This document shows, piece after piece, positions 1 through 64,000 of a DNA stretch of 64,000 nt (position 1 is its first letter; each line of letters opens with the position of its first letter). The position numbers and the translations under genes were made by a program. Below the pieces are notes generated by a model, which did not search any database, was not told where the DNA came from, and worked only from the letters and a program-made list of their open reading frames with translations. The stretch comes from Thermotoga petrophila RKU-1 (GTDB taxonomy: Bacteria; Thermotogota; Thermotogae; Thermotogales; Thermotogaceae), in assembly GCF_000016785.1 (NCBI RefSeq), contig NC_009486.1, positions 1,488,001 through 1,552,000 on the forward strand, given 5' to 3'.

Positions 1-469
1 TTCCGAGCGCCGCAACGACCATTCCCGAAGCGACCGCAGCGGCAGATCCTCCACTGCTGCCACCGGGAACTCGCTCGAGATCCCAAGGGTTTCTCGTGGG
101 AAAGAACGCGGATCTTTCGGTGCTGGATCCCATCGCGAACTCGTCGAGGTTCGCTTTCCCAACGATGGCAAAGCCCGCTTCTTTCAGTTTTTTCACAACG
201 GTGGCATCGAAAACAGATTCGTAGTTCTCAAGGATTTTAGAAGCACAGGTCGTTTTCATTCCGAGGGTCAGGATGTTGTCCTTGATGGCGATGGGAATTC
301 CCCAGAACTTTCCATTCTTTTCCACGGAGACGTCTTCTTTGACGGAGATGAACGCCTTCACGTGGGGGTCGAACTTCTTTATCGCCTCTAAGGAAAGACG
401 GGGGAGATTTTCCCTTTCTTCGTCAGGGAGTTTCAAGGAGTCTTCTATTGTGAGCCTTCTGAAGTCCAA
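1..469 (-). CDS. gatA: Asp-tRNA(Asn)/Glu-tRNA(Gln) amidotransferase subunit A, 5' part
   Basis: This is the amidase subunit of the GatCAB complex, which converts misacylated Glu-tRNA(Gln) or Asp-tRNA(Asn) to the amidated form. Only about 156 N-terminal residues are inside the window; the gene runs off the left edge. Visible amidase-signature features are the catalytic Lys in AIKDN (about residue 63), the motif [14 protein letters not shown] (from about residue 104), and [10 protein letters not shown], which holds the cis-Ser (about residue 138). The nucleophilic Ser would lie just outside the window. I chose the TTG start at 469 because a full AGGAGGTGA ribosome binding site lies 5 nt upstream (475-483). 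A family-level alternative is another amidase, but the GatA-type spacing of the signature argues against it. Confidence 0.9.
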
Positions 470-491
470 ACCGATCACCTCCTCTTGAGAA

Positions 492-497
492 TTATAT
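492..497 (-). promoter_or_regulatory. -10 box of gatA promoter
   Basis: A perfect TATAAT on the minus strand lies 14 nt upstream of the gatA ribosome binding site. No good -35 hexamer is present at 17-18 nt (the best is TGAATA). A 9-bp inverted repeat at 518-546 overlaps the -35 region. Confidence 0.45.
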
Positions 498-517
498 CAG
501 AGACGTGTTAGAATTAT

Positions 518-546
518 TCAGAAGAGCGATGAAATTTCTTCTGAAA
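518..546. repeat. Inverted repeat upstream of gatA and the pilin gene
   Basis: Arms TTCAGAAGA (518-526) and TCTTCTGAA (538-546) are exact inverse complements separated by 11 nt. It sits between divergent promoters, so it may be an operator or a short hairpin. The partner is unknown. Confidence 0.4.
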
Positions 547-603
547 TGGAAAATGAACATATTTCTATAGAATAAAAGAGCCTTATTGAAAGCCTTTTAA
601 CAC

Positions 604-633
604 TTGACACAATCAGGTAACAGGTTGTATAAT
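604..633 (+). promoter_or_regulatory. Consensus promoter of the prepilin gene
   Basis: A perfect -35 TTGACA (604-609) and a perfect -10 TATAAT (628-633) are separated by 18 nt. They lie about 50 nt upstream of the prepilin start codon. This is the most consensus-like promoter in the window. Confidence 0.85.
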
Positions 634-684
634 TCATAAGAGTAAAATCTATATTTAACAAATTTTAACTTGGGAGGTGTTTTT

Positions 685-1206
685 ATGAGGAGAAGAGCGG
701 GTTTCACGTTGATTGAGCTTCTGATCGTCATGGCTATCATCGCGGCTCTGATGGCGGTGCTCATTCCATCAGTAACAGGGGCAATGAGAAAAGCAACTGC
801 CACAAAGATAGCGGTGCAACTGAGAAACATAGAGCAAGCGGTGGAACAATATCTGTATTCTATGTTGCCAAAGTCTGATGATTTAGACCAGTCACCATAT
901 AATGATCTTGATAGAAATCAGGATTTCAGAGATTTTACAAATGTTGGGCTTCTAAACAACGACGAAGTTGATATTAAACTAATACCTGATGATAATAATA
1001 AAAGGATAAAAATTGCCCTCTATTACAATGCTCCTAGTACCGTCATAGCACAGCTGATAGTAGGTACTCTCAGAGAAGCGTACGGTGGTGGAACGACGAA
1101 AAATCTTGGCTCGCTAGATGATGTTGATGAAAATACTGACGATGGAGCTTACTACAATAACACCAATGTTTTTATCATCAAATCCATCGACGCCTTCTGG
1201 TGGTAA
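685..1206 (+). CDS. Type IV prepilin-like protein
   Basis: A small (173 aa) type IV pilin or pseudopilin precursor. The N-terminus is a class III signal: basic leader MRRRAG, then FTLIELLIVMAIIAALMAVL, so a prepilin peptidase should cut between Gly6 and Phe7. The mature +5 Glu is present (Glu11) and the following hydrophobic stretch forms the assembly helix. The rest is a short polar domain rich in Asn and Asp and was not recognised. The ATG at 685 was chosen because GGGAGGTG (672-679) is correctly spaced; an in-frame TTG at 670 is too early. The gene stands alone: no prepilin peptidase, ATPase or other pilin gene is nearby. The 3' two-thirds is much more AT-rich than its neighbours (about 27-32% GC in 901-1020), which suggests a variable or acquired surface domain. 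Confidence 0.85.
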   Translation: MRRRAGFTLIELLIVMAIIAALMAVLIPSVTGAMRKATATKIAVQLRNIEQAVEQYLYSMLPKSDDLDQSPYNDLDRNQDFRDFTNVGLLNNDEVDIKLIPDDNNKRIKIALYYNAPSTVIAQLIVGTLREAYGGGTTKNLGSLDDVDENTDDGAYYNNTNVFIIKSIDAFWW

Positions 1207-1223
1207 TCTCCTCTCCAGAGACA

Positions 1224-2423
<1,200 letters not shown>

Positions 2424-2434
2424 TTACCTTATGT

Positions 2435-3481
2435 TCAGACTGTTTCAAAGACCCTTTTTCTGCCTCCCCAATCCCTTCCGGGTTTCCTGCCGAGGTGCTC
2501 TATCATCTTCATCACACACGGAATACACGCGGTGTCTTTCTCAAAGACACAGATCTTTCCGGGATAGAGCTGATAAAGCTGTCTGTAAGGAGATGGGGTC
2601 CAGTTCGGCATAATGACGTTTGCACCGCATCTGAGAGTGATCTCTCTTCCTCCCGGTACGATCGTTCCCATGGCGGTGGTCGCCGGGATGTTCGAGTCTG
2701 GAAGAAGGATCCTGGTGAGTGCCACCATCTTCAGCGTGAGGGTGAAGTCTCCTTTTTTCTCGTTTGCGAGTGGTGTGTCAGGATGTGGAATGAACGGGCC
2801 TATTCCCACCATGTCGAAATCGTGTTCCTTCAGAAACAGAAGATCGTCGACCAGATCGTCTATCGTCTGTCCGGGAAGGCCCACCATGGAGCCCGCTCCC
2901 GTCTCGTATCCGAGTCCTTTCAACGTGAGAAGACATTGCACTCTGTTCTCAAAGGATGTGTCCGGTCTCAGTTTTTTGTGAAGAATGGGGTTCGCTGTCT
3001 CGTGCCTCAGGAGGTACCTGTCCGCTCCCGCCTCTTTCCACCTTTCGTAGTACTCTTTTGGCCACTCCCCAAGGCTCAAAGTAACTGCGACTCCCATCTT
3101 CTTTATTTCTCTCACGATGTCAGAAATCACATTCGGCATGTAATAAGGGTCTTCACCGGATTGAAGGACAATCGTTTTCGCACCGAACTGAACGGCGAGT
3201 CTTGCCCGTTCGACGATCTCTTCCGGAGTCATGCGGTATCTTTTCAAATTCTTGTTGTCTCTTCTCAGACCGCAGTAGAGACAGTTTTTTCTGCACACGT
3301 TCGAGAACTCTATGATTGCCCTGATGTGCACCTCGTCGCCCACGTACTTTCTTCTGATTTCGTCCGCGAGTTTGAAGAGGGCCTCGTTGAATTCCCTGTC
3401 GTTTAGGGAAAGGGCTTCTTTCAGGATTTCCCTTGTGAACTCTCTTCTTTCGAGTTTTTCCAGAATTTCTCTACCGGTCAT
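2435..3481 (-). CDS. hydE: [FeFe]-hydrogenase maturase HydE (radical SAM)
   Basis: HydE is a radical SAM enzyme of the BioB/ThiH branch that helps build the dithiomethylamine-bridged 2Fe subcluster of the [FeFe]-hydrogenase H-cluster. The 348-aa protein carries the SAM cluster motif C63-x3-C67-x2-C70 (NVCRKNCLYC). It also has the second, non-essential Cys set C311, C319 and C322 known from the T. maritima enzyme. The motif SLGEWP and a C-terminal tail rich in Lys/Arg follow. The start ATG follows GGAGTGATGAG. It lies downstream of hydG and a small ORF in the same operon. Older annotation would call it a biotin synthase-like protein, but the hydG neighbour and the extra Cys set favour HydE. 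The other maturase, HydF, and the hydrogenase itself are not in this window. Confidence 0.93.
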   Translation of the reverse strand: MTGREILEKLERREFTREILKEALSLNDREFNEALFKLADEIRRKYVGDEVHIRAIIEFSNVCRKNCLYCGLRRDNKNLKRYRMTPEEIVERARLAVQFGAKTIVLQSGEDPYYMPNVISDIVREIKKMGVAVTLSLGEWPKEYYERWKEAGADRYLLRHETANPILHKKLRPDTSFENRVQCLLTLKGLGYETGAGSMVGLPGQTIDDLVDDLLFLKEHDFDMVGIGPFIPHPDTPLANEKKGDFTLTLKMVALTRILLPDSNIPATTAMGTIVPGGREITLRCGANVIMPNWTPSPYRQLYQLYPGKICVFEKDTACIPCVMKMIEHLGRKPGRDWGGRKRVFETV

Positions 3482-3487
3482 GGCTCA

Positions 3488-3733
3488 TCACTCCAGTTTA
3501 TCGAGGATTTTCTTCAAAAGAGGGATCACTTCGTCCTTTTTATCCTCGGGGAAATCTTCTGCGAAGACACCAAACCTTTTGTTTTCTACGAGAAGTTCGG
3601 CGGGAAGGAACTTTTCCCTTCCCGCTTTGAGATCTCTGTAAAAGGACCATCTCTTTCCTATCTTCTCTGAGATCCAGATCTTGCAGTCGTATTTTTCCGC
3701 GATCTCTTCGAGGATCCTTTTAAAATCTAACAT
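3488..3733 (-). CDS. Small unknown protein between hydG and hydE
   Basis: An 81-residue charged protein with no family that I recognise. It starts MLDFKRILEEIAEKYDCK and has an alternating helix/strand appearance, with one Cys near residue 17 and no membrane segment. I chose the ATG at 3733, preceded by GGTGAG; a GTG at 3742 is possible. The gene overlaps the hydG 3' end by 14 nt and ends 6 nt before hydE, so it is translationally linked to both. A role in hydrogenase maturation or its control is suggested only by position. Confidence 0.7.
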   Translation of the reverse strand: MLDFKRILEEIAEKYDCKIWISEKIGKRWSFYRDLKAGREKFLPAELLVENKRFGVFAEDFPEDKKDEVIPLLKKILDKLE

Positions 3734-5135
3734 CCCTCTCACCGCGCTTTATCTTTTCGAGTCCCTCTCTAACTCTCTCTCTGATCTTTGGATTCATCTT
3801 CTGAAGTTCTCTTTCAATAACCTCCTCTCCTACCTTCCTTGTTTCTTCTGTTGCGTAGTCACAGAGGTATTCCTGAAGTGTGAACAGGGCGTTCGGTGTG
3901 CAGAAGTTCTTCACGAAACCGGGAATTGCAAATTCCATGAAGTGTTCCCCAGTTCTTCCTGCCCTGTAACACGCGGTGCAGAATGAAGGTACAAAGCCCT
4001 CTTTCAGTAGGCTTCTCATCACCTGATCGAGTGGTCTTGGGTCTTCGAGCGTGAACTGTCTCTTTCTGTCCTCGTCGTCTTCTCTGTGAGAGTACGCTCC
4101 GATTCCTATTCTGGAGCCGGCGTCTATCTGTGAAACACCGAGCTTTATCACCTCGTCCCTGAGTTTTGCGGGTTCTCTTGCGGTGAGAATCATGCCCGTG
4201 TACGGAACAGAAAGCCTTATGATGGCGACGAGCTTCTTGAAGTCTTCGTCGCTCACGATGTGTTCCGGTTTCTGCGAATATGGTGTGTTTATCGCGGGTT
4301 TTATCCTCGGGAAAGAGATGGTGTGTGGTCCCACACCGAATCTCTCTTCGAGGTGTATCGTGTGGTAAAGGAGACCCATCACTTCGAACTTCCAGTCGTA
4401 GAGGCCGAAGAGCGCTCCTATTCCAACGTCGTCGATTCCCGCCATCATTGCTCTGTCCAGTCCATAGAGCCTCCAGTTGTAGTTCGATTTCGGACCTCTT
4501 GGATGGAGTTTCAAATACGTTTCCCTGTGATACGTTTCCTGAAAGATCTGGAAGGTTCCGATTCCCACGGACTTTATGATCTTGTAGCCTTCAATCGTTT
4601 GAGGAGCAGCGTTGACGTTCACACGCCTGATCTCGCCGTTTCCGTACTTTGTGTTGTAAACGATGTCGATCGTCCTTGCGATGAACTCTGGTGAATACTT
4701 GGGGTGCTCTCCATAGACGACGATGAGTCTTTTGTGCCCTTGGGAAACGAGTGCCCTGACTTCTTCTTTCAATTGCTCTTCCGTGAGCGTTCTTCTTTCC
4801 ACCACTTTGTTGGAAACTCTGAAACCACAGTAAACACAGTCGTTGACACAATCGTTTCCTATGTACAGCGGTGCGAAGAGAACTATTCTGTTTCCGTAGA
4901 TTCGTTCTTTCAGAGTGCGGGCTGCTTCGAAGATCTCCTCCAGAAGCTCTGGATCTTCCACATTCAAAAGGGTGGCCGTCTCTTCCGGCTCGAGCCTGTT
5001 CTTGTCCAGCGACTTCTGGATGATCTCTCTCACCCTTGCAGGATCCGGGTTTTTCGTTTTCTCCAGAAGTTCAAATATCTTTTCTTCCGGTATGAAAGAT
5101 CTGCTCTCTACACGCTCTTTCACAAACACATACAT
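3720..5135 (-). CDS. hydG: [FeFe]-hydrogenase maturase HydG (tyrosine lyase, radical SAM)
   Basis: HydG cleaves tyrosine to p-cresol and dehydroglycine and makes the CO and CN ligands of the H-cluster as an Fe(CO)(CN)-Cys synthon. The 471-aa protein has the SAM cluster motif C96-x3-C100-x2-C103 (NDCVNDCVYC). It also has the HydG-specific C-terminal cluster motif C-x2-C-x22-C (FCTACYRAGRTG up to VKNFC). ThiH, the closest relative, lacks that C-terminal site, so HydG is preferred over ThiH. Of several stacked ATG codons I chose 5135, because GAGGTGA (5141-5147) lies 5 nt upstream; the ATG at 5141 would overlap the ribosome binding site. The stop of the preceding regulator gene lies in that same site, which implies coupled translation. 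Confidence 0.94.
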   Translation of the reverse strand: MYVFVKERVESRSFIPEEKIFELLEKTKNPDPARVREIIQKSLDKNRLEPEETATLLNVEDPELLEEIFEAARTLKERIYGNRIVLFAPLYIGNDCVNDCVYCGFRVSNKVVERRTLTEEQLKEEVRALVSQGHKRLIVVYGEHPKYSPEFIARTIDIVYNTKYGNGEIRRVNVNAAPQTIEGYKIIKSVGIGTFQIFQETYHRETYLKLHPRGPKSNYNWRLYGLDRAMMAGIDDVGIGALFGLYDWKFEVMGLLYHTIHLEERFGVGPHTISFPRIKPAINTPYSQKPEHIVSDEDFKKLVAIIRLSVPYTGMILTAREPAKLRDEVIKLGVSQIDAGSRIGIGAYSHREDDEDRKRQFTLEDPRPLDQVMRSLLKEGFVPSFCTACYRAGRTGEHFMEFAIPGFVKNFCTPNALFTLQEYLCDYATEETRKVGEEVIERELQKMNPKIRERVREGLEKIKRGERDVRF

Positions 5136-5140
5136 ACACA

Positions 5141-5389
5141 TCACCTCTTCAAAGGAACTGTTTTCACGCGAACACCGGAAATCTGGCCGAGCTTTCCGGA
5201 GAGGGCACCTATCGTGTCGTTGTCTGTTTTCAGAACGAGGAATATGATCGCCATGTTCTCTTCTCTGACGGGATAGCCGACTCTGAGCAGAATGTCTTCG
5301 GAGAAATTGTGAAGGAGTTCGTTCACCTGTCGGTAGGCTTTTTCCCGGTCTTCCACCACGATGGTGAGGATGTAGAATCTCTTCTCCAA
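5141..5389 (-). CDS. ACT-like iron-only hydrogenase system regulator
   Basis: An 82-residue protein matching the small family called iron-only hydrogenase system regulator (family name hyd_TM1266). The pattern, beta strand MEKRFYILTIVVED, helix, then REENMAIIFLVLKTD, gives an ACT/ferredoxin-like fold similar to the NikR C-terminal or ACT domains. No DNA-binding segment is visible, so it may sense a ligand or metal and act through a partner. It starts with TTG, and its ribosome binding site (GGAGAGGGGG, 5398-5407) lies in the 3' arm of a hairpin that can form in the leader. It is the first gene of the hydG-hydE operon. The fold assignment is fair; the ligand and target are unknown. Confidence 0.8.
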   Translation of the reverse strand: MEKRFYILTIVVEDREKAYRQVNELLHNFSEDILLRVGYPVREENMAIIFLVLKTDNDTIGALSGKLGQISGVRVKTVPLKR

Positions 5390-5503
5390 AACGAAAACCC
5401 CCTCTCCACGTGCCGGGAGAGGGGTATACTTCCATCCATCCCCTCCCCCGGTGTCAGGATTTTCCCCTCCACCTCAGGAGGTTTGTGATTTTTCTCACTT
5501 TCT
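5390..5503 (-). promoter_or_regulatory. Structured 5' leader with alternative hairpins (candidate riboswitch or attenuator)
   Basis: On the minus strand the segment CCCCTCTCC (5424-5416) can pair in two exclusive ways. Downstream it pairs with GGAGAGGGG (5407-5399), giving a 9-bp hairpin with an 8-nt loop followed by TTTTCGTTTT; this is terminator-like and hides the ribosome binding site. Upstream, CCGGGGGAGGGG (5451-5440) pairs with CCCCTCTCCCGG (5424-5413) over 12 bp with one G-U pair. Further upstream are CCTCC-tgaggt-GGAGG and GTGA-gaaaa-TCAC stems. This is the layout of an on/off RNA switch. I could not match it to any known riboswitch class. Confidence 0.6.
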
Positions 5504-5509
5504 GTTCAT

Positions 5510-5538
5510 ATTATACCACCTTCTGAGAGTCACCACAA
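5510..5538 (-). promoter_or_regulatory. Promoter of the hydrogenase maturation operon
   Basis: Perfect -10 TATAAT (5515-5510) with a 17-nt spacer to TTGTGG (5538-5533). Predicted transcription starts near 5503, which leaves a leader of about 114 nt before the first start codon. Confidence 0.65.
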
Positions 5539-6693
5539 CATCCCCAGCATCCACATCGGGATCACATTTCTAACGGGAAGATCGACATCGTCCCTTATCA
5601 CGAAGTCACTCGATTTCTTTTTCTTGCTCTTTCCACCAACTTCTATCTTTATTCCTTCGAAAACGTAATCTCCTTCTTCTTCGTTTTTCACAGCGTATAT
5701 TTTCCCGATCTCTTTCAATGCGAAGACAACGAAAGCCTCTCTGAAATTTCCAATTTCTCCCTCGAAAGCGTAGTACATGGCAGGATCAGATAAGAAGATC
5801 TTTTCCCCTTTTGAAAAGGGTTTTTCTACCCTTTTTTTCCGCACGATGTTCACAAGCTCTATTTCTTCCATTGTCTGTAGTAACTGGTAAAACTTTTGTT
5901 TTCCAACACCCCATTCTCTGCACATGGATTCAACGTTTATCGTCGGTATCTTTGAATGGAGGAGGTGGCCGACGATTGCCTTCATGACCCCAAGGTGATT
6001 TTCTGTTACTGTACCAAGAAAGTGTGGTACATCGTAGTAGATCGCCTTTTGCAGGATGTTCATTAACTTCTCTCTGAAGTTACCTTCCACATAGAACGGT
6101 CTTGTTCCAGTCTCTCGATATTTTCTGAAGAGACTCATCAGGTCCACTTCTTTTAAAGCCTCGGCGGCGTAATCGATGGAGACCTCAAAGGGAGAACTCA
6201 GCTTCCTCAGAGTTTTTCCAGTTTCGAAGTGGATGAATTCTCTAAAAGACATCAGAGGCATTCTGATCAAAACGAATCTTCTCGAAAGATCTGATATTCC
6301 CTTTCTCAGGAGAACGGAACTGCTGTCACTCGTCCATATAACCCTGTCTGGAAAGCTATCGTAAAGAACCTTAAGGATGGTACTCCAGTTTTTCAGAAGG
6401 TGAACTTCGTCGATGATGATGCCCGGATAATTTTTCATTATCTCCTGAAAAAGATCGTGTAGTGGAACGTCCAGAAGGAGAATTTCATCTCCTGAAACAT
6501 AAAGAAAACCGTGCTTTCTTGCCATCGACAGGAGAAAAGTGGTCTTACCCGCACCTCGTGGTCCGTAGAGAAGGATCGCCCTGTTTGTGAATCTCTTTTC
6601 CAGATCCTGGAAAAAGAGACGCATCTTTTTTGAAAGAAAACTGATCATTCTGTTCATCTGGAGATCCAATTTTTCGATGATCTCCTCGTACAC
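5530..6693 (-). CDS. AAA ATPase with C-terminal winged-helix/nuclease-like region (DUF4143-type)
   Basis: A 387-residue ATPase of the archaeal/Thermotogales AAA_14-DUF4143 type. Walker A is GPRGAGKT (residues 44-51) and Walker B is PGIIIDEVH (about residues 80-88). About two-thirds along, ESMCREWGVGKQKFYQLLQTM looks like a winged helix-turn-helix. The C-terminal part (EGDYVFEGIKIEVGGKSKKKK) resembles the degenerate nuclease-like domain of this family, with the E-V-x-x-K pattern partly kept. I chose the GTG at 6693 because AGGAGGTG (6702-6709) lies 6 nt upstream. An upstream GTG at 6702 falls inside that site. It is transcribed alone, divergently from pstS, and its promoter region carries three identical-type palindromes. 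The function of this family is unsettled; a defence or mobile-element role is only a guess. Confidence 0.8.
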   Translation of the reverse strand: MYEEIIEKLDLQMNRMISFLSKKMRLFFQDLEKRFTNRAILLYGPRGAGKTTFLLSMARKHGFLYVSGDEILLLDVPLHDLFQEIMKNYPGIIIDEVHLLKNWSTILKVLYDSFPDRVIWTSDSSSVLLRKGISDLSRRFVLIRMPLMSFREFIHFETGKTLRKLSSPFEVSIDYAAEALKEVDLMSLFRKYRETGTRPFYVEGNFREKLMNILQKAIYYDVPHFLGTVTENHLGVMKAIVGHLLHSKIPTINVESMCREWGVGKQKFYQLLQTMEEIELVNIVRKKRVEKPFSKGEKIFLSDPAMYYAFEGEIGNFREAFVVFALKEIGKIYAVKNEEEGDYVFEGIKIEVGGKSKKKKSSDFVIRDDVDLPVRNVIPMWMLGMLW

Positions 6694-6716
6694 AGTATGC
6701 ACCTCCTCTGGAACGA

Positions 6717-6722
6717 ATTATA
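6717..6722 (-). promoter_or_regulatory. -10 box of the AAA ATPase promoter
   Basis: Perfect TATAAT on the minus strand about 8 nt upstream of the ribosome binding site. The -35 position (about 6740-6745) is poor and is covered by the first 17-bp palindrome (6731-6747). Confidence 0.55.
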
Positions 6723-6730
6723 GCACAAAA

Positions 6731-6819
6731 CGTTCTCAAAAAGAACGATTTTTCGTAGAATTCTATTTTCCGTTCTGTTATAGAACGATAGTCTCACAAA
6801 ATCGTTCTCTTTCAGAACG
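6731..6819. promoter_or_regulatory. Three 17-bp palindromes CGTTCT-N5-AGAACG (operator array)
   Basis: Three copies with invariant 6-bp arms and variable 5-bp centres lie at 6731-6747 (centre CAAAA), 6771-6787 (GTTAT) and 6803-6819 (CTTTC). Start-to-start spacings are 40 and 32 bp, close to whole helical turns. The first copy overlaps the -35 region of the ATPase promoter and the third is next to the pstS Pho box. Invariant arms with drifting centres fit protein binding sites better than RNA hairpins. Confidence 0.75.
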
Positions 6820-6828
6820 AAGAGTCGG

Positions 6829-6846
6829 CTTAACATTTCTTAACAA
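6829..6846 (+). promoter_or_regulatory. Candidate Pho box upstream of pstS
   Basis: The direct repeat CTTAACA-TTT-CTTAACA has a 10-bp period. It resembles the TTAACA-type half-sites bound by PhoP/PhoB response regulators. It lies about 45 bp upstream of the likely -10 TAAAAT (6891-6896), which lacks a good -35, as expected for an activated promoter. The cognate regulator pair is encoded at the end of this same gene cluster. Confidence 0.55.
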
Positions 6847-6917
6847 ACCATGTGAAATCACACAAAGAAAACCTGGAAACTAAGAAGTGGTAAAATCCTG
6901 ATGTGGAGGTGTCTCTT

Positions 6918-7742
6918 ATGAAAAGGTTTGTGGTACTTCTTCTTTCATTAGTTTCGGTTTTTCTTGTGGCAGAAACGCTCGTCATCAAGGGTTCCAACAC
7001 AGTCTTTCCCATCGCTCAGCTCTGGATCGAAGAGTTCAAAAAGCTCCACCCGGATCTTCAGGTGACTCTCGAAGGTGCGGGCTCTTCCACAGGAATCGCG
7101 GCGCTCTTCAACGGAACGACCGACATCGCCAACTCGAGCAGATGGCTCAAACCCTCTGAAATCGAGAGAATGAACAAGGAAGGAAAATACTTCATTCCTT
7201 TCCTCATCGCTTTCGACGGAATAGCGATCATTGTGAACAAGGACCTCGGCATCGACGACATCTCCATCGAAACTTTGAAGAAGATCTACACAGGAGAGAT
7301 CCAGTACTGGTCACAGGTGAATCCAAATCTCCCGAAACAGAGAATCGTTGTTTACTCGAGAAACACCGCTTCTGGTACCTACGAAACGTTTGAAAACAAA
7401 GTCCTCGGTGGAGCGAGAATGGCTCCTTACGTGAGAATGGTCGAAAGTACCCAGCTTGAGATAGAGAGTGTTTCCAAAAATCCGTACGCTATTGCTTATG
7501 TTGGTGTGGGATACGTCACAGACGATGTGAAAGTCCTGAAGGTGAACGGTATCTACCCGACGAAGGAAAACATTCTGAAAGGAAAATACCCGATAGCAAG
7601 ACCTCTCTTCATGTTTGTCGATGCGACAAATGGATTTCCTGAGATGGGAAGCCTCGTCTTCGAGTACATCATGTTCGCCTTCTCGAAGAAAGGACAGGAG
7701 CTGGTTGAAAAGGCAGGTTACATAGCCGCTTACGGTCAGTGA
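6918..7742 (+). CDS. pstS: Phosphate ABC transporter, periplasmic phosphate-binding protein
   Basis: Captures phosphate outside the membrane and delivers it to PstCA. The 274-aa precursor has a Sec signal (MKRFVVLLLSLVSVFLVAE, cut about residue 18) and no lipobox Cys. Ligand-loop motifs typical of PstS are present: IKGSNTVFPIAQ near the mature N-terminus, GAGSSTGIAALFNGTTDIANSSR, and SRNTASGTYETF. The ATG at 6918 follows GGAGGTG; a GTG at 6903 is inside that site. It is the first gene of pstSCAB-phoU, with the regulator pair just downstream. Expression is probably induced under phosphate limitation through the Pho box at 6829-6846. Confidence 0.94.
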   Translation: MKRFVVLLLSLVSVFLVAETLVIKGSNTVFPIAQLWIEEFKKLHPDLQVTLEGAGSSTGIAALFNGTTDIANSSRWLKPSEIERMNKEGKYFIPFLIAFDGIAIIVNKDLGIDDISIETLKKIYTGEIQYWSQVNPNLPKQRIVVYSRNTASGTYETFENKVLGGARMAPYVRMVESTQLEIESVSKNPYAIAYVGVGYVTDDVKVLKVNGIYPTKENILKGKYPIARPLFMFVDATNGFPEMGSLVFEYIMFAFSKKGQELVEKAGYIAAYGQ

Positions 7743-7755
7743 GGAGGGATCGAAG

Positions 7756-8619
7756 CTGAACAGAACCCTGGCGAATTTCCTCAGAAAACTGGTGATAGTC
7801 GCTCTTTCGGGTACTGGCATTCTTGCCCTCTTTCTCCTGGTTTTCTTTCTGATCAGGGAAGCCTGGCCCGCCCTCGTGGAAATCGGGGGCGAGCTTTTCA
7901 CGAGTATCTACTGGTATCCAACGGCGGATCCCCCAGAATACGGTATGCTCGCTATGATAGCCGGAACTCTGCTTCTAACGGCTTTTTCTTCTGCCGTGTT
8001 ACTTCCCCTCGGTTACCTTATAGCCTTTTTCCTCCACACTTACGCTAAAGACTTCGAGAAAAACCTCATAAGAACCACAGTGGAATTCCTCGCCGGGACA
8101 CCTTCTGTAATCATAGGACTCTTCGTTCTTCTGTACATCGCTCCTATTCTGCTCAATTTCGATGTGTGGTCCACCGAGAACTTTCTGCTCGCATCCATCG
8201 GTCTCATTCTCACGGCCCTTCCCTACACCGTTTCTCTTTCCCTTGAAGCACTCGACTCTGTCGATGTGGCCCTTGAAGAGAGCGCCCTGGCACTCGGAGC
8301 GACTCGATTCACCACGGTTTTCAAGGTTACCACCAGAGCGGCGCTTCCCGGCATATTGAACGCCTTCGTCCTGACCGTGAACAGAGTTGTCGGTGAAACG
8401 ATGATCGTCCTCATGGCTGGCGGAGGAGCCGCCATAATACCGCGTTCTTTCTTCGATCCGGTGAAACCTCTGACAGCCGCGATTGCGAGCGAAATAGGTG
8501 AGGTGGCCGTTGGAAGCATGCATTATCATGTGCTCTTTGCGGCCGGGGTTATACTTCTTGTGATCTCCCTTGTTCTCACAGGACTCTCCAGGTACATATC
8601 GGGGAGGCAGACAAGATGA
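7756..8619 (+). CDS. pstC: Phosphate ABC transporter permease PstC
   Basis: Inner-membrane channel subunit paired with PstA. About six membrane segments are visible, the first being ILALFLLVFFLI. The cytoplasmic EAA-type loop reads EESALALGATRFTTVFKVTTRAALPGI, which docks to PstB. The start is unusual: the only well-placed ribosome binding site (GAGGAGG, 7741-7747) points to a CTG codon at 7756, giving N-terminus NRTLANFLRKLVIVAL. The next candidate, GTG at 7792, has no ribosome binding site and would start inside the first membrane helix. The gene starts 13 nt after pstS and ends in an ATGA overlap with pstA. Confidence 0.9.
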   Translation: MNRTLANFLRKLVIVALSGTGILALFLLVFFLIREAWPALVEIGGELFTSIYWYPTADPPEYGMLAMIAGTLLLTAFSSAVLLPLGYLIAFFLHTYAKDFEKNLIRTTVEFLAGTPSVIIGLFVLLYIAPILLNFDVWSTENFLLASIGLILTALPYTVSLSLEALDSVDVALEESALALGATRFTTVFKVTTRAALPGILNAFVLTVNRVVGETMIVLMAGGGAAIIPRSFFDPVKPLTAAIASEIGEVAVGSMHYHVLFAAGVILLVISLVLTGLSRYISGRQTR

Positions 8620-9446
8620 GAAAAGACCTGATCGCTTCGTACGTTTTCAGAGCAGTGAGTTACGTTGCCTTCGCAGTTGTTGTGATCATGTTCGTACTGG
8701 TTCTCGCTGGAGGGGTGAAGTACTTTTCACCTTCTTTTTTCCTGGATTACCCGAAGAACGGTATGACGGAGGGAGGGATCTTTCCCGCCATCCTTGGCAG
8801 TTTCTACCTCATGGTGCTCACGTTTCTCATATCGATTCCTCTTGGGATCTTCACCGGAGTGTTTCTCTCTGAGTACGGAAACAACGTGATCGCGAAGTGG
8901 ATAGATATCTCTCTGACCGCCCTGAGCGGTATTCCTTCGGTCGTCTACGGACTCTTCGGACTTGCCTTTTTCTGCGTGGCCCTTCAGTTTGGAACTTCCA
9001 TGCTCGCTGCCGCGTTGACTCTTTCTCTCATGACACTTCCCGTTATCGCTTCTTCCACGAGAGAAACCCTGAAGGCCATACCTGTTGAGATAAGAGAAGC
9101 GGCGCTGGCACTCGGTGCGACGAAAGAAGAGGTGATCTTCAAAGTTCTTCTCCCCGCTGCGAGGAAAGGAATCATAACAGCGGTTCTCGTCGGTGGTGGA
9201 AGAGCTCTGGGAGAGACCGCTCCTGTTCTGCTCACAGGAGCCGTGTTCTATTCAACACAGCTTCCGAAGAGTCTTCTCTCTCCTGTTATGACCCTGCCAA
9301 CACACATATACTACATCACAGCGGCGTACGGCGAGTCGGCCCAGTGGATGGCGAAGGGAACGGCCGCTTTTCTGATGATAGTGGTTGCCTTGATATATGG
9401 AACAGCTTTCTTTTTGAGGAGGAGAAAGAATGGAGCCCATCATTGA
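8616..9446 (+). CDS. pstA: Phosphate ABC transporter permease PstA
   Basis: Second channel subunit of the PstSCAB importer, 276 aa with about six membrane helices. The EAA loop [29 protein letters not shown] is the PstB contact. Family motifs [14 protein letters not shown] and [13 protein letters not shown] are both clear; the second is the PstA hallmark near the C-terminal helices. It starts at an ATGA overlap with pstC and overlaps pstB by 17 nt, so translation is coupled. Confidence 0.94.
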
Positions 9447-10185
9447 GATCGAAAACTTCAGCGCTTACTACGGCGAGAAGATAGCCGTCAAGAACGTGAC
9501 GATGAAGATCTTCAAAAACCAGATAACCGCCATAATAGGTCCCTCCGGATGCGGTAAAACAACTCTCCTGAGGAGCATCAACAGGATGAACGATCATCTG
9601 CCTGGATTCAGGGTTGAAGGGAAGATATACTTCAAGGGACAGGACATCTACGATCCACAGCTCGACGTGACGGAGTACAGAAAGAGAGTCGGTATGGTCT
9701 TCCAGAAACCGACACCTTTTCCCATGTCGATCTACGACAACGTCGCGTTCGGCCCCAGGATACACGGGGTGAAGAGCAAACACATTCTCGACCGGATAGT
9801 AGAGGAATCATTGAAAAAGGCAGCCCTATGGGACGAGGTGAAGTCAGAACTGAACAAATCTGGTACGAGACTCTCCGGCGGTCAGCAGCAGAGGCTCTGC
9901 ATAGCGAGAGCACTCGCCGTTGAACCCGAGGTGATTCTTCTCGATGAGCCGACATCGGCCCTCGATCCCATAGCGACTCAGAGGATAGAAAAGCTTCTGG
10001 AAGAACTCTCTGAGAATTACACCATCGTGATCGTCACACACAACATCGGCCAGGCGATAAGAATAGCGGACTACATAGCGTTCATGTACAGAGGAGAACT
10101 CATCGAATACGGACCAACGAGGGAGATCGTGGAGAGACCGAAGAACAGGCTCACCGAGGAGTACCTGACAGGAAAAATCGGATGA
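9430..10185 (+). CDS. pstB: Phosphate ABC transporter ATP-binding protein PstB
   Basis: Cytoplasmic ATPase that powers phosphate uptake, 251 aa, the usual PstB length. Walker A is GPSGCGKTT (about residues 37-45), the Q-loop is [16 protein letters not shown], the ABC signature is LSGGQQQRL, Walker B is [11 protein letters not shown], and the switch His is in VTHN. The [12 protein letters not shown] stretch after the Q-loop is characteristic of PstB. The ATG follows GAGGAGGAGAAAG. Confidence 0.96.
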
Positions 10186-10199
10186 TGGAGGCGGAAAGT

Positions 10200-10898
10200 A
10201 TGGTCGATCACGTTCACTTCGAAAGGGAACTCACACTTCTCAAGTCTGATGTCTCGAAGATGCTCTTTCTGGTCTCTGAATCTTTGAACGACGCGATAGA
10301 GAGCCTCGAGACGATGAATGAGACGCTCGCCAGGAAGGTCCTCGAGTCGGACGATATGATAGACGAACTGAACAGGGAGATAGAAGAAAAAGCTTACCAG
10401 ATCATAGCGAGGTACAACCCCATCCTGAAACAGCTCAGGTACATCATCACCATCTTGAAATTTTCAAACGATCTGGAGAGGATAGGAGATCTCTCCTGCA
10501 ACATAGCTGAGAAGTGTCTCTTTCTCTCTGAAGAGAAGATCAAATTCGAAATGCTCAAGGAACTCAAAGACATGTTCGGAAGCACCCTGAAGGTGGTTCA
10601 GGACGCTTTCAAGGCCTTCGTTGAAGAAGATGTGGATCTGGCTTTCAGGCTCTGGAAGTTCGACGACGTGATAGACGAGATGGAAAAGAAGATCAGAAGA
10701 ATCGTGGTGGAAAGAATAAGGGAGGGAAACATCTCGGCCGAGCTGGCGCTGGTTTACATACTCATCGCAAGAGACCTTGAGAGGGTGGGAGATCACGCCA
10801 ACAACCTCTGTGAGGAGGTCATATACATAGAAACGGGAAAAAACATGAAGGAATTCCTGAGGGGTGTTGAGAGTGGGAGTGAAGGTGCTGATAGCTGA
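10200..10898 (+). CDS. phoU: Phosphate transport accessory/regulatory protein PhoU
   Basis: PhoU links PstSCAB activity to the PhoR-PhoB signalling pair and restrains phosphate uptake and Pho gene expression when phosphate is ample. The 232-aa protein is all-helical, with the two repeated three-helix bundles seen as parallel ER(I/V)GD motifs: LERIGDLSCNIAE in the first half and LERVGDHANNLCEEVIY in the second. These acidic patches bind metals. I chose the ATG at 10200 with GGAGG 8 nt upstream; an in-frame ATG at 10182 lies at the pstB stop. It is followed by the response regulator with overlap. Confidence 0.92.
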   Translation: MVDHVHFERELTLLKSDVSKMLFLVSESLNDAIESLETMNETLARKVLESDDMIDELNREIEEKAYQIIARYNPILKQLRYIITILKFSNDLERIGDLSCNIAEKCLFLSEEKIKFEMLKELKDMFGSTLKVVQDAFKAFVEEDVDLAFRLWKFDDVIDEMEKKIRRIVVERIREGNISAELALVYILIARDLERVGDHANNLCEEVIYIETGKNMKEFLRGVESGSEGADS

Positions 10899-11553
10899 AG
10901 ACGACGAAGACATAAGGAGCGTGTTGAAGAGATACCTGGAAACCGAAGGATACGAGTGCGACGAAGCAGAGTCCCTTTTCGATCTCAAGAAAAAACTCTC
11001 TGAAGGAACGTACAACGTGCTTCTCCTCGATCTCATGTTTCCCGACGGTGTGGCGATGGACGAAATTCCCGAGATGAAAGTTTCTCACCCGGAAATGGCC
11101 ATCATCATCATCTCGGCAAGGGACAGGGACATGGACCGCATCTTTGGAATAGAGCTCGGAGCGGATGATTACGTGACAAAACCTTTCAATCCAAGGGAAG
11201 TTCTCGCACGTGTGAAAGCGGTTCTGAGAAGGATGGGGAAAGAACAGAAGGTACTGAGATTTGGAAGACTCGAGATCTTTCCAGAGGATTACATAGTCAG
11301 ATACGATGGAAAAAACGTTGAGATGACAGCCAAAGAGTTCGAGCTTTTGAAACTCCTCGCCACGACCCCGAACAAGGTCTTTTCAAGAGAGGAGATCCTG
11401 AACAGGGTGTGGGGAGACGATTACGTCTCTGACAGGGTAGTGGATGTCCACATCAGCGCCATTCGATCGAAGATAGGAAAGGGATGGATAAAAACGGTGA
11501 GGGGATTGGGATACAAGTTTTCAACACGGGGTGATGAGGGTGATAGAGCTTGA
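10873..11553 (+). CDS. PhoB/OmpR-family response regulator
   Basis: DNA-binding response regulator, 226 aa. The receiver domain (1-120) has the acidic pair in AEDDED, the phospho-acceptor D53 in LLLDLMFPDG and the conserved Lys in VTKPFNP. The C-terminal winged helix (about 130-225) contains MTAKEFELLKLLATTPNKVFSREEI-type sequence and ends VRGLGYKF. Location straight after phoU makes it the likely PhoB/PhoP that reads the Pho box before pstS. Several GTG/TTG starts compete; GTG at 10873 has GAGGGGTG 6 nt upstream. The gene overlaps phoU by 26 nt and the kinase gene by about 14 nt. Confidence 0.9.
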   Translation: MGVKVLIAEDDEDIRSVLKRYLETEGYECDEAESLFDLKKKLSEGTYNVLLLDLMFPDGVAMDEIPEMKVSHPEMAIIIISARDRDMDRIFGIELGADDYVTKPFNPREVLARVKAVLRRMGKEQKVLRFGRLEIFPEDYIVRYDGKNVEMTAKEFELLKLLATTPNKVFSREEILNRVWGDDYVSDRVVDVHISAIRSKIGKGWIKTVRGLGYKFSTRGDEGDRA

Positions 11554-12493
11554 AGATCTCGATCATATCAGAGAAGCGATCGTGATACTGAAGGGCCTGG
11601 AAGTGGAAGGTGCGAACAAACCGGGTGAGAAACTCGGCTTCAAAAAGGGAAAGAATCTGATGTCGATCTTCACGTGCAAGGAAATGGATAGATTCATCAG
11701 AGATGTTCAAGAAAGAAAGAATTTCTCCCTTGAAACAAACGCCTATTTTTTTGAACTCCACTCGAAAAGGTTCGTCTCCCTCCGCTACCTTCCGAAGAAG
11801 AGTCTTCTCTTTGTGAACGATCTCACCGAGGAGAGAACTCTCAGCGAGGCAAAACTCGATTTTGTAACGGCCGTCTCCCACGAGCTGTTCACACCTCTTT
11901 CTGCGTCAAAGGCAAACGTTTTTCTTCTGAAGGACATAGAAAACGATCCAGAAAAACTCGAAATACTCGGAAAAGTTGAGCGCTCCTTGGACAGAATGGA
12001 AACGATCATCAGACAGCTCAAGGTGCTCACCATGATACAGCTGAGACTTTACGAACTCAAGATGGAGCACATTCCTGTCGAAGAAGTCGTTCACATGGTC
12101 TTGGAAGAGCTTCGAGAAAAGATCGAGTCAAAGAAGATCAAGGTAAACGTTTTTGTGGATGTTGAAACAATCGAAACTGACAGGTTCGTGTTCCACACGA
12201 TCTTGAAGAACCTCGTTTCAAACGCCGTGAAGTACTCTTATCCCGATTCTGTGGTGGAGATTTCTATCACCGGTGAAAGACTGAGTGTGAAAGATCAGGG
12301 AATCGGTATCAAAGAAGAGGAGAAGAGCAGGATATTCGAGCGCTTCTACAGAGGTTCAGAAGCACTCAAGATGGCGCCCGGTTCTGGCCTGGGACTTTCC
12401 ATAGTGAAACACCTGTGCGACACGATAGGTTACAGGCTGGAAGTGAACTCTCAGTGGCTCGTTGGATCAGAGTTCATCGTTCACTTCAAATGA
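11540..12493 (+). CDS. Soluble sensor histidine kinase (PhoR-like)
   Basis: Partner kinase of the preceding regulator, 317 aa. No membrane segment is present, unlike most PhoR proteins, so it should act in the cytoplasm. An N-terminal region of about 100 residues has a PAS-like look (SLRYLPKKSLLFVNDLTEE). The H-box is AVSHELFTPLS, with Phe where most kinases have Arg (H about 114). The N-box is LKNLVSNAVKYS, G1 is VKDQGIGI, F-box IFERFYRG and G2 GSGLGLSIV. I prefer GTG at 11540 because GGGGTGA is 5 nt upstream; the ATG at 11534 abuts that site. The gene meets the minus-strand ATPase gene tail-to-tail with an 8-nt overlap. The signal is probably relayed from PstSCAB-PhoU rather than sensed outside. 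Confidence 0.88.
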   Translation: MIELEDLDHIREAIVILKGLEVEGANKPGEKLGFKKGKNLMSIFTCKEMDRFIRDVQERKNFSLETNAYFFELHSKRFVSLRYLPKKSLLFVNDLTEERTLSEAKLDFVTAVSHELFTPLSASKANVFLLKDIENDPEKLEILGKVERSLDRMETIIRQLKVLTMIQLRLYELKMEHIPVEEVVHMVLEELREKIESKKIKVNVFVDVETIETDRFVFHTILKNLVSNAVKYSYPDSVVEISITGERLSVKDQGIGIKEEEKSRIFERFYRGSEALKMAPGSGLGLSIVKHLCDTIGYRLEVNSQWLVGSEFIVHFK

Positions 12494-14321
12494 TGAACTC
12501 CTCTTCTTCCCACGTTTTCCCCTCCGGGTTGTGCCACCCGCCTTCTCTCGTGCACCAGGCCGGAAGCGGAAACTTCACCGTGAGAGGAAGGTTCAAGAAC
12601 GGCTGATCTATGATCACTTCTCCCTGTCTCAAGAGTGCTGCTTTTCTCTTGTAGTGCTCTGTGAGATGCGAGTATTCGGGTTTTATGAGTTCGGCTCCTT
12701 TCTGCCTGCCCACAACCACCGTAGCGGCTTGCGTGATTACCCTGTAATCCACTTCGGAAGCGGTCTGTTCGGCTCCAATGAGGATCACTCTGAAAGATCT
12801 TCCTCTTTCCGCCACATCTCTGAAGATGTTCGCAAGGGCTCCTCCGCCGTGTCTTGGTGCGTACTTGTTCAGCTCGTCCAGGAAAATGAAAACGGGCTGG
12901 GTGAAACCGCTGTTTCTTTCTTTTTCTCTCATTACCTCGGAAAGAATCGCACCTACAACGAACGCCTGTGCGCGTTCTCTCAACTTCGAAATGTCGATGA
13001 CTGTGACCCTTCCCGGCACGTTCCAGTCGATCCGATAGTTGGTCTGCCACGGTTCCACTTTCAGAGGCGGTTTCACCCAGAGTCTGTCGAAGTCCATCTT
13101 TTGAGCGGCTTTCAATCTCCTGATCAGCATCCCGATCGTCTGCTTCTGGACGTGTTCTCCCAGGAGATACTCTCTTGTCCTTCCACCTTCTCCAAGATCT
13201 TTTATCAAACTATCGAGATCAAGTGGAAGATCCACGACTTCACCTTTCTTCATCACCACTTCGCGCAGTGCTTCTGACGGCAGTTTTTTTCTGTCAACGA
13301 TGTATCCCTCTTTCAGAAATTCCTGGTACATCTCTTCCATTCTCTGGGAAAGGTGCTCCTGGAGGGACCAGACCGCGAGCTGAAAGTTCTGGTTTCTCGT
13401 CATCTCATCTGGATCGAACATGAGTTCCAGAAGGTTCATTTCGACGATGTCGAACACGTCCCAGCCGTAAACGTTCACACCGATCAATCTCTTGTTGACA
13501 TCCGGTATGTAAGCTCCCTTCTCCCTGCTGGGAGCGTAGAATGCGACATTTTCAAAAGGTTTTGGTTCAATGCCGAGAACCCTGTACATTTCATCCCATT
13601 TCTCCCTTTCTGAATACCACTCCTTCGAAATGCGATCGAGAAACAGCAGACTCTCTCCCTTCACGTTGAAGATGATGTATCTCGCCTCTCTCAGCTCTCT
13701 CATCAAATCTCCATCGTTTTTGCTGGACGTTTCTATCATCGACTTGACGAGGAACGTGGTGTAAGACGTTTTCGCCGCAACACCGGACTGTCCGGAGACG
13801 TTTATGTGGGCTCCGTTGTCTCCCAGGATGTATCTCAAATCGAGATAAGCCGGCCTTCCGTTCTTCAGCAAGCCAACTGGCAGTGCAACGTTCTTTCTCT
13901 TCAACTCATCGAATCCAAGGGCGATGTCTATCTCCTCATCTCCGACGAGAAAGACGGGGGAGCCTATGTTTGGAGGGATCTCCGGAGCGTCTTCGAGGAG
14001 CTTGTCTCCTTCTTTCAGAAACGATCTTGTCACCTTCACCTTCGCGATGTATATCGGATAGGCAGGTTTCAACTTCTCGAGTGCAACTTCCTCTTCGTAG
14101 CCGTTTCTCAAATCTCCATCCCATCTGTTCTGTATATCAACGATCATTCCGTACGTGACGACGGTGCCGTACCCCGTGAGGTACTCAACCTTCACAACAT
14201 CCTCTATCTGAGCGAATACCTTGTACGCTTCTCCTGGCTTTTCGGCGGTCATTCGAACGAAGAATTCGTACGGACTGGACTGGAATATACCGGTGACAAC
14301 CCCTATCTTTCTTCCGCTCAT
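12486..14321 (-). CDS. HerA-like ATPase (DUF87/FtsK-HerA superfamily)
   Basis: A 611-residue protein of the HerA-FtsK ATPase group. The N-terminus (about 1-90) looks like the small HAS-barrel found in HerA proteins. Walker A is present in a divergent form, SGQSGVAAKTSYT, with the essential Lys-Thr. Walker B is VFIFLDELNKYAP, followed by a GGGALANIFRDVAERGRSF segment and the arginine-rich region typical of HerA hexamers. HerA usually pairs with NurA in DNA end resection, but no NurA-like gene is adjacent. The neighbours are an ABC exporter and an aminotransferase, so its partner must be elsewhere if it has one. The ATG at 14321 follows GAGGAGGGATAG, which contains the stop codon of the exporter gene. 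Confidence 0.85.
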   Translation of the reverse strand: MSGRKIGVVTGIFQSSPYEFFVRMTAEKPGEAYKVFAQIEDVVKVEYLTGYGTVVTYGMIVDIQNRWDGDLRNGYEEEVALEKLKPAYPIYIAKVKVTRSFLKEGDKLLEDAPEIPPNIGSPVFLVGDEEIDIALGFDELKRKNVALPVGLLKNGRPAYLDLRYILGDNGAHINVSGQSGVAAKTSYTTFLVKSMIETSSKNDGDLMRELREARYIIFNVKGESLLFLDRISKEWYSEREKWDEMYRVLGIEPKPFENVAFYAPSREKGAYIPDVNKRLIGVNVYGWDVFDIVEMNLLELMFDPDEMTRNQNFQLAVWSLQEHLSQRMEEMYQEFLKEGYIVDRKKLPSEALREVVMKKGEVVDLPLDLDSLIKDLGEGGRTREYLLGEHVQKQTIGMLIRRLKAAQKMDFDRLWVKPPLKVEPWQTNYRIDWNVPGRVTVIDISKLRERAQAFVVGAILSEVMREKERNSGFTQPVFIFLDELNKYAPRHGGGALANIFRDVAERGRSFRVILIGAEQTASEVDYRVITQAATVVVGRQKGAELIKPEYSHLTEHYKRKAALLRQGEVIIDQPFLNLPLTVKFPLPAWCTREGGWHNPEGKTWEEEEFII

Positions 14322-14325
14322 TTAC

Positions 14326-16059
14326 CTATCCCTCCTCGATGAGCTGTTTTCTGTACATTCTACTGTACATGCCATCCCTGATCATCAATTCCTCGTGAGT
14401 GCCCTCTTCTATCACTCTTCCCTCGTGCAAGACATATATCCTGTCGGCGTTTTTCAACACCTTCAATCGATGTGTTATGACGACGATCGTTTTTCCTTTC
14501 ATTCCTTTTCTGATCGAATCTATGATCCTCTCTTCGGTTTCAGGGTCAACGGCCGAGAGACAGTCGTCGAATATGTAAACTTCGAAATCTCTTATGAGAG
14601 CGCGGGCTATGGTGATTCTCTGTTTCTGACCGCCCGAAAGCGTCACACCTCTTTCCCCAACGATCGTGTCGAATTTTTCTGGAAAGCTCATGATATCGTC
14701 GTAGACGGCCGCAAGTTTTGTCACTTCTTCGATCTTTTTCTCATCGACGTTTTCCAAACCGACCGTTATGTTGTTTCTCACCGTGTCTGAGAACAGAAAC
14801 GTTTCCTGCGGAACCAGAGTGACGATGGATCTGATATTCTCCGAAGAAACGTCGTTTATGTCCACACCGTTTATGAATATCTTTCCCCTTTCCACCGGAT
14901 AGAGCTTCACGAGAAGCTTTGCTATCGTGGACTTTCCACTTCCAACACTGCCGGCGATGCCTATCATTTCTCCCCTGTTTATCTTCATGGTGACGTTTTT
15001 CAGAACTTCACGTTCTGTTCCGGGGTATCTGTAGGTCAGGTTTCTCACTTCAAAACTTTCAAAGTGATCTATTTTGATCGGTTTTTCGGGTTCTTCAACT
15101 TCGGGCTGGGCAGTGAAGATCGTGTCCAGACGTCTCATAGCCGCTCTTCCCCTCTGGAACAGATCCACCATGAAACCGTAGGCCATCATCGGCCAGACGA
15201 GCATTCCAAGGTAGGAATTGAAGGCTATGAAATCACCGAGAGAGATCTTCCCGTTTATAACGGCTCTTCCACCGTAGAGAAGGGCGAGGAAAAAAGCGGT
15301 CGAAGCGATAAGGTTGATGAGAGGCCTAAAAACGCTGGAGACTTTGATTGCACTGAGAGTGCCTTCGTAGTTTTTGAGTGCCCTGTTTTCAAATATCTTG
15401 AATGAGACGTCTTCCACCGAGAAGCTCTTCACAATGCGCACACTCGAAATCGTTTCTTCGGTGAACCCGGAAAGTTCCGAGAAGGATCTCTGAACTTCCG
15501 ATACTTTTCTGTGTATGAGTCGTCCAAAGCTCATCGAAACAGGGGCAAGAAGCAAAAGCGGCGCAAAGCTGATCCAGGAGAGCTTCCAACCCACGTTACC
15601 TATCATGAAGAAAAAGACCATCACGATCATGATGAAAGAATCGAAGAAGAGTATCGCACCCTGGCCGAGCACTCTTCTCAGAAGGCTCAGATCGTTGGTG
15701 AACCTTGCCATGAGTTCACCGCTTTTCATTCGATCGAAGAAACCGGGAGTGAGACTGAGCAGCTTTGAGAACATCTTGTTCGATGTCTCGAGGAAAAACT
15801 TTCTTGCAGTGCCACCAAGGAAGAATCTCCAGAAGAACCTTCCAATAAACATCCCGCTCGCGGCGGCCATCACCCAAAACAACATTATTTTGAGTGTATC
15901 GAAGTTCATCGTTTCTGTGTTCAGCATGTCAACGATCTTTCCGATGACACGTGGAATGTAGACTTGAAGGAGGTCCACCGCGATGAGTGAAAGAACACCG
16001 AGAAGGTATTTGTGCCAGTTTCTCTTCAGGAAATCAACGAGAATTGAGGAAGTCTTCAA
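14326..16059 (-). CDS. ABC exporter half-transporter with degenerate Walker B
   Basis: Fused membrane and ATPase domains, 577 aa. The type IV (type I exporter) membrane domain spans about 1-320 with six helices; the ATPase follows (GSVGSGKST Walker A, LVPQETFLFSDTV Q-loop, LSGGQKQRIT signature). Walker B ends IFDDCLSAVD, with Asp where the catalytic Glu normally stands. This change is typical of the non-catalytic member of heterodimeric exporters such as TM287 of TM287/288, yet no partner gene is adjacent. The only start is a TTG at 16059, inside the 3' end of the aminotransferase gene (26-nt overlap). The substrate is unknown; lipid, peptide or drug export are all possible. Confidence 0.88.
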   Translation of the reverse strand: MKTSSILVDFLKRNWHKYLLGVLSLIAVDLLQVYIPRVIGKIVDMLNTETMNFDTLKIMLFWVMAAASGMFIGRFFWRFFLGGTARKFFLETSNKMFSKLLSLTPGFFDRMKSGELMARFTNDLSLLRRVLGQGAILFFDSFIMIVMVFFFMIGNVGWKLSWISFAPLLLLAPVSMSFGRLIHRKVSEVQRSFSELSGFTEETISSVRIVKSFSVEDVSFKIFENRALKNYEGTLSAIKVSSVFRPLINLIASTAFFLALLYGGRAVINGKISLGDFIAFNSYLGMLVWPMMAYGFMVDLFQRGRAAMRRLDTIFTAQPEVEEPEKPIKIDHFESFEVRNLTYRYPGTEREVLKNVTMKINRGEMIGIAGSVGSGKSTIAKLLVKLYPVERGKIFINGVDINDVSSENIRSIVTLVPQETFLFSDTVRNNITVGLENVDEKKIEEVTKLAAVYDDIMSFPEKFDTIVGERGVTLSGGQKQRITIARALIRDFEVYIFDDCLSAVDPETEERIIDSIRKGMKGKTIVVITHRLKVLKNADRIYVLHEGRVIEEGTHEELMIRDGMYSRMYRKQLIEEG

Positions 16060-17167
16060 TTCTATCCAGCGCCTCCGTAAGTCTTTCTATAGATGTGGCA
16101 AAAGAAAGCCTCACAAATCCAGGCTTCAGAAAGGCGGATCCTGGAACGAGTGCAACCTTCTTTTCTTCGAGGAGCCTTTCACAGAATTTCACATCGTCAC
16201 CCCGGACTTTGAAAAAGAGGTAGAACGCACCTTCTGGTTCCACGAACTTAACACCCATCTTTTTCAATCTTTCCACCACGAAATTTTTTCTTTCTTTAAA
16301 GGTCTGAACCATGTAAGAGTTGTCCACTTCCAGAGCCTTCAAGGCGGCGTACTGTGCTACCGTGTTGATACAGGAGGTGGTGTGAGACTGGATCTTCGAC
16401 ACAGCGGTCGCTACTTTTTCGCTCGATATCAGGTAACCCACCCTCCAGCCGGTCATGGAGTGAGACTTCGAGAAGCCGTTTATGTAAACTATCCGGTCGA
16501 ATCCTTCAGAAACATCGAGTATCGATGTGAATTCATCCGTGTAAACAAGGGAATCGTAGACTTCGTCGCTGATTATGTAGAAATTCCTCTTCTTGGCAAG
16601 TCTCACAAGTCCTTCAAGGAACTCTCTTCTGTACACCACACCAGTGGGATTGTTCGGAGAGTTGATAAGAACGGCTTTCGTTTTCCCAACAAGAAGCCCT
16701 TCCACCTCTTCCAGACTGGGCTGGAAATTTTTACTCATGAACGTCTCAACCACGTTCACCGTGCCACCAGCAAGGATGATCTGAGGAATGTAGCTGACCC
16801 AGACGGGAGAAAACACGATCACTTCGTCACCGGGATCAAGAAGGGCCATGAAAGCATTGAACAGAGCCTGTTTCGCTCCATTCGTCACCACGACCTGATC
16901 CGGTGAGATATCTTTTTTGTATCTCTCGCCTATCCTTTTCGCTATACCCTCTCTGAGTTCGTAGATACCACGAGGATCTGTGTATTTCACTTCTCCTTTC
17001 TGGAGAAATCTCATCGCTTCTTCCACGACGGGTTCCGGTGTGGGAAAATCCGGCTCACCAGCCGTTAGATTGATCACGTCTTCTCCCTTTTTTATGAGGG
17101 CTTTGGCCTTCGCGTCGAGTTCCATGGTTTTCGATATGGGAATCTCTGATATTCTCCTGGATACCAT
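16034..17167 (-). CDS. Aspartate aminotransferase (class I, thermophile subgroup I-gamma type)
   Basis: PLP-dependent aminotransferase of 377 aa. Landmarks are LTAGEPDFPTPEPV at the N-terminus, NGAKQAL (phosphate cup), SPNNPTGVVY, ISDEVYDSLVY, and the Schiff-base Lys in NGFSKSHSMTGWRVGY. The substrate Arg is near the C-terminus in GFVRLSFA. These match the aspartate aminotransferases of thermophiles. Relaxed specificity toward other amino acids cannot be excluded. It heads the minus-strand unit with the ABC exporter and the HerA-like ATPase. The ATG at 17167 is preceded by AGGGGGGTTTC. Confidence 0.9.
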   Translation of the reverse strand: MVSRRISEIPISKTMELDAKAKALIKKGEDVINLTAGEPDFPTPEPVVEEAMRFLQKGEVKYTDPRGIYELREGIAKRIGERYKKDISPDQVVVTNGAKQALFNAFMALLDPGDEVIVFSPVWVSYIPQIILAGGTVNVVETFMSKNFQPSLEEVEGLLVGKTKAVLINSPNNPTGVVYRREFLEGLVRLAKKRNFYIISDEVYDSLVYTDEFTSILDVSEGFDRIVYINGFSKSHSMTGWRVGYLISSEKVATAVSKIQSHTTSCINTVAQYAALKALEVDNSYMVQTFKERKNFVVERLKKMGVKFVEPEGAFYLFFKVRGDDVKFCERLLEEKKVALVPGSAFLKPGFVRLSFATSIERLTEALDRIEDFLNSR

Positions 17168-17275
17168 TTAGAAACCCCCCTGGTCGTGGTTTCATATTTA
17201 ATACTACCACAAAGATCCGATTTAGACAGGTTAAACTTCTCATGTTATTCTTTTAAAAGAAAGGAGGAGTAAGGA

Positions 17276-17926
17276 ATGGAAGCGGTGATTTTCGACATGG
17301 ATGGAGTGCTCATGGACACAGAGCCTCTCTACTTCGAAGCTTACAGAAGAGTCGCGGAAAGCTATGGAAAACCTTACACGGAGGATCTCCACAGGAGAAT
17401 AATGGGAGTTCCTGAAAGAGAAGGTCTTCCCATCCTCATGGAAGCTCTGGAGATAAAAGATTCTCTGGAGAACTTCAAAAAGAGGGTCCACGAAGAAAAA
17501 AAGCGCGTTTTCTCTGAGCTTCTCAAGGAAAATCCGGGTGTAAGAGAGGCGCTCGAGTTCGTAAAGAGCAAAAGAATAAAACTCGCGCTCGCAACCTCCA
17601 CACCACAGCGAGAAGCGCTGGAGAGATTGAGAAGACTCGATCTCGAAAGGTACTTCGATGTCATGGTGTTCGGTGATCAGGTGAAGAACGGAAAGCCTGA
17701 TCCAGAGATATACCTTCTCGTTCTGGAAAGGTTGAATGTGGTCCCAGAGAAGGTTGTGGTCTTCGAAGACTCAAAGAGCGGTGTTGAAGCCGCAAAAAGC
17801 GCCGGCATAGAAAGAATCTATGGAGTCGTTCACTCTTTGAACGACGGTAAAGCGCTTCTTGAAGCGGGTGCGGTTGCTCTGGTGAAACCCGAGGAAATCC
17901 TGAACGTTCTCAAAGAGGTTCTTTAA
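17276..17926 (+). CDS. HAD-superfamily phosphatase / beta-phosphoglucomutase-like protein
   Basis: A 216-aa HAD hydrolase of subfamily IA. Motif I is FDMDGVLMDTEP with nucleophile D7 and acid/base D9. A four-helix cap follows (about 15-90). Motif II is ALATSTPQRE, motif III is the Lys in GKPDPEIYL, and motif IV is VFEDSKSGVEAAKSAG. The cap and the KPDPEIY signature resemble beta-phosphoglucomutase and the small sugar phosphatases. The sequence does not decide between mutase and phosphatase. AGGAGG precedes the ATG. It runs convergently into nadE with a 17-nt 3' overlap and is otherwise a single-gene unit. Confidence 0.88.
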   Translation: MEAVIFDMDGVLMDTEPLYFEAYRRVAESYGKPYTEDLHRRIMGVPEREGLPILMEALEIKDSLENFKKRVHEEKKRVFSELLKENPGVREALEFVKSKRIKLALATSTPQREALERLRRLDLERYFDVMVFGDQVKNGKPDPEIYLLVLERLNVVPEKVVVFEDSKSGVEAAKSAGIERIYGVVHSLNDGKALLEAGAVALVKPEEILNVLKEVL

Positions 17927-19640
17927 ATCTGTTCGTGATCGGCATTCTCCAGTCTTTCCCAAAAGCTCTCGTGGAGATCTTCACGCCGATAGCGGCCTGT
18001 TTTCTCTTGTATTCGTTCTTTCGTATCATTTCCGTCACGTCGAGCACGGTCTTCCTGTCGAAGCCTTTTGATGCGATTTCTTCTGGATCGAGCCCTTCTT
18101 CTATGTAGAGTCTCAGTATTTCATCGAGCACCTCGTACGGTGGTAGTTTCTCCTGGTCCGTCTGGCCCGGCCTGAGCTCCGCCGTTGGGGGTTTCACGAA
18201 GATGTTTTCCGGAATGATCTCTTTTCCTCTCCAGCTGTTGTACCATCTTCCTATTCTGTAAACGTCTGTCTTGTAAACATCCTTTATAACGGCGAATCCT
18301 CCCGCCATGTCTCCGTAGAGAGTCGCGTATCCCGTCGCCATCTCGCTTTTGTTCCCCGTCGTGAGAACGAGCCATCCGAATTTGTTGGAAAGTGCCATGA
18401 GGTAGTTTCCCCTGATTCTTGCCTGAAGGTTCTCTTCGGTTATATCTGGTTCTCTCCCGGCGAAGACGTCTTCGAGTGCTCCAAGGTAGGAGTGAAACAC
18501 ATCCGTGATGGGAATGATGAAAGTCTCTATGCCCAGATTTTTTGCCAGTGTTTGCGCGTCTTCGATACTTTCTTTTGAGGTGTACATGGACGGCATGAGG
18601 ACACCTTTCACGTTCTCTTTTCCCAGGGCTTCTGTTGCTATGACCGCGACGAGGGAAGAGTCCATTCCCCCACTGAGCCCTATCACGACCTTTTCAAAAC
18701 CGTTTTTCCTCACGTAGTCTCTCAGACCCGTGATCAGAGCCCTGAACATCTCTTCTTCTCTCACAGGAAGAGGATTCACCACCGGTTCAAAATGCCCGGA
18801 TTTCTCCCGGAGATTTCCCGCTTCCACGGTTTTCACCGGATAGTTCTGAGTCTTCATGTACCTTCTTCTAGGATCTACCAGCGAGACTCTGAGGTTCTCG
18901 TCCAGATCCAGATCCACCGTGATGATCTCCTCTTCGAAGAGCTTTCCGTAGTTTATGACCTCTCCTGAAGCGTCGACCACCATGCTTCCTCCATCGAAAA
19001 CGAGCTCGTCCTGACCCCCGACCATGTTGCAGTAGGCCATGGCCACGTGATAGTCGTAAGCCTTCATGGAAAGATAGTCCTTTCTCAGAACAGGTTTCCC
19101 CACGTGGTAGGGAGAAGCCGAAAGATTCGCTATGAGATGAACTCCCTCACCCAAGGAAAGCGAGGCGCTCGGTTCCACTGGATTCCAAATGTCTTCGCAG
19201 ATGGTAACTCCCACTTTGATGTTGCCTATTTTCACGACGAGGAGTTCCTCTCCGGGTTTGAAGTATCTTCTCTCATCGAAAACCCCGTAGTTCGGCAGAG
19301 ATATCTTCCTATACACTCCAAGGATCTCACCGCCTTTCACAACTGCGGCGGCGTTGTACGCATCCTCGTCGCTGTCTATGAAGCCCATCAAGACGGTAAC
19401 ACCGAGATTTCTTGTATGCTGAGCGAACTTCTGGAGGTATTTTCTGTTCTCTCTGAGGAATGAGAGCCTGAGCATGAGGTCTTCGGGAGGATAACCGGGA
19501 AGAAAGAGCTCCGGGAAGACAAGGAGATCACTTCCCCGGTCTTCCGCCACTCTGAGGGCTTCTATTGCCTTCTTCAGATTTCCCTCGAAGTCTCCAAGGG
19601 TCGGATTAAGCTGAGCCAGTGTCACTCTCAGTCTTTTCAT
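17910..19640 (-). CDS. nadE: Glutamine-dependent NAD+ synthetase
   Basis: Last step of NAD biosynthesis: amidation of deamido-NAD with ammonia from glutamine. The 576-aa protein fuses an N-terminal nitrilase-type glutaminase (about 1-270) to an ATP pyrophosphatase-type synthetase. The Glu-Lys-Cys triad is visible as E in VFPELFLPGYPPEDL, K in RKISLPNYGVFDE and C in GVTICEDIWNP. The synthetase P-loop is IGLSGGMDSSLVA, with TTGNKSEMATGYATLYGDMAGG further on. The ATG follows ATGGAGGGATCCT and lies inside the preceding membrane-protein gene (35-nt overlap). Confidence 0.95.
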   Translation of the reverse strand: MKRLRVTLAQLNPTLGDFEGNLKKAIEALRVAEDRGSDLLVFPELFLPGYPPEDLMLRLSFLRENRKYLQKFAQHTRNLGVTVLMGFIDSDEDAYNAAAVVKGGEILGVYRKISLPNYGVFDERRYFKPGEELLVVKIGNIKVGVTICEDIWNPVEPSASLSLGEGVHLIANLSASPYHVGKPVLRKDYLSMKAYDYHVAMAYCNMVGGQDELVFDGGSMVVDASGEVINYGKLFEEEIITVDLDLDENLRVSLVDPRRRYMKTQNYPVKTVEAGNLREKSGHFEPVVNPLPVREEEMFRALITGLRDYVRKNGFEKVVIGLSGGMDSSLVAVIATEALGKENVKGVLMPSMYTSKESIEDAQTLAKNLGIETFIIPITDVFHSYLGALEDVFAGREPDITEENLQARIRGNYLMALSNKFGWLVLTTGNKSEMATGYATLYGDMAGGFAVIKDVYKTDVYRIGRWYNSWRGKEIIPENIFVKPPTAELRPGQTDQEKLPPYEVLDEILRLYIEEGLDPEEIASKGFDRKTVLDVTEMIRKNEYKRKQAAIGVKISTRAFGKDWRMPITNRFKEPL

Positions 19641-20181
19641 AGGATCCCTCCATTATCCGGTACATCGAGTAGACCAGAACGACTCTCAAGAGATTCGATA
19701 TTATGGAACCCAGGTACGGTATGAACCAGACGATGAACACAACGGCTGCAGCGAGGAAAACGTCCACCGTCTTTTCCCCTTTGAACACCATTCTGTAGTT
19801 CTTTTCCAGGACGCTGGAAGGAGATTCGTCTTTAGCGGAGAGCAGGGGAACAAAGAAGAGAAACATGAAGGCCACAAAACCGGGAAGGACGAACAGAGAA
19901 AAACCAGCACTTACCGTCAACCCGTAAAACGCTGAAAACACGAGAAGACTGAGAAGATTTTCTCTTCTTCTTGGAACCAGAAGTAGTCCCATCAACAATG
20001 CGAGCAGTACCTCTTCAAAGAGTTTTATGACGAAGAAATCGAAGCTCAGAAAATCGTACTTTCCGGCAAAGATGTAAAGCACTTCCGCCACAAACCCCAG
20101 AACGAGAGCCATAACGCTTATCACAGCGAGTTTTGTATTTTGAACTATCTCCCTGAATCCTTTAACGAAACTCTCGATCAC
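19606..20181 (-). CDS. Unknown integral membrane protein
   Basis: A 191-residue protein with about five hydrophobic helices, beginning after a short amphipathic N-terminus (MIESFVKGFREIVQNTK). Helices are near 18-38, 45-65, 75-95, 97-115 and 145-175. I do not recognise a characterised family; a resemblance to small DUF-type membrane proteins is all that can be said. The GTG start at 20181 has GAGGGGGG upstream and lies 2 nt after the purM stop; its 3' end overlaps nadE by 35 nt. It therefore bridges the purine operon and nadE in one transcription unit. No function can be given. Confidence 0.75.
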   Translation of the reverse strand: MIESFVKGFREIVQNTKLAVISVMALVLGFVAEVLYIFAGKYDFLSFDFFVIKLFEEVLLALLMGLLLVPRRRENLLSLLVFSAFYGLTVSAGFSLFVLPGFVAFMFLFFVPLLSAKDESPSSVLEKNYRMVFKGEKTVDVFLAAAVVFIVWFIPYLGSIISNLLRVVLVYSMYRIMEGSYEKTESDTGSA

Positions 20182-20183
20182 AC

Positions 20184-21119
20184 TTATCCCCCCTCACCTC
20201 CGTACTCGATTCTCCAGTCTGAGGATACCTTCCCAACGACTGTTCCATCCACTCTGGCCAGAACCTCGTCCACCTTTTGTTTTTCCACGATCAGAAACAT
20301 TCCAACACCCATGTTGAAGGTGTTGACCGCTTCGTTGAAGTCTACATATTTCAATATCCAATCAACGAAGTCCCTCTTTGGTAGAGAAACGTGCGCCCCA
20401 AGCTTTCCGAGGACTCTCTTCAGCGCCCTCACCACTCCCCCGCCGGTCACGTGTGCGATCCCTTTCACCAGGTCGAACAACTCGATGACTTCTCTGTATA
20501 TGCGTGTTCCTTTCAGGAGTTCAAAGGGAAGTTCCTCGATCTTTATGGATTCCTCCTTTATGATCCTTCTTATGAGTGACCAGCCGTTCGAGTGGAACCC
20601 CGATGACGGAATACCAACGATCACATCCCCTTCTTTTATCTTATCAACCGGTATCCGTTTTTCTAAAACGCCGACAGCGAACCCCACAGCGTCCCAGTCT
20701 CCACGATACACATCGGGCATCTCAGCGGTCTCACCGCCCACCAGTTTCACATCCACGCTGTCAAGGACGTTTACGAGCTCTTTTATGAACGACTCGTGTT
20801 CTTCGGAGATTCTCTCGACCCCAAGGTAGTCCAGAAAGGCCACAGGCCTCGCTCCCACGCAGACCAGATCGTTGTAGTTCATACCCACAAGGTCCTCAGC
20901 CGCGTAGCGCCAGGTCCCGTGCTTTCTGTGAAGGATGAGTTTGGTGCCGATCCCATCGGCCGTTACAACAACGGGGGGAGTTGTGATCGTGAGTATGGAA
21001 GCGTATCCCGTGGGCTCTTTCATCACCCATTCAGGAAGTTTTACAGCGCTTTTTATAGTTTTTGCGAAGCTTTCTCCCCTCTCGACATCGACTCCTGCTT
21101 CTCTGTAAGTGTATTTCAT
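20184..21119 (-). CDS. purM: Phosphoribosylformylglycinamidine cyclo-ligase (AIR synthetase)
   Basis: Closes the imidazole ring of 5-aminoimidazole ribonucleotide with ATP. The 311-aa protein has the PurM motifs YREAGVDVERGE at the N-terminus, VVVTADGIGTKL, DLVGMNYNDLVCVGARPVAFLDYLG, and LVGGETAEMPDVY, plus GDVIVGIPSSGFHSNG and HVTGGGVVRALKR in the C-terminal half. It is somewhat shorter than most bacterial PurM. Its ATG overlaps the purD stop (ATGA). It is the last pur gene of the cluster. Confidence 0.95.
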   Translation of the reverse strand: MKYTYREAGVDVERGESFAKTIKSAVKLPEWVMKEPTGYASILTITTPPVVVTADGIGTKLILHRKHGTWRYAAEDLVGMNYNDLVCVGARPVAFLDYLGVERISEEHESFIKELVNVLDSVDVKLVGGETAEMPDVYRGDWDAVGFAVGVLEKRIPVDKIKEGDVIVGIPSSGFHSNGWSLIRRIIKEESIKIEELPFELLKGTRIYREVIELFDLVKGIAHVTGGGVVRALKRVLGKLGAHVSLPKRDFVDWILKYVDFNEAVNTFNMGVGMFLIVEKQKVDEVLARVDGTVVGKVSSDWRIEYGGEGG

Positions 21120-22309
21120 AGAGCGATATCCCTCCTGTAGGTCTTACCTTCGAAGTGGACCTTTTCCGCGAGTTCGTAAGCCTTTCTTCGTGCCTCTTCC
21201 TTCGTTTCTCCTGTTCCCATACAGTGAAGAACACGGCCGCCATTGGTCACAAGTTTTCCATCTTTCTCCGCGACTCCCGCGAAGAATATGAGACCTTCTT
21301 CGGGAAGGGTGATCTCTTTGCCCTTTTCGGGAGCGTCGGGATAGCCCCTCGCTGCGAGAACCACGTCCACGGCGAATCCACGCGGTTCCACCGGCTCCAT
21401 TTTACCACCGCGGTATCCCTCGAGAACCGCGTTGACAAATCCTTCGGGATTCAACGTCACTATCACTTCTGTTTCTGGATCGCCCAGTCTCACATTGTAC
21501 TCGAGTATGTAGGGATCACCATCGTGGAGCATGAGACCCAAGTAGAGGAACCCCCGGTACGCGTAGCCTTCTTTCTCCACTCCCCACAGAGTCTTATCGA
21601 AGAGCTCTTCGATCTTTTTGATCGTATCGGAAGGGATTTCTACAGGCCCCCAGGAGCCCATACCTCCCGTGTTCGGTCCCCTGTCACCGTCCATCAGTCT
21701 CTTGTAATCTCTGACGAAGGGAAGGATCACGAAATTTCTTCCATTCACAACCGCCATGGCGGAAAGCTCGTTCCCGGCGAGAAATTCATCTATCACAACA
21801 GGGCCTTTCACACCTTTTATGAGCTCTCCGATGATGAGTTTCGATCCCTTTTCGATGGTTTCTTCCTTAGAGTCGAGGATCAGAACACCCTTTCCTCGAG
21901 CGAGCCCGTCCGCCTTTATCACGTAAGGAGGAGAGAATTTTTTTATCTTCTCTCTCAATTCCTCTGGAGTTTCTGCCACTTCGAAACGAGCGGTTCTTAT
22001 ACCGTACTTCTTCATGAACCTTTTGGCATAGACCTTGGATCCTTCGAGCCTTGCGACCTCTTTCACCGGGCCAAAGACGTTGGATCTCCAGTTCGAGACC
22101 CCTTCTACCAGGAATTCCTCGGATCCCGGTATCACGATGTCTTCTTCTGGGATAGTTTTCAGGGTCTTTTCTCCTTCGTAAAGGTGGTTCGTTCCGTCTC
22201 TCTTTGTTCCGGCGTTTCCTGGATAGAAGTGAACTTCGTATCCCTGCTTTGCGAAAGCCCATCCTATCGCGTGTTCCCTTCCTCCAGAACCGAGTATGTG
22301 TACCCTCAC
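21116..22309 (-). CDS. purD: Phosphoribosylamine-glycine ligase (GAR synthetase)
   Basis: ATP-grasp enzyme joining glycine to phosphoribosylamine. The 397-aa protein shows the N-terminal LGSGGREHAIGW motif, the ATP-grasp KADGLARGKGV loop, the GPNTGGMGSWGPVEIP motif and LEYNVRLGDPETEV metal-binding residues. I chose GTG at 22309 because GAGGGGTG, which spans the purH stop region, lies 6 nt upstream. A GTG at 22318 is too close to that site. It is coupled to purM through an ATGA overlap. Confidence 0.95.
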   Translation of the reverse strand: MRVHILGSGGREHAIGWAFAKQGYEVHFYPGNAGTKRDGTNHLYEGEKTLKTIPEEDIVIPGSEEFLVEGVSNWRSNVFGPVKEVARLEGSKVYAKRFMKKYGIRTARFEVAETPEELREKIKKFSPPYVIKADGLARGKGVLILDSKEETIEKGSKLIIGELIKGVKGPVVIDEFLAGNELSAMAVVNGRNFVILPFVRDYKRLMDGDRGPNTGGMGSWGPVEIPSDTIKKIEELFDKTLWGVEKEGYAYRGFLYLGLMLHDGDPYILEYNVRLGDPETEVIVTLNPEGFVNAVLEGYRGGKMEPVEPRGFAVDVVLAARGYPDAPEKGKEITLPEEGLIFFAGVAEKDGKLVTNGGRVLHCMGTGETKEEARRKAYELAEKVHFEGKTYRRDIAL

Positions 22310-22321
22310 CGCTTTCACCCC

Positions 22322-23680
22322 TCAGTGCCTGAAAACCCTGCTCGGAGCTTTGTAGAACGTGATTCCAAGTTCTCTGGCTTTTTCGATCACTTCTTCGTCT
22401 CTTATGGATCCGAGAGGAGCGACCACCGCTTTCACACCAGCCTGAGCGAGTATTTCGAGCGAGTCCGGGAACGGGAAGAACGCATCGGAAGCCGCAACCG
22501 CTCCCTTCGCTTTTTCTCCTGCCATCACGGTGGCGATCCAGGCAGCTCTCTTTCTCGAAGGCTGCCCGCTCCCTATTCCCACAGTTACACCGTCTTTTGC
22601 TATGAGAACAGCGTTGGATTTCGCTCCTTCCACAACACGGTAAGCGAATTCCAGATCCTCAAGCTCTTTTTCCGAGAGAGGCTCTCCAACTACCAGTTCA
22701 AAATTCCCTTCGGGGTACTTTCTTTCACTCAGGACGAGAGAACCGAATGCCATCTTTCCAGCCCACGAAGCGTAATCCCCAGGCTTCAAGAGACGCACTT
22801 TTTTCTTAGAGAGAACCTCGATCGCTTCCTGTGTGAAGGAAGGTGCCACGATCACCTCGAGGTACTTTTTCAATGACTTCGCAACTTCTTCGTCCATTTC
22901 GAAGTTCACGGCCAGGATCCCTCCAAAACTGGATTCGTCGTCCGCCTCGATGGCCTTCTTCACGATTTCCACTTTGTCTTCTCCTATCGCAGCACCACAG
23001 GGAGATTGGTGTTTCACCACAACCGCACCCATCCTCGGCAGGTTCTTCGCCATGAACCACGCGTTTTCCGCGTCTAAGATGTTGTTGAATGAGATTGTCT
23101 TTCCTTCGTGCAGAATCTCAAAAGCTGGTTTTCCATACACAAACGCTTTTTCGTGAGGGTTCTCTCCGTACCTCAGCTGAAGATCTTCCCTCTTGAAGGC
23201 GAGAGAAATACCCTCGACAAACTGGTTGGCCCTTATCGAATCGTACACACTGGTGAACGCAAAGGTCATTCCAGCGAGGTACTTTCTCGTCTCTTCGTCG
23301 TCTATCTCAATCGCGAGTTTGAGTGTTTCCATGTCGAAAGCGGGTTTCACCTTTTTCCAGTTTTTGGCAGCTGCTCGAAGAAGAGCGACTCCTCCTATGT
23401 CGATGTCTGGGGGTGGATATAGGTCCACAAAGACCACATCCCATCTGGGTTCCGGTCCGAGGATGCCGGCGAATATCTCCGGGTGGAGGGTCTTCACGAG
23501 CCCTCCGAGGAGATTCTCGAAACCCGTTATGGTGCTCACGTCGTTTGCTTCTATTCCGTTTGATTTCAAAAACTTGGCGGTGCCGGAGCTCGCCCAGATC
23601 TCCCAGCCTTTTTCGTGGAGTTCTCTCAGAATATCCAGATATTTTTCTTTCTCGTAGAGACTAACCAATATCCTCTTCAA
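22322..23680 (-). CDS. purH: AICAR transformylase / IMP cyclohydrolase
   Basis: Bifunctional enzyme of the last two steps to IMP. The N-terminal IMP cyclohydrolase part (about 1-140) has WEIWASSGTAKFL, VSTITGFENLLGGLVKTLHPEIFAGIL and DVVFVDLYPP. The AICAR transformylase part has LRYGENPHEKAFVYG, VKHQSPCGAAIG (the KHxxPCG motif) and NAVLIAKDGVTVGIGSGQPSRK. At 452 aa it is shorter than the usual 510-530 aa, as in other Thermotoga. The TTG start follows GGAGGGTTATCC. It overlaps purN by 20 nt. Confidence 0.95.
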   Translation of the reverse strand: MKRILVSLYEKEKYLDILRELHEKGWEIWASSGTAKFLKSNGIEANDVSTITGFENLLGGLVKTLHPEIFAGILGPEPRWDVVFVDLYPPPDIDIGGVALLRAAAKNWKKVKPAFDMETLKLAIEIDDEETRKYLAGMTFAFTSVYDSIRANQFVEGISLAFKREDLQLRYGENPHEKAFVYGKPAFEILHEGKTISFNNILDAENAWFMAKNLPRMGAVVVKHQSPCGAAIGEDKVEIVKKAIEADDESSFGGILAVNFEMDEEVAKSLKKYLEVIVAPSFTQEAIEVLSKKKVRLLKPGDYASWAGKMAFGSLVLSERKYPEGNFELVVGEPLSEKELEDLEFAYRVVEGAKSNAVLIAKDGVTVGIGSGQPSRKRAAWIATVMAGEKAKGAVAASDAFFPFPDSLEILAQAGVKAVVAPLGSIRDEEVIEKARELGITFYKAPSRVFRH

Positions 23681-24278
23681 GGATAACCCTCCTTCCTTCG
23701 ATCTTCCATTTTCCTTCCAGTACCTTTTGAATGACGAGCGGATAATACCGATGTTCTATCTTATGGATCTCTTCTTCCAGTCTTTCGAGAGACCAGTCTT
23801 TCTTTATTTCAACTGCTTTCTGAAAGATGATGGGACCGGTGTCGACTCCCTCATCAACGAAGTGGATGGTGATTCCTGTGACCTTCACACCGTATTCGTA
23901 GGCCTTCTCGATGGCGTGGGTCCCGGGGAACGCGGGAAGAAGCGAAGGGTGGATGTTGACGATCTTCCACTTCCACCTTTCGACGATCTCCGCCGGAAGA
24001 ATCCTCATGAAACCGGCGAGGACCACGAGGTCGGGATTCAACTCTTCGAGTCTTTTTTTCAGAGACTCTGCCCAGGGTTTCTCGAGCCTTTCCCAGGGGA
24101 TCTGCAGTCTTTTCGCTCGCTCTATTGCGTAGCAGTTTCTGTCCACAAGGAGCATCTGGATTTCCGCACTCAATTCACCGCTTCGCGCTGCGTTCACGAT
24201 CGCTTCGAAATTGCTTCCGTTTCCCGAAGCGAGAACGACTATTCGTGGAGGTACTCTCCGCTGAAGCACGCTACACAC
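23661..24278 (-). CDS. purN: Phosphoribosylglycinamide formyltransferase (GAR transformylase)
   Basis: Transfers formyl from 10-formyl-tetrahydrofolate to GAR. Recognised by IVVLASGNGSNFEAIV, VVLAGFMRILP, the catalytic N-x-H pair in IVNIHPSLLPAFPG, and TGITIHFVDEGVDTGPIIFQ with the catalytic Asp. The N-terminal boundary is uncertain: GTG codons at 24278 and 24269 both lie inside purF and neither has a clear ribosome binding site, so initiation probably depends on coupling to purF translation. The extra residues before RIVVLAS are not conserved in the family. Confidence 0.93.
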   Translation of the reverse strand: MCSVLQRRVPPRIVVLASGNGSNFEAIVNAARSGELSAEIQMLLVDRNCYAIERAKRLQIPWERLEKPWAESLKKRLEELNPDLVVLAGFMRILPAEIVERWKWKIVNIHPSLLPAFPGTHAIEKAYEYGVKVTGITIHFVDEGVDTGPIIFQKAVEIKKDWSLERLEEEIHKIEHRYYPLVIQKVLEGKWKIEGRRVILEEDIG

Positions 24279-25534
24279 AGTTCACTCCTCCCGATGGCTC
24301 TTTTCAACCCTTCGAGTGAAAGGTAAAAGAGAGAGTCTGCGTTGACTATTTTTTTCACTTCTTCCACGGCACGTTCTCCCGCGACGAGCTCTTTCTTTCT
24401 GGCGGTATCTATTCCGTAGAAACAGGGAAAACGTACAGGTGGAGAGTGTATGCCAACGTGTACTTCCTTCGCACCCGCCTCTCTCAATATCTTCACGATG
24501 ATGCCCATGGTTGTTCCTCTGACGATCGAATCATCGATTACAACAACCCTCTTTCCACTCACAACGTCTTCTATGGGGACGAGTTTTTTCTTGACGATCT
24601 TTTCCCTGTCCACCGGCATGATGAAACTTCTTCCCACATATCTGTTCCTCATGAGACCGATGTCGAGAGGTATACCCGAAGCCGAAGAAAATCCCATCGC
24701 TCCGGAAAGTCCGGAGTCCAGCACCGGAACGACCACGTCCGCTTCTATCGGGTTTTCTCTGTAGAGTTCTTCACCCATTCTGTAACGGGCTATGTGTACA
24801 CTCTGATCGAGAAAGTGACTGTCCGGCCTCGCGAAATAGATGAATTCGAAGGAGCAGAACCGCTTTTCTTTTTTGGAGAACCTCACCGTTTCTGTGCCTT
24901 TGTTCGAGAAGAACACGACCGTTCCAGAGGGAACTTCTTCTATGTCTTCCACACCTATCGCTTTCAGCGCTGCGTCTTCCGATGCCACAACGATTCCATC
25001 ACCGTATTTTCCATAGAACAGGGGACGGACGCCGTATGGGTCTCTCGCCGCAGCGAGGAATTCTTCGTGTAGAATGAGAAGTGAGTAGGCAAGAGGGACT
25101 TTCTTCAGCGCTTTCACTATGGACTCTTTCAGGTCACCTTCAGACATCGAGATGAGATGAAGGAAGACCTCCGAGTCGAGCGAGCTCTGGAAAACCGCTC
25201 CTTTTTCTTTGAGCATCTCTATCCACTTTTCGCCGTTGGGTATGTTTCCGTTGTGAGCGATCGCGAGCCTTCCCTTTCTCGTGAACGCCACGATTGGCTG
25301 AATGTCCTCGAGCGATCCTGCCGTGGAGTACCTTACGTGTCCAATACCCTTTTCAGCGTCTTCCCACCTGTCTTCGGTGAGAACGGTGTCTACGAGTCCT
25401 TTTCCTTTTATCGTTTTGAACCCGTCTACCACAACACCCACACTTTCCTGTCCTCTATGCTGAAGACCGAGAAGCACGTCGTGAAGGACAGAAAAGGCAT
25501 CTTTCACATTCCAGACTCCTGCGATTCCGCACAT
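24239..25534 (-). CDS. purF: Amidophosphoribosyltransferase
   Basis: First committed step of purine synthesis: PRPP plus glutamine to phosphoribosylamine. The 431-aa protein starts MCGIAGVW, so Cys2 is the glutaminase nucleophile. There is no propeptide between Met and Cys, unlike B. subtilis PurF. The PRPP loop is VVVIDDSIVRGTTMG. A C-terminal pair LCVAC plus earlier cysteines (FCSFEF, PCFYG) fits the [4Fe-4S]-containing, oxygen-sensitive PurF subgroup, although cluster binding is inferred. The start follows GAGGTGATGAT. Its 3' end overlaps purN. Confidence 0.95.
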   Translation of the reverse strand: MCGIAGVWNVKDAFSVLHDVLLGLQHRGQESVGVVVDGFKTIKGKGLVDTVLTEDRWEDAEKGIGHVRYSTAGSLEDIQPIVAFTRKGRLAIAHNGNIPNGEKWIEMLKEKGAVFQSSLDSEVFLHLISMSEGDLKESIVKALKKVPLAYSLLILHEEFLAAARDPYGVRPLFYGKYGDGIVVASEDAALKAIGVEDIEEVPSGTVVFFSNKGTETVRFSKKEKRFCSFEFIYFARPDSHFLDQSVHIARYRMGEELYRENPIEADVVVPVLDSGLSGAMGFSSASGIPLDIGLMRNRYVGRSFIMPVDREKIVKKKLVPIEDVVSGKRVVVIDDSIVRGTTMGIIVKILREAGAKEVHVGIHSPPVRFPCFYGIDTARKKELVAGERAVEEVKKIVNADSLFYLSLEGLKRAIGRSELCVACFSGEYLHE

Positions 25535-25538
25535 ATCA

Positions 25539-27350
25539 TCACCTCGAGAGCGTTCCGATCTCCTTCACAGGAACATCGACTACGGGAGTTCTCTCAGAGA
25601 AGACGAGCACCATCTGATGCGCCGGCCTCACTTCTGGCAGTTTCACTTCGATCTTCAAGCCGTACTCTCTGAAAGTCTCCACGTGAGTTCTCGTCAGAAG
25701 CTGTGACGAAGAGAGGATGAAAGCACCTTCTTCTGAGAGTTTTCTTATGGCTCTCCAGAGTTCTTTTTCCCTTTCGAGTTCGAAGTCGTTCCATCCCACC
25801 GCGAACACCTTCGAAGGCTTCGGTTTTGCCACTTTCTGCGGGTTCACCTTCCCCAACATTCCCACAACCAGGGTGGGTGGAATGGGTTTTCCCTGGTACG
25901 TGTTGTAGAGAGAAGCGTTTCCCGATGCAACGGGAACACCCGAGAATTCACAGGCATCCTTGAGAGCAGTCATCATGGCCGAAAGTCCCACCGGGTCAAC
26001 ATCGGGGTCTCCGTAGTTCACACAGTTCGTTATAGCGAGAGGTTCCGCTCCCACACTGAGAGTCTTTCTCACGCTCTCGAGTACGGCTATGAAGGTTCCC
26101 CAGTAGGTGTCCTGAAGAGCCAGATCCGCTCTACTGTGTGTGACGAGGGAGTAACCCCCATCTCTCTTTATTCTCATCACGGCTGCGCCGAAACCGGGTG
26201 GCACCACAGTATCCGTTCCGACCATGTGATCGTACTGCTCGAAGACTTCCCTCGCGTTCACCTCTTCGAATTCCACCCTTTTGAACTCTGGGATCTTTCC
26301 GGGTTTGTATTCGACAATGTCTTCTTCTGGGGCGTTCGCGAGGAACTGGACGGGAACCTCCATGACGAGATCGTCTCTGTACATCACCCTGTAAACGGGT
26401 TCTTCTATCACCTCGGCAACGACATCACCGAAAAGAAGGTGCTTTCTGGCTATTTCCAGAATGCGATTCGCTTTCTGAGGTGATGTGACGACCGCCATTC
26501 TTTCCTGGCTTTCACTTATGAGGATTTCCCAGGGCTCCATATCCGGTTCTCTCAGGGGAACACGGTCCAGATGAACGATCGCTCCGAGGTTCCCCTTTGC
26601 CACGAGTTCCGATGTTGCGGACAGCACACCGCCCGCTCCCAGATCCTGAGCCCCTTCCACGAGGCCCTCTTCCACCATCTCCAGGAACGCTTCTATGAGC
26701 ATCTTTTCAGCGAATGGGTCACCAACTTGGATTGAAAGCTTGGTTGCCTTATCCCCTGTGAGATCCTCCGAAGCGAAAGACGCTCCGTGGATTCCGTCTC
26801 TTCCTGTGGCTCCTCCGAAGATCACTATGACCTGTCCCGGTTTTGATGCTTTCGAATCGACCAGCATGGTGTTTCTCACAATACCCGCCGCGAGTACGTT
26901 CACAAGGGGATTGTGCGCGTAGAGAGGAGAGATCCTGAGTTCCCCACCGACCGTTGGAACGCCTATGGAGTTACCGTAATCGGCTATGCCCTCTATGATT
27001 CCGTCTATGATTCGAGACATGTGGAGTGAATCGAATATGACCGTTGGACGTGCTCCCATCGCGAGGACGTCTCTGATGATTCCACCGACACCCGTTGCTG
27101 CGCCGTTGTAAGGTTCTATCGCACTCGGGTGGTTGTGGCTCTCTATCTTGAAAGCAATGGAATAGTAATCATCCAGGTTCACCACACCTGCGTTTCCCTC
27201 AAAACCCGTTTTCGGTAATCTTCTTATGTACTTCTTCGTATGGGAGTATCCACAGTGTTCGCTCCACATGACTGAAAAAGCCTGAAGCTCGACGAAGGTG
27301 GGTTCTCTTCCAAGCTTCTCCCTGAGGATGTTCAGATATCTCAATTTCAT
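25539..27350 (-). CDS. purL: Phosphoribosylformylglycinamidine synthase subunit PurL (small type)
   Basis: ATP-dependent FGAM synthetase subunit that works with PurQ (glutaminase) and PurS. The 603-aa protein has the small-PurL N-terminus FSVMWSEHCGYSHTK, the metal/ATP residues in FKIESHNHPSAIEPYNGAATGVGGI, GARP and GGATGRDGIHGASFAS, and a second half with AMMTALK and GNASLYN. The ATG at 27350 overlaps the purQ stop (TGATG), and GAGGTG lies immediately before it; a TTG at 27344 would have better spacing. The gene order purS-purQ-purL matches the three-subunit complex. Confidence 0.95.
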   Translation of the reverse strand: MKLRYLNILREKLGREPTFVELQAFSVMWSEHCGYSHTKKYIRRLPKTGFEGNAGVVNLDDYYSIAFKIESHNHPSAIEPYNGAATGVGGIIRDVLAMGARPTVIFDSLHMSRIIDGIIEGIADYGNSIGVPTVGGELRISPLYAHNPLVNVLAAGIVRNTMLVDSKASKPGQVIVIFGGATGRDGIHGASFASEDLTGDKATKLSIQVGDPFAEKMLIEAFLEMVEEGLVEGAQDLGAGGVLSATSELVAKGNLGAIVHLDRVPLREPDMEPWEILISESQERMAVVTSPQKANRILEIARKHLLFGDVVAEVIEEPVYRVMYRDDLVMEVPVQFLANAPEEDIVEYKPGKIPEFKRVEFEEVNAREVFEQYDHMVGTDTVVPPGFGAAVMRIKRDGGYSLVTHSRADLALQDTYWGTFIAVLESVRKTLSVGAEPLAITNCVNYGDPDVDPVGLSAMMTALKDACEFSGVPVASGNASLYNTYQGKPIPPTLVVGMLGKVNPQKVAKPKPSKVFAVGWNDFELEREKELWRAIRKLSEEGAFILSSSQLLTRTHVETFREYGLKIEVKLPEVRPAHQMVLVFSERTPVVDVPVKEIGTLSR

Positions 27351-27991
27351 CACCTCTTCAAGTAGTTGAGGATGGACTGGAACACTTTCTTTCCGTCTTT
27401 TCCGCCTATTAGCTCTTCAACTGCCCTCTCCGGGTGGGGCATGAGACCGAAGACGTTTCCGCTCTCGTTCAGAATACCCGCTATTCGTTCGTCTGAGCCG
27501 TTCACGTCTTCGACGTATCTGAGAACCACGTTCACGTCATCTATCTTCACGTATCTTCCAAAGCCGTGTGCTATCGGTATTCTTATCTTTTCTCCCTTTT
27601 CGAAAGCGTTCGTGAACGGTGTGTCGTTGTTCTCCACGATCAGATCTACCCATTTGCAGATGAACTTTCCAGACGAATTTTGAAGAAGGGCTCCTCTCAG
27701 GAGCCCCATCTCTATGAGAATCTGAAAGCCGTTACATATTCCCATTATCAGCTTTCCTCTTTCAGCGGCTTTTGCTATTTCGAAGGCGATTTTTTCTCTT
27801 GCGGCAACGGCACCAGGCCTCAGGTAGTCTCCGTAGGAAAATCCTCCAGGTAGAATGATCAATTCGTAGTCGTTCAGCTTGTCGTCCAGCCCGACGTAAC
27901 TGGGCTCGAAGCCGTTTATTTCCAGAGCGTAGTACGCGTCTCTGTCACAGTTGGAACCGGGATAGACCACTACACAAGCTCTGGGCTTCAC
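27350..27991 (-). CDS. purQ: FGAM synthase glutaminase subunit PurQ
   Basis: Class I glutamine amidotransferase that supplies ammonia to PurL. The 213-aa protein has the oxyanion segment LPGGFSYGDYLRPGA, the nucleophile elbow MGICNGFQ with catalytic Cys, and the His/Glu pair in LMPHPERAVEE. The GTG start overlaps the purS stop region, with GAGGGAG upstream. Its stop overlaps the purL start codon. Confidence 0.95.
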   Translation of the reverse strand: MKPRACVVVYPGSNCDRDAYYALEINGFEPSYVGLDDKLNDYELIILPGGFSYGDYLRPGAVAAREKIAFEIAKAAERGKLIMGICNGFQILIEMGLLRGALLQNSSGKFICKWVDLIVENNDTPFTNAFEKGEKIRIPIAHGFGRYVKIDDVNVVLRYVEDVNGSDERIAGILNESGNVFGLMPHPERAVEELIGGKDGKKVFQSILNYLKR

Positions 27992-28236
27992 AGCTCCCTC
28001 ACCTCATATTCCTCAACAACCGGGTTCACCAGGAGTTCTTCGCAGGCTTTCTTTACGATTTCGTACGCTTTTTCTTTGTTTTCTGCTTCTACTTCGAGGT
28101 GGATGGACTTCCCAAGTCTCAACTTTTTCACGGGAAGACCTTTTTCTTCCCTCAGAACACGTTCGATCGTTTCTCCGCGCGGATCCCTCACGTTGCTCCT
28201 GTACTGAACGTCTATTGCGAATTTAAAGAGCGGCAA
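27988..28236 (-). CDS. purS: FGAM synthase subunit PurS
   Basis: Small structural subunit that joins PurL and PurQ. The 82-aa protein has the family pattern AIDVQYRSNVRDPRGETIERVL with KLRLGKSIHLEVEAENKEKAYE. The TTG start at 28236 has GGGAGGTG 8 nt upstream and lies inside the purC 3' end (25-nt overlap). Its own stop overlaps purQ by 4 nt, so the PurSQL complex is translated as a coupled set. Confidence 0.94.
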   Translation of the reverse strand: MPLFKFAIDVQYRSNVRDPRGETIERVLREEKGLPVKKLRLGKSIHLEVEAENKEKAYEIVKKACEELLVNPVVEEYEVREL

Positions 28237-28904
28237 AGTTCCAGCACCTCCCTGTACTTTTTTAAGGGATCACCAAGATCCCTTCTGTACACATCTTTAT
28301 CGAAGATTTCACCCTTCTTTCTCAATCTGAACGTGTCGGGAGAGATTTCGTCACCGAGAACGACGTTTCCATCTTTGTCTAGGCCAAACTCGTACTTTAT
28401 ATCCCAGAGCTCGAAATTCGCCCTTTCAAAAAACTCTTTGAGAGCAAGAGTGGCCTTCACCGCCGCTTCTTTCATTTTTTCAGCTTGTTCCCTTGTTGCG
28501 ATGCCGAGTATTTCGAGATGATCAACACAGACCATTGGATCGTGTCTTTCGTCGTCTTTTATGAAGAACTCAACGAGAGGAACTGGAAGGTCTTCCCCTT
28601 CAACTCCACCGTACCTTCTCACGAAAGATCCTGCCTTTTTCAATCTCACGACCACTTCGAGAGGGAACATTTTCAGAGGAATGACTTTCAGTGTTCGAGG
28701 GGGGATGTATTCAACGAGGTGGGTTTTGATACCTTTCTCGGAGAGATATTTCATGAGGATAGCAGTTGTTTCTGCGCAGATGGATCCTTTGCCCGTTAGA
28801 ACATCGTGCTTCAATCCGTCACCAGCGGTTATATCGTCTTTGAACTCGAGCAGGGCATAGTCGTCGGTGACCTTAACAATTTTTGTCTTTCCTTCGTAAT
28901 TCAC
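28212..28904 (-). CDS. purC: SAICAR synthetase
   Basis: Condenses CAIR with aspartate. The 230-aa protein has YEGKTKIVK, FKDDITAGDGLK, VRRYGGVEGEDLPVPLVEF and the signature LWDIKYEFGLDKDGNVVLGDEISPDTFRL region. The GTG start at 28904 has GGGGAGGCG upstream. It is the first gene of the purine operon. Upstream (28905-28981) I see a possible -10 TATAGA but no convincing -35 and no purine riboswitch. purE, purK and purB, also needed for IMP, are not in the window. Confidence 0.94.
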   Translation of the reverse strand: MNYEGKTKIVKVTDDYALLEFKDDITAGDGLKHDVLTGKGSICAETTAILMKYLSEKGIKTHLVEYIPPRTLKVIPLKMFPLEVVVRLKKAGSFVRRYGGVEGEDLPVPLVEFFIKDDERHDPMVCVDHLEILGIATREQAEKMKEAAVKATLALKEFFERANFELWDIKYEFGLDKDGNVVLGDEISPDTFRLRKKGEIFDKDVYRRDLGDPLKKYREVLELCRSLNSQ

Positions 28905-28981
28905 ACGCTCGCCTCCCCGCCCTTTTTGAAAATTCTATACTTCAATCATGAATGAAAATTACATCGGAGGTAAACACTTTG

Positions 28982-29014
28982 AAAAAAACAGAAAAGCGGG
29001 AGCCCTTGCTCCCG
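28982..29014 (-). terminator. Terminator of the tRNA-Pro transcript
   Basis: On the minus strand the hairpin CGGGAGC-AAGG-GCTCCCG is followed by TTTTCTGTTTTTTT, directly downstream of the tRNA 3' end. Confidence 0.85.
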
Positions 29015-29018
29015 TCCC

Positions 29019-29095
29019 TGGTCGGGGAGGCGGGACTTGAACCCGCGACCTCCAGATCCCGATTCTGGCGCTCTGGCCGTCTGAGCTACTCCCCG
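29019..29095 (-). tRNA. tRNA-Pro (anticodon CGG)
   Basis: Seventy-seven nucleotides including an encoded CCA. The acceptor stem CGGGGAG/CTCCCCG starts with the C1-G72 pair typical of bacterial tRNA-Pro, with discriminator A73. The D arm is GCTC-AGACGGCCA-GAGC, and the anticodon stem CCAGA/TCTGG encloses loop ATCGGGA with anticodon CGG and the Pro-specific G37. The T arm is GCGGG-TTCAAGT-CCCGC. It reads CCG codons. It lies between the purine operon and an oppositely oriented gene, with its own promoter and terminator. Confidence 0.96.
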
Positions 29096-29106
29096 TAGCC
29101 TCTGGT

Positions 29107-29135
29107 ATTATAACATATGATTTTGCACCGGGCAA
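29107..29135 (-). promoter_or_regulatory. Promoter of tRNA-Pro
   Basis: Perfect -10 TATAAT (29112-29107) and -35 TTGCCC (29135-29130) with a 17-nt spacer, about 12 nt upstream of the mature tRNA 5' end. Confidence 0.75.
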
Positions 29136-29154
29136 TCGTTTACCGATCGAACCC

Positions 29155-29182
29155 TTGACTTTTAAAACTTCTCCTGTATAAT
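29155..29182 (+). promoter_or_regulatory. Promoter of the acidic-protein/ychF unit
   Basis: -35 TTGACT (29155-29160) and perfect -10 TATAAT (29177-29182), spacer 16 nt, about 40 nt before the start codon at 29222. Confidence 0.75.
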
Positions 29183-29221
29183 TCGAAGAGCGTAAAAAAA
29201 TTTCTCAGGGGAGTGAAGAGC

Positions 29222-29644
29222 GTGGACTTCAGGTATATCCTCAGGATCCATATCAGTGAAGAGGCTGCAAAGGAGATTCTCAACAACGGTAAAATCCAAA
29301 AGCAAGCCAGCGAGGTAAAGAACAAACTCTACTACGACAACGCTCTGGTGATCGAGTCAGAACCGGGTTACGATGTGGATGAAGATCTCATCATGATGGT
29401 GATCACTGCCTATGGAAAACCTGCCAAAGCGGAAGGATACCTTGTAGTCAACGGCAAGGAGAGGAAAGTGTTCGACGGCATGCTTGATCCAAGAAAGCCC
29501 CTGTCCATTCATCAGACGGAAACTGAACAGGAGTTCGAGGAAGAAGAAGATGAATACGATGAGGATGAAGATTTTGATCTTTTCAACGAAGAGGATTTCT
29601 TCGACGAGGAAGAAGATTTCTTTGACGAAGAAGATGAATACTGA
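29222..29644 (+). CDS. Unknown protein with highly acidic, aromatic C-terminal tail
   Basis: A 140-residue protein that I do not recognise. The first about 100 residues look folded (DFRYILRIHISEEAAKEIL, then an LVIESEPGYDVDEDLIM stretch). The last about 40 residues are almost entirely Glu/Asp with Phe and Tyr, including two near-tandem units DFFDEEE and DFFDEED. Such a tail should be disordered and strongly negative. GTG at 29222 has AGGGGAG 9 nt upstream; GTG at 29213 would sit in that site. It is co-transcribed with ychF, 9 nt downstream. The acidic tail might bind ribosomes, basic proteins or act as a nucleic-acid mimic, but that is speculation. Confidence 0.75.
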   Translation: MDFRYILRIHISEEAAKEILNNGKIQKQASEVKNKLYYDNALVIESEPGYDVDEDLIMMVITAYGKPAKAEGYLVVNGKERKVFDGMLDPRKPLSIHQTETEQEFEEEEDEYDEDEDFDLFNEEDFFDEEEDFFDEEDEY

Positions 29645-29653
29645 GGTGATACT

Positions 29654-30736
29654 TTGGAGAGGGTGGGAATAGTAGGTCTTCCCAACGCGGGGAAATCTTC
29701 CTTTTTCAACTTCCTGACCGACAACAGCGTACCTGCGGAAAGTTTTCCTTTTTGCACGATTGAACCGAACGTGGGGATTTTCGTTGTGCCGGATGAAAGG
29801 ATAGAGCTCCTCGCGAAGAACGAAGGATCGAAAAAGGTGGTTCATCCTTTCGTGGAGGTTGTGGACATAGCGGGACTCGTCAAGGGAGCCAGCAAAGGAG
29901 AAGGACTTGGAAATCAGTTCCTTGACCACATAAGCAAGGTGGATGTTATAGCCCATGTCGTCCGTCTTTTTGAAGACGGAAGAGTTTCTCATCCGTATCA
30001 GAACGTGGATCCAAAAAGAGACATAGAAATAGTCGAAACCGAGCTCATACTCAAGGATCTCGAAACTGTTCAAAAGCGTCTCGAAAAGCGGATGAAAGTT
30101 GCAAGAACGGGAGACAAGGAAGCAAAGAGAGAGGTAGAACTCCTCCAGAATCTTCGGGAGTTTCTCTCTCAGGGTAAAAAGGCCTCGAAATTTCCAAGGC
30201 ACGACAGATTCGAGGAAGAGGTGATCGAATCCCTCTTCCTCCTCACAGATAAACCTCAGATACTGGTTTTCAACGTCGATGAATTGGACGAAGAAAAAAG
30301 AAAACTGATAGAAGAAATCGTCAAAGAAAAGGACGAGGAATACATTATAATAAACGTGAAGCTCGAAGAAGAATTGAAATTTCTCCCGGAAGAAGAGGCG
30401 GAAGTTTTCAGGAGAGAGTACAACCTTTTCGGTGACAAAAGGAGGGAGTTTTTCGAGAAGGTTTTGAAACTTCTGAACCTTATAAGATTTTTGACAGCGA
30501 CGCAGAATGAGGCGAGAAGCTGGACTATAAAGAAAGGATCCACTGCCTATGAAGCGGCGGGTTTGATTCATTCAGATATACAGAAAGGGTTCATAAAGGC
30601 CGAAGTTATTCCTTTCGAAAGATACGTGGAATTTGGTTCTCTGAAAAAAGCACGTGAAGCCGGAGCTGTGGAAACACATGGAAAAGATTACATTGTAAGA
30701 GAGGGGGATGTGATCCATTTCCTATTCCGTGCTTGA
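29654..30736 (+). CDS. ychF: Obg-family P-loop NTPase YchF
   Basis: Ribosome-associated ATPase of the Obg-HflX superfamily, 360 aa. The G1 motif is GLPNAGKSSFFN, followed by the YchF signature FPFCTIEPNVGIFVVPD and G3 VDIAGLVKGASKGEGLGNQFLDHI. The G4 position reads NVDE instead of NKxD, which explains the ATP preference of this family. A coiled-coil insert (about 125-210) precedes the C-terminal TGS domain ending VREGDVIHFLF. The TTG start follows GAGGTGATAC. It overlaps the next gene by 8 nt. Confidence 0.95.
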   Translation: MERVGIVGLPNAGKSSFFNFLTDNSVPAESFPFCTIEPNVGIFVVPDERIELLAKNEGSKKVVHPFVEVVDIAGLVKGASKGEGLGNQFLDHISKVDVIAHVVRLFEDGRVSHPYQNVDPKRDIEIVETELILKDLETVQKRLEKRMKVARTGDKEAKREVELLQNLREFLSQGKKASKFPRHDRFEEEVIESLFLLTDKPQILVFNVDELDEEKRKLIEEIVKEKDEEYIIINVKLEEELKFLPEEEAEVFRREYNLFGDKRREFFEKVLKLLNLIRFLTATQNEARSWTIKKGSTAYEAAGLIHSDIQKGFIKAEVIPFERYVEFGSLKKAREAGAVETHGKDYIVREGDVIHFLFRA

Positions 30737-31097
30737 CGTCTGGAAGATTTTTCGGAGCACGCCGTTCACCACGGCTGTTATTTCTTTCCTGACGGCTCAG
30801 TTCATAAAGTTTCTGATCAAAAGAGACGTGAAGATGCTGAAGAGCTACGGTGGTATGCCCAGCGGTCATGTGGCCACCGTCTCTGGCCTTGCGTGGTCAC
30901 TCGCCCGAAGCACGGGATTCGACTCTCCCTACACTTCCATCGCTGCCATTCTCCTTGTAATCATATTCATGGATGCCATCGTTCTGAGACCGGCTGTGAA
31001 GAAGGATCTGGGGCACAACTTTCTGGAGGCGCTCGCTGGCCTTGGACTCGGAATGCTCATCGCCCACATTTTCCCCGCGCGGCTCCATCTTTGGTGA
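30729..31097 (+). CDS. Divergent PAP2-family membrane protein (YuiD/DUF212 type)
   Basis: A 122-aa inner-membrane protein with four to five hydrophobic segments. The family core is visible as KSYGGMPSGHVATVSGLAW (residues about 38-56), which resembles the acid-phosphatase PSGH motif of PAP2 enzymes, and HNFLEALAGLGLGMLIAH near the C-terminus. It is much shorter than classical PAP2 phosphatases and lacks their first motif, so activity is uncertain. The GTG start overlaps the ychF 3' end, with no obvious ribosome binding site, consistent with translational coupling. The helicase gene follows 9 nt later. Confidence 0.85.
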   Translation: MLDVWKIFRSTPFTTAVISFLTAQFIKFLIKRDVKMLKSYGGMPSGHVATVSGLAWSLARSTGFDSPYTSIAAILLVIIFMDAIVLRPAVKKDLGHNFLEALAGLGLGMLIAHIFPARLHLW

Positions 31098-31106
31098 GGT
31101 GAAGAG

Positions 31107-33053
31107 ATGAAAGAATACCGGATAAGGCCCAAGGAAGCGAATCTTTCTTTTCTGGAAGATCTGGATGAGGAACAGAGAAAAGCAGTCGTTGAATCAGAGG
31201 GAAGATGCATTGTAATAGCAGGCCCGGGGTCTGGGAAAACCCGGGTTATCACGTACAAGATCGCCTATCTTCTGGCGAACGGTGTGGATCCTTCCAGGAT
31301 TCTTCTGGTCACGTTCACCAGAGCAGCGGCGCGGGAAATGGTAGAGAGAGCGAAGACGGTGACCGGAAGAGAGCTTTCTGAGATGCTCGCCGGAACGTTC
31401 CACCATGTGTGCAACTACTTTTTGAGAAAGTACGCACCTTACGTGGGTTTGGAACGAAATTACTCTATCCTGGACAGAGAAGACGCGGAGAGCCTCATGA
31501 GGCATGCAAGAAGCAAGTACCTCGAAAGAAAGAGTAAAGAAGAGAGAAAAAACTTCCCCCAGCCTTCTGTTTTGATGGCTATATATTCTTATATGAAAAA
31601 TACTCTCAAATCTTTGAGGGAAAGTATCGTAGTGAAGAATCCAAAGTTTCTGGACTTGAAAGAAGAAATCTCGGAGATCTTCGATCTCTACGAACAGGAA
31701 AAACGCTCTCAAAATGTGGTGGACTACGAAGACCTTCTCTTCTACGCTTACAGACTCTTAGAAGAGAACAAAGAAATAAGAGATCGAGAGGCGGAAAGAT
31801 TCCTTTGGGTACTCGTTGATGAGTTCCAGGATACCAACTACGTTCAGTACAGGATAGTGGAACACCTATCGTCGAAACACGGCAACGTCCTGGCGGTTGG
31901 AGACGATGCCCAGAGTATTTACTCCTTTCGAGGGGCAAGGTACGAAAACGTTGAAGATTTCATAAAGGTATCCGGAACAAAAATCTTCAAGATCCAGACG
32001 AACTACAGAAGCACGGAAAGTATTGTGAAATTCATAAACGCCATGCTTCCGAAAAAATCCGTTCCAAAAGAACTGAAGCCGGTAAAGAAGGATGGTATGA
32101 AACCTGTTGTTGTCAAGACCTGGGATAGATACGAAGAAGCGCGGTTCGTGTCTCAGAGGATTCTCGAGTTAATAGAAGAAGGGTTCAAACCAGAAGAAAT
32201 CGCAGTTCTCTACAGATCACATTCGCACTCTCTGGAGCTTCAGATGGAACTCGTTCGAAGTAGAATAGATTTCCGTGTGTTGTCTGGTCCCAGATTCACC
32301 GAGAGCGCCCACGTGAAGGACGTTCTTTCTTTTCTCAGAATCGTTCAAAATCCAAGGGACAAATCCGCATGGTTGAGGACTGCAAAGCTCTTCTACGGGA
32401 TCGGTGACAGAACGGCTTCGAAGATAGCGGATCTCGCCAGCGCTTACGTGGAAGAAGGTCTGGATCCCTTCCAGGAACTGAAGAAAGTGAGTTTCAGTGG
32501 TGAGTACAGCAGGTTTATCGATATTCTCGATCAGATCAGAAAGCTCGATTCTCCTGGGGAAATGATAGAGCGCGTCCTGTCTTCTTTTTATTCCGAATAT
32601 CTGGAAGCGAGGTATCCTGATTTCCGTGAAAGGGAGATGGATCTGGAAAGGCTCGTTGAAATAGCGTCTCGCTACACAAGTCTCGAATCCTTCCTGACGG
32701 ATCTTGCTGTGACGGAAAACGTTGAAATAGAAAGAGAAATCTCTCAAAAAGAGGGAAAGGTCACTCTCACCACCGTTCATCAGGCAAAAGGGCTCGAGTG
32801 GAGAGTCGTTTTTGTCATCTCTGTGAATCCCGGAGACTTTCCGAATTATTTCGCGATATCCGAAGGGAATCTCGATGAGGAAGAGAGGATCTTCTACGTT
32901 GCCATAACAAGAGCAAAGGAACAGCTGTATATTTCCTACCAGGTCACCGGAACCTCCTACCCATACCGCGGAAACAGGTTCATCATGAGAAGCGGAGAGA
33001 ATTTCATTGACAGAATACCGCTTGAACTCGTCGAGTTTTGGGAAGTGAAATGA
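31107..33053 (+). CDS. UvrD/Rep/PcrA-type DNA helicase
   Basis: Superfamily 1A 3'-5' DNA helicase, 648 aa. Motif I is IAGPGSGKTRVIT (about 37-49), Ia LLVTFTRAAAREM, motif II VDEFQDTN, motif III AVGDDAQSIYSFRGA, motif IV FKIQTNYRSTESIV, motif V TTVHQAKGLEW and motif VI YVAITRAKEQLYIS. Length and domain order fit PcrA/UvrD, functioning in nucleotide excision repair, mismatch repair or removal of proteins from DNA. The ATG follows GAGGTGAAG. It is the last gene of the unit and stops 4 nt from a convergent gene, with no terminator visible in the gap. Confidence 0.94.
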   Translation: MKEYRIRPKEANLSFLEDLDEEQRKAVVESEGRCIVIAGPGSGKTRVITYKIAYLLANGVDPSRILLVTFTRAAAREMVERAKTVTGRELSEMLAGTFHHVCNYFLRKYAPYVGLERNYSILDREDAESLMRHARSKYLERKSKEERKNFPQPSVLMAIYSYMKNTLKSLRESIVVKNPKFLDLKEEISEIFDLYEQEKRSQNVVDYEDLLFYAYRLLEENKEIRDREAERFLWVLVDEFQDTNYVQYRIVEHLSSKHGNVLAVGDDAQSIYSFRGARYENVEDFIKVSGTKIFKIQTNYRSTESIVKFINAMLPKKSVPKELKPVKKDGMKPVVVKTWDRYEEARFVSQRILELIEEGFKPEEIAVLYRSHSHSLELQMELVRSRIDFRVLSGPRFTESAHVKDVLSFLRIVQNPRDKSAWLRTAKLFYGIGDRTASKIADLASAYVEEGLDPFQELKKVSFSGEYSRFIDILDQIRKLDSPGEMIERVLSSFYSEYLEARYPDFREREMDLERLVEIASRYTSLESFLTDLAVTENVEIEREISQKEGKVTLTTVHQAKGLEWRVVFVISVNPGDFPNYFAISEGNLDEEERIFYVAITRAKEQLYISYQVTGTSYPYRGNRFIMRSGENFIDRIPLELVEFWEVK

Positions 33054-33057
33054 GACT

Positions 33058-34125
33058 TTAGCTCAGAAGCCAAACGTTCTCCACGAACACCCTCTTCAGA
33101 CCCTTTTCGAGTGCCTTCTGTTTCACTCTCTCCATGTGATGTTTTCTGGTGGTTGGAAGATCGCTCATCAGGTGCTGAGGAGCGAACGCAAGGAGAACAA
33201 GGGGAATTTCTGGATCCACCGATGAAATGAACCCTGCGATTCCTTCTATTTCCTTTTCGTCGATGTAGTGAGGTATTACAAGAACACTGATAACAAGAAG
33301 TGGTATTTCTCTTCCCTTACCCATGGAGGAAACCAGCTGCACGTTCTCCATGATTCTTCTAACGGCACTCTTCCCGTCAACTCCGGTCAGCGCTTCATAA
33401 ACCTCCGGTGAAAAGGCCTTCCAGTCTATCTTGACTATGCCACCACTTTCAAGACTGACTCTGGCCATCCTCTCCATGATCCTGGGATGAGCAAGACCAT
33501 TCGTTTCCCAGCAGATCCTTCGGCGATTTCCCAGCTTCACGGCAAACTCCAGTGCAAACACAGTCCAGGGAGTGGGATCTCCCCCGAAAAAGCACACACA
33601 GGAGACGCGTGGTTTCATAGCTATCTCAACGAGTTCGTCGATGTCCACGATCTTTCCTTCGGATATCCTTCCGTCTTTCACCATGTACTTGTGATCTATG
33701 TTCTGACAGAAGAGGCAGTCGAGGTTGCATCCTGCGAAGAAGACTGCGAAATTGTAAAAGCCCCTGTGTTCTCTTTCCGGACAGATAGGTAGTGCGACGC
33801 AGTTCGTTGGATGGGGATCGTAGTACCAGTGAAGGAAGGCCTTCCTGTGAGAGCCTGTTATATAGGAGAGCCTGCCTCCTTCGTTTCTGAGAACGCCGCA
33901 AAATCCTGTTTTCCCTTCCGGTATCACGCACGAATTGACGCAGAGGAAACACACCTTTCCTTCTTCACGAGCCCACCTTTCAACGGGAAGACCGATCTCT
34001 TCCCTCCATTTTCTGTGGGCCTTCCTTGCAAAATCCAGATTCCCCTTTCTCAGGCACTCCAGGCAGACACCTATCGAATCGCTGATCTCATCAAGTGAAA
34101 GACCACAAATCCTGCAGACTCCCAT
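33058..34125 (-). CDS. Cys-rich radical SAM protein (pyruvate formate-lyase activating enzyme-like)
   Basis: A 355-residue radical SAM enzyme. The SAM cluster motif is AGCNLDCLFCQN (C-x3-C-x2-C). Ahead of it stand a zinc-ribbon-like N-terminus (C4-x2-C7 and VCLEC), then KVCFLCVNSCVIPEGKTGFCGVLRN, which is the Cys-rich segment typical of PflA-like enzymes of the AmmeMemoRadiSam type. FFGGDPTP and WETNGL follow as SAM and substrate-loop motifs. Many extra cysteines suggest further Fe-S clusters or zinc. No glycyl-radical enzyme lies nearby, so the substrate is open. The ATG start is at 34125. The gene stands alone between convergent uvrD and a divergent transporter operon. Confidence 0.85.
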   Translation of the reverse strand: MGVCRICGLSLDEISDSIGVCLECLRKGNLDFARKAHRKWREEIGLPVERWAREEGKVCFLCVNSCVIPEGKTGFCGVLRNEGGRLSYITGSHRKAFLHWYYDPHPTNCVALPICPEREHRGFYNFAVFFAGCNLDCLFCQNIDHKYMVKDGRISEGKIVDIDELVEIAMKPRVSCVCFFGGDPTPWTVFALEFAVKLGNRRRICWETNGLAHPRIMERMARVSLESGGIVKIDWKAFSPEVYEALTGVDGKSAVRRIMENVQLVSSMGKGREIPLLVISVLVIPHYIDEKEIEGIAGFISSVDPEIPLVLLAFAPQHLMSDLPTTRKHHMERVKQKALEKGLKRVFVENVWLLS

Positions 34126-34185
34126 CTTGAAAAACCCTCCATAGAGTGTTCAAAAGGACGAATATCCCTTTTATGTTAACACCTC

Positions 34186-34215
34186 TTGACAAAGGGAGCA
34201 ATTTTTTATTATGAT
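34186..34215 (+). promoter_or_regulatory. Promoter of the mannosidase-transporter operon
   Basis: Perfect -35 TTGACA (34186-34191), 18-nt spacer, -10 TATGAT (34210-34215). Predicted start is near 34222, within the palindrome at 34223-34236. Confidence 0.75.
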
Positions 34216-34222
34216 ATGGATG

Positions 34223-34236
34223 TAGAAAATTTTCTA
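34223..34236 (+). promoter_or_regulatory. Palindromic operator at the transcription start
   Basis: TAGAAAATTTTCTA is a perfect 14-bp palindrome on the predicted +1, flanked by looser inverted repeats GATATG and CATATC (34213-34245). This is a typical repressor position. The RpiR-type regulator encoded at the end of this operon is the obvious candidate, but no binding evidence exists here. Confidence 0.6.
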
Positions 34237-34280
34237 TCACATATCCAATTTTGAAAAATCTTTTCAAGGGGGTGTTCAAG

Positions 34281-35543
34281 GTGAGAAAGTGGTTGTTTTT
34301 CATGGTTCTTCTGATCGTTGCGGGTCTCATGTTCGGAAAGGTGAACTTCGCATCCACACAGATGACGCCCGCTGCTGAGAGGGAGTTCATGCTCAACAAA
34401 CTCGTGGAATTCTCGAAGAAGACCGGTATCGGTGTGGAGTTTCTCAACTTCGAGTATCCACAGCTCTACAGCAGGCTCCAGGCGGAGATCAGAGCCGGTA
34501 AAAATACGCTGAACCTGATTGCAGACCTCCAGGGAAACCTCTACATAATGGCTTCCGAAGGATTTCTGAGCGATCTCAAGGATCTCAAATTCGAAGGAAA
34601 AACCTTCATCGAGACGCTTGAGAAGTTCGCTTATGTGAAAGGTGAAAAGGTGTTCATTCCCTGGCTCCAGGCAACTTACGTGATGGCCGTTAACAAAAAG
34701 GCGTTTGACTACCTGCCGCGCGGTCTTTCGAAAGAAGACGTCATCAGGGGGACGGAGAAGTGGACTTACGACGCTCTGCTCGAGTGGGCAAAGAACATCT
34801 ATGAGAAGACGAAACAACCCCTTCTTGGCTTCCCGATCGGACCGAAGGGACTCTGGCACAGGTTCCTCCACGGCTACATCTATCCATCCTTCACGGGAGC
34901 GCAGGCTCTGAAGTTCGACAGTGTGAGGGCCGTTGAAATGTGGAACTATCTGAAGGAGCTCTTCAAATACGTACATCCGGCAAGCTCCACCTGGGACGGG
35001 ATGGCCGATCCTCTCCTGAGAGAAGAAGTCTGGATCGCCTGGGATCACACTGCAAGACTCAAACCCGCGATCGTTGAAAAGCCTAACGATTTCGTTGTTG
35101 TACCGGTCCCAAGAGGGCCGATGGGTAGAGGGTACATCATAGTGCTTGTGGGTCTTGCCATACCGAAGGGAGCGGATTTCGAGGAACCCGCGAAAGTGAT
35201 AGACTTCCTCACTTCTCCGGAGATGCAGGTTGAAATCCTCAAGAACGTCGGTTTCTTCCCTGTGGTTCAGGAGGCTGTCGGTGCCGTGCCAGAAGGTGCC
35301 CTCAGGGTGCTCGCGGAAGGTGTGATAAATCAGTCTGCCACGAAGGACTCCGTCGTTTCCTTCATACCGAGTCTTGGATCAAAGAGCGGAGAGTTCACCG
35401 AAACCTACAGGATGGCCTTCACGAGGATCGTCTTCCAAGGTGAAGACCCAGCGAAGGTAGTGAAGGAACTCGGTGAGCGAATCAGACAGCTGTTCAAAGA
35501 ATCCGGAGCGGAACTTCCAGAACCCGACGCGAGCCTCTTCTGA
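34281..35543 (+). CDS. ABC sugar transporter, solute-binding protein (family 1)
   Basis: Extracytoplasmic binding protein of a carbohydrate importer, 420 aa. A Sec signal occupies about the first 23 residues (VRKWLFFMVLLIVAGLMFG). The mature part has the family 1 pattern: LNKLVEFSKKTGIGVEF, PQLYSRLQAEIRAG, MAVNKKAFDYLP and AIPKGADFEEPAKVIDFLTSPEMQ. GTG at 34281 has AAGGGGGTG upstream; a TTG at 34251 lies before that site. Downstream are two permeases, an ATPase and an alpha-mannosidase, so the ligand is likely a mannose-containing glycoside. A strong hairpin just after the gene suggests it is made in excess over the permeases. Confidence 0.88.
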   Translation: MRKWLFFMVLLIVAGLMFGKVNFASTQMTPAAEREFMLNKLVEFSKKTGIGVEFLNFEYPQLYSRLQAEIRAGKNTLNLIADLQGNLYIMASEGFLSDLKDLKFEGKTFIETLEKFAYVKGEKVFIPWLQATYVMAVNKKAFDYLPRGLSKEDVIRGTEKWTYDALLEWAKNIYEKTKQPLLGFPIGPKGLWHRFLHGYIYPSFTGAQALKFDSVRAVEMWNYLKELFKYVHPASSTWDGMADPLLREEVWIAWDHTARLKPAIVEKPNDFVVVPVPRGPMGRGYIIVLVGLAIPKGADFEEPAKVIDFLTSPEMQVEILKNVGFFPVVQEAVGAVPEGALRVLAEGVINQSATKDSVVSFIPSLGSKSGEFTETYRMAFTRIVFQGEDPAKVVKELGERIRQLFKESGAELPEPDASLF

Positions 35544-35550
35544 TAATACC

Positions 35551-35574
35551 GGGGTGGGGATCCCCACCCCTTTT
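35551..35574 (+). terminator. Intercistronic hairpin after the solute-binding protein gene
   Basis: A perfect 20-bp palindrome GGGGTGGGGATCCCCACCCC followed by TTTT lies 8 nt after the stop and 14 nt before the next start codon. It probably acts as a partial terminator or mRNA-stabilising structure that raises binding-protein output. Confidence 0.7.
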
Positions 35575-35587
35575 CCGGGGGTGCATC

Positions 35588-36433
35588 ATGAGAGGGAAAT
35601 GGATTTCTTTTCTTTTGATCCTTCCAGCCGTTCTTTATCTCGTTTTGTTGATGGGATATCCTCTCTTCGAAACGTTCAGACTCGCTTTTACAAGCGATGA
35701 AGGTTTTCTTGGAAATTTCAAGCGCCTTGTGGAGAGTGGTGGTTTCTGGAACGCCATGAAAAACACCCTTCTTCTCACAGCGGTGATCGTCCCCCTTCAA
35801 CTCATACTCGCACTGGGACTCGCTCTTTTTGTCAATCAGAGATTCAGAGGTTACACGACGGTACTTTACTTCATAGCGATTCCATTGGCTCTGAGTGATG
35901 TTACAGCGGCGCTCATGAGTTACACTATATTTTCTCCGAACGGGTATCTCAACAAAATTTTCATGAATTTGCATCTGATAGAAAGACCCATCTATTTCTT
36001 TGGATACATGTTCAAGGCAAGAGAATTCTGGGTGATCGTCCTCACGGAGGTGTGGAGGGCTACTCCCCTTGTTTTCATCATTCTACTGGCGGGTCTTCAG
36101 TCGATAAACAAAGAGTATCTGGAAGCGGCAGATCTCTTCGGTTTTTCAAGATGGAAGAAATTCACAAAGATCATACTTCCACTCCTGAAACCATCGATCA
36201 TGTCAGCGCTCCTTCTGAGAACTCTCTTCGCGTTCCAGATATTCGGTGTGGTGTGGCTTCTTGCGGGAAGGGATATTCCCGTTCTCGCTGGTGAGACCTA
36301 CTACTGGTACACCTTCATGAACGACCCGAAGATGGCCAGTGCGTACGCTCTCGTGATCGCCCTTGTCACCATCGTGGTCAGCTGGTTCTACATCACCTTC
36401 CTCAGTGCAAAACATCTGGAGGGGGCACGATGA
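35588..36433 (+). CDS. ABC sugar transporter permease (MalF/UgpA type)
   Basis: Inner-membrane permease of 281 aa with six predicted helices. The first is ISFLLILPAVLYLVLLMGYPLFETF, with the usual YPLF motif of the MalF/UgpA family. The EAA loop reads YLEAADLFGFSRWKKFTKIILPLLKPSI, where it couples to the ATPase. The ATG follows GGGGGTG. It overlaps the second permease by ATGA. Confidence 0.93.
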   Translation: MRGKWISFLLILPAVLYLVLLMGYPLFETFRLAFTSDEGFLGNFKRLVESGGFWNAMKNTLLLTAVIVPLQLILALGLALFVNQRFRGYTTVLYFIAIPLALSDVTAALMSYTIFSPNGYLNKIFMNLHLIERPIYFFGYMFKAREFWVIVLTEVWRATPLVFIILLAGLQSINKEYLEAADLFGFSRWKKFTKIILPLLKPSIMSALLLRTLFAFQIFGVVWLLAGRDIPVLAGETYYWYTFMNDPKMASAYALVIALVTIVVSWFYITFLSAKHLEGAR

Positions 36434-37227
36434 TGAAGAGGTTCTTCATTGTTTTTCTTTCGGTGATCATTTCCCTGTGGTTTCTGACGCCGGTGTTCTT
36501 CATTGTTCTTGCGTCTCTAACACCGTCCTCGGATTACTACAATCCCAGCAGGATCTTTCCAAGCAGTCTCACACTGGAACATCTCTACAAGCTGTTCGTC
36601 ACCCTCGGGGGTGGGAAAGCCACTCTGGTCAGTGTGCAGGTGGCACTCATCTCGATAGGGATCTCTTTCCTGCTGGGACTTCCAGCTGGATACGCCCTCA
36701 CAAGGTACGTGTTTCCGGGAAAGAACATCATCAGACTTTCCATGCTCATGACGAGATCGATTCCGTTGATTGTGGTGGCGGTACCTCTTGTGGTTCTCTA
36801 CATGAGGTTCAACCTCGCGGACACCACGCTCGGTGTGGCACTGGCTCACGCTTCCATGATACTGCCGTTCGTCGTCCTCATCACATCCAGTGTTTTCTCC
36901 GGAATTTCTGTCGAATACGAAGAAGCGGGGATGGTTTTCGGCCTCAGCAGATTCCAGGCGTTCATAAGGATCACGTTGCCTCTTGCTCTTCCTGGACTCG
37001 CCGCATCCGCCATATTCGCCTTCATCATGTCCTGGAACGAAGTCTTCGCTTCTTCGATCCTCACACTCACGAACAGAACGCTTCCAGCACACATTCTGAA
37101 CACCGCTATGGCCTCACCGGACTACTTCAAGTTCGCTGCGGGAACGATCATGGCCGTTCCTGCGATGATCTTTATATTCTTCATAAGAAAATACCTTGTG
37201 AGCATGTGGGGGATCACCCTGAAATGA
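36430..37227 (+). CDS. ABC sugar transporter permease (MalG/UgpE type)
   Basis: Second permease, 265 aa, six helices. The family motif LTPVFFIVLASLTP follows helix 1, and the EAA loop is EYEEAGMVFGLSRFQAFIRITLPLALPG. The C-terminal GTIMAVPAMIFIFFIRKYLVSMWGITLK is the standard MalG-like ending. Unlike the MalG at 58322 it has no large insertion. GGAGGGGG precedes the ATGATG start. Confidence 0.93.
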   Translation: MMKRFFIVFLSVIISLWFLTPVFFIVLASLTPSSDYYNPSRIFPSSLTLEHLYKLFVTLGGGKATLVSVQVALISIGISFLLGLPAGYALTRYVFPGKNIIRLSMLMTRSIPLIVVAVPLVVLYMRFNLADTTLGVALAHASMILPFVVLITSSVFSGISVEYEEAGMVFGLSRFQAFIRITLPLALPGLAASAIFAFIMSWNEVFASSILTLTNRTLPAHILNTAMASPDYFKFAAGTIMAVPAMIFIFFIRKYLVSMWGITLK

Positions 37228-37240
37228 GAGGTGATCGATC

Positions 37241-38308
37241 TTGGCGCAGGTAAGAATAGACGGAGTGAAGAAATATTTCGGGAATGTGAAAGCCCTCGAT
37301 GGAATCGACCTTGTTGTGAACGAAGGGGAGTTCCTGGTTCTTCTCGGTCCATCCGGCTGTGGAAAGACGACCCTTCTGAGGTGTATAGCGGGCCTCGAGC
37401 AGGTGACCGGGGGAAGGATCTTCTTCAACGATCGCGATGTGACGAACCTTCCTCCGAAGGACAGGAACATTTCGATGGTCTTCCAGAGCTACGCGGTGTG
37501 GCCCCACATGAAGGTGTACGACAACATCGCGTATCCTCTGAAACTGAAAAAAGTCCCGAAAGAGGAGATAGAAAAGAGGGTAAAGTGGGCAGCGGATCTC
37601 CTTCACATCTCCGAACTCCTCGACAGATATCCCGCGCAGCTCTCCGGAGGTCAGAGGCAGAGGGTTGCCGTTGCCCGCGCGATCGTTCACGAACCCGAAG
37701 TGCTCTTGATGGACGAGCCTCTTTCTAATCTGGACGCGCTTTTGAGGGTGAAGATGAGAAGCGAGCTGAAAAAGCTCCAGGAAAGAATAGGAGTCACCAC
37801 CATCTATGTGACTCATGACCAGACAGAGGCCATGACGATGGGAGACAGAATCGCGGTGATGAACCAGGGGAGAATCCAGCAGGTTGGTACGCCCTCTGAG
37901 ATCTATCACCACCCGGTGAACATCTTCGTTGCTGGTTTTGTGGGGTCTCCGCAGATGAACTTCTTAGAGATGGAAGTGAGATCGGAAGGAAATAGCGTTG
38001 TCCTCCAAAACGGTGAGATAAAGATTCCCGCGAAGACCGATCCAGGTGCAAAAAAGGTGATCCTTGGTATTCGACCGGAGAACGTCTATCTGGAGGAAAA
38101 GCCGAACACTTTGAAGCTGGAAGGAGAGGTTTATTTCGCCGAGAAACTCATGTCGGATACGATTCTCCATCTCAACGTTGGAAGTGAGAAGATCGTCGCA
38201 AAAATTCCAGGGGATGTGGATTTCAGAAGCGGTGAGAAGATCACGTTTTTCCTGGACGTTGAAAAGATCCATCTCTTTCACCCTGAGACGGGAGAGAGAA
38301 TCTCATGA
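37241..38308 (+). CDS. ABC sugar transporter ATP-binding protein (MalK/UgpC type)
   Basis: ATPase subunit of 355 aa. Walker A is [13 protein letters not shown], the Q-loop VFQSYAVWPHMKVYDN, signature LSGGQRQRVAVARA, Walker B VLLMDEPLSNLDALLR and switch VTHDQTEAMTM. The C-terminal 120 residues form the OB-type regulatory domain of MalK-like proteins (GIRPENVYLEE). Having its own ATPase is notable, because the MalEFG system in this window has none. The TTG start follows GAGGTGATCGATC. It overlaps the mannosidase gene by ATGA. Confidence 0.94.
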   Translation: MAQVRIDGVKKYFGNVKALDGIDLVVNEGEFLVLLGPSGCGKTTLLRCIAGLEQVTGGRIFFNDRDVTNLPPKDRNISMVFQSYAVWPHMKVYDNIAYPLKLKKVPKEEIEKRVKWAADLLHISELLDRYPAQLSGGQRQRVAVARAIVHEPEVLLMDEPLSNLDALLRVKMRSELKKLQERIGVTTIYVTHDQTEAMTMGDRIAVMNQGRIQQVGTPSEIYHHPVNIFVAGFVGSPQMNFLEMEVRSEGNSVVLQNGEIKIPAKTDPGAKKVILGIRPENVYLEEKPNTLKLEGEVYFAEKLMSDTILHLNVGSEKIVAKIPGDVDFRSGEKITFFLDVEKIHLFHPETGERIS

Positions 38309-40803
38309 AAGTGAAGGTGGTTGTTCACAACCACTGGGACAGAGAGTGGTTCACCTCTTCTGAAGTGACCTCTAAATGGCTGAAAGAAGTTTTTTTCAGA
38401 GTGAAAGAGCTTGTTCAGAAGAATCCAGAATTCGTGTACGTTCTGGATGGCCAAACAGCTGCGGTTGAAGATCTCCTCGTTTACCATCCGGACCTCGAAG
38501 AAGATCTCAGAGAGCTTGTGAGATCTGGAAGACTCCTTGTTGGTCCGTATTATATCCAGATAGACTGGAGAATTCCGGGTGAAGCTTCCATTTTGAAAAA
38601 CTTCGAGATAGGAGAAAAAGACACGAATCGTTTTGGACGACGCATGAACGCCGGATGGCTTCTCGACAGTTTCGGTCACATATCACAGGAACCTCAACTG
38701 CACAGAATCTTTGGAATAGAAAAGGTCTTTCTGTGGAGGGGAATTTCCTTCGAAAACGACGGGATCTCCCAGGAGTTTTTCTGGAAAGGAAGCGATGGAA
38801 CGGCTGTCCAGGGTGTTTTCCTCGTGGGAGGATACAGGAACCTCTACAATTTGAAGGAAACGCGGGATATCGCGGAGAAGAGACTGAAACACGAAGTGGA
38901 AAAACTCGCAAAATTCTCGAGATCTGGAGAAATTCTTCTTCTCGACGGATACGATATAGATCTCTCTCCCGAGGATCCCAAAGATTATCTGAACGTTGAG
39001 ATTGTCTCACCAGAAGAGTTTCCCGAGAGATTCCCTGAAGATGCCCCCACCCTCTCTGGAGAGCTCCTTTCTGGAAGGTACGCCTGCGTCTTTCCAGGGA
39101 CACTCTCCACAAGAGCTTATCTGAAGCTTGAAAGTGATCTTGTAGAGAAGCTTTTGAAAATGAACGATCTTCTCTCTGTTTTGAACGGAGAGGAGTTAAG
39201 TGATCTTTTCTGGAGAGATTACCTGAAAACTCTCGCGCACGACAACAGCTGCGGTGTTTGTGCTGACCACGTCCACGAAAAAATGGAGAGAACGTACAGA
39301 AACGTGTATTTCCTTGTGAAATCTTCTGTTGAATCCAGGCTGAGGCACCTTGTAGAGCGTTCAGGTCTTGAGAAGGGAACCTACGCACTCTCTCTATCGC
39401 CCTTTTCCTACAACCATCACTTCTGCGATGGCGAGAGGACATTCCTGTTGAAAACAAACGGTGCAGGGCTGTTCAAAACAGAAGTTGCCGACGAGAAGAA
39501 AGAAGTGAAGGAACTCACCTGGGAAAACGAATACTACAGAGCCTATTTTGAAGGAGACGGCACACTTGTTCTGAATAACAGGAAAGCGGGTGTTTTGAAA
39601 CTGTTCAAAGAAGATGGTGACGCTTACACCACCTCTGTTGAAGAAACTGATTTTTCGATTTCTCTGGAGAAGATGAGAACAGTTTTGCAAACGAAACACT
39701 CGATGGTGGTGGAACTGGAAAGAACGATACGTTCCTCGCAATGCCTGATCGAGACGAAAGAACGCGTGATCTTCGATGAAACCCCGCTCGTGAAGTGGCG
39801 TATCGCGTTGAAGATAAAGGGGAAAAACTACAAGCTTTCAATGGTTTATGAAACGGGAAGTGGCGAAATCTTCGCGAAGATGCCTTTTGACGTGGTGAAA
39901 AGGAAAGAAAAAGACTCCTACCTTCTTCCTGAAACACCTCCTGAGGAACTGAAGGAGATTTTGCTTGCAGCAAGAGAAACAGGTGAAGTGAGGGAATTTC
40001 CGTTTCAGGGGTTTGTGTCCGTCTGGAGTGAAGAAAGTTCAAAGACTATTCTCGCAAGAGGTCTTAGAGAGTACTGGATGGAAGAAGGAAAAGTACACGT
40101 CACTTTGAGCAGGTCCGTTGAGTGGATAGCAAAAGAGGTTAAAAACAGAGTTGGTGACGCGGGACCCATGATGTATGTTCCGGGGGCAAAGTGTGAAGGA
40201 GTTTTCACAGTGGATCTTGCGTTCATGGAACTGCCGGTTCATCCACGTAGCGAAGAGTTCTTCAGATGGTACCTTCTCTTCGATAATCCTCCTCTTCTTT
40301 TAGATGTTGAAGCTGACGGCACCGAAAAGGAGAAAACTTTCTTCTTCTCTTCTCTCCCCTGGGCCGGTGTGAAGGATCGGTATCACCTCTGGGTGTACAA
40401 TCCGTACCTCGAAGAAATAGAAGGTCTGAGACCGCTTCAGATAGGTGAGAAATCGATAGAGTCTCTCTCAGAGAAACAATGCTTTGTTTCGAGACTGAAC
40501 ATTTTGAATTTCCCGGAGTTTCCCGTTGTTTCCGTGGAAAAGAACCCGGAAGGTGAAGTGATCGAATTTTTGAAAGAAACGCTCTCCAGCCTCGAAGATG
40601 AAATTACCGATCTTGAGGGAAAGGACGATCCTCGATCGAAGCATCGGCTCTTCTCTCTTCTGAGAACGAAAAAGGAAATAGAACTTTCCCTTCAGTATCT
40701 GATAGATGTCGAGAAAACAGCGAGAGAGCTGAACGAGCTTCGAATGAAGAGAAGAACCTACGACTACGTGGTGGAACTCTTTGAAAGCGAGGAGAGAGAA
40801 TGA
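38305..40803 (+). CDS. GH38 alpha-mannosidase (MngB-like)
   Basis: Intracellular (no signal peptide) retaining alpha-mannosidase, 832 aa. GH38 landmarks are VHNHWDREWF (Zn ligands His and Asp), VLDGQTAAVEDLL, VGPYYIQIDWRIPGEA with the nucleophile Asp region, LDSFGHISQEPQ, LWRGISFE and AHDNSCGVCADHVHEKM. The pattern is closest to the bacterial MngB type, which cleaves mannosylglycerate in E. coli. The C-terminus (about 755-832) is a predicted coiled coil (SSLEDEITDLEGK). It directly follows an importer and precedes two glycosyltransferases, so its natural substrate may be an imported or endogenous mannoside rather than beta-mannan. Confidence 0.9.
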   Translation: MKVKVVVHNHWDREWFTSSEVTSKWLKEVFFRVKELVQKNPEFVYVLDGQTAAVEDLLVYHPDLEEDLRELVRSGRLLVGPYYIQIDWRIPGEASILKNFEIGEKDTNRFGRRMNAGWLLDSFGHISQEPQLHRIFGIEKVFLWRGISFENDGISQEFFWKGSDGTAVQGVFLVGGYRNLYNLKETRDIAEKRLKHEVEKLAKFSRSGEILLLDGYDIDLSPEDPKDYLNVEIVSPEEFPERFPEDAPTLSGELLSGRYACVFPGTLSTRAYLKLESDLVEKLLKMNDLLSVLNGEELSDLFWRDYLKTLAHDNSCGVCADHVHEKMERTYRNVYFLVKSSVESRLRHLVERSGLEKGTYALSLSPFSYNHHFCDGERTFLLKTNGAGLFKTEVADEKKEVKELTWENEYYRAYFEGDGTLVLNNRKAGVLKLFKEDGDAYTTSVEETDFSISLEKMRTVLQTKHSMVVELERTIRSSQCLIETKERVIFDETPLVKWRIALKIKGKNYKLSMVYETGSGEIFAKMPFDVVKRKEKDSYLLPETPPEELKEILLAARETGEVREFPFQGFVSVWSEESSKTILARGLREYWMEEGKVHVTLSRSVEWIAKEVKNRVGDAGPMMYVPGAKCEGVFTVDLAFMELPVHPRSEEFFRWYLLFDNPPLLLDVEADGTEKEKTFFFSSLPWAGVKDRYHLWVYNPYLEEIEGLRPLQIGEKSIESLSEKQCFVSRLNILNFPEFPVVSVEKNPEGEVIEFLKETLSSLEDEITDLEGKDDPRSKHRLFSLLRTKKEIELSLQYLIDVEKTARELNELRMKRRTYDYVVELFESEERE

Positions 40804-42083
40804 AAATAGCGCTCATTCACTACCGGGGAGGTCTCATGGATGGTGTCTCACTCGAGATGGAAAAGTGGAAGAAGGTTCTCACAAAGATGGGCCACGAAGT
40901 CCACATCGTTGCCGGAAACAAGAAAGAGGGAGTCGATCTCACTCTAAAGGAGATCGGTTTTGAAAATCCAGATTTTGAAAGGGTGAACAGGAACTTCTTC
41001 GGAGGAATAAAAGATTTCCTCAGTGAAAAAGAGTTTCTCGATTTCTTGAAAGAAAAAGAGGAAGAGCTCTTCCACATCCTGAACGAAGCCTTGAAAGATT
41101 ACGATCTCATCGTTCCCAACAACATCTGGTCCCTTGGACTCTTTCCGTCCCTGGGCCTTGCCCTTTCGAGATTGGAAAAGAACTTCGTCGCGCATCACCA
41201 CGATTTTTGGTGGGAGAGGAAACATCTGATTCCGGAAAACAGAAGATTCAGGGAGATCCTTGATAAACACTTCCCTCCAGATCTTCCAAACGTGAAACAC
41301 GTTGTCATAAACACGATCGCTCAAAGGGAGCTTAAAAGACGCAGAAACATCGATTCTGTCGTGGTGCCAAACGTCATGGATTTCAGCTCTCCCATCACTT
41401 CTGAAGAGATGTACCACAGGGTGAGAGAAGAACTTCAGATAGCGCCTGGCACGATTGTGGCCCTCCAGGCAACCAGAATCGATAGAAGAAAAACGATCGA
41501 ACTTTCGATAGATGTGGTGTCACTTCTGAAGGAAACACTGACATCGAAAAAAGAAGCTGATCTCTACAACGGAGAGAGATACAGCGGAGAAGTGATCCTT
41601 CTCTTTTCCGGTATCTGCGAAGACGAAGAGTATCTGAAAGAACTCAAAGAATACGCTTCTTCAAAAGGAGTATCGCTTCTTGTCCTGAGCGAGGAAGTGA
41701 GAAAAAACACCTCTTTGTTCTGGAAGCTCTACAACGCCGCCGATTTTGTCACGTATCCATCGATACTCGAGGGATGGGGGAATCAGCTTCTGGAAGCGAT
41801 CGCAGCCAAAAAGCCCGTGGTGCTTTTCGAGTACGAAGTCTTCAAATCAGATATAAAAGCAGCCGGCCTGAAATACGTCAGTCTTGGAGATCGATGCTTC
41901 AGAGAGAACGACCTTGTAAAGGTGGACGAGAGGATTTTGAAAAAGGCCGTCGAGGAAATTTCTCGTCTCCTCTTCGATCCGTCTCTTTACAGGGAGACTG
42001 TCGAACACAACTTTGAAGTGGGAAAGAGGCACTTCAGTTTAGAGAGACTGGAAGACATACTGAGCAGGGAGGTATTACCATGA
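40800..42083 (+). CDS. GT4-family glycosyltransferase
   Basis: A 427-aa GT-B glycosyltransferase. The N-terminal Rossmann domain begins MKIALIHYRGGLMDGVSLEMEKWKK. FVAHHHDFWWERK and VVVPNVMDF precede the nucleotide-sugar domain, which has ATRIDRRKTIELSIDVV, an unusual insert of about 20 residues (KKEADLYNGERYSGEV), and the GT4 EGWGNQLLEAIA acceptor/donor motif. Donor and acceptor are not visible from sequence. Sandwiched between a GH38 mannosidase and a GT-A enzyme, it may be a mannosyltransferase of compatible-solute synthesis, such as the second step to mannosylglucosylglycerate, which is known from Petrotoga. That is inference. Confidence 0.85.
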   Translation: MKIALIHYRGGLMDGVSLEMEKWKKVLTKMGHEVHIVAGNKKEGVDLTLKEIGFENPDFERVNRNFFGGIKDFLSEKEFLDFLKEKEEELFHILNEALKDYDLIVPNNIWSLGLFPSLGLALSRLEKNFVAHHHDFWWERKHLIPENRRFREILDKHFPPDLPNVKHVVINTIAQRELKRRRNIDSVVVPNVMDFSSPITSEEMYHRVREELQIAPGTIVALQATRIDRRKTIELSIDVVSLLKETLTSKKEADLYNGERYSGEVILLFSGICEDEEYLKELKEYASSKGVSLLVLSEEVRKNTSLFWKLYNAADFVTYPSILEGWGNQLLEAIAAKKPVVLFEYEVFKSDIKAAGLKYVSLGDRCFRENDLVKVDERILKKAVEEISRLLFDPSLYRETVEHNFEVGKRHFSLERLEDILSREVLP

Positions 42084-43222
42084 AAGTGGTTGTGGGGATA
42101 CCGAGTTACAACAACGCCGAAACGATTTCTCACGTTGCGAGAACAGCGGCGCAGGGAATTGTAGATTTCTTCGATGGTGATGGTATGATCGTGAACTCCG
42201 ATGGAGGATCGGCAGATGGGACAAGAGAGCGCTTCATGGAGACCGATACTTTCGGTCTTCCCAAAGAGAGCTTCGTTTATGAAGGCCTTCCCGGAAAGGG
42301 AAGCGCGATGAGAGCGATCATGGAGTTTGCTATGAAACAGGGTGCGGAAGCGGTTGTTTTTCTCGACTCTGATCTTCGAAGTGTCAAACCCTGGTGGATC
42401 GAAAGACTCGCAGGACCTATTTTGAAAGGAGAGGCAGATTACGTCACTCCCTTCTATCTGAGGCACAGGTTTGACGGTACGATCACGAACAACGTGTGTT
42501 TTCCAATAACGGCTGTTCTCTACGGTAAGAAGGTGCGACAACCCATCGGTGGGGATTTCGGTGTGGGAAGAAAGCTCCTCGAGATTTATCTGGAAAAACC
42601 AAAAGAGATCTGGAACACGGACGTTGCAAGATTCGGGATCGACATATGGATGACCACAACCGCTATAAACGAGTCTGGAAGGGTGGTTCAGGCAGCTCTC
42701 GGAGCGAAGGTGCACGACGTGAAAGACCCGGGAAAACATCTGAAGGGAATGTTCCTTCAGGTCGTGGGAACGCTCTTCGAACTTGTGATCACCTACGAAA
42801 ACGCCTGGAAAGAAGTATGGAAGATAGAAGACGTTCCCATCTATGGTGAAACTCCTCAAGAGGAAGTTCCTCCTATGAGTATAGATATCGAAAACCTCAA
42901 AAAACTCGCAAGAGAAACTCTGGAAGAAGTGGAGTACATAGACCGCAGCATCCTGTCGGAAGTGAAAGAAAACGGTACACTGAGTCTCTCTTCCTGGATT
43001 GACACCCTCTACAGGAGCGCTGTTCAGTACAGGAAAACAAGGGATAAAAGAGTGGTGGAGAATCTTCTGCCGTTCTACTTCGCAAGAACCGTACGGTTCG
43101 CGGAAGAGGTAAAATCTCTATCGGATGAAGAAGCAGAAAAATACGTGTACGAACAGCTCGATGTGTTTCTGGAGAAGAAACGCTTGTTCAAGGAGGAATG
43201 GGAAGTTGAAAATAAAAGATAA
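42080..43222 (+). CDS. GT-A glycosyltransferase resembling GT81/GT78 (gluco- or mannosylglycerate synthase type)
   Basis: A 380-aa GT-A enzyme with an alpha-helical C-terminal domain. Visible motifs are VGIPSYNNAETI, NSDGGSADGTRE, the GLPGKGSAMRAIMEF stretch, the DxD-type metal site in VFLDSDLRSVKPWWI, RQPIGGDFGVGRKLL, RFGIDIWMTTTAI, and the metal His in KVHDVKDPGKHLKGMF. This order parallels glucosyl-3-phosphoglycerate synthase (GT81) and mannosylglycerate synthase (GT78). Such enzymes start glucosylglycerate or mannosylglycerate synthesis. No signal or membrane segment is present. It overlaps the GT4 gene by ATGA and the RpiR gene by 17 nt. Confidence 0.82.
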   Translation: MKVVVGIPSYNNAETISHVARTAAQGIVDFFDGDGMIVNSDGGSADGTRERFMETDTFGLPKESFVYEGLPGKGSAMRAIMEFAMKQGAEAVVFLDSDLRSVKPWWIERLAGPILKGEADYVTPFYLRHRFDGTITNNVCFPITAVLYGKKVRQPIGGDFGVGRKLLEIYLEKPKEIWNTDVARFGIDIWMTTTAINESGRVVQAALGAKVHDVKDPGKHLKGMFLQVVGTLFELVITYENAWKEVWKIEDVPIYGETPQEEVPPMSIDIENLKKLARETLEEVEYIDRSILSEVKENGTLSLSSWIDTLYRSAVQYRKTRDKRVVENLLPFYFARTVRFAEEVKSLSDEEAEKYVYEQLDVFLEKKRLFKEEWEVENKR

Positions 43223-44006
43223 GATCCTGAACGTTTACACACAGCTCAGTCCCGCAGAGCGCAGAGTAGCGGATTACGTACTCGAAAGACCGGACGACGT
43301 CATTCACTACTCGATCACAGAATTCGCAAAGATCGTGGGTGTGAGCGAGACCACGATTCACAGGATGATCAAAAAGCTCGATTTCGAGGGATACCAGGCC
43401 TTCAAGATCGCACTTGCAAGGGAACTCAGCGGGATCGAAGAAACCATAGAAAGAAGAGATTTCATAGACGAGGAGATAGACATCCTCAGAAGGCTCAAGG
43501 ACACTCTCGATATGAAGAATGTGGAAAAGGCCGTGGAGTGGATACTCTCCGCCCATCGAATTCTCTTCTTCGGCGTGGGACTCTCGGGAGTGGTTTCTGA
43601 GTACGCGAGTCTGAAGTTCTCTCTTCTTGGTTTCCACACGTTCTTTTCCAACGATCCTCACGTTCAGGTGATAGAGGCCGTGAATCTGACCGGCGATGAT
43701 CTTGTGATCTCGATCAGTCACACAGGAAACATCAGAGACACGGTGAAATCCACCCAGGTTGCGAAAGACATGGGAGCGAAGACGATCGCAATTACAACGA
43801 ACAGACAGTCTGAGCTCGCCAGGGTGGCTCATCTGGTGCTTCAAAGCCCGCCTGTGAAATACGACACCTACGAATTCCTCAGAGAGAACATCGGAGAGAT
43901 CGCCGTTGTGGATGTGCTCTTCAAAGAGACGTTTCAGAGAATATACCGGGAGAGAAAGAAGCACTTCGAGAACCTGGAGGGAGTGTTCAAACCGAAGAGA
44001 TTCTGA
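43206..44006 (+). CDS. RpiR-family transcriptional regulator
   Basis: A 266-aa regulator with an N-terminal HTH_6 domain (SITEFAKIVGVSETTIHRMIKKLDF) and a C-terminal SIS sugar-phosphate sensor (ILFFGVGLSGVVSEYASLKF, SISHTGNIRDTVKS, KTIAITTNRQSELA). RpiR proteins respond to phosphosugars. The TTG at 43206 has AGGAGG 9 nt upstream. It closes the transporter-mannosidase-glycosyltransferase operon and probably controls it, perhaps at the palindrome 34223-34236. The effector might be a phosphorylated hexose or glycerate glycoside. Confidence 0.9.
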   Translation: MKIKDKILNVYTQLSPAERRVADYVLERPDDVIHYSITEFAKIVGVSETTIHRMIKKLDFEGYQAFKIALARELSGIEETIERRDFIDEEIDILRRLKDTLDMKNVEKAVEWILSAHRILFFGVGLSGVVSEYASLKFSLLGFHTFFSNDPHVQVIEAVNLTGDDLVISISHTGNIRDTVKSTQVAKDMGAKTIAITTNRQSELARVAHLVLQSPPVKYDTYEFLRENIGEIAVVDVLFKETFQRIYRERKKHFENLEGVFKPKRF

Positions 44007-44077
44007 GATTTTGAATTCTAATTGGAAATAATTCCTCACTTTAACAAATAAAGGGCCAAAACCACGAAAAATAAGAC

Positions 44078-44107
44078 TTGATTTTACAGAAGTCCGAATG
44101 GTATATT
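44078..44107 (+). promoter_or_regulatory. Promoter of the mannanase operon
   Basis: -35 TTGATT (44078-44083) and -10 TATATT (44102-44107) with an 18-nt spacer; the start is expected near 44114. Confidence 0.6.
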
Positions 44108-44130
44108 TTTCTTGATGCCCCCGATAAATA

Positions 44131-44143
44131 AGTAAAGTTTACT
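44131..44143 (+). promoter_or_regulatory. Palindromic operator before the mannanase gene
   Basis: AGTAAA-G-TTTACT, an odd-length palindrome, lies just downstream of the predicted transcription start and 8 nt before the AGGAGG ribosome binding site. It may bind the ROK regulator encoded two genes downstream. Confidence 0.5.
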
Positions 44144-44163
44144 AATTAACAGGAGGGATCGAT

Positions 44164-46167
44164 ATGCGTAGGTTTATGTTCATTTTATCGATCGTTGCTC
44201 TCTCTTTCGTTCTCTTTGCAGATGAGTTCGTGAGAGTGGAAAACGGAAAATTCGTCCTTAATGGAAAAGAATTCAGATTCATTGGGAGTAACAACTACTA
44301 CATGCACTACAAGAGCAACAGAATGATAGACAGTGTTTTGGAGAGCGCCAGGGATATGGGAATAAAGGTGCTCAGAATCTGGGGTTTCCTCGACGGGGAG
44401 AGTTACTGCAGAGACAAGAACACCTACATGCATCCTGAGCCCGGTGTTTTCGGAGTGCCGGAAGGGATCTCAAACGCCCAGAATGGTTTCGAAAGACTCG
44501 ACTACACGATAGCGAAAGCGAAAGAACTTGGCATAAAACTCATCATCGTTCTTGTGAACAACTGGGACGACTTTGGTGGGATGAACCAGTACGTGAGGTG
44601 GTTCGGAGGAACCCACCACGACGATTTCTACAGAGATGAAAGAATCAAAGAAGAGTACAAAAAGTACGTGTCTTTCCTCATAAACCATGTCAACGTCTAC
44701 ACGGGAGTTCCTTACAGGGAAGAGCCCACCATCATGGCCTGGGAGCTTGCAAACGAACTGCGCTGTGAGACGGACAAATCGGGGAACACGCTCGTTGAGT
44801 GGGTGAAGGAGATGAGCTCCTACATAAAGAGTCTGGATCCCAACCACCTCGTGGCTGTGGGGGACGAAGGATTCTTCAGCAACTACGAAGGATTCAAACC
44901 TTACGGTGGAGAAGCCGAGTGGGCCTACAACGGCTGGTCCGGTGTTGACTGGAAGAAGCTCCTTTCGATAGAGACGGTGGACTTCGGCACGTTCCACCTC
45001 TATCCGTCCCACTGGGGTGTCAGTCCAGAGAACTATGCCCAGTGGGGAGCGAAGTGGATAGAAGACCACATAAAGATCGCAAAAGAGATCGGAAAACCCG
45101 TTGTTCTGGAAGAATATGGAATTCCAAAGAGTGCGCCAGTTAACAGAACGGCCATCTACAGACTCTGGAACGATCTGGTCTACGATCTCGGTGGAGATGG
45201 AGCGATGTTCTGGATGCTCGCGGGAATCGGGGAAGGTTCGGACAGAGACGAGAGAGGGTACTATCCGGACTACGACGGTTTCAGAATAGTGAACGACGAC
45301 AGTCCAGAAGCGGAACTGATAAGAGAATACGCGAAGCTGTTCAACACAGGTGAAGACATAAGAGAAGACACCTGCTCTTTCATCCTTCCAAAAGACGGCA
45401 TGGAGATCAAAAAGACCGTGGAAGTGAGGGCTGGTGTTTTCGACTACAGCAACACGTTTGAAAAGTTGTCTGTCAAAGTCGAAGATCTGGTTTTTGAAAA
45501 TGAGATAGAGCATCTCGGATACGGAATTTACGGCTTTGATCTCGACACAACCCGGATCCCGGATGGAGAACATGAAATGTTCCTTGAAGGCCACTTTCAG
45601 GGAAAAACGGTGAAAGACTCTATCAAAGCGAAAGTGGTGAACGAAGCGCGGTACGTGCTTGCAGGAAAGGTGGATTTCTCTTCCCCGGAGGAGGTGAAAA
45701 ACTGGTGGAACAGCGGAACCTGGCAGGCAGAATTTGAGTCACCTGACATTGAATGGAACAGTGAGGTGGGAAATGGTGCGTTGCAGTTGAACGTGAAGCT
45801 GCCTGGAAAGAGCGACTGGGAAGAAGTGAGGGCAGCGAGGAAGTTCGAAAAGCTCTCCGAATGTGAGATCCTCGAGTATGACATCTACATTCCAGACGTC
45901 GAAGGGCTCAAAGGAAGGTTGAGACCGTACGCGGTTCTGAACCCCGGCTGGGTGAAGATAGGCCTCGATATGAACAACACAAGCGTGGAAAGTGCGGAGA
46001 TCGTCACTTTCGGTGGAAAAGAGTACAGAAAATTCCACGTAAGGATTGAATTCGACAAGACAGCGGGGGTGAACGAGCTTCACATAGGAATTGTCGGTGA
46101 TCATCTGAAGTACAATGGACCGATTTTCATCGATAATGTAAAACTCTACACAAAGGAGGCTGAATAA
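44164..46167 (+). CDS. Secreted endo-beta-1,4-mannanase, GH5 with C-terminal CBM
   Basis: Extracellular mannan-degrading enzyme, 667 aa. A Sec signal (MRRFMFILSIVALSFVLFA) precedes the GH5 barrel (about 20-395). The acid/base Glu is E198 in WELANELRC and the nucleophile is E317 in VLEEYGIP; RIWGF and HLYPSHW are the usual subsite motifs. Residues about 400-480 form a linker or beta domain. Residues about 485-667 look like a CBM27 mannan-binding module (KVDFSSPEEVKNWWNSGTW, then VNELHIGIVGDHL). AGGAGGGATCGAT precedes the ATG. It is the first gene of the mannan operon and is followed at once by the GH130 phosphorylase. Confidence 0.93.
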   Translation: MRRFMFILSIVALSFVLFADEFVRVENGKFVLNGKEFRFIGSNNYYMHYKSNRMIDSVLESARDMGIKVLRIWGFLDGESYCRDKNTYMHPEPGVFGVPEGISNAQNGFERLDYTIAKAKELGIKLIIVLVNNWDDFGGMNQYVRWFGGTHHDDFYRDERIKEEYKKYVSFLINHVNVYTGVPYREEPTIMAWELANELRCETDKSGNTLVEWVKEMSSYIKSLDPNHLVAVGDEGFFSNYEGFKPYGGEAEWAYNGWSGVDWKKLLSIETVDFGTFHLYPSHWGVSPENYAQWGAKWIEDHIKIAKEIGKPVVLEEYGIPKSAPVNRTAIYRLWNDLVYDLGGDGAMFWMLAGIGEGSDRDERGYYPDYDGFRIVNDDSPEAELIREYAKLFNTGEDIREDTCSFILPKDGMEIKKTVEVRAGVFDYSNTFEKLSVKVEDLVFENEIEHLGYGIYGFDLDTTRIPDGEHEMFLEGHFQGKTVKDSIKAKVVNEARYVLAGKVDFSSPEEVKNWWNSGTWQAEFESPDIEWNSEVGNGALQLNVKLPGKSDWEEVRAARKFEKLSECEILEYDIYIPDVEGLKGRLRPYAVLNPGWVKIGLDMNNTSVESAEIVTFGGKEYRKFHVRIEFDKTAGVNELHIGIVGDHLKYNGPIFIDNVKLYTKEAE

Positions 46168-46169
46168 CG

Positions 46170-47150
46170 TTGAAGGTTATGGGCGAAAGGATCCCAAACA
46201 TTCCTTGGGAAGACAGGCCGGAAGGTTACACAGGTCCCGTGTGGAGATACAGCAAAAACCCGATAATTGGAAGAAATCCGGTTCCGAAGGGAGCGAGAGT
46301 TTTCAACTCTGCTGTTGTACCTTACAATGGAGAGTTCGTGGGAGTGTTCAGGATCGATCACAAGAACACAAGGCCTTTTCTTCACTTTGGAAGAAGCGAA
46401 GACGGAATTCACTGGGAAATAGAGCCAGAAGAGATACAGTGGGTGGATCTGAATGGGAATCCATTCCAGCCAAGTTACGCCTACGATCCGAGAGTGGTGA
46501 AGATAGAAGATACCTACTACATAACCTTCTGCACGGACGACCACGGCCCCACGATTGGAGTTGGGATGACGAAAGATTTCAAGACGTTCGTTCGACTTCC
46601 GAACGCTTACGTCCCGTTCAACAGAAACGGAGTTCTCTTCCCAAGGAAGATAAAAGGAAAATACGTGATGCTCAACAGACCGAGTGACAACGGTCACACC
46701 CCGTTTGGAGACATATTCCTCAGCGAAAGCCCCGATATGATACACTGGGGTAACCACCGGTTCGTCATGGGAAGAAGCGGTTACAACTGGTGGGAGAATC
46801 TGAAAATAGGAGCGGGACCGTATCCAATAGAAACCAGCGAAGGATGGCTGCTCATATACCACGGTGTGACACTCACCTGCAACGGCTACGTGTACAGTTT
46901 TGGAGCAGCTCTCCTCGATCTCGATGATCCCAGCAAGGTTCTCTACAGGTCGAGGTACTATCTTCTGACGCCGGAAGAAGAGTACGAAACGGTGGGCTTC
47001 GTTCCAAACGTTGTCTTTCCGTGTGCAGCGCTCTGCGATGCCGACACAGGAAGAGTTGCGATATACTACGGTGCGGCAGACACCCACGTGGCCCTTGCAT
47101 TTGGATACATCGACGAGATCGTGGATTTTGTGAAAAGAAACTCCATGTGA
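46170..47150 (+). CDS. GH130 beta-mannoside phosphorylase
   Basis: Cytoplasmic glycoside phosphorylase, 326 aa. It cleaves beta-1,4-mannosyl linkages with inorganic phosphate to release mannose 1-phosphate. The family motifs are PVWRYSKNPIIGRNPVP, AYDPRVVKIEDTYY with the catalytic Asp, GVGMTKDFKTF, NGVLFPRKIKGKYVMLNRP, GAGPYPIETSEGWLLIYHGV and VVFPCAAL. No signal peptide is present, so it acts on imported mannooligosaccharides. GH130 members differ in preferring mannosylglucose, mannobiose or longer oligomers, and the sequence does not settle this for me. The TTG start at 46170 is 2 nt after the mannanase stop, with AAGGAGG upstream. Confidence 0.92.
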   Translation: MKVMGERIPNIPWEDRPEGYTGPVWRYSKNPIIGRNPVPKGARVFNSAVVPYNGEFVGVFRIDHKNTRPFLHFGRSEDGIHWEIEPEEIQWVDLNGNPFQPSYAYDPRVVKIEDTYYITFCTDDHGPTIGVGMTKDFKTFVRLPNAYVPFNRNGVLFPRKIKGKYVMLNRPSDNGHTPFGDIFLSESPDMIHWGNHRFVMGRSGYNWWENLKIGAGPYPIETSEGWLLIYHGVTLTCNGYVYSFGAALLDLDDPSKVLYRSRYYLLTPEEEYETVGFVPNVVFPCAALCDADTGRVAIYYGAADTHVALAFGYIDEIVDFVKRNSM

Positions 47151-47163
47151 AGGAAGTGAGAAC

Positions 47164-48270
47164 TTGCCGAAATCAGTGAGAACAGAAAACATATCGAAGA
47201 TTTTGAAACGAATAATGAAATCACCCGTGTCGCGTGTGGAACTCGCGGAGGAACTCGGTCTAACCAAAACCACCGTTGGTGAGATCGCAAAGATCTTCCT
47301 GGAGAAGGAGATCGTCGTTGAAGAGAAAGATTCTCCAAAGGGAGTGGGAAGACCCACAAAATCTTTGAAAATCTCGTCGAATTGCGCTCATGTTCTCGGT
47401 ATAGAGGTGACAAGGGACGAAATAGCTGCCTGTCTCATAGATGCTGGTATGAACATTCTCGCACACGAAGCACATCCTCTTCCATCTCAGAGCGATAGAG
47501 AGGAAACGTTGAATGTCATGTACAGAATTATAGACCGCGCAAGGGATATGATGGAAAAACTCGGTAGAAAGCTTTCAGCGATGACGGTAGCAGCGCCTGG
47601 ACCGATAGATACTGAAAGAGGCATCATCATAGATCCGAGAAACTTTCCACTTTCACAGATTCCTCTGGCGAACCTTTTGAAAGAGAAGTACGGCATCGAG
47701 GTCTGGGTGGAGAACGACGCGGACATGGGAGCCGTGGGAGAAAAGTGGTACACAAAGCGGGATGACTCTTTCGCCTGGATCCTGACAGGAAAAGGAATAG
47801 GAGCCGGCATCATCATCGATGGAGAACTCTACCGGGGAGAAAACGGATACGCTGGGGAGATCGGATACACCAGGGTTTTCAATGGGAACGAATACGTCTT
47901 TCTGGAAGATGTGTGCAACGAAGATGTTGTTCTGGAACACGTTCGTTCTATGGGATTCAGCTCTCTGGCTGAAGCAAGAGATTCTGGTGATGTTCGCGTG
48001 AAAGAGTACTTTGATGACATAGCGAGGTATTTCAGTATAGGTCTTTTGAATTTGATACATCTTTTTGGGATATCGAAGATCGTCATAGGAGGGTTTTTCA
48101 AAGAACTTGGTGAGAATTTTCTGAAAAAGATCAAAATCGAAGTGGAAACACACCTTCTTTACAAACACAGTGTGGACATGAGTTTTTCGAAAGTGCAGGA
48201 ACCGGTGATCGCCTTTGGAGCAGCCGTACACGCACTGGAAAATTATCTCGAGAGAGTAACAACGAGTTAA
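47164..48270 (+). CDS. ROK-family transcriptional regulator of the mannan locus
   Basis: A 368-aa ROK repressor. The N-terminal winged helix is SRVELAEELGLTKTTVGEIAKIFLEKEIV, with the GVGRPTKSLKI linker typical of ROK regulators. The sugar-kinase-like fold has VAAPGPIDTERGIIIDP, WVENDADMGAVGE and ILTGKGIGAGIIIDGELYRGENGYAGEIG. The canonical ROK zinc motif C-x-C-G-x2-G-C is missing; the equivalent segment reads VFLEDVCNED. The TTG start follows GGAAGTGAG. Position between the mannanase, the phosphorylase and the oligosaccharide importer makes mannose or mannobiose a likely effector. Confidence 0.9.
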   Translation: MPKSVRTENISKILKRIMKSPVSRVELAEELGLTKTTVGEIAKIFLEKEIVVEEKDSPKGVGRPTKSLKISSNCAHVLGIEVTRDEIAACLIDAGMNILAHEAHPLPSQSDREETLNVMYRIIDRARDMMEKLGRKLSAMTVAAPGPIDTERGIIIDPRNFPLSQIPLANLLKEKYGIEVWVENDADMGAVGEKWYTKRDDSFAWILTGKGIGAGIIIDGELYRGENGYAGEIGYTRVFNGNEYVFLEDVCNEDVVLEHVRSMGFSSLAEARDSGDVRVKEYFDDIARYFSIGLLNLIHLFGISKIVIGGFFKELGENFLKKIKIEVETHLLYKHSVDMSFSKVQEPVIAFGAAVHALENYLERVTTS

Positions 48271-48303
48271 AGAAAAGTTGTTGCAAATAATCAGAAATAA
48301 ATC

Positions 48304-48333
48304 TTGATAATCCCGGGAGACTGGATTTGGAAT
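48304..48333 (+). promoter_or_regulatory. Possible promoter of the oligosaccharide importer operon
   Basis: -35 TTGATA (48304-48309) with an 18-nt spacer to TGGAAT (48328-48333). The -10 is weak. Confidence 0.35.
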
Positions 48334-48377
48334 GTAAACATTTTCACTGTACATTTACACGTGGAGATAGCGATCTC
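48333..48377 (+). promoter_or_regulatory. Two candidate operators upstream of the oligosaccharide-binding protein
   Basis: Site 1: inverted TGTAAA (48333-48338) and TTTACA (48354-48359), 15-nt gap, related in sequence to the AGTAAA/TTTACT palindrome before the mannanase. Site 2: GAGAT-AGCG-ATCTC (48364-48377), a compact LacI-like palindrome. The locus encodes one ROK and one LacI regulator, so each site may belong to one of them. Confidence 0.45.
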
Positions 48378-48401
48378 ATACTCTTTTAAGGGGGTGTTCT
48401 T

Positions 48402-50075
48402 ATGAAAAGGTTTTTAGTCGTTCTCGTTCTGGTCCTGGCACTGGTTTCGGTTTTCGGACGGACTTTTGAGAGAAACAAAACGCTCTACTGGGGTGGAGCG
48501 CTGTGGTCTCCTCCATCCAACTGGAACCCGTTCACACCATGGAACGCGGTTGCGGGAACCATCGGTCTTGTCTATGAACCTTTGTTCCTCTACGATCCCC
48601 TGAACGACAAGTTTGAACCGTGGCTTGCAGAAAAAGGAGAATGGGTCAGCAACAACGAGTACGTACTCACGCTCAGAAAGGGTCTCAGATGGCAGGATGG
48701 AGTTCCTCTCACGGCAGACGATGTGGTTTTCACCTTCGAAATCGCCAAGAAGTACACTGGTATCAGCTACAGTCCTGTGTGGAACTGGCTCGACAGGATC
48801 GAAAGGATCGACGAACGAACGCTGAAGTTTGTCTTCTCCGACCCGAGGTACCAGGAATGGAAACAGATGCTCATCAACACACCGATCGTACCAAAACACA
48901 TCTGGGAAAACAAAACAGAGGAAGAAGTCCTTCAGGCGGCTAACGAAAATCCAGTTGGATCCGGTCCGTACTACGTCGAGAGCTGGGCAGACGACAGATG
49001 TGTATTCAAGAAGAACGAGAACTGGTGGGGCATCAGAGAACTCGGTTACGATCCCAAACCTGAAAGGATCGTGGAACTGAGAGTGCTCAGCAACAATGTC
49101 GCAGTAGGAATGCTCATGAAAGGAGAACTCGACTGGAGCAACTTCTTCCTGCCGGGTGTTCCGGTTTTGAAGAAAGCATACGGAATCGTCACCTGGTATG
49201 AAAACGCTCCTTACATGCTCCCGGCCAACACCGCAGGAATCTACATCAACGTGAACAAGTATCCTCTCAGCATACCTGAATTCAGAAGAGCAATGGCTTA
49301 CGCTATCAATCCCGAAAAGATCGTCACCAGGGCTTACGAGAACATGGTGACGGCTGCCAATCCCGCTGGAATCCTGCCCCTTCCCGGTTACATGAAGTAC
49401 TATCCGAAAGAAGTCGTTGATAAGTACGGATTCAAGTACGATCCGGAGATGGCAAAGAAGATCCTCGACGAGCTTGGATTCAAAGATGTGAACAAGGATG
49501 GGTTCAGAGAAGATCCGAACGGAAAGCCGTTCAAGCTCACGATTGAGTGTCCGTACGGATGGACCGACTGGATGGTTTCTATCCAGTCTATTGCAGAAGA
49601 TCTCGTGAAAGTCGGAATCAACGTCGAACCCAAGTACCCCGACTACTCCAAATACGCAGACGACCTCTACGGTGGAAAGTTTGATCTCATACTCAACAAC
49701 TTTACAACCGGTGTTTCCGCTACCATCTGGTCCTACTTCAACGGTGTGTTCTATCCAGATGCAGTAGAATCCGAGTACTCCTACTCCGGAAACTTTGGAA
49801 AGTACGCCAATCCTGAAGTTGAGACTCTTCTCGACGAACTCAACAGAAGCAATGATGATGCTAAAATTAAAGAAGTAGTAGCCAAGCTTTCAGAGATACT
49901 GCTCAAGGATCTGCCGTTCATTCCTCTGTGGTACAACGGTGCATGGTTCCAGGCCTCTGAAGCTGTGTGGACCAACTGGCCAACGGAGAAGAATCCGTAC
50001 GCTGTCCCGATAGGCTGGAACGGCTGGTGGCAGTTCACAGGAATCAAGACACTCTTCGGTATTGAAGCAAAGTAA
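48402..50075 (+). CDS. ABC transporter solute-binding protein, family 5 (mannooligosaccharide type)
   Basis: A 557-aa extracytoplasmic binding protein of the peptide/oligosaccharide (SBP_bac_5) family. A Sec signal (MKRFLVVLVLVLALVSVFG) is followed by the family motifs YEPLFLYDPLNDKFEPWLAEKGEW, LTLRKGLRWQDGVPLTADDVVFTFE, PVGSGPYYVESW and FRRAMAYAINPEKI. In Thermotoga such Opp-type systems carry oligosaccharides, and the mannan neighbours suggest beta-mannooligosaccharides. AAGGGGGTG precedes the ATG. A strong hairpin after the gene separates it from the permeases. Confidence 0.92.
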   Translation: MKRFLVVLVLVLALVSVFGRTFERNKTLYWGGALWSPPSNWNPFTPWNAVAGTIGLVYEPLFLYDPLNDKFEPWLAEKGEWVSNNEYVLTLRKGLRWQDGVPLTADDVVFTFEIAKKYTGISYSPVWNWLDRIERIDERTLKFVFSDPRYQEWKQMLINTPIVPKHIWENKTEEEVLQAANENPVGSGPYYVESWADDRCVFKKNENWWGIRELGYDPKPERIVELRVLSNNVAVGMLMKGELDWSNFFLPGVPVLKKAYGIVTWYENAPYMLPANTAGIYINVNKYPLSIPEFRRAMAYAINPEKIVTRAYENMVTAANPAGILPLPGYMKYYPKEVVDKYGFKYDPEMAKKILDELGFKDVNKDGFREDPNGKPFKLTIECPYGWTDWMVSIQSIAEDLVKVGINVEPKYPDYSKYADDLYGGKFDLILNNFTTGVSATIWSYFNGVFYPDAVESEYSYSGNFGKYANPEVETLLDELNRSNDDAKIKEVVAKLSEILLKDLPFIPLWYNGAWFQASEAVWTNWPTEKNPYAVPIGWNGWWQFTGIKTLFGIEAK

Positions 50076-50082
50076 AATGATG

Positions 50083-50107
50083 ACCCCGCCCCGAGGGGCG
50101 GGGTTTT
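50083..50107 (+). terminator. Intercistronic terminator-like hairpin
   Basis: CCCCGCCCC (50084-50092) pairs with GGGGCGGGG (50095-50103) and is followed by TTTT. It lies between the binding-protein and permease genes, as in the operon at 35551, and likely limits permease expression. Confidence 0.75.
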
Positions 50108-50130
50108 AAAAAAAGAAGGAGGTAGGAGTC

Positions 50131-51120
50131 TTGAGAAAGTATCTTACAAAGAAGATCCTGATCTACATTCTGACCTTCTTTTTTGCCGTCACAATTGACT
50201 GGGCTATTCCTCGATTTATGCCAGGAAACCCTATAAATTTTCTGATCTCAAGGTTCGCCGGACTTCCAGAATCTGTCAAGGTTCTTCAAAGCTACTTCAC
50301 TCAGGCTTTTGGTCTCGACAAACCCCTCTGGGAGCAGTACATCAATTTCTGGAAAGCGCTTTTCAGAGGTGACCTTGGTATAAGCATCTACATGTATCCT
50401 CAACCAGTTGCAAAAGTGATAGCTCGTGCCTTGCCTTACTCGCTGATAGTGCTTCTTCCAGCCGTTCTTCTGAGTTTTGCGATAGGAAACAGATTTGGAG
50501 CTTTCGTTGCAAGGAAAAAGAGACTCGATAACTTTGCACTGCCTGTTTTTTACACTCTGACAGCATCTCCCTACTTCTGGTTTGGTATTCTTCTTGCCTG
50601 GATATTCGGTGTGGTTATACCTCTGTTTCCCCTCGCAGGTGCTTACAGCTTTGGAATAACACCTTCATTCTCCTGGGATTTCATACTCGATTTTCTGCAC
50701 CACTGGGTACTTCCATTTGGTTCTCTGTTTCTTGTGATGCTCGGGGGCTGGGCAATAGGTATGAGGAACATGATCATCTACGAACTGGAAGCGAACTATT
50801 CCAGATATCTCGAGGCGCTCGGATCGTCTCAGAGACTCATAAGGAAATACGCTTACAGAAACGCCATCCTCCCGCAGATCACCGGTCTTGCCATCCAGCT
50901 CGGAACGGTGGTTGCAGGTGCTCTCACAACGGAAATCGTCTTCTCCTACCCCGGTATAGGATACATCCTCATGCAGGGAATTTTGAACCAGGATTATTTC
51001 CTGATTCAGGGGTGCTTTTTGTTCATCATCCTTGGAGTGCTTCTTGCCAATTTCCTCGTTGATATCTTCTACGTTATCATAGATCCCAGAATCAGAAAAT
51101 CCTATTCGGGAGAGGTTTGA
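50131..51120 (+). CDS. Opp-type ABC transporter permease (OppB family)
   Basis: Inner-membrane permease, 329 aa. Helix 1 is ILIYILTFFFAVTIDWAIPRFMPGNP, which ends in the OppB-type PGNP motif. The EAA loop is YLEALGSSQRLIRKYAYRNAILPQITG. VVAGALTTEIVFSYPGIGYIL is the family signature. The TTG start has AAGGAGGTAGGAG upstream. It pairs with the next permease. Confidence 0.93.
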   Translation: MRKYLTKKILIYILTFFFAVTIDWAIPRFMPGNPINFLISRFAGLPESVKVLQSYFTQAFGLDKPLWEQYINFWKALFRGDLGISIYMYPQPVAKVIARALPYSLIVLLPAVLLSFAIGNRFGAFVARKKRLDNFALPVFYTLTASPYFWFGILLAWIFGVVIPLFPLAGAYSFGITPSFSWDFILDFLHHWVLPFGSLFLVMLGGWAIGMRNMIIYELEANYSRYLEALGSSQRLIRKYAYRNAILPQITGLAIQLGTVVAGALTTEIVFSYPGIGYILMQGILNQDYFLIQGCFLFIILGVLLANFLVDIFYVIIDPRIRKSYSGEV

Positions 51121-51125
51121 TAGCC

Positions 51126-51974
51126 ATGACGAGAAAAGAATTCGTCCATTTCTTCTTGAAAAATAAAAAGGTCATTTTTGCCATATGTGTGTACGCCGGG
51201 TTGATCATCCTGGCTCTGGTAGGACCTTATCTTTCACCTTATAAGGATCCCCTTGCTTTTGTGGGACCTGGATATCAACCTCCGAGCAAAGAGCACTGGC
51301 TCGGGACCAACACCTTCGGCCAGGACATTTTCACACAGCTCGTCTACGGTCTCAGAAGCTCCTTGTTCGTGGGAGTCCTTGGAGGAACTCTGGCGACGGT
51401 TATTGGGCTTCTCATTGGTTTTGTTGCAGGATACAAAGGTGGATGGTTCGACGAACTTCTGATGATGTTCACCAATATACTCATGGTGATACCAACACTT
51501 GCGCTCCTCATCATCATAGCGGCGTACCTTCCTTACAGAGGAGTGTTCATCGAGAGTATCATGATCGGTCTCACCGCCTGGCCCTGGACCGCGAGGGCTG
51601 TCAGGGCACAGACTCTCTCCTTGAAAACAAGAGAGTTCGTAGATCTTGCAAGAATCACCGCGAGGAAACCTATGAAAATAATTTTCGGTGAGATCATGCC
51701 CAACATGATGTCCTACGTTTTCATGGTGTTCATTCTCCAGTTCGGCGGTGCCATTCTTGCAGCTACGGGGCTCGACTTCATCGGTCTTGGTCCGACAAGG
51801 GGTATCTCCCTCGGAATCATGATGCAGCAGGCCACTCTCTGGAACGCTATACAGCTTGGCATGTGGTGGTGGGCGATCACTCCCGGTGCGGTGATCACTC
51901 TGATGGTTGCAACTCTTTACGTTATGAATGCTGGCCTTGATGAAGTCTTCAATCCTAAGCTCAGGGAGATGTGA
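51126..51974 (+). CDS. Opp-type ABC transporter permease (OppC family)
   Basis: Second permease, 282 aa. HWLGTNTFGQDIFTQLVYGLRSSLFVG is the OppC hallmark after helix 1, and the EAA loop is FVDLARITARKPMKIIFGEIMPNMMSY. ATGLDFIGLGPTRG and the C-terminal helix follow. The ATG at 51126 has GGAGAGG upstream; a TTG at 51117 overlaps the previous stop but lacks spacing. Confidence 0.92.
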   Translation: MTRKEFVHFFLKNKKVIFAICVYAGLIILALVGPYLSPYKDPLAFVGPGYQPPSKEHWLGTNTFGQDIFTQLVYGLRSSLFVGVLGGTLATVIGLLIGFVAGYKGGWFDELLMMFTNILMVIPTLALLIIIAAYLPYRGVFIESIMIGLTAWPWTARAVRAQTLSLKTREFVDLARITARKPMKIIFGEIMPNMMSYVFMVFILQFGGAILAATGLDFIGLGPTRGISLGIMMQQATLWNAIQLGMWWWAITPGAVITLMVATLYVMNAGLDEVFNPKLREM

Positions 51975-51979
51975 TAGGC

Positions 51980-52951
51980 GTGGCTGAAGTGGTACTGGAT
52001 GTCAGAGATCTGAGAATTTATTACAGAACCCTCTACGGCTACGTGAAGGCCGTTGATGGGGTGAGTTTCGATATAAAAAGAGGTGAAATCCTTGGAATTG
52101 CGGGTGAATCTGGCTGTGGAAAGTCCACTCTTGGAAACGGCTTGATCCTTTTGAAACCTCCCATGAAGTACATGGGAGGAGAAGCGATCCTCGATGGAAA
52201 GAACATCATGGCACTATCTCCAAAAGAGCTCAGGAAAGTGAGGTACGAAAAGATCTCCATCATACCACAGTATGCCATGGACGCTATGAACCCGACGAAA
52301 AAGATAAAACAGATCATAGACGACCTTCTGCACGAACACGGAGAAAGTTTTGAAAGAAAAAAAGATGTTATCGAGGAAAGGCTCGAGATCGTCAACCTTG
52401 GAAAGAAAGTTCTAAACATGTATCCGATCGAACTCTCTGGAGGAATGAAGCAGAGAATGGTGATGGTGATCTCTACATTGATGAATCCCGATGTCCTCAT
52501 AGCCGATGAGATCACATCAGCCCTGGATGTGAGTTCTCAAAGATCGGTTATACAGATGCTTTATGAGATGAGAGAAAAGGAAATCATGGGATCACTCGCG
52601 TTCATAACACACGATCTCTCGGTCCTTTATCAGATCGCAGACAAGGTGATGGTGCTCTACGCGGGAAGAGTGGCGGAAATCTCTCCAATGGAAGACATCA
52701 TCCAAGAACCCCTTCACCCTTACACCAAGATGCTTCTTTCTTCACTTCCGAAGATAGGTGTCAGATATTCCCAGACGAAGCTCAAGGGAATCCCGGGATA
52801 TCCACCCAGTCTTCTCAACATAGGACCGGGATGTAGATTCAGAGACAGGTGTCCTTACGCGTTCGAGAAGTGTGAACAGGATCCACCAGTGTTCGACGTT
52901 GATGGGAGAAAGGTCTCATGCTGGCTTTTCGAAAGAGGTGATGCAAATTGA
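51980..52951 (+). CDS. Opp-type ABC transporter ATPase (OppD family)
   Basis: First ATPase of the importer, 323 aa. Walker A is GESGCGKSTLGNG, signature LSGGMKQRMVMV, Walker B VLIADEITSALDVSSQ and switch ITHD. The C-terminal oligopeptide/dipeptide extension holds the four-Cys Fe-S/zinc-like motif seen in Opp ATPases (GCRFRDRCPYAFEKCEQDPP). GTG at 51980 is preferred for its fit to the family N-terminus (MAEVVLDVRDL). GTG at 51971, overlapping the previous stop, is possible. Confidence 0.92.
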   Translation: MAEVVLDVRDLRIYYRTLYGYVKAVDGVSFDIKRGEILGIAGESGCGKSTLGNGLILLKPPMKYMGGEAILDGKNIMALSPKELRKVRYEKISIIPQYAMDAMNPTKKIKQIIDDLLHEHGESFERKKDVIEERLEIVNLGKKVLNMYPIELSGGMKQRMVMVISTLMNPDVLIADEITSALDVSSQRSVIQMLYEMREKEIMGSLAFITHDLSVLYQIADKVMVLYAGRVAEISPMEDIIQEPLHPYTKMLLSSLPKIGVRYSQTKLKGIPGYPPSLLNIGPGCRFRDRCPYAFEKCEQDPPVFDVDGRKVSCWLFERGDAN

Positions 52952-53895
52952 GTCTTCTGAAGGTTCAAAATTTGACGAAGGAATTCCCTCTTGGTTTCTT
53001 CGGTAAGGAAAGACTCAAAGCGGTTGATGACGTTTCTTTTGAAATAGAGCGATCCAGGATCGTATCTCTCATAGGAGAGAGTGGAAGCGGAAAGACCACC
53101 GTGGGTAAGCTCATCCTGAAACTCATAAGACCTTCATCTGGTCAGATACTGTTCAACGGAAGAGACATAACTCAAATAAAAGGAAGAGAACTCAGAGAAT
53201 ACTACAGAAAAGTACAGGGAGTCTTTCAGGATCCGTTCTCATCTTTCAACCCCATATACAAAATAGACAGGGTTCTGGACATGGTGTTTGAGGAATTCTT
53301 CCCGGGCACCCCCGCTTCTGAAAGAAGAACCAAGATGGAAGAAGTGATCGCTTCGGTTGGAATGAACCCACGTGAAATCTTAGGAAAATACCCGCATCAG
53401 CTCAGTGGAGGACAGCTTCAGAGAATACTCATCGCGAGAACGCTCCTTCTCAACGTGGAACTTCTGATAGCCGATGAGATCATCAGCATGCTCGACGCTT
53501 CAACGAGGGTGGACATATTGAATCTTCTCGGTGATCTGCGTGAGAGAGGAATGTCCGTTATCTTTATCACACACGACCTTTCACTTGGATATTACATCAG
53601 CGACGAGACTTTCATCATGTACAGGGGTAACATAGTGGAGATGGGAGACACCGAGAAGGTTTTTCACAACCCGATTCATCCTTATACTAAGATGCTCCTC
53701 GAATCCGTTCCGGAGATAGACAGAAAGTGGGATCTCAGCAAGAGATTCATCCTGGAACTCGTCTCTTCGTCTAACGCACCGTGCAAGTACTACGACAGGT
53801 GTCCTATAAGGGATGAAAGGTGTCTTGTTCAAAAGCCGGAGATGGTAGAGGTAGAGAAGAACCATAAAGTACTCTGTCTGAAGGCAGGGGATTGA
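52948..53895 (+). CDS. Opp-type ABC transporter ATPase (OppF family)
   Basis: Second ATPase, 315 aa. Walker A is GESGSGKTTVGKL, Q-loop GVFQDPFSSFNPIYKI, signature LSGGQLQRILIART, Walker B LLIADEIISMLDAST. In both ATPases of this system the residue after DE is Ile rather than the usual Pro. The C-terminal Cys cluster reads CKYYDRCPIRDERC. The TTG start overlaps the previous stop, with GAGGTGATG 8 nt upstream. Confidence 0.92.
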   Translation: MSLLKVQNLTKEFPLGFFGKERLKAVDDVSFEIERSRIVSLIGESGSGKTTVGKLILKLIRPSSGQILFNGRDITQIKGRELREYYRKVQGVFQDPFSSFNPIYKIDRVLDMVFEEFFPGTPASERRTKMEEVIASVGMNPREILGKYPHQLSGGQLQRILIARTLLLNVELLIADEIISMLDASTRVDILNLLGDLRERGMSVIFITHDLSLGYYISDETFIMYRGNIVEMGDTEKVFHNPIHPYTKMLLESVPEIDRKWDLSKRFILELVSSSNAPCKYYDRCPIRDERCLVQKPEMVEVEKNHKVLCLKAGD

Positions 53896-53896
53896 A

Positions 53897-54883
53897 GTGC
53901 CCTCTATCAAAGATGTAGCAAGGCTCGCTGGTGTTTCTATAGCAACTGTTTCGCGCGTGATAAATGGTTATGATAACGTCTCGGAAGAGACGAGAAAGAG
54001 AGTAATCGACGCCATCAGAAAGCTCAACTATCACCCTGTGTACGCTGTGAAGGGGGCTGTTTTAAAGAGAACTATAGGAGTTCTCGTCCCCAACTTTGGG
54101 GGCTTTCACTACAACGAGATATTGACGGGCATAGAAAAAGAAGCGATAAAGAGAGACTTCACCCTCATGATTTCAACAACACTTCACAGGACCTCTGTGG
54201 AGCTGGAAAGACTGGAGGTTTTCTTTGCGAAAAGAGTGGATGGTATCATAGTCTGCTCGTCGAAGAAGGACGAGGAACAACTCGAAAGATTGATAAAGAG
54301 TGCCATTCCAGTTGTTGTGGTGGACAGGGAAGAACCGGAGATCAGGCTCGACAACGTTGGCATCGACAACTACGCCGCTGGAAGGATGTGTGCGAAGTAC
54401 CTTCTGGAAAAGGGGCACAGAAAGGTTCTCCTTTTGAAGGGTAGAAAAGACATTTATTCTTTTTCCGACAGAGAAAGAGGTTTCATAGATTACAGCACAA
54501 GACACGGAATAGATGTGAAAGTCACACCATGCGGTTATTTCGCTGAACACGGCTACCACGCGGTGGAAAGGTACCTGAAAAAACACGGCAGGGATTTCAC
54601 TGCGATCTTTGCAATAAACGATCTTTCGGCCTTCGGTGCGCTCAAAGCACTTCACGATCTTGGTGTATCTGTTCCAGATGAAGTTTCTGTCATGGGATTC
54701 GACGACGATCCCATATCGAGCTATACCATTCCTCCACTCACCACGGTGAGACAACCGAGGGAAGAGATGGGAAGAGTGGCCTTTGAGATTCTTTACGAGA
54801 GACTTTCCGGGAAGAAAGGGGTTGCGAGAAGAGTCGTTCTACCTGTTGAGATCATCGAAAGAGAATCCGTGAAACAACTATAA
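53897..54883 (+). CDS. LacI-family transcriptional regulator (mannan locus)
   Basis: A 328-aa repressor. The HTH and hinge are SIKDVARLAGVSIATVSRVINGYDNVSEETRKRV, followed by GVLVPNFGGFHYNEILTGIEKEA in the sugar-binding domain and the usual GFDDDPISSYTIPPLTTV. GTG at 53897 has AGGGGATTGAA upstream and starts 1 nt after the OppF-type gene, so it belongs to the importer operon. It probably regulates that operon, possibly at GAGATAGCGATCTC (48364-48377). Gluco- or manno-configured sugars are plausible effectors. Confidence 0.9.
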   Translation: MPSIKDVARLAGVSIATVSRVINGYDNVSEETRKRVIDAIRKLNYHPVYAVKGAVLKRTIGVLVPNFGGFHYNEILTGIEKEAIKRDFTLMISTTLHRTSVELERLEVFFAKRVDGIIVCSSKKDEEQLERLIKSAIPVVVVDREEPEIRLDNVGIDNYAAGRMCAKYLLEKGHRKVLLLKGRKDIYSFSDRERGFIDYSTRHGIDVKVTPCGYFAEHGYHAVERYLKKHGRDFTAIFAINDLSAFGALKALHDLGVSVPDEVSVMGFDDDPISSYTIPPLTTVRQPREEMGRVAFEILYERLSGKKGVARRVVLPVEIIERESVKQL

Positions 54884-54908
54884 AAGCCCCTCCGAAGAGG
54901 GGCTTTTT
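54882..54908 (+). terminator. Terminator of the oligosaccharide importer operon
   Basis: Hairpin AAAGCCCCTC-CGAA-GAGGGGCTTT followed by TT, beginning at the LacI stop codon. The minus-strand pseudogene reading frame ends within it. Confidence 0.85.
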
Positions 54909-55190
54909 CATCTTTCCTTTCTCAGGTACATGTCTATTCATTTTGCTGCGGTATATCCATCTGCAATACCGGGAATGATATCCGGACCGTGGACGATGTC
55001 TCCTTCTGTGAACAACCATTCCACAGGGATCTGGTTGTACTCGTTTGTTTTGATCCTTCCCCTGACGAATTCGAATTTGCTCCGTATTTCTTCGGGCGAG
55101 TAAGAATAATCCGGTCTTCCTTCGGATTTATAGCGTCCCTCTTTTCAAGATCCTCTTCATTATGTAAATCAAACACAGAAATATTCATTT
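54908..55190 (-). pseudogene. C-terminal remnant of a GltD-like NADPH oxidoreductase (glutamate synthase beta-type)
   Basis: No intact gene lies here, but one minus-strand frame from about 55130 to 54941 reads YSPEEIRSKFEFV, then VEWLFTEGDIVHGPDIIPG and IADGYTAAK. This is the C-terminal FAD-binding signature of GltD/glutamate-synthase-beta proteins. An in-frame TGA at 54938-54940 stands where Gly is expected; beyond it the frame continues IDMYLRKER to a second TGA at 54908-54910. Upstream another stop closes the frame, so the N-terminal part is lost and a frameshift is likely. From memory, T. maritima has a glutamate synthase beta-like gene next to this LacI gene, at the end of a large NADH-dehydrogenase/Mbx-like cluster. 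The rest of 54884-55353 holds only the promoter/operator of the next operon. Confidence 0.75.
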
Positions 55191-55258
55191 TTTTGCTGTA
55201 AAAGTCGATCTCAAGAAATTATTTGGAAATAACATCGAAAATCTCCTCGGGATATCGT

Positions 55259-55293
55259 TTGACATCGCGGTAACTTTCACGGTAACGTTTACG
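55259..55293 (+). promoter_or_regulatory. Promoter and LacI-type operator of the galactan importer operon
   Basis: TTGACA (55259-55264) with an 18-nt spacer to TAACGT (55283-55288). The -10 lies inside CGGTAACGTTTACG (55280-55293), which has the same core (CG-N2-AACGTT-N2-CG) as the perfect palindrome CGTGAACGTTCACG before the beta-galactosidase gene. A second CGGTAAC half-site lies at about 55268. The LacI protein encoded at 62644 is the likely ligand-responsive repressor. Confidence 0.55.
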
Positions 55294-55353
55294 TATGGTA
55301 ATATCTATCTGGATGGTATTGGAACACTCGATATCTAAGGAGGTGAAGGTGGT

Positions 55354-56529
55354 ATGAAAAAATTTCTGGTGATCGCTTTGCTTGTCGTTTCCCTCGTTGT
55401 CCTCGCTCAGCCGAAACTCACCATCTGGTGCTCTGAGAAGCAGGTCGATATCCTTCAAAAACTCGGAGAGGAGTTCAAGGCAAAGTACGGCGTAGAGGTT
55501 GAAGTGCAGTACGTGAACTTCCAAGACATCAAGTCCAAGTTCCTCATAGCAGCTCCTGAAGGACAGGGTGCGGATATCATCGTTGGAGCACACGACTGGG
55601 TAGGCGAACTCGCAGTCAACGGTTTGATCGAACCCATTCCGAACTTCAGTGATCTGAAGAACTTCTATGAAACTGCCCTCAACGCGTTCTCTTACGGTGG
55701 AAAACTCTACGGTATTCCCTACGCCATGGAAGCAATAGCACTCATCTACAACAAGGACTACGTTCCTGAACCCCCAAAGACCATGGACGAACTCATAGAG
55801 ACAGCAAAACAGATCGATGAAGAATTTGGAGGAGAAGTGAGAGGTTTCATCACCTCAGCGGCCGAGTTTTACTACATTGCTCCTTTCATTTTCGGATACG
55901 GTGGATACGTATTCAAACAGACAGAAAAAGGACTGGACGTCAACGATATCGGACTGGCCAACGAAGGAGCCATCAAGGGTGTGAAACTCCTCAAAAGATT
56001 GGTTGATGAGGGAATACTGGATCCCAGTGACAATTATCAGATCATGGATTCCATGTTCAGGGAAGGCCAGGCGGCGATGATCATCAACGGACCGTGGGCC
56101 ATTAAGGCGTACAAGGATGCAGGAATAGACTATGGTGTAGCCCCAATCCCCGATCTGGAACCTGGCGTTCCTGCAAGACCTTTCGTTGGGGTCCAGGGCT
56201 TCATGGTGAACGCAAAATCCCCAAACAAACTCCTTGCCATCGAATTCCTGACCAGTTTCATTGCAAAAAAGGAAACGATGTACAGAATCTACCTTGGAGA
56301 TCCAAGACTTCCCTCCAGAAAGGACGTGCTCGAACTTGTGAAAGATAACCCAGACGTAGTTGGCTTCACACTGAGCGCAGCCAACGGTATTCCAATGCCC
56401 AACGTTCCACAGATGGCCGCTGTCTGGGCCGCTATGAACGATGCGCTCAATCTCGTTGTGAACGGAAAAGCAACGGTCGAAGAAGCGCTCAAAAACGCCG
56501 TTGAAAGAATCAAAGCTCAGATTCAGTAA
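55354..56529 (+). CDS. malE: Maltose/galactan-type ABC solute-binding protein (MalE-like)
   Basis: A 391-aa binding protein. The Sec signal is MKKFLVIALLVVSLVVLAQ. The mature chain has LTIWCSEKQVDILQKLGEEFKAKYGVEVEV, GADIIVGAHDWVGELAVNGLIEPI, ALIYNKDYVPEPPKTMDELIE, AAMIINGPWAIKAY and VGVQGFMVNAKSPNKLLAIEFL, all typical of MalE. T. maritima-type MalE2 proteins bind maltose and longer glucans, but the galactanase downstream raises the option of galactooligosaccharides. AAGGAGGTGAAGGTGG precedes the ATG. Confidence 0.92.
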   Translation: MKKFLVIALLVVSLVVLAQPKLTIWCSEKQVDILQKLGEEFKAKYGVEVEVQYVNFQDIKSKFLIAAPEGQGADIIVGAHDWVGELAVNGLIEPIPNFSDLKNFYETALNAFSYGGKLYGIPYAMEAIALIYNKDYVPEPPKTMDELIETAKQIDEEFGGEVRGFITSAAEFYYIAPFIFGYGGYVFKQTEKGLDVNDIGLANEGAIKGVKLLKRLVDEGILDPSDNYQIMDSMFREGQAAMIINGPWAIKAYKDAGIDYGVAPIPDLEPGVPARPFVGVQGFMVNAKSPNKLLAIEFLTSFIAKKETMYRIYLGDPRLPSRKDVLELVKDNPDVVGFTLSAANGIPMPNVPQMAAVWAAMNDALNLVVNGKATVEEALKNAVERIKAQIQ

Positions 56530-56542
56530 CATAAAATTTTAC

Positions 56543-56562
56543 GGGGCTGGGTTTCCAGCCCC
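56543..56562 (+). terminator. Intercistronic hairpin between malE-like and malF-like genes
   Basis: GGGGCTGG-GTTT-CCAGCCCC, 8-bp stem, followed by TTCC rather than a T-run. It is more likely an mRNA-stability or attenuation element than a full terminator. Confidence 0.6.
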
Positions 56563-56588
56563 TTCCATACGTTCAGGGAGGGAAAACA

Positions 56589-58322
56589 GTGAAAAACATC
56601 GTTAAATTGTTTCTCTGGTTTCTTCTTGCCATTTTGAACATCGCTCTCTTCTGGGCAGGTGTTTTTCTTTTCCAGAACGAGTATTACGAACTTTCGATAG
56701 TGCTTTTCTCTCTGTTAGTTCTAATAGATTTCTTCATCATCAACCCAAAGGGATATCCTTACAGATACACCATACCTGCTCTTGTTCTGCTTTTTGTTCT
56801 TGTACTCTATCCGATATACTTCACCTTCAAAGTGGCATTCACCAATTATGGAACGGGCCACTTCATGTCGAGACAGGAAGCTATAGAGAGACTTCTCTAT
56901 GACCCAAATTTTTCCTATGTGGTAGATTCGACTCCTGTTTCATATAAGGTGTTCGTGGTGTACGACGGCCTCTCTCCCACTGATGACTTCCTAATACTTT
57001 TCAAAACGGGAGATACCATTTTCCTTGGTGAAAGACCGAAACCAGTTGTCGCACGAGGTCAGGAGGTTCTCCTGAGTCAGTTCAATCTGGTTCCGATCAC
57101 GGGTGAAACGATCTCACTGAACAGCGACACCTTCAGGATTGTTCCATGGCCTGCGGATCTCTCGGAGATCAATCTTGTAGTACGTGGTGAGAAGACCTAC
57201 AAGAGCTTCTACTCACCCGATGACGAGATTCTGAGGTTGAATGCACCTTACTTCAAGAGCAGAATAGCTCAGGGTTATCTGGTGAACGCAGAATACGTGC
57301 TTCCCGATGGAAAAAAATTGGCCCTGAGAATTGCTCCGGATGGAGAATGGAGATTCATGTACGTGGAGAGGCTCTACAGACTGGCTTACAAAGAAATATA
57401 CGACGGTGTGAAAATGAAGATAAAAACCACAGTAGTGAACAATCTCACGGGAAGAGAAGTGGTAGAACGTGAAGGTGCTTTCTACGATGTGGACGAAAAT
57501 GGGAACGAGACGTTCCTTGTTGGATTCATAGATTTTGTGGGATGGAAAAACTTCCTGAGGATCGTTAAAGATCCAAAGGTTTCCGGTCCTTTCTTCAGAA
57601 TATTTCTCTGGACTTTCGTGTGGGCTGTTCTCAGCGTGGTCCTTTCCCTCGCTGTGGGACTTCCGTTTGCGCTTGTTTTGAACAACCCAAGACTCAAGGG
57701 AAGAAACCTCTACAGGACGCTTCTGATCATTCCCTGGGCCATTCCAGTTTTCATTTCGGCTCTGGTCTGGCGCAATGGACTTCTGAACGAGTCTTACGGT
57801 GTGATCAACAAGTTCCTTTTACCTCTTTTTGGCCTCGAACCAATAAAATGGTTCAACGATCCCTTCTGGGCACGTGTGGGAGTCCTTCTCGTCAACGTCT
57901 GGCTCACGTTTCCGTACATGATGACGATCTCACTCGGTGCCCTTCAGAGCATTCCACCAGAGCTCTACGAGGTAGCGGCAATAGACGGTGCAGGAAGATT
58001 CAGGAGATTCGTACACATCACCTTCCCACTCCTTATGACCATCATTGCACCACTCCTCGTGAGCAGTTTCGCCTTCAGTTTCAACAACTTCACAATCATA
58101 TACCTGATCACGGGTGGTGGGCCTCCAATTCCTAACTCGACCACTCCAACAGGATACACAGATATTTTGATCTCTTACGTCTACAAACTGGCGTTTGAAG
58201 GTGGTCAGGGACAGGACTTCGGTTTTGCCAGTGCCATTTCAATACTCATCTTCTTCCTAGTCGGAGGAATCAGCTTCGTAAACTTCAAGCTGTCTGGTGC
58301 ATTCGAAGAGGTGAGCAGATAA
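56589..58322 (+). CDS. malF: ABC sugar transporter permease (MalF-like)
   Basis: A 577-aa MalF permease. N-terminal helices (about 5-60) are followed by YTIPALVLLFVLVLYPIYFTFKVAFTNYG. A large extracytoplasmic loop (about 95-330) equivalent to the MalF P2 domain contains FVVYDGLSPTDDFLILFKTGD and VVNNLTGREVVEREG. The core follows with RIFLWTFVWAVLSVVLSLAVGLPFALVLN and the EAA loop ELYEVAAIDGAGRFRRFVHITFPLL. Start is GTG at 56589 after GGGAGGG. No MalK ATPase gene follows, so an ATPase must be shared from elsewhere. Confidence 0.93.
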   Translation: MKNIVKLFLWFLLAILNIALFWAGVFLFQNEYYELSIVLFSLLVLIDFFIINPKGYPYRYTIPALVLLFVLVLYPIYFTFKVAFTNYGTGHFMSRQEAIERLLYDPNFSYVVDSTPVSYKVFVVYDGLSPTDDFLILFKTGDTIFLGERPKPVVARGQEVLLSQFNLVPITGETISLNSDTFRIVPWPADLSEINLVVRGEKTYKSFYSPDDEILRLNAPYFKSRIAQGYLVNAEYVLPDGKKLALRIAPDGEWRFMYVERLYRLAYKEIYDGVKMKIKTTVVNNLTGREVVEREGAFYDVDENGNETFLVGFIDFVGWKNFLRIVKDPKVSGPFFRIFLWTFVWAVLSVVLSLAVGLPFALVLNNPRLKGRNLYRTLLIIPWAIPVFISALVWRNGLLNESYGVINKFLLPLFGLEPIKWFNDPFWARVGVLLVNVWLTFPYMMTISLGALQSIPPELYEVAAIDGAGRFRRFVHITFPLLMTIIAPLLVSSFAFSFNNFTIIYLITGGGPPIPNSTTPTGYTDILISYVYKLAFEGGQGQDFGFASAISILIFFLVGGISFVNFKLSGAFEEVSR

Positions 58323-60793
58323 TGGTGCAGAGAAGAGGGAATATCTTTACACACATCTTTCTCATTTTCATAATTGCGGTGATTCTGTTTCCCGTTGTCT
58401 GGGTAGTAACAACGTCTCTCAGAAGAGATGAAGCGGCCTTTTCCTCGAAACTGTTCACGTCACGACTGACTCTGCAACACTACAGGGATCTTGTGGCACC
58501 CGAAAAGAATCTTCCTTTTCTCGTGCAGGATCTCCAGGCAATGATTTCAAAGGTAAAACCTTACGATACCTGGTCTGAGGAAGAACTCAAGGACGCTGTA
58601 GGGAGTTCTATCGAAAAAGTGAAATCCTATCTGTCAGAGACGGAGGCTAGGTTGAACGACGCTGTGAATTCCTTTGAAAGAGTTGATGCTTTTTTGAACG
58701 ATCACTCCGAAGAGATAAAAAACAGAACGATCGAGGAAATGAGGGAACTTCTTTCATCCATCCAGATACCGGATCTGAGTGATTCGGAGGAAAACAGAGC
58801 GGCTCTTTATCTCGTTCTTTCAAAGGAAAGATACAATTCAACAGCTCACAAGGCGTTGAAAGAGTTACTGGAAAGGTTCACGGGTGTTGACACCGGTACA
58901 AGAGACGGATACGAAAAAGCGATAGAGAGTCTGAAAGAAAGCTACGAAAAATTGGCTGATGGATACGATGGACTCATTGAAGAAACTCAAAGAGAACTGA
59001 ATGCTGTGAAAGAGGAGATGTCTTCTCTCAGACAACAGTACAGTGATCTCCAGGATGATGTAATGGAGGCCAATCTCGTGATCGAAAAAGACATAATACC
59101 GGAGCTGGAAAGAATAAAGATCTCACTTTCAGAACTCAACAATCTCAGGGAACAAATAAGACAAACTACGTTGAGAAGTCCATTTCCTGTGGATGATGAA
59201 GAATTCTCCCGAAACATCTCAGAAACCGTTCAGATGCTGAATGAAATCCTCGATGAGATGAGCACCTTCGCTGAATACGATTCGTTGAAAGATTTACTTG
59301 TGGAATTGAAAAAAGAGCTTACAAAACTCTCCGAAGGAAACGAAGATTTGAGAGACCGTCTTCTTTTCTCCGATCTTGTGAAAATCTACGAAGAGTTGCA
59401 TCCAAGGCTCATCAGAATTCTGAAGGAAGCAGTCGAAACTATTGCCAGTATAAAAGACAGAATAACAGTTCTGAGCGTTCTCAATGAACGTCTAAAGGAT
59501 CTTGAAATCCTGGAAAAGGATCTAACTGCGAAAATTTCTGAGTATCAGCAGAAAATTTCTGAGGTTCAGCAGAAACTGTTGGAGCCTCAGAGAACGCTGA
59601 ACCTTATCGTTTTCAGATACAATCTTGAAACAACGATCTCTTCACTTGAAAGAGTTAAAACTTTCAAAAAAACTGATCTCCTCAGATACTCTTCTGCTCT
59701 GAAGACTCTTCGAGATTTCATGAATTCTTACTGGGAAAAAGACGAACTCTACAGCAGGATATCCAGAGTGGTAAAGGAGATGCGATGGATAGAAGAGTAC
59801 AGAGATTTTGCGAGCAAATTCGACGTCTTCCCGGAGAATTTGAAGACAGTACTGAAAGAAATGCACAACTCACTGAGCGACCTCGAAAGATCTTACGGTG
59901 ATCTCGTATCTCTTTCATCTCAGGGAGTGTACGTGTCTTCAAGTGTTCTGAGCAGAATGTATGACATTGTGAAGATGGATTTCGTCAACAAAGTCAGGGC
60001 GAACATGTCAGTTGCATCGAGGCGGGCCGGTAACCTGATTGACCTTGTACCATTCTCCGAAGTTAAGAAAGACCTGAGAAATATAGACAGAGAGCTTTTC
60101 AGAATAGACCAGATCTGGAAACAGAAAACGAAACACTATTTCTGGCTGTGGGTTCTCAACTCCGTGATCGTATCCCTGATAGTGGCATTCATAACAACGA
60201 CCGTGTGTGCTATAGCGGCTTATCCATTCAGTAGAATGAGGTTCTTTGGAAGGCGTTACGGAATCATGGCACTCCTTCTGATACAGATGTTCCCGGGTGT
60301 GATCTTCATGATTGCCATATACGACCTTCTGAACTTCATGGGAAAGTACATTCCATTCATAGGAATTGACACTCTAGGTGGTTTGATCTTCGCATATCTC
60401 ACCAACATCGCTTACAACATGTACTTGATAAAAGGTTTCTACGACACAATTCCCACCTCGCTTGAGGAGGCAGCCATCGTCGATGGAGCAACGCGTTTCC
60501 AGAGTTTCTACAGGATCATAATTCCACTTGCAAGACCAATTCTCACGGTGGTGTTCCTGCTGGTCTTCATTGGAACGTTCAACGAATACGTTGTTGCGAG
60601 GATAATCCTTCAAAATGTGAGGCACTACACGTACGCTCTTGGTCTTCAAGCGTTCGCCACGGGTCCATATGAAACGGAATGGGGACTTTTCACAGCGGCA
60701 GCCCTTCTTGGAATGACACCGATGGTGATTCTGTTCCTCTCACTCCAGAGGTATCTCGTGAGTGGTCTTACAAGGGGTGCAGTTAAAGAATGA
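58322..60793 (+). CDS. malG: Giant MalG-like permease with long coiled-coil insertion
   Basis: An 823-aa protein where MalG normally has about 280-300. Helix 1 is FLIFIIAVILFPVVWVVTTSLR (about 12-34). A charged, mostly helical segment from about 60 to 605 has long heptad-like stretches (TEARLNDAVNSFERVDAFL, LEKDLTAKISEYQQKISEVQQKL). The normal MalG core then resumes with WLWVLNSVIVSLIVAFITTTVCAIAAYPFSRMRF and the EAA loop SLEEAAIVDGATRFQSFYRIIIPLARPI. By topology the insertion sits in the first extracytoplasmic loop, and could form a periplasmic stalk that reaches the toga or catches the binding protein. The ATG overlaps the malF stop (TAATG). The frame is intact; the insertion is not a fusion artefact. 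Confidence 0.92.
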   Translation: MVQRRGNIFTHIFLIFIIAVILFPVVWVVTTSLRRDEAAFSSKLFTSRLTLQHYRDLVAPEKNLPFLVQDLQAMISKVKPYDTWSEEELKDAVGSSIEKVKSYLSETEARLNDAVNSFERVDAFLNDHSEEIKNRTIEEMRELLSSIQIPDLSDSEENRAALYLVLSKERYNSTAHKALKELLERFTGVDTGTRDGYEKAIESLKESYEKLADGYDGLIEETQRELNAVKEEMSSLRQQYSDLQDDVMEANLVIEKDIIPELERIKISLSELNNLREQIRQTTLRSPFPVDDEEFSRNISETVQMLNEILDEMSTFAEYDSLKDLLVELKKELTKLSEGNEDLRDRLLFSDLVKIYEELHPRLIRILKEAVETIASIKDRITVLSVLNERLKDLEILEKDLTAKISEYQQKISEVQQKLLEPQRTLNLIVFRYNLETTISSLERVKTFKKTDLLRYSSALKTLRDFMNSYWEKDELYSRISRVVKEMRWIEEYRDFASKFDVFPENLKTVLKEMHNSLSDLERSYGDLVSLSSQGVYVSSSVLSRMYDIVKMDFVNKVRANMSVASRRAGNLIDLVPFSEVKKDLRNIDRELFRIDQIWKQKTKHYFWLWVLNSVIVSLIVAFITTTVCAIAAYPFSRMRFFGRRYGIMALLLIQMFPGVIFMIAIYDLLNFMGKYIPFIGIDTLGGLIFAYLTNIAYNMYLIKGFYDTIPTSLEEAAIVDGATRFQSFYRIIIPLARPILTVVFLLVFIGTFNEYVVARIILQNVRHYTYALGLQAFATGPYETEWGLFTAAALLGMTPMVILFLSLQRYLVSGLTRGAVKE

Positions 60794-60807
60794 AGGAGGT
60801 TGGTTTG

Positions 60808-62628
60808 ATGAGAGGGGTGCTTTTCGTGCTGATGATTTCTTCCATGGCCTTTGGTTTGATAGTCAACCCGGTGAAAAACCTGTGCGAGGATTTCATCTTT
60901 GGAATGGATGTTTCTATGCTCTACGAGATCGAGCAACTGGGTGGGAAATATTTCGAGAATGGTGTGGAAAAAGATTGTCTTGAAATACTGAAGAATCATG
61001 GAATAAACTGGATCAGGTTGAGGGTGTGGAATGATCCGAGAGACGAGAATGGAAATCCTCTCGGAGGAGGAAACTGCGATTACCTGAAGATGACAGAAAT
61101 CGCTAAAAGGGCAAAGAAACTCGGAATGAAAGTGCTTCTTGACTTCCATTACAGCGACTGGTGGGCGGATCCTGGAAAGCAGAACAAACCAAAAGAGTGG
61201 GAATATCTTCATGGAGAACTTCTGGAGAGGGCGGTTTACTCCTACACGAAACTTGTACTGAACCACATGCGAAGAAACGGGGCACTACCAGATATGGTCC
61301 AGGTGGGGAATGAGGTGAACAACGGTTTTCTCTGGCCTGACGGCAAGATTTCTGGAGAAGGTGCAGGTGGTTTCGACGGATTCACAAGACTTTTGAAAGC
61401 TGCCATCAAGGCCGTTAGAGAGGTTGATCCGGATATAAAGATCGTTATTCATCTGGCGGAAGGTGGAAACAACTCTCTCTTCAGATGGTTCTTCGACGAG
61501 ATCACAAGAAGAAACGTGGACTTCGATGTAATAGGTGTATCTTACTACCCGTACTGGCACGGAACCCTCGAGGATCTGAAAAACAACCTCTACGACATAG
61601 CCACAAGATATAACAAGGATGTGCTCGTTGTTGAAACAGCTTACGCCTGGACACTCGAGGATGGAGATGGTTATCCCAACATCTTCAATGGTGAAGAAAT
61701 GGAACTAACAGGTGGCTACAAGGCAACCGTTCAGGGACAGGCAACATTTCTGAGAGATCTCATGGAAGTGGTAAACAGCGTTCCCAACGGCCATGGACTC
61801 GGGATTTTCTACTGGGAAGGAGATTGGATCCCTGTGAGGGGGGCTGGATGGAAAACCGGAGAAGGAAACCCCTGGGACAACCAAGCTATGTTCGATTTCA
61901 GTGGGAACGCTCTCCCATCACTGAATGTTTTCAAACTGGTGAAAACATCATCGCCAGTGGAGATTGCGATAAAAGAGATCCTTCCTGTGGAGGTTACAAC
62001 CAACCTGGGAGAGGTTCCAAAATTTCCAGATGCTGTGAAAGTTCTGTTCAGCGACGATTCCATCAGATCTTTACCTGTCGAATGGAACTTTGATTCTGCC
62101 CTTGTTGAAGAATCCGGTGTTTACAAAGTGGAAGGCTACATTAAAGACATTGACCGGAAAATTTTCGCGACACTCACCGTGAAGGGTAGCAGAAACTATC
62201 TGAAAAATCCGGGCTTCGAAACAGGAGAATTTTCGCCTTGGCAGGTCTCGGGAGACAAAAAAGCGGTGAAAGTTGTAAAAGTCAATCCTTCAAGCAATGC
62301 GCACCAGGGAGAGTACGCAGTGAATTTCTGGCTCGATGAATCCTTCAGTTTCGAACTGTCACAAGAAGTGGAACTTCCAGCAGGTGTGTACAGAGTAGGG
62401 TTCTGGACCCATGGAGAAAAAGGTGTGAAGATTGCTCTGAAGGTAAGTGATTACGGAGGAGATGAACGATCTGTAGAAGTTGAAACAACGGGCTGGCTCG
62501 AATGGAAGAACCCGGAGATAAGGAACATAAAAGTTGAAACAGGAAGAATAAAGATTACCGTTTCTGTCGAGGGAAGGGCAGGTGACTGGGGGTTCATTGA
62601 TGATTTCTATCTTTTCAGAGAAGAGTAA
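60808..62628 (+). CDS. Secreted arabinogalactan endo-beta-1,4-galactanase, GH53
   Basis: Extracellular galactanase of 606 aa. The Sec signal is MRGVLFVLMISSMAFG. The GH53 barrel (about 25-390) has GMDVSMLYEIEQLGGKYFENG, WIRLRVWNDP, LLDFHYSDWWADPGKQNKP, the acid/base E169 in VQVGNEVNNG and the nucleophile E276 in VVETAYAWT. A BIG4-like region (about 400-460, VTTNLGEVPKFPDAVKVLFSD) and a C-terminal CBM-like beta module (about 465-606) follow. ATG at 60808 has AAGGAGG 8 nt upstream, placed at the malG stop. Confidence 0.93.
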   Translation: MRGVLFVLMISSMAFGLIVNPVKNLCEDFIFGMDVSMLYEIEQLGGKYFENGVEKDCLEILKNHGINWIRLRVWNDPRDENGNPLGGGNCDYLKMTEIAKRAKKLGMKVLLDFHYSDWWADPGKQNKPKEWEYLHGELLERAVYSYTKLVLNHMRRNGALPDMVQVGNEVNNGFLWPDGKISGEGAGGFDGFTRLLKAAIKAVREVDPDIKIVIHLAEGGNNSLFRWFFDEITRRNVDFDVIGVSYYPYWHGTLEDLKNNLYDIATRYNKDVLVVETAYAWTLEDGDGYPNIFNGEEMELTGGYKATVQGQATFLRDLMEVVNSVPNGHGLGIFYWEGDWIPVRGAGWKTGEGNPWDNQAMFDFSGNALPSLNVFKLVKTSSPVEIAIKEILPVEVTTNLGEVPKFPDAVKVLFSDDSIRSLPVEWNFDSALVEESGVYKVEGYIKDIDRKIFATLTVKGSRNYLKNPGFETGEFSPWQVSGDKKAVKVVKVNPSSNAHQGEYAVNFWLDESFSFELSQEVELPAGVYRVGFWTHGEKGVKIALKVSDYGGDERSVEVETTGWLEWKNPEIRNIKVETGRIKITVSVEGRAGDWGFIDDFYLFREE

Positions 62629-62643
62629 CCGGAGGGTTAGAAC

Positions 62644-63645
62644 ATGAAGAAAAAGTACGTTACGATCAGAGACATAGCAGAGAAAGCGGGTGTTTCCATA
62701 AACACAGTCTCAAGGGCACTCAACAACAAGCCCGACATTAGCGAAGAAACCAGAAGAAAGATACTGAAAATTGCACAAGAACTGGGATACGTGAAAAATG
62801 CCACCGCTTCCTCTTTGAGGAGCAAGCAAACGAACATCGTGGGGGTCATCATAGCCGACAGTGCCAACCCGTTCTACGCGGAGGTCTTGAAGGGAATAGA
62901 AGCCGCTTCGAGAAAGTACGGCTATCAGATCATGCTCATGAACACTGAGAGAATCTACGAAAATGAAGAGAAGGCTATAGAAGTGCTTCTCCAGAGGAGA
63001 GTCGATGGTCTTCTCATAACACCTGTTCAGGATAAATCAGACGATATAAGAGCTTTGATCGAAAGAAAAGTTCCCTTCGTCATAGTCGGCAGACACTTCG
63101 AAGAGTTAGAAGTGGATGAGATCCACAGTGATGAGGTAAAGGGAGGGTATCTTGCAACCAGACATCTCATAGAAAGAGGAAGAAAAAACATCATTATGAT
63201 CAGCGGATATCTGTTCAAATCGGCTGCCTACATGCGACTTGAAGGATACAGAAAGGCTTTGAAAGAGTACGGAATTCCATTCAGTGAAAAAATGATCATT
63301 GAAACAGACATTGACATAGAGAGTGGATATCGAGCGATGCGGGAAGCGATTGAAAAGGGACTTGAATTCGATGCGGTCTTCTGTTACAACGATCTACTCG
63401 CTTTTGGTGTGATAAAAGCCTTGAAAGAGTGTGGATATCGTATACCAGAAGATGTGGCTGTTGTTGGCTACGACGACATCGTTTATTCCTCTTTTGTTTG
63501 CCCCTCTCTGACAACGGTGAGGATAAAGAAGTTCGAAATGGGATATGAGGCGTTCAGGATGCTTCTTCAAAGATTGAAGGGGCGAAGAAAGAAAAGAAAA
63601 CGAGTAATCTTGGATGTGGAGCTCGTTGTGAGGGAAAGTGGATGA
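62644..63645 (+). CDS. LacI-family transcriptional regulator (galactan locus)
   Basis: A 333-aa LacI/GalR repressor. HTH and hinge: VTIRDIAEKAGVSINTVSRALNNKPDISEETRRKI. The effector domain has GVIIADSANPFYAEVLKGIEAAS, the RVDGLLITPVQ segment and VVGYDDIVYSSFVCPSLTTVRI. It lies between galactanase and beta-galactosidase genes. The likely targets are the related palindromes at 55280-55293 and 63676-63689. Galactose or a galactobiose-type sugar is the probable inducer. Confidence 0.92.
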   Translation: MKKKYVTIRDIAEKAGVSINTVSRALNNKPDISEETRRKILKIAQELGYVKNATASSLRSKQTNIVGVIIADSANPFYAEVLKGIEAASRKYGYQIMLMNTERIYENEEKAIEVLLQRRVDGLLITPVQDKSDDIRALIERKVPFVIVGRHFEELEVDEIHSDEVKGGYLATRHLIERGRKNIIMISGYLFKSAAYMRLEGYRKALKEYGIPFSEKMIIETDIDIESGYRAMREAIEKGLEFDAVFCYNDLLAFGVIKALKECGYRIPEDVAVVGYDDIVYSSFVCPSLTTVRIKKFEMGYEAFRMLLQRLKGRRKKRKRVILDVELVVRESG

Positions 63646-63675
63646 TGCTTGATCGATTTTTTTTCTTTATCTTTC

Positions 63676-63689
63676 CGTGAACGTTCACG
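63676..63689 (+). promoter_or_regulatory. Perfect LacI-type operator CGTGAACGTTCACG
   Basis: A 14-bp perfect palindrome with the central CG typical of LacI-family sites. It abuts the AGGGGTGAT ribosome binding site of the beta-galactosidase gene. No convincing -35/-10 pair was found in the short gap after the LacI gene, apart from a possible TTGATC at 63649-63654. Confidence 0.75.
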
Positions 63690-63702
63690 AGGGGTGATAT
63701 GT

Positions 63703-64000
63703 ATGCTCGGAGTCTGTTACTATCCTGAACACTGGGGAATAGAGAGAGTGGAAGAAGACTTCAGAAGGATGAAAGAACTCGGGATAGAGTACGTGAGGAT
63801 TGGAGAGTTCGCCTGGAGCAGGATAGAGCCTGAGCGTGGAAAGTTCAACTGGGACTGGCTCGACAAAACACTTGAGCTGGCAGAGAAGATGGGGCTCAAG
63901 ATCGTACTGGGAACTCCCACAGCTACACCTCCGAAGTGGCTCATCGATGAACACCCGGAGATCCTTCCCGTTGATAAAGATGGCAGGGTGAAAAATTTTG
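63703..64000 (+). CDS. GH42 beta-galactosidase, 5' part
   Basis: N-terminal about 99 residues of a GH42 beta-galactosidase; the gene runs off the right edge. The family start [44 protein letters not shown] and the strand [29 protein letters not shown] are diagnostic. No signal peptide is present, so it hydrolyses imported galactooligosaccharides in the cytoplasm, completing the galactanase-importer pathway. ATG at 63703 follows AGGGGTGAT. Confidence 0.92.

Follow-up and report, generated by a model that had tools for sequence, protein, structure and literature searches.

The maltose transporter of Escherichia coli is a standard model of an ABC importer, and MalG of its MalFGK2 complex (PDB 2R6G, 3PUV and others) has the same core fold as the Thermotoga permease described here, with only ~20 residues where the latter carries a long stalk. 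An enlarged loop in MalG1 and MalG2 of the Thermotogales was published by Noll et al. in 2008, with its function given as "as yet unknown" and the region regarded as a "relatively recent acquisition" (PMC2246101); the existence of the enlarged loop is thus not new. The sections of that report drawn on here give no structure for the loop, for which we predict a hairpin stalk, and describe mal1 of T. maritima as an apparent mannooligosaccharide transporter that is also able to bind maltose and maltotriose. No later work on the loop was found in the open-licence literature searched. What is new here is the predicted hairpin shape, the phylum-wide spread, the occurrence in Dictyoglomota, the modular loss seen in a 638-aa variant, and a second enlarged permease.

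Two further systems invite comparison. EsaA/YueB of type VIIb secretion is a polytopic membrane protein that bears, close to its N-terminus, an elongated domain of several hundred extracellular residues; in YueB, residues 31-817 are given as 90% of the protein, and the domain is described as able to span peptidoglycan (PMC9600267, as far as excerpted). EsaA/YueB is a secretion component and not an importer permease; the likeness is one of working. No type VIIb secretion locus is present at 53897-63645, where the neighbours are sugar-uptake genes and regulators, and EsaA is absent among the matches listed in our structure comparisons, an absence that excludes nothing. The Omp-alpha (OmpA1) rod of Thermotoga maritima is a long periplasmic coiled coil too, according to the part of PMC3387000 consulted, whereas the MalG stalk is a predicted antiparallel hairpin inside a permease loop.

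The window analyzed here, 64,000 nucleotides of Thermotoga petrophila RKU-1, contains the following genes (window coordinates):

53897..54883, + strand, LacI-family regulator
55354..56529, + strand, MalE-type binding protein, 391 aa, signal peptide without a lipobox-like motif
56589..58322, + strand, MalF partner, 577 aa, with ~265 aa (P2-like) between hydrophobic segments 3 and 4
58322..60793, + strand, MalG-type permease with the TM1-TM2 stalk, 823 aa (ORF, profile search, structure model)
60790..62628, + strand, GH53 (endo-galactanase family), in the operon of the stalk MalG
62644..63645, + strand, LacI-family regulator

The MalG frame opens with ATG and has zero internal stops; the MalF stop overlaps its start and the GH53 start overlaps its stop. 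The window MalE scored 305.2 bits against profile NF007011 (cut-off 291) and MalF 377.6 bits against NF008232, just under the cut-off of 392, and the operon accordingly carries both a MalE-type binding protein and a MalF with a large P2 loop. The adjoining GH53 gene suggests that the substrates may be galacto-oligosaccharides.

The permease core was recognized by PF00528 (BPD_transp_1) at aa 631-816 (E 7.9e-13, 49 bits vs 26.4) and by the NCBIfam MalG profile NF008231, whose match falls in two stretches with the insert between them. The main stretch (aa 608-823) begins at profile position 82 and the second (aa 3-55) covers profile positions 9-60 in the genome search, indicating that the insert replaces approximately profile positions 61-81; as the total of 247.3 bits lies below the curated cut-off of 261, we file the protein as a MalG-type permease rather than an equivalog. 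The TM1-TM2 loop holds ~544 extra residues (aa 62-605), with 584 aa between the first two hydrophobic segments vs ~40 aa in the other MalG-type permease of the window (at 36430, 265 aa). The sequence-only reading of this DNA, which had noted an insert of ~540 residues in a MalG with its core present, nearly tripling the protein and lacking from the 36430 permease, was borne out by the intact 823-aa frame, the 296 aa of E. coli MalG and the short loop at 36430.

Superposition of the AlphaFold2 (AF2) model on E. coli MalG chains from 3puv, 4ki0, 2r6g, 3rlf, 3puy, 3puz and 3fh6 using VIA-align gave Z scores of 21.8-24.9 over 250-281 residues at 35-39% identity, with model ranges extending from aa 1-6 to 810-823, that is, a MalG fold with TM1 in place. 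Because TM1 and the core superpose and the insert forms an excursion between them, these computations support placement of the stalk on the extracytoplasmic side of the membrane; a cytoplasmic placement was ruled out by the AF2 model, VIA-align and the hydrophobic segments. The predicted parts of the protein are:

58346..58426, + strand, TM1 and periplasmic exit (aa 9-35), highly conserved
58427..58576, + strand, stem 1 (aa 36-85): ordinary start of MalG P1, then helix 64-76; insert from ~aa 62
58577..58759, + strand, lower stalk, ascending helices (aa 86-146); inferred antiparallel pairing with aa 475-533
58760..58963, + strand, mid-stalk module of small helices (aa 147-214), where length varies most
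58964..59161, + strand, upper stalk, ascending arm (aa 215-280); missing in variant L108
59162..59365, + strand, helical tip (aa 281-348), one of the least conserved parts
59366..59650, + strand, descending long helix (aa 349-443), of which 349-413 pairs with 215-280
59651..59743, + strand, mid-stalk return segment (aa 444-474; structure model)
59744..59920, + strand, lower stalk, descending helix (aa 475-533; model, coevolution)
59942..60136, + strand, stem 2 (aa 541-605), the insert's best conserved end
60137..60790, + strand, MalG core TM2-TM6 with the EAA loop (aa 606-823; profiles, VIA-align)

Computation supports reading the insert as one antiparallel helical hairpin, composed of a lower bundle, an upper two-helix coiled coil and a helical tip, a shape on which both AlphaFold models, the coevolution analysis and a naturally shortened variant agree. 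In the AF2 model, insert pLDDT per 10-residue block is mostly 75-96, with a minimum of 67 at the tip, and aa 214-413 superpose on the dynein stalk 3wuq (VIA-align Z 10.5; 136 residues at rmsd 1.9), a match that may reflect no more than a shared arrangement. A second model, built for a relative of 923 aa, repeats this upper arm, with residues 322-534 on dynein stalks (Z 9.1-9.6) and a poor membrane core (MalG Z 7.3-7.5). In the coevolution analysis (102 sequences, Neff 77), the top pair was 101-522 (z 10.4), accompanied by 108-515 (z 6.4), and the best stripe overall, 232/400, is antiparallel. Three parallel stripes (1.01, 0.96 and 0.89) outscore the antiparallel stripe of the lower bundle, 100/518 (0.889), and the pairing there therefore rests mainly on the single pairs. 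The natural variant L108, a complete ORF of 638 aa, is without equivalents of aa 216-403, exactly the upper arm and tip, and the missing segment is symmetric about the hairpin axis (215 + 404 = 619). The mid-stalk module is ~100 aa longer in a Mesotoga-type relative and 47-48 aa shorter in three Dictyoglomota copies. Should its segments stack, the stalk would rise to an estimated height of roughly 20 nm.

Hydrophobic periodicity of the insert reached a power of 3.83 at 3.6 residues, vs a 99.9th shuffle percentile of 1.53, while the power at exactly 3.5 residues was 0.05 and the autocorrelation at lags 3, 4 and 7 was 0.15, 0.11 and 0.21. The earlier description of the segment as heptad-rich hence applies locally but not as one register; that of an extracytoplasmic, helical, partly coiled-coil stalk agrees with the AF2 models, superposition and coevolution. 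Searches with the whole MalG rather than the insert alone, which do not imply the absence of a related fold, returned for the insert only weak matches to other helical proteins among PDB chain sequences (E >= 0.04), coiled-coil rows at E 7.5e-3 or worse in Foldseek against the PDB, and zero matches at E <= 0.001 against BFVD.

Among the 103 Thermotogota genomes searched, 93 carry a long MalG. ORFs of 779-934 aa stand at 98 loci of these genomes, including one truncated where its contig ends, ruling out an assembly or frameshift artefact. Eight short Thermotogota copies (285-305 aa) lie near E. coli MalG in the tree. Dictyoglomota also have the long form, nested inside the Thermotogota rows and with the gene order MalF-MalG-GH53, making transfer from Thermotogota probable. 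A search of 290 genomes, with a maximum of four candidates scored per genome, gave 50 with a match at E <= 0.001, including six of the seven Dictyoglomota in the set. Beyond these, whole-model matches occurred only in G301 and G159, whose proteins are identical to those of the Thermotogota genomes G066 and G044; the remaining matches were partial (best E 6.9e-10). A scan with one peptide pattern matched 98 stretches, 38 of them relatives, whose titles name Thermotogota or lower taxa except for one "uncultured bacterium" and one Dictyoglomaceae; three other pattern-carrying Dictyoglomota genomes (L158, L160 and L161) are missing from this listing, so the scan is non-exhaustive or does not include them. 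The simplest history would be a single gain of the stalk at or near the base of Thermotogota, followed by inheritance across the phylum and transfer to Dictyoglomota. The phylum-wide presence looks ancestral, in contrast to the recent acquisition proposed in the 2008 report as excerpted (PMC2246101).

Across 48 non-redundant operons, mean identity is 0.19 in the insert vs 0.67 in the core, and 0.15 in the barely conserved upper arm and tip; dN/dS is 0.10-0.18. Conservation within the insert peaks in the membrane-proximal stems, and W599 of stem 2 is present in 98 of 98 rows. Five of the seven genomes of the genus carry an orthologue (79-100% identity) and the other two a paralogue (43-44%), all with open frames; an insert-carrying paralogue also exists elsewhere in the T. 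petrophila genome (44% identity over aa 1-822). One frame-broken copy was seen farther off, in Marinitoga lauensis (L060/L146). The conditions that the sequence-only reading set for its own refutation fail: the segment is placed outside the cytoplasm and is intact in these sister genomes, but its sequence is weakly conserved.

A second permease of the phylum is enlarged at the same TM1-TM2 loop, with open frames of at least 700 aa in 93 of the 103 genomes. Comparison of its insert with that of the stalk MalG by hhalign (a single sequence on one side) returned a probability of 0.1 and an E of 0.61, leaving homology between the two inserts without support.

Our preferred function, held tentatively and at slightly less than even chances, is that the stalk offers the soluble binding protein a platform on which to dock in a deep periplasm, as the sequence-only reading had plausibly proposed. 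The stalk would guide soluble MalE and hold it beside the MalF/MalG gate, such that a freely diffusing MalE would stay near its transporter despite a very wide periplasm; the stems would make specific contact and the upper arm would enlarge the capture zone. In E. coli MalG, the place of the stalk is taken by residues ~62-80, including the 70-72 loop, and MalE is without a lipobox-like motif in 84 of 84 complete operons. In excerpts of a simulation study, residues 70-72 are "in direct contact with MalE", in a closer approach that is absent from the crystal, which counts against docking (PMC3150292). The partial distance correlation between insert and MalE, given the MalG and MalF cores, is 0.42, and that for the MalF P2 region 0.31; these values derive from linked genes without an unlinked-gene control, with the insert near saturation, and the MalG core alone gives 0.40 given the MalF core, again counting against docking. 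So do the low identity of the upper arm and tip and the fact that E. coli MalE is also soluble, yet its transporter has no such stalk.

Free sequence drift under a persistent helical architecture is what would be expected of an envelope spacer or anchor, a role in which the stalk would set the importer's position in the envelope through contact with peptidoglycan or with a scaffold of the periplasm, for example the OmpA1 rods, without binding MalE specifically. Enlargement of the second permease, by an insert without detectable relation, points to the envelope rather than to one substrate system, and Dictyoglomus turgidum, too, is reported to be Gram-negative and to possess outer-membrane genes (PMC5167688, in excerpt). 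We nonetheless consider this doubtful, as an anchor is disfavoured by zero peptidoglycan-binding or SLH domains in the stalk MalG (Pfam scan, E <= 0.001), by weak conservation of the tip, where an anchor site would be expected, and by variant L108, which lacks upper arm and tip altogether. The stalk would also be too short for the toga: a fully helical ascending arm gives an upper bound of 0.15 nm x (315-86) = 34 nm, compared with ~50 nm from cytoplasmic membrane to toga (PMC3387000, in part). The earlier suggestion of a stalk spanning toward the outer sheath fails on this length, on the weakly conserved tip and on the sharing of the stalk with Dictyoglomota.

Long antiparallel helical arms could also pair in trans, and stalks of neighbouring importers might thereby gather into clusters; this appears improbable, since the predicted hairpin is able to satisfy its pairing within one chain and low upper-arm conservation speaks against a specific interface. 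Least credible, and very improbable, is an ancestral insertion that is tolerated with little present function: short MalG proteins do exist in E. coli and Thermotogota and the insert has low sequence identity, but long frames persist across the phylum, Dictyoglomota retained the stalk following the inferred transfer, and the dN/dS values argue against it.

Returning to docking, a broader and rather unlikely version is that two Thermotogota permease families independently turned the TM1-TM2 loop into a tall docking mast catching soluble binding proteins in a periplasm of exceptional depth, with the MalG version moving with its operon to Dictyoglomota. We know of no type I importer with such a capture device. 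That a further permease of the phylum has this loop enlarged suggests a general adaptation of the Thermotogota envelope, and the 2008 view of the region as recent and confined to MalG of Thermotogales is revised. A natural stalk replacing the reported MalE-contact loop, together with a half-length variant, offers a system for studying how importers find their binding proteins where the periplasm is wide.

The observation at the core of this analysis, an extra region in MalG, dates from 2008 (PMC2246101) and is not new here; passages of the same paper also report a frameshifted malF2 in T. maritima. The long MalG of the window is encoded by an uninterrupted open reading frame in which approximately the first 60 residues form an ordinary MalG start, the final 218 form the MalG core, and the intervening stretch is additional.

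58322–60793, forward strand: long MalG-type permease, 823 aa
residues 62–605 of this protein: the insert (stalk), in the loop between TM1 and TM2
36430: other MalG-like permease of the window, 265 aa

The stop of MalF overlaps the start of the long MalG, and its own stop is overlapped by the start of a GH53 protein; a MalE-type binding protein lies upstream of MalF and MalG, and two LacI regulators flank the operon. Reading the alignment by eye, the insertion site corresponds to E. coli MalG residues ~62–80. As the sequence-only reading had stated, the permease at 36430 has an ordinary loop without the insert. Across the 47 BPD_transp_1 places in the genome, a survey in which the loci inspected besides the window were L226 and that of a 701-aa permease, the TM1–TM2 loop is enlarged by more than 400 aa in the two long MalGs and the 701-aa permease. 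At L226 (1489–3114, reverse strand) the PF00528 permease has an open frame of 541 aa, in which hydrophobic segments 1 and 2 lie ~250 aa apart. All other open frames span 217–387 aa, except for the two MalFs (595 and 596 aa) and the 433-aa partner of the 701-aa permease. The MalF adjoining the second long MalG of genome G091 (L038) measures only 415 aa, versus ~577 aa in its relatives.

Among 103 Thermotogota genomes, 93 carry the long MalG as an open frame ≥700 aa in length (98 loci, two copies in five genomes; actual range 779–934 aa, one cut by a contig end). The other ten comprise G004, with a complete 638-aa form (L108), G022 and G102, whose copies are cut by contig ends, G041, where the gene is broken in frame, and G001, G002, G003, G018, G055 and G056, in which no long MalG copy was found (G001, G003 and G056 being <80% complete). 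At L060 and L146 (Marinitoga lauensis) the frame is broken in the assembly, possibly by sequencing error.

Column conservation reaches ~0.7–0.87 in the core, 0.49–0.68 at the membrane-proximal ends of the insert and 0.27–0.42 over most of it, with W599 present in 98 of 98 rows. Four comparisons gave dN/dS values of 0.10–0.18 for the insert, whose synonymous divergence is high (1.4–2.0) in three of them, and 0–0.03 for the core. The stalk is therefore under purifying selection, although its sequence drifts.

In a tree of the MalG core (129 rows, 118 different; 223 columns) with very long outgroup branches, E. coli MalG grouped with eight short Thermotogota MalGs (97/95), and the long MalGs were not united against this group: L108, a three-row family, the short group, a ten-row family and the remaining 99 rows diverge from one unresolved fork. 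A single gain of the insert would be the simplest reading of these sequences, not a proven one.

The insert profile also matched a MalG in six of seven Dictyoglomota genomes, four with complete frames (746–799 aa, MalF upstream and a GH53 gene downstream) and two cut by contig starts; in the seventh it matched only another coiled-coil protein. At the Dictyoglomota loci L201, L202 and L203, a MalE-type gene, malF, the long malG and GH53 lie together. The Dictyoglomota proteins form one clade (100/100) within the Thermotogota rows, next to two Thermotoga-type clades (99/88). Judging by its tag, we take TRQ7_08325 to be a Thermotoga protein; it is the nearest ortholog listed for the D. turgidum GH53 in PMC5167688. 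Transfer of the operon from a Thermotoga relative is the likeliest explanation.

AlphaFold predicted the insert of the window MalG to be nearly all helix (34 sequences; mean pLDDT 80.1, pTM 0.59). The parts proposed between its stems are as follows.

residues 86–146 with 475–533: lower bundle
residues 215–280 with 349–413: upper arm
residues 281–348: tip

For a 923-aa relative (30 sequences; mean pLDDT 78.1, pTM 0.55) the insert scored mostly 85–96 and the membrane part poorly, which accounts for a Z of only 7.3–7.5 against E. coli MalG; the top structural row was TTYH2 (Z 11.8, rmsd 7.8), which is helical but unrelated. We inferred the topology from superposition, coevolution, L108 and arm length. 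In the window MalG, 136 residues within 214–413 superpose at 1.9 Å on 3wuq, a dynein stalk (Z 10.5), and in the relative residues 322–534 match dynein stalks at Z 9.1–9.6, values that between helical arms may reflect only a shared arrangement. In a coevolution set of modest depth (102 sequences, Neff 77), pairs 101–522 and 237–395 ranked first and second, and the highest stripe overall, 232/400, was antiparallel, with a mean of 1.23 against 1.01 for the leading parallel one (background sd 0.21); the stripe of the lower bundle (100/518, 0.889) ranked sixth, under three parallel stripes. This line is not fully independent of AlphaFold, which used similar sequences. L108 (761–2677, MalF sequence upstream) lacks equivalents of residues 216–403, the upper arm and tip, in a profile alignment, a gap symmetric about the hairpin axis; it is a single contig from a single genome, and plain MAFFT placement scatters the gaps. 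Upper-arm length varies little (66 residues in the window model, 68 in the relative), the ~100 additional residues of the relative sitting in mid-stalk. A stalk in which the tip stacks on the upper arm and the upper arm on the lower bundle would stand roughly 20 nm tall, estimated at 0.15 nm per residue. The stalk is real, extracytoplasmic as initially proposed, widespread and structured; docking of the binding protein is the part that we infer.

The 701-aa permease is distinct from MalG and is encoded outside the window (L005/L207, G000:C1:299445–301547, reverse strand); it has hydrophobic segments at 4–22 and next at 502–520, placing ~480 aa in the same loop. In 93 of 103 Thermotogota genomes the frame of its best match stays open for 700 aa or more (in-frame stop flagged in two), the loop being judged by frame length alone in the many genomes where only the C-terminal part aligned; in the other ten the match is short, cut, broken or not listed. 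An hhalign comparison of its insert with that of MalG found no relation.

That two permeases are enlarged at the same loop throughout one phylum argues for a role tied to the Thermotogota envelope, and anchoring there ranks second to docking as an explanation. A span to the outer sheath, as once envisaged, is unlikely, the toga lying ~50 nm from the cytoplasmic membrane according to PMC3387000, out of the stalk's reach. The stalk replaces the P1 segment holding E. coli MalG residues 70–72, which directly contact MalE in a simulation study of MalFGK2E (PMC3150292); portions of that study also cite evidence that the MalE N-lobe interacts chiefly with MalG, and describe a closer MalG–MalE approach absent from the crystal. 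The first 60 residues of MalE lack a lipobox-like motif in 84 of 84 complete operons, so MalE should be free in the periplasm. In one MalE hit, at L062, a hydrophobic stretch at the N-terminus may be retained as an anchor.

Partial distance correlations were computed over a set of 48 non-redundant operons. With both permease cores fixed, insert and MalE correlated at 0.42 (base part 0.38; upper arm plus tip 0.28), compared with 0.31 for the MalF P2 region and MalE, falling to 0.12 with the insert held fixed, and 0.51 for insert and P2; MalF core–MalE given MalG core was 0.10, and MalG core–MalE given MalF core 0.40. These values are a hint only, because no unlinked gene served as control. Together, the replaced contact segment, the presumably free MalE, this hint and the distant toga lead us to prefer a stalk that would serve as a platform for docking and capture of MalE.
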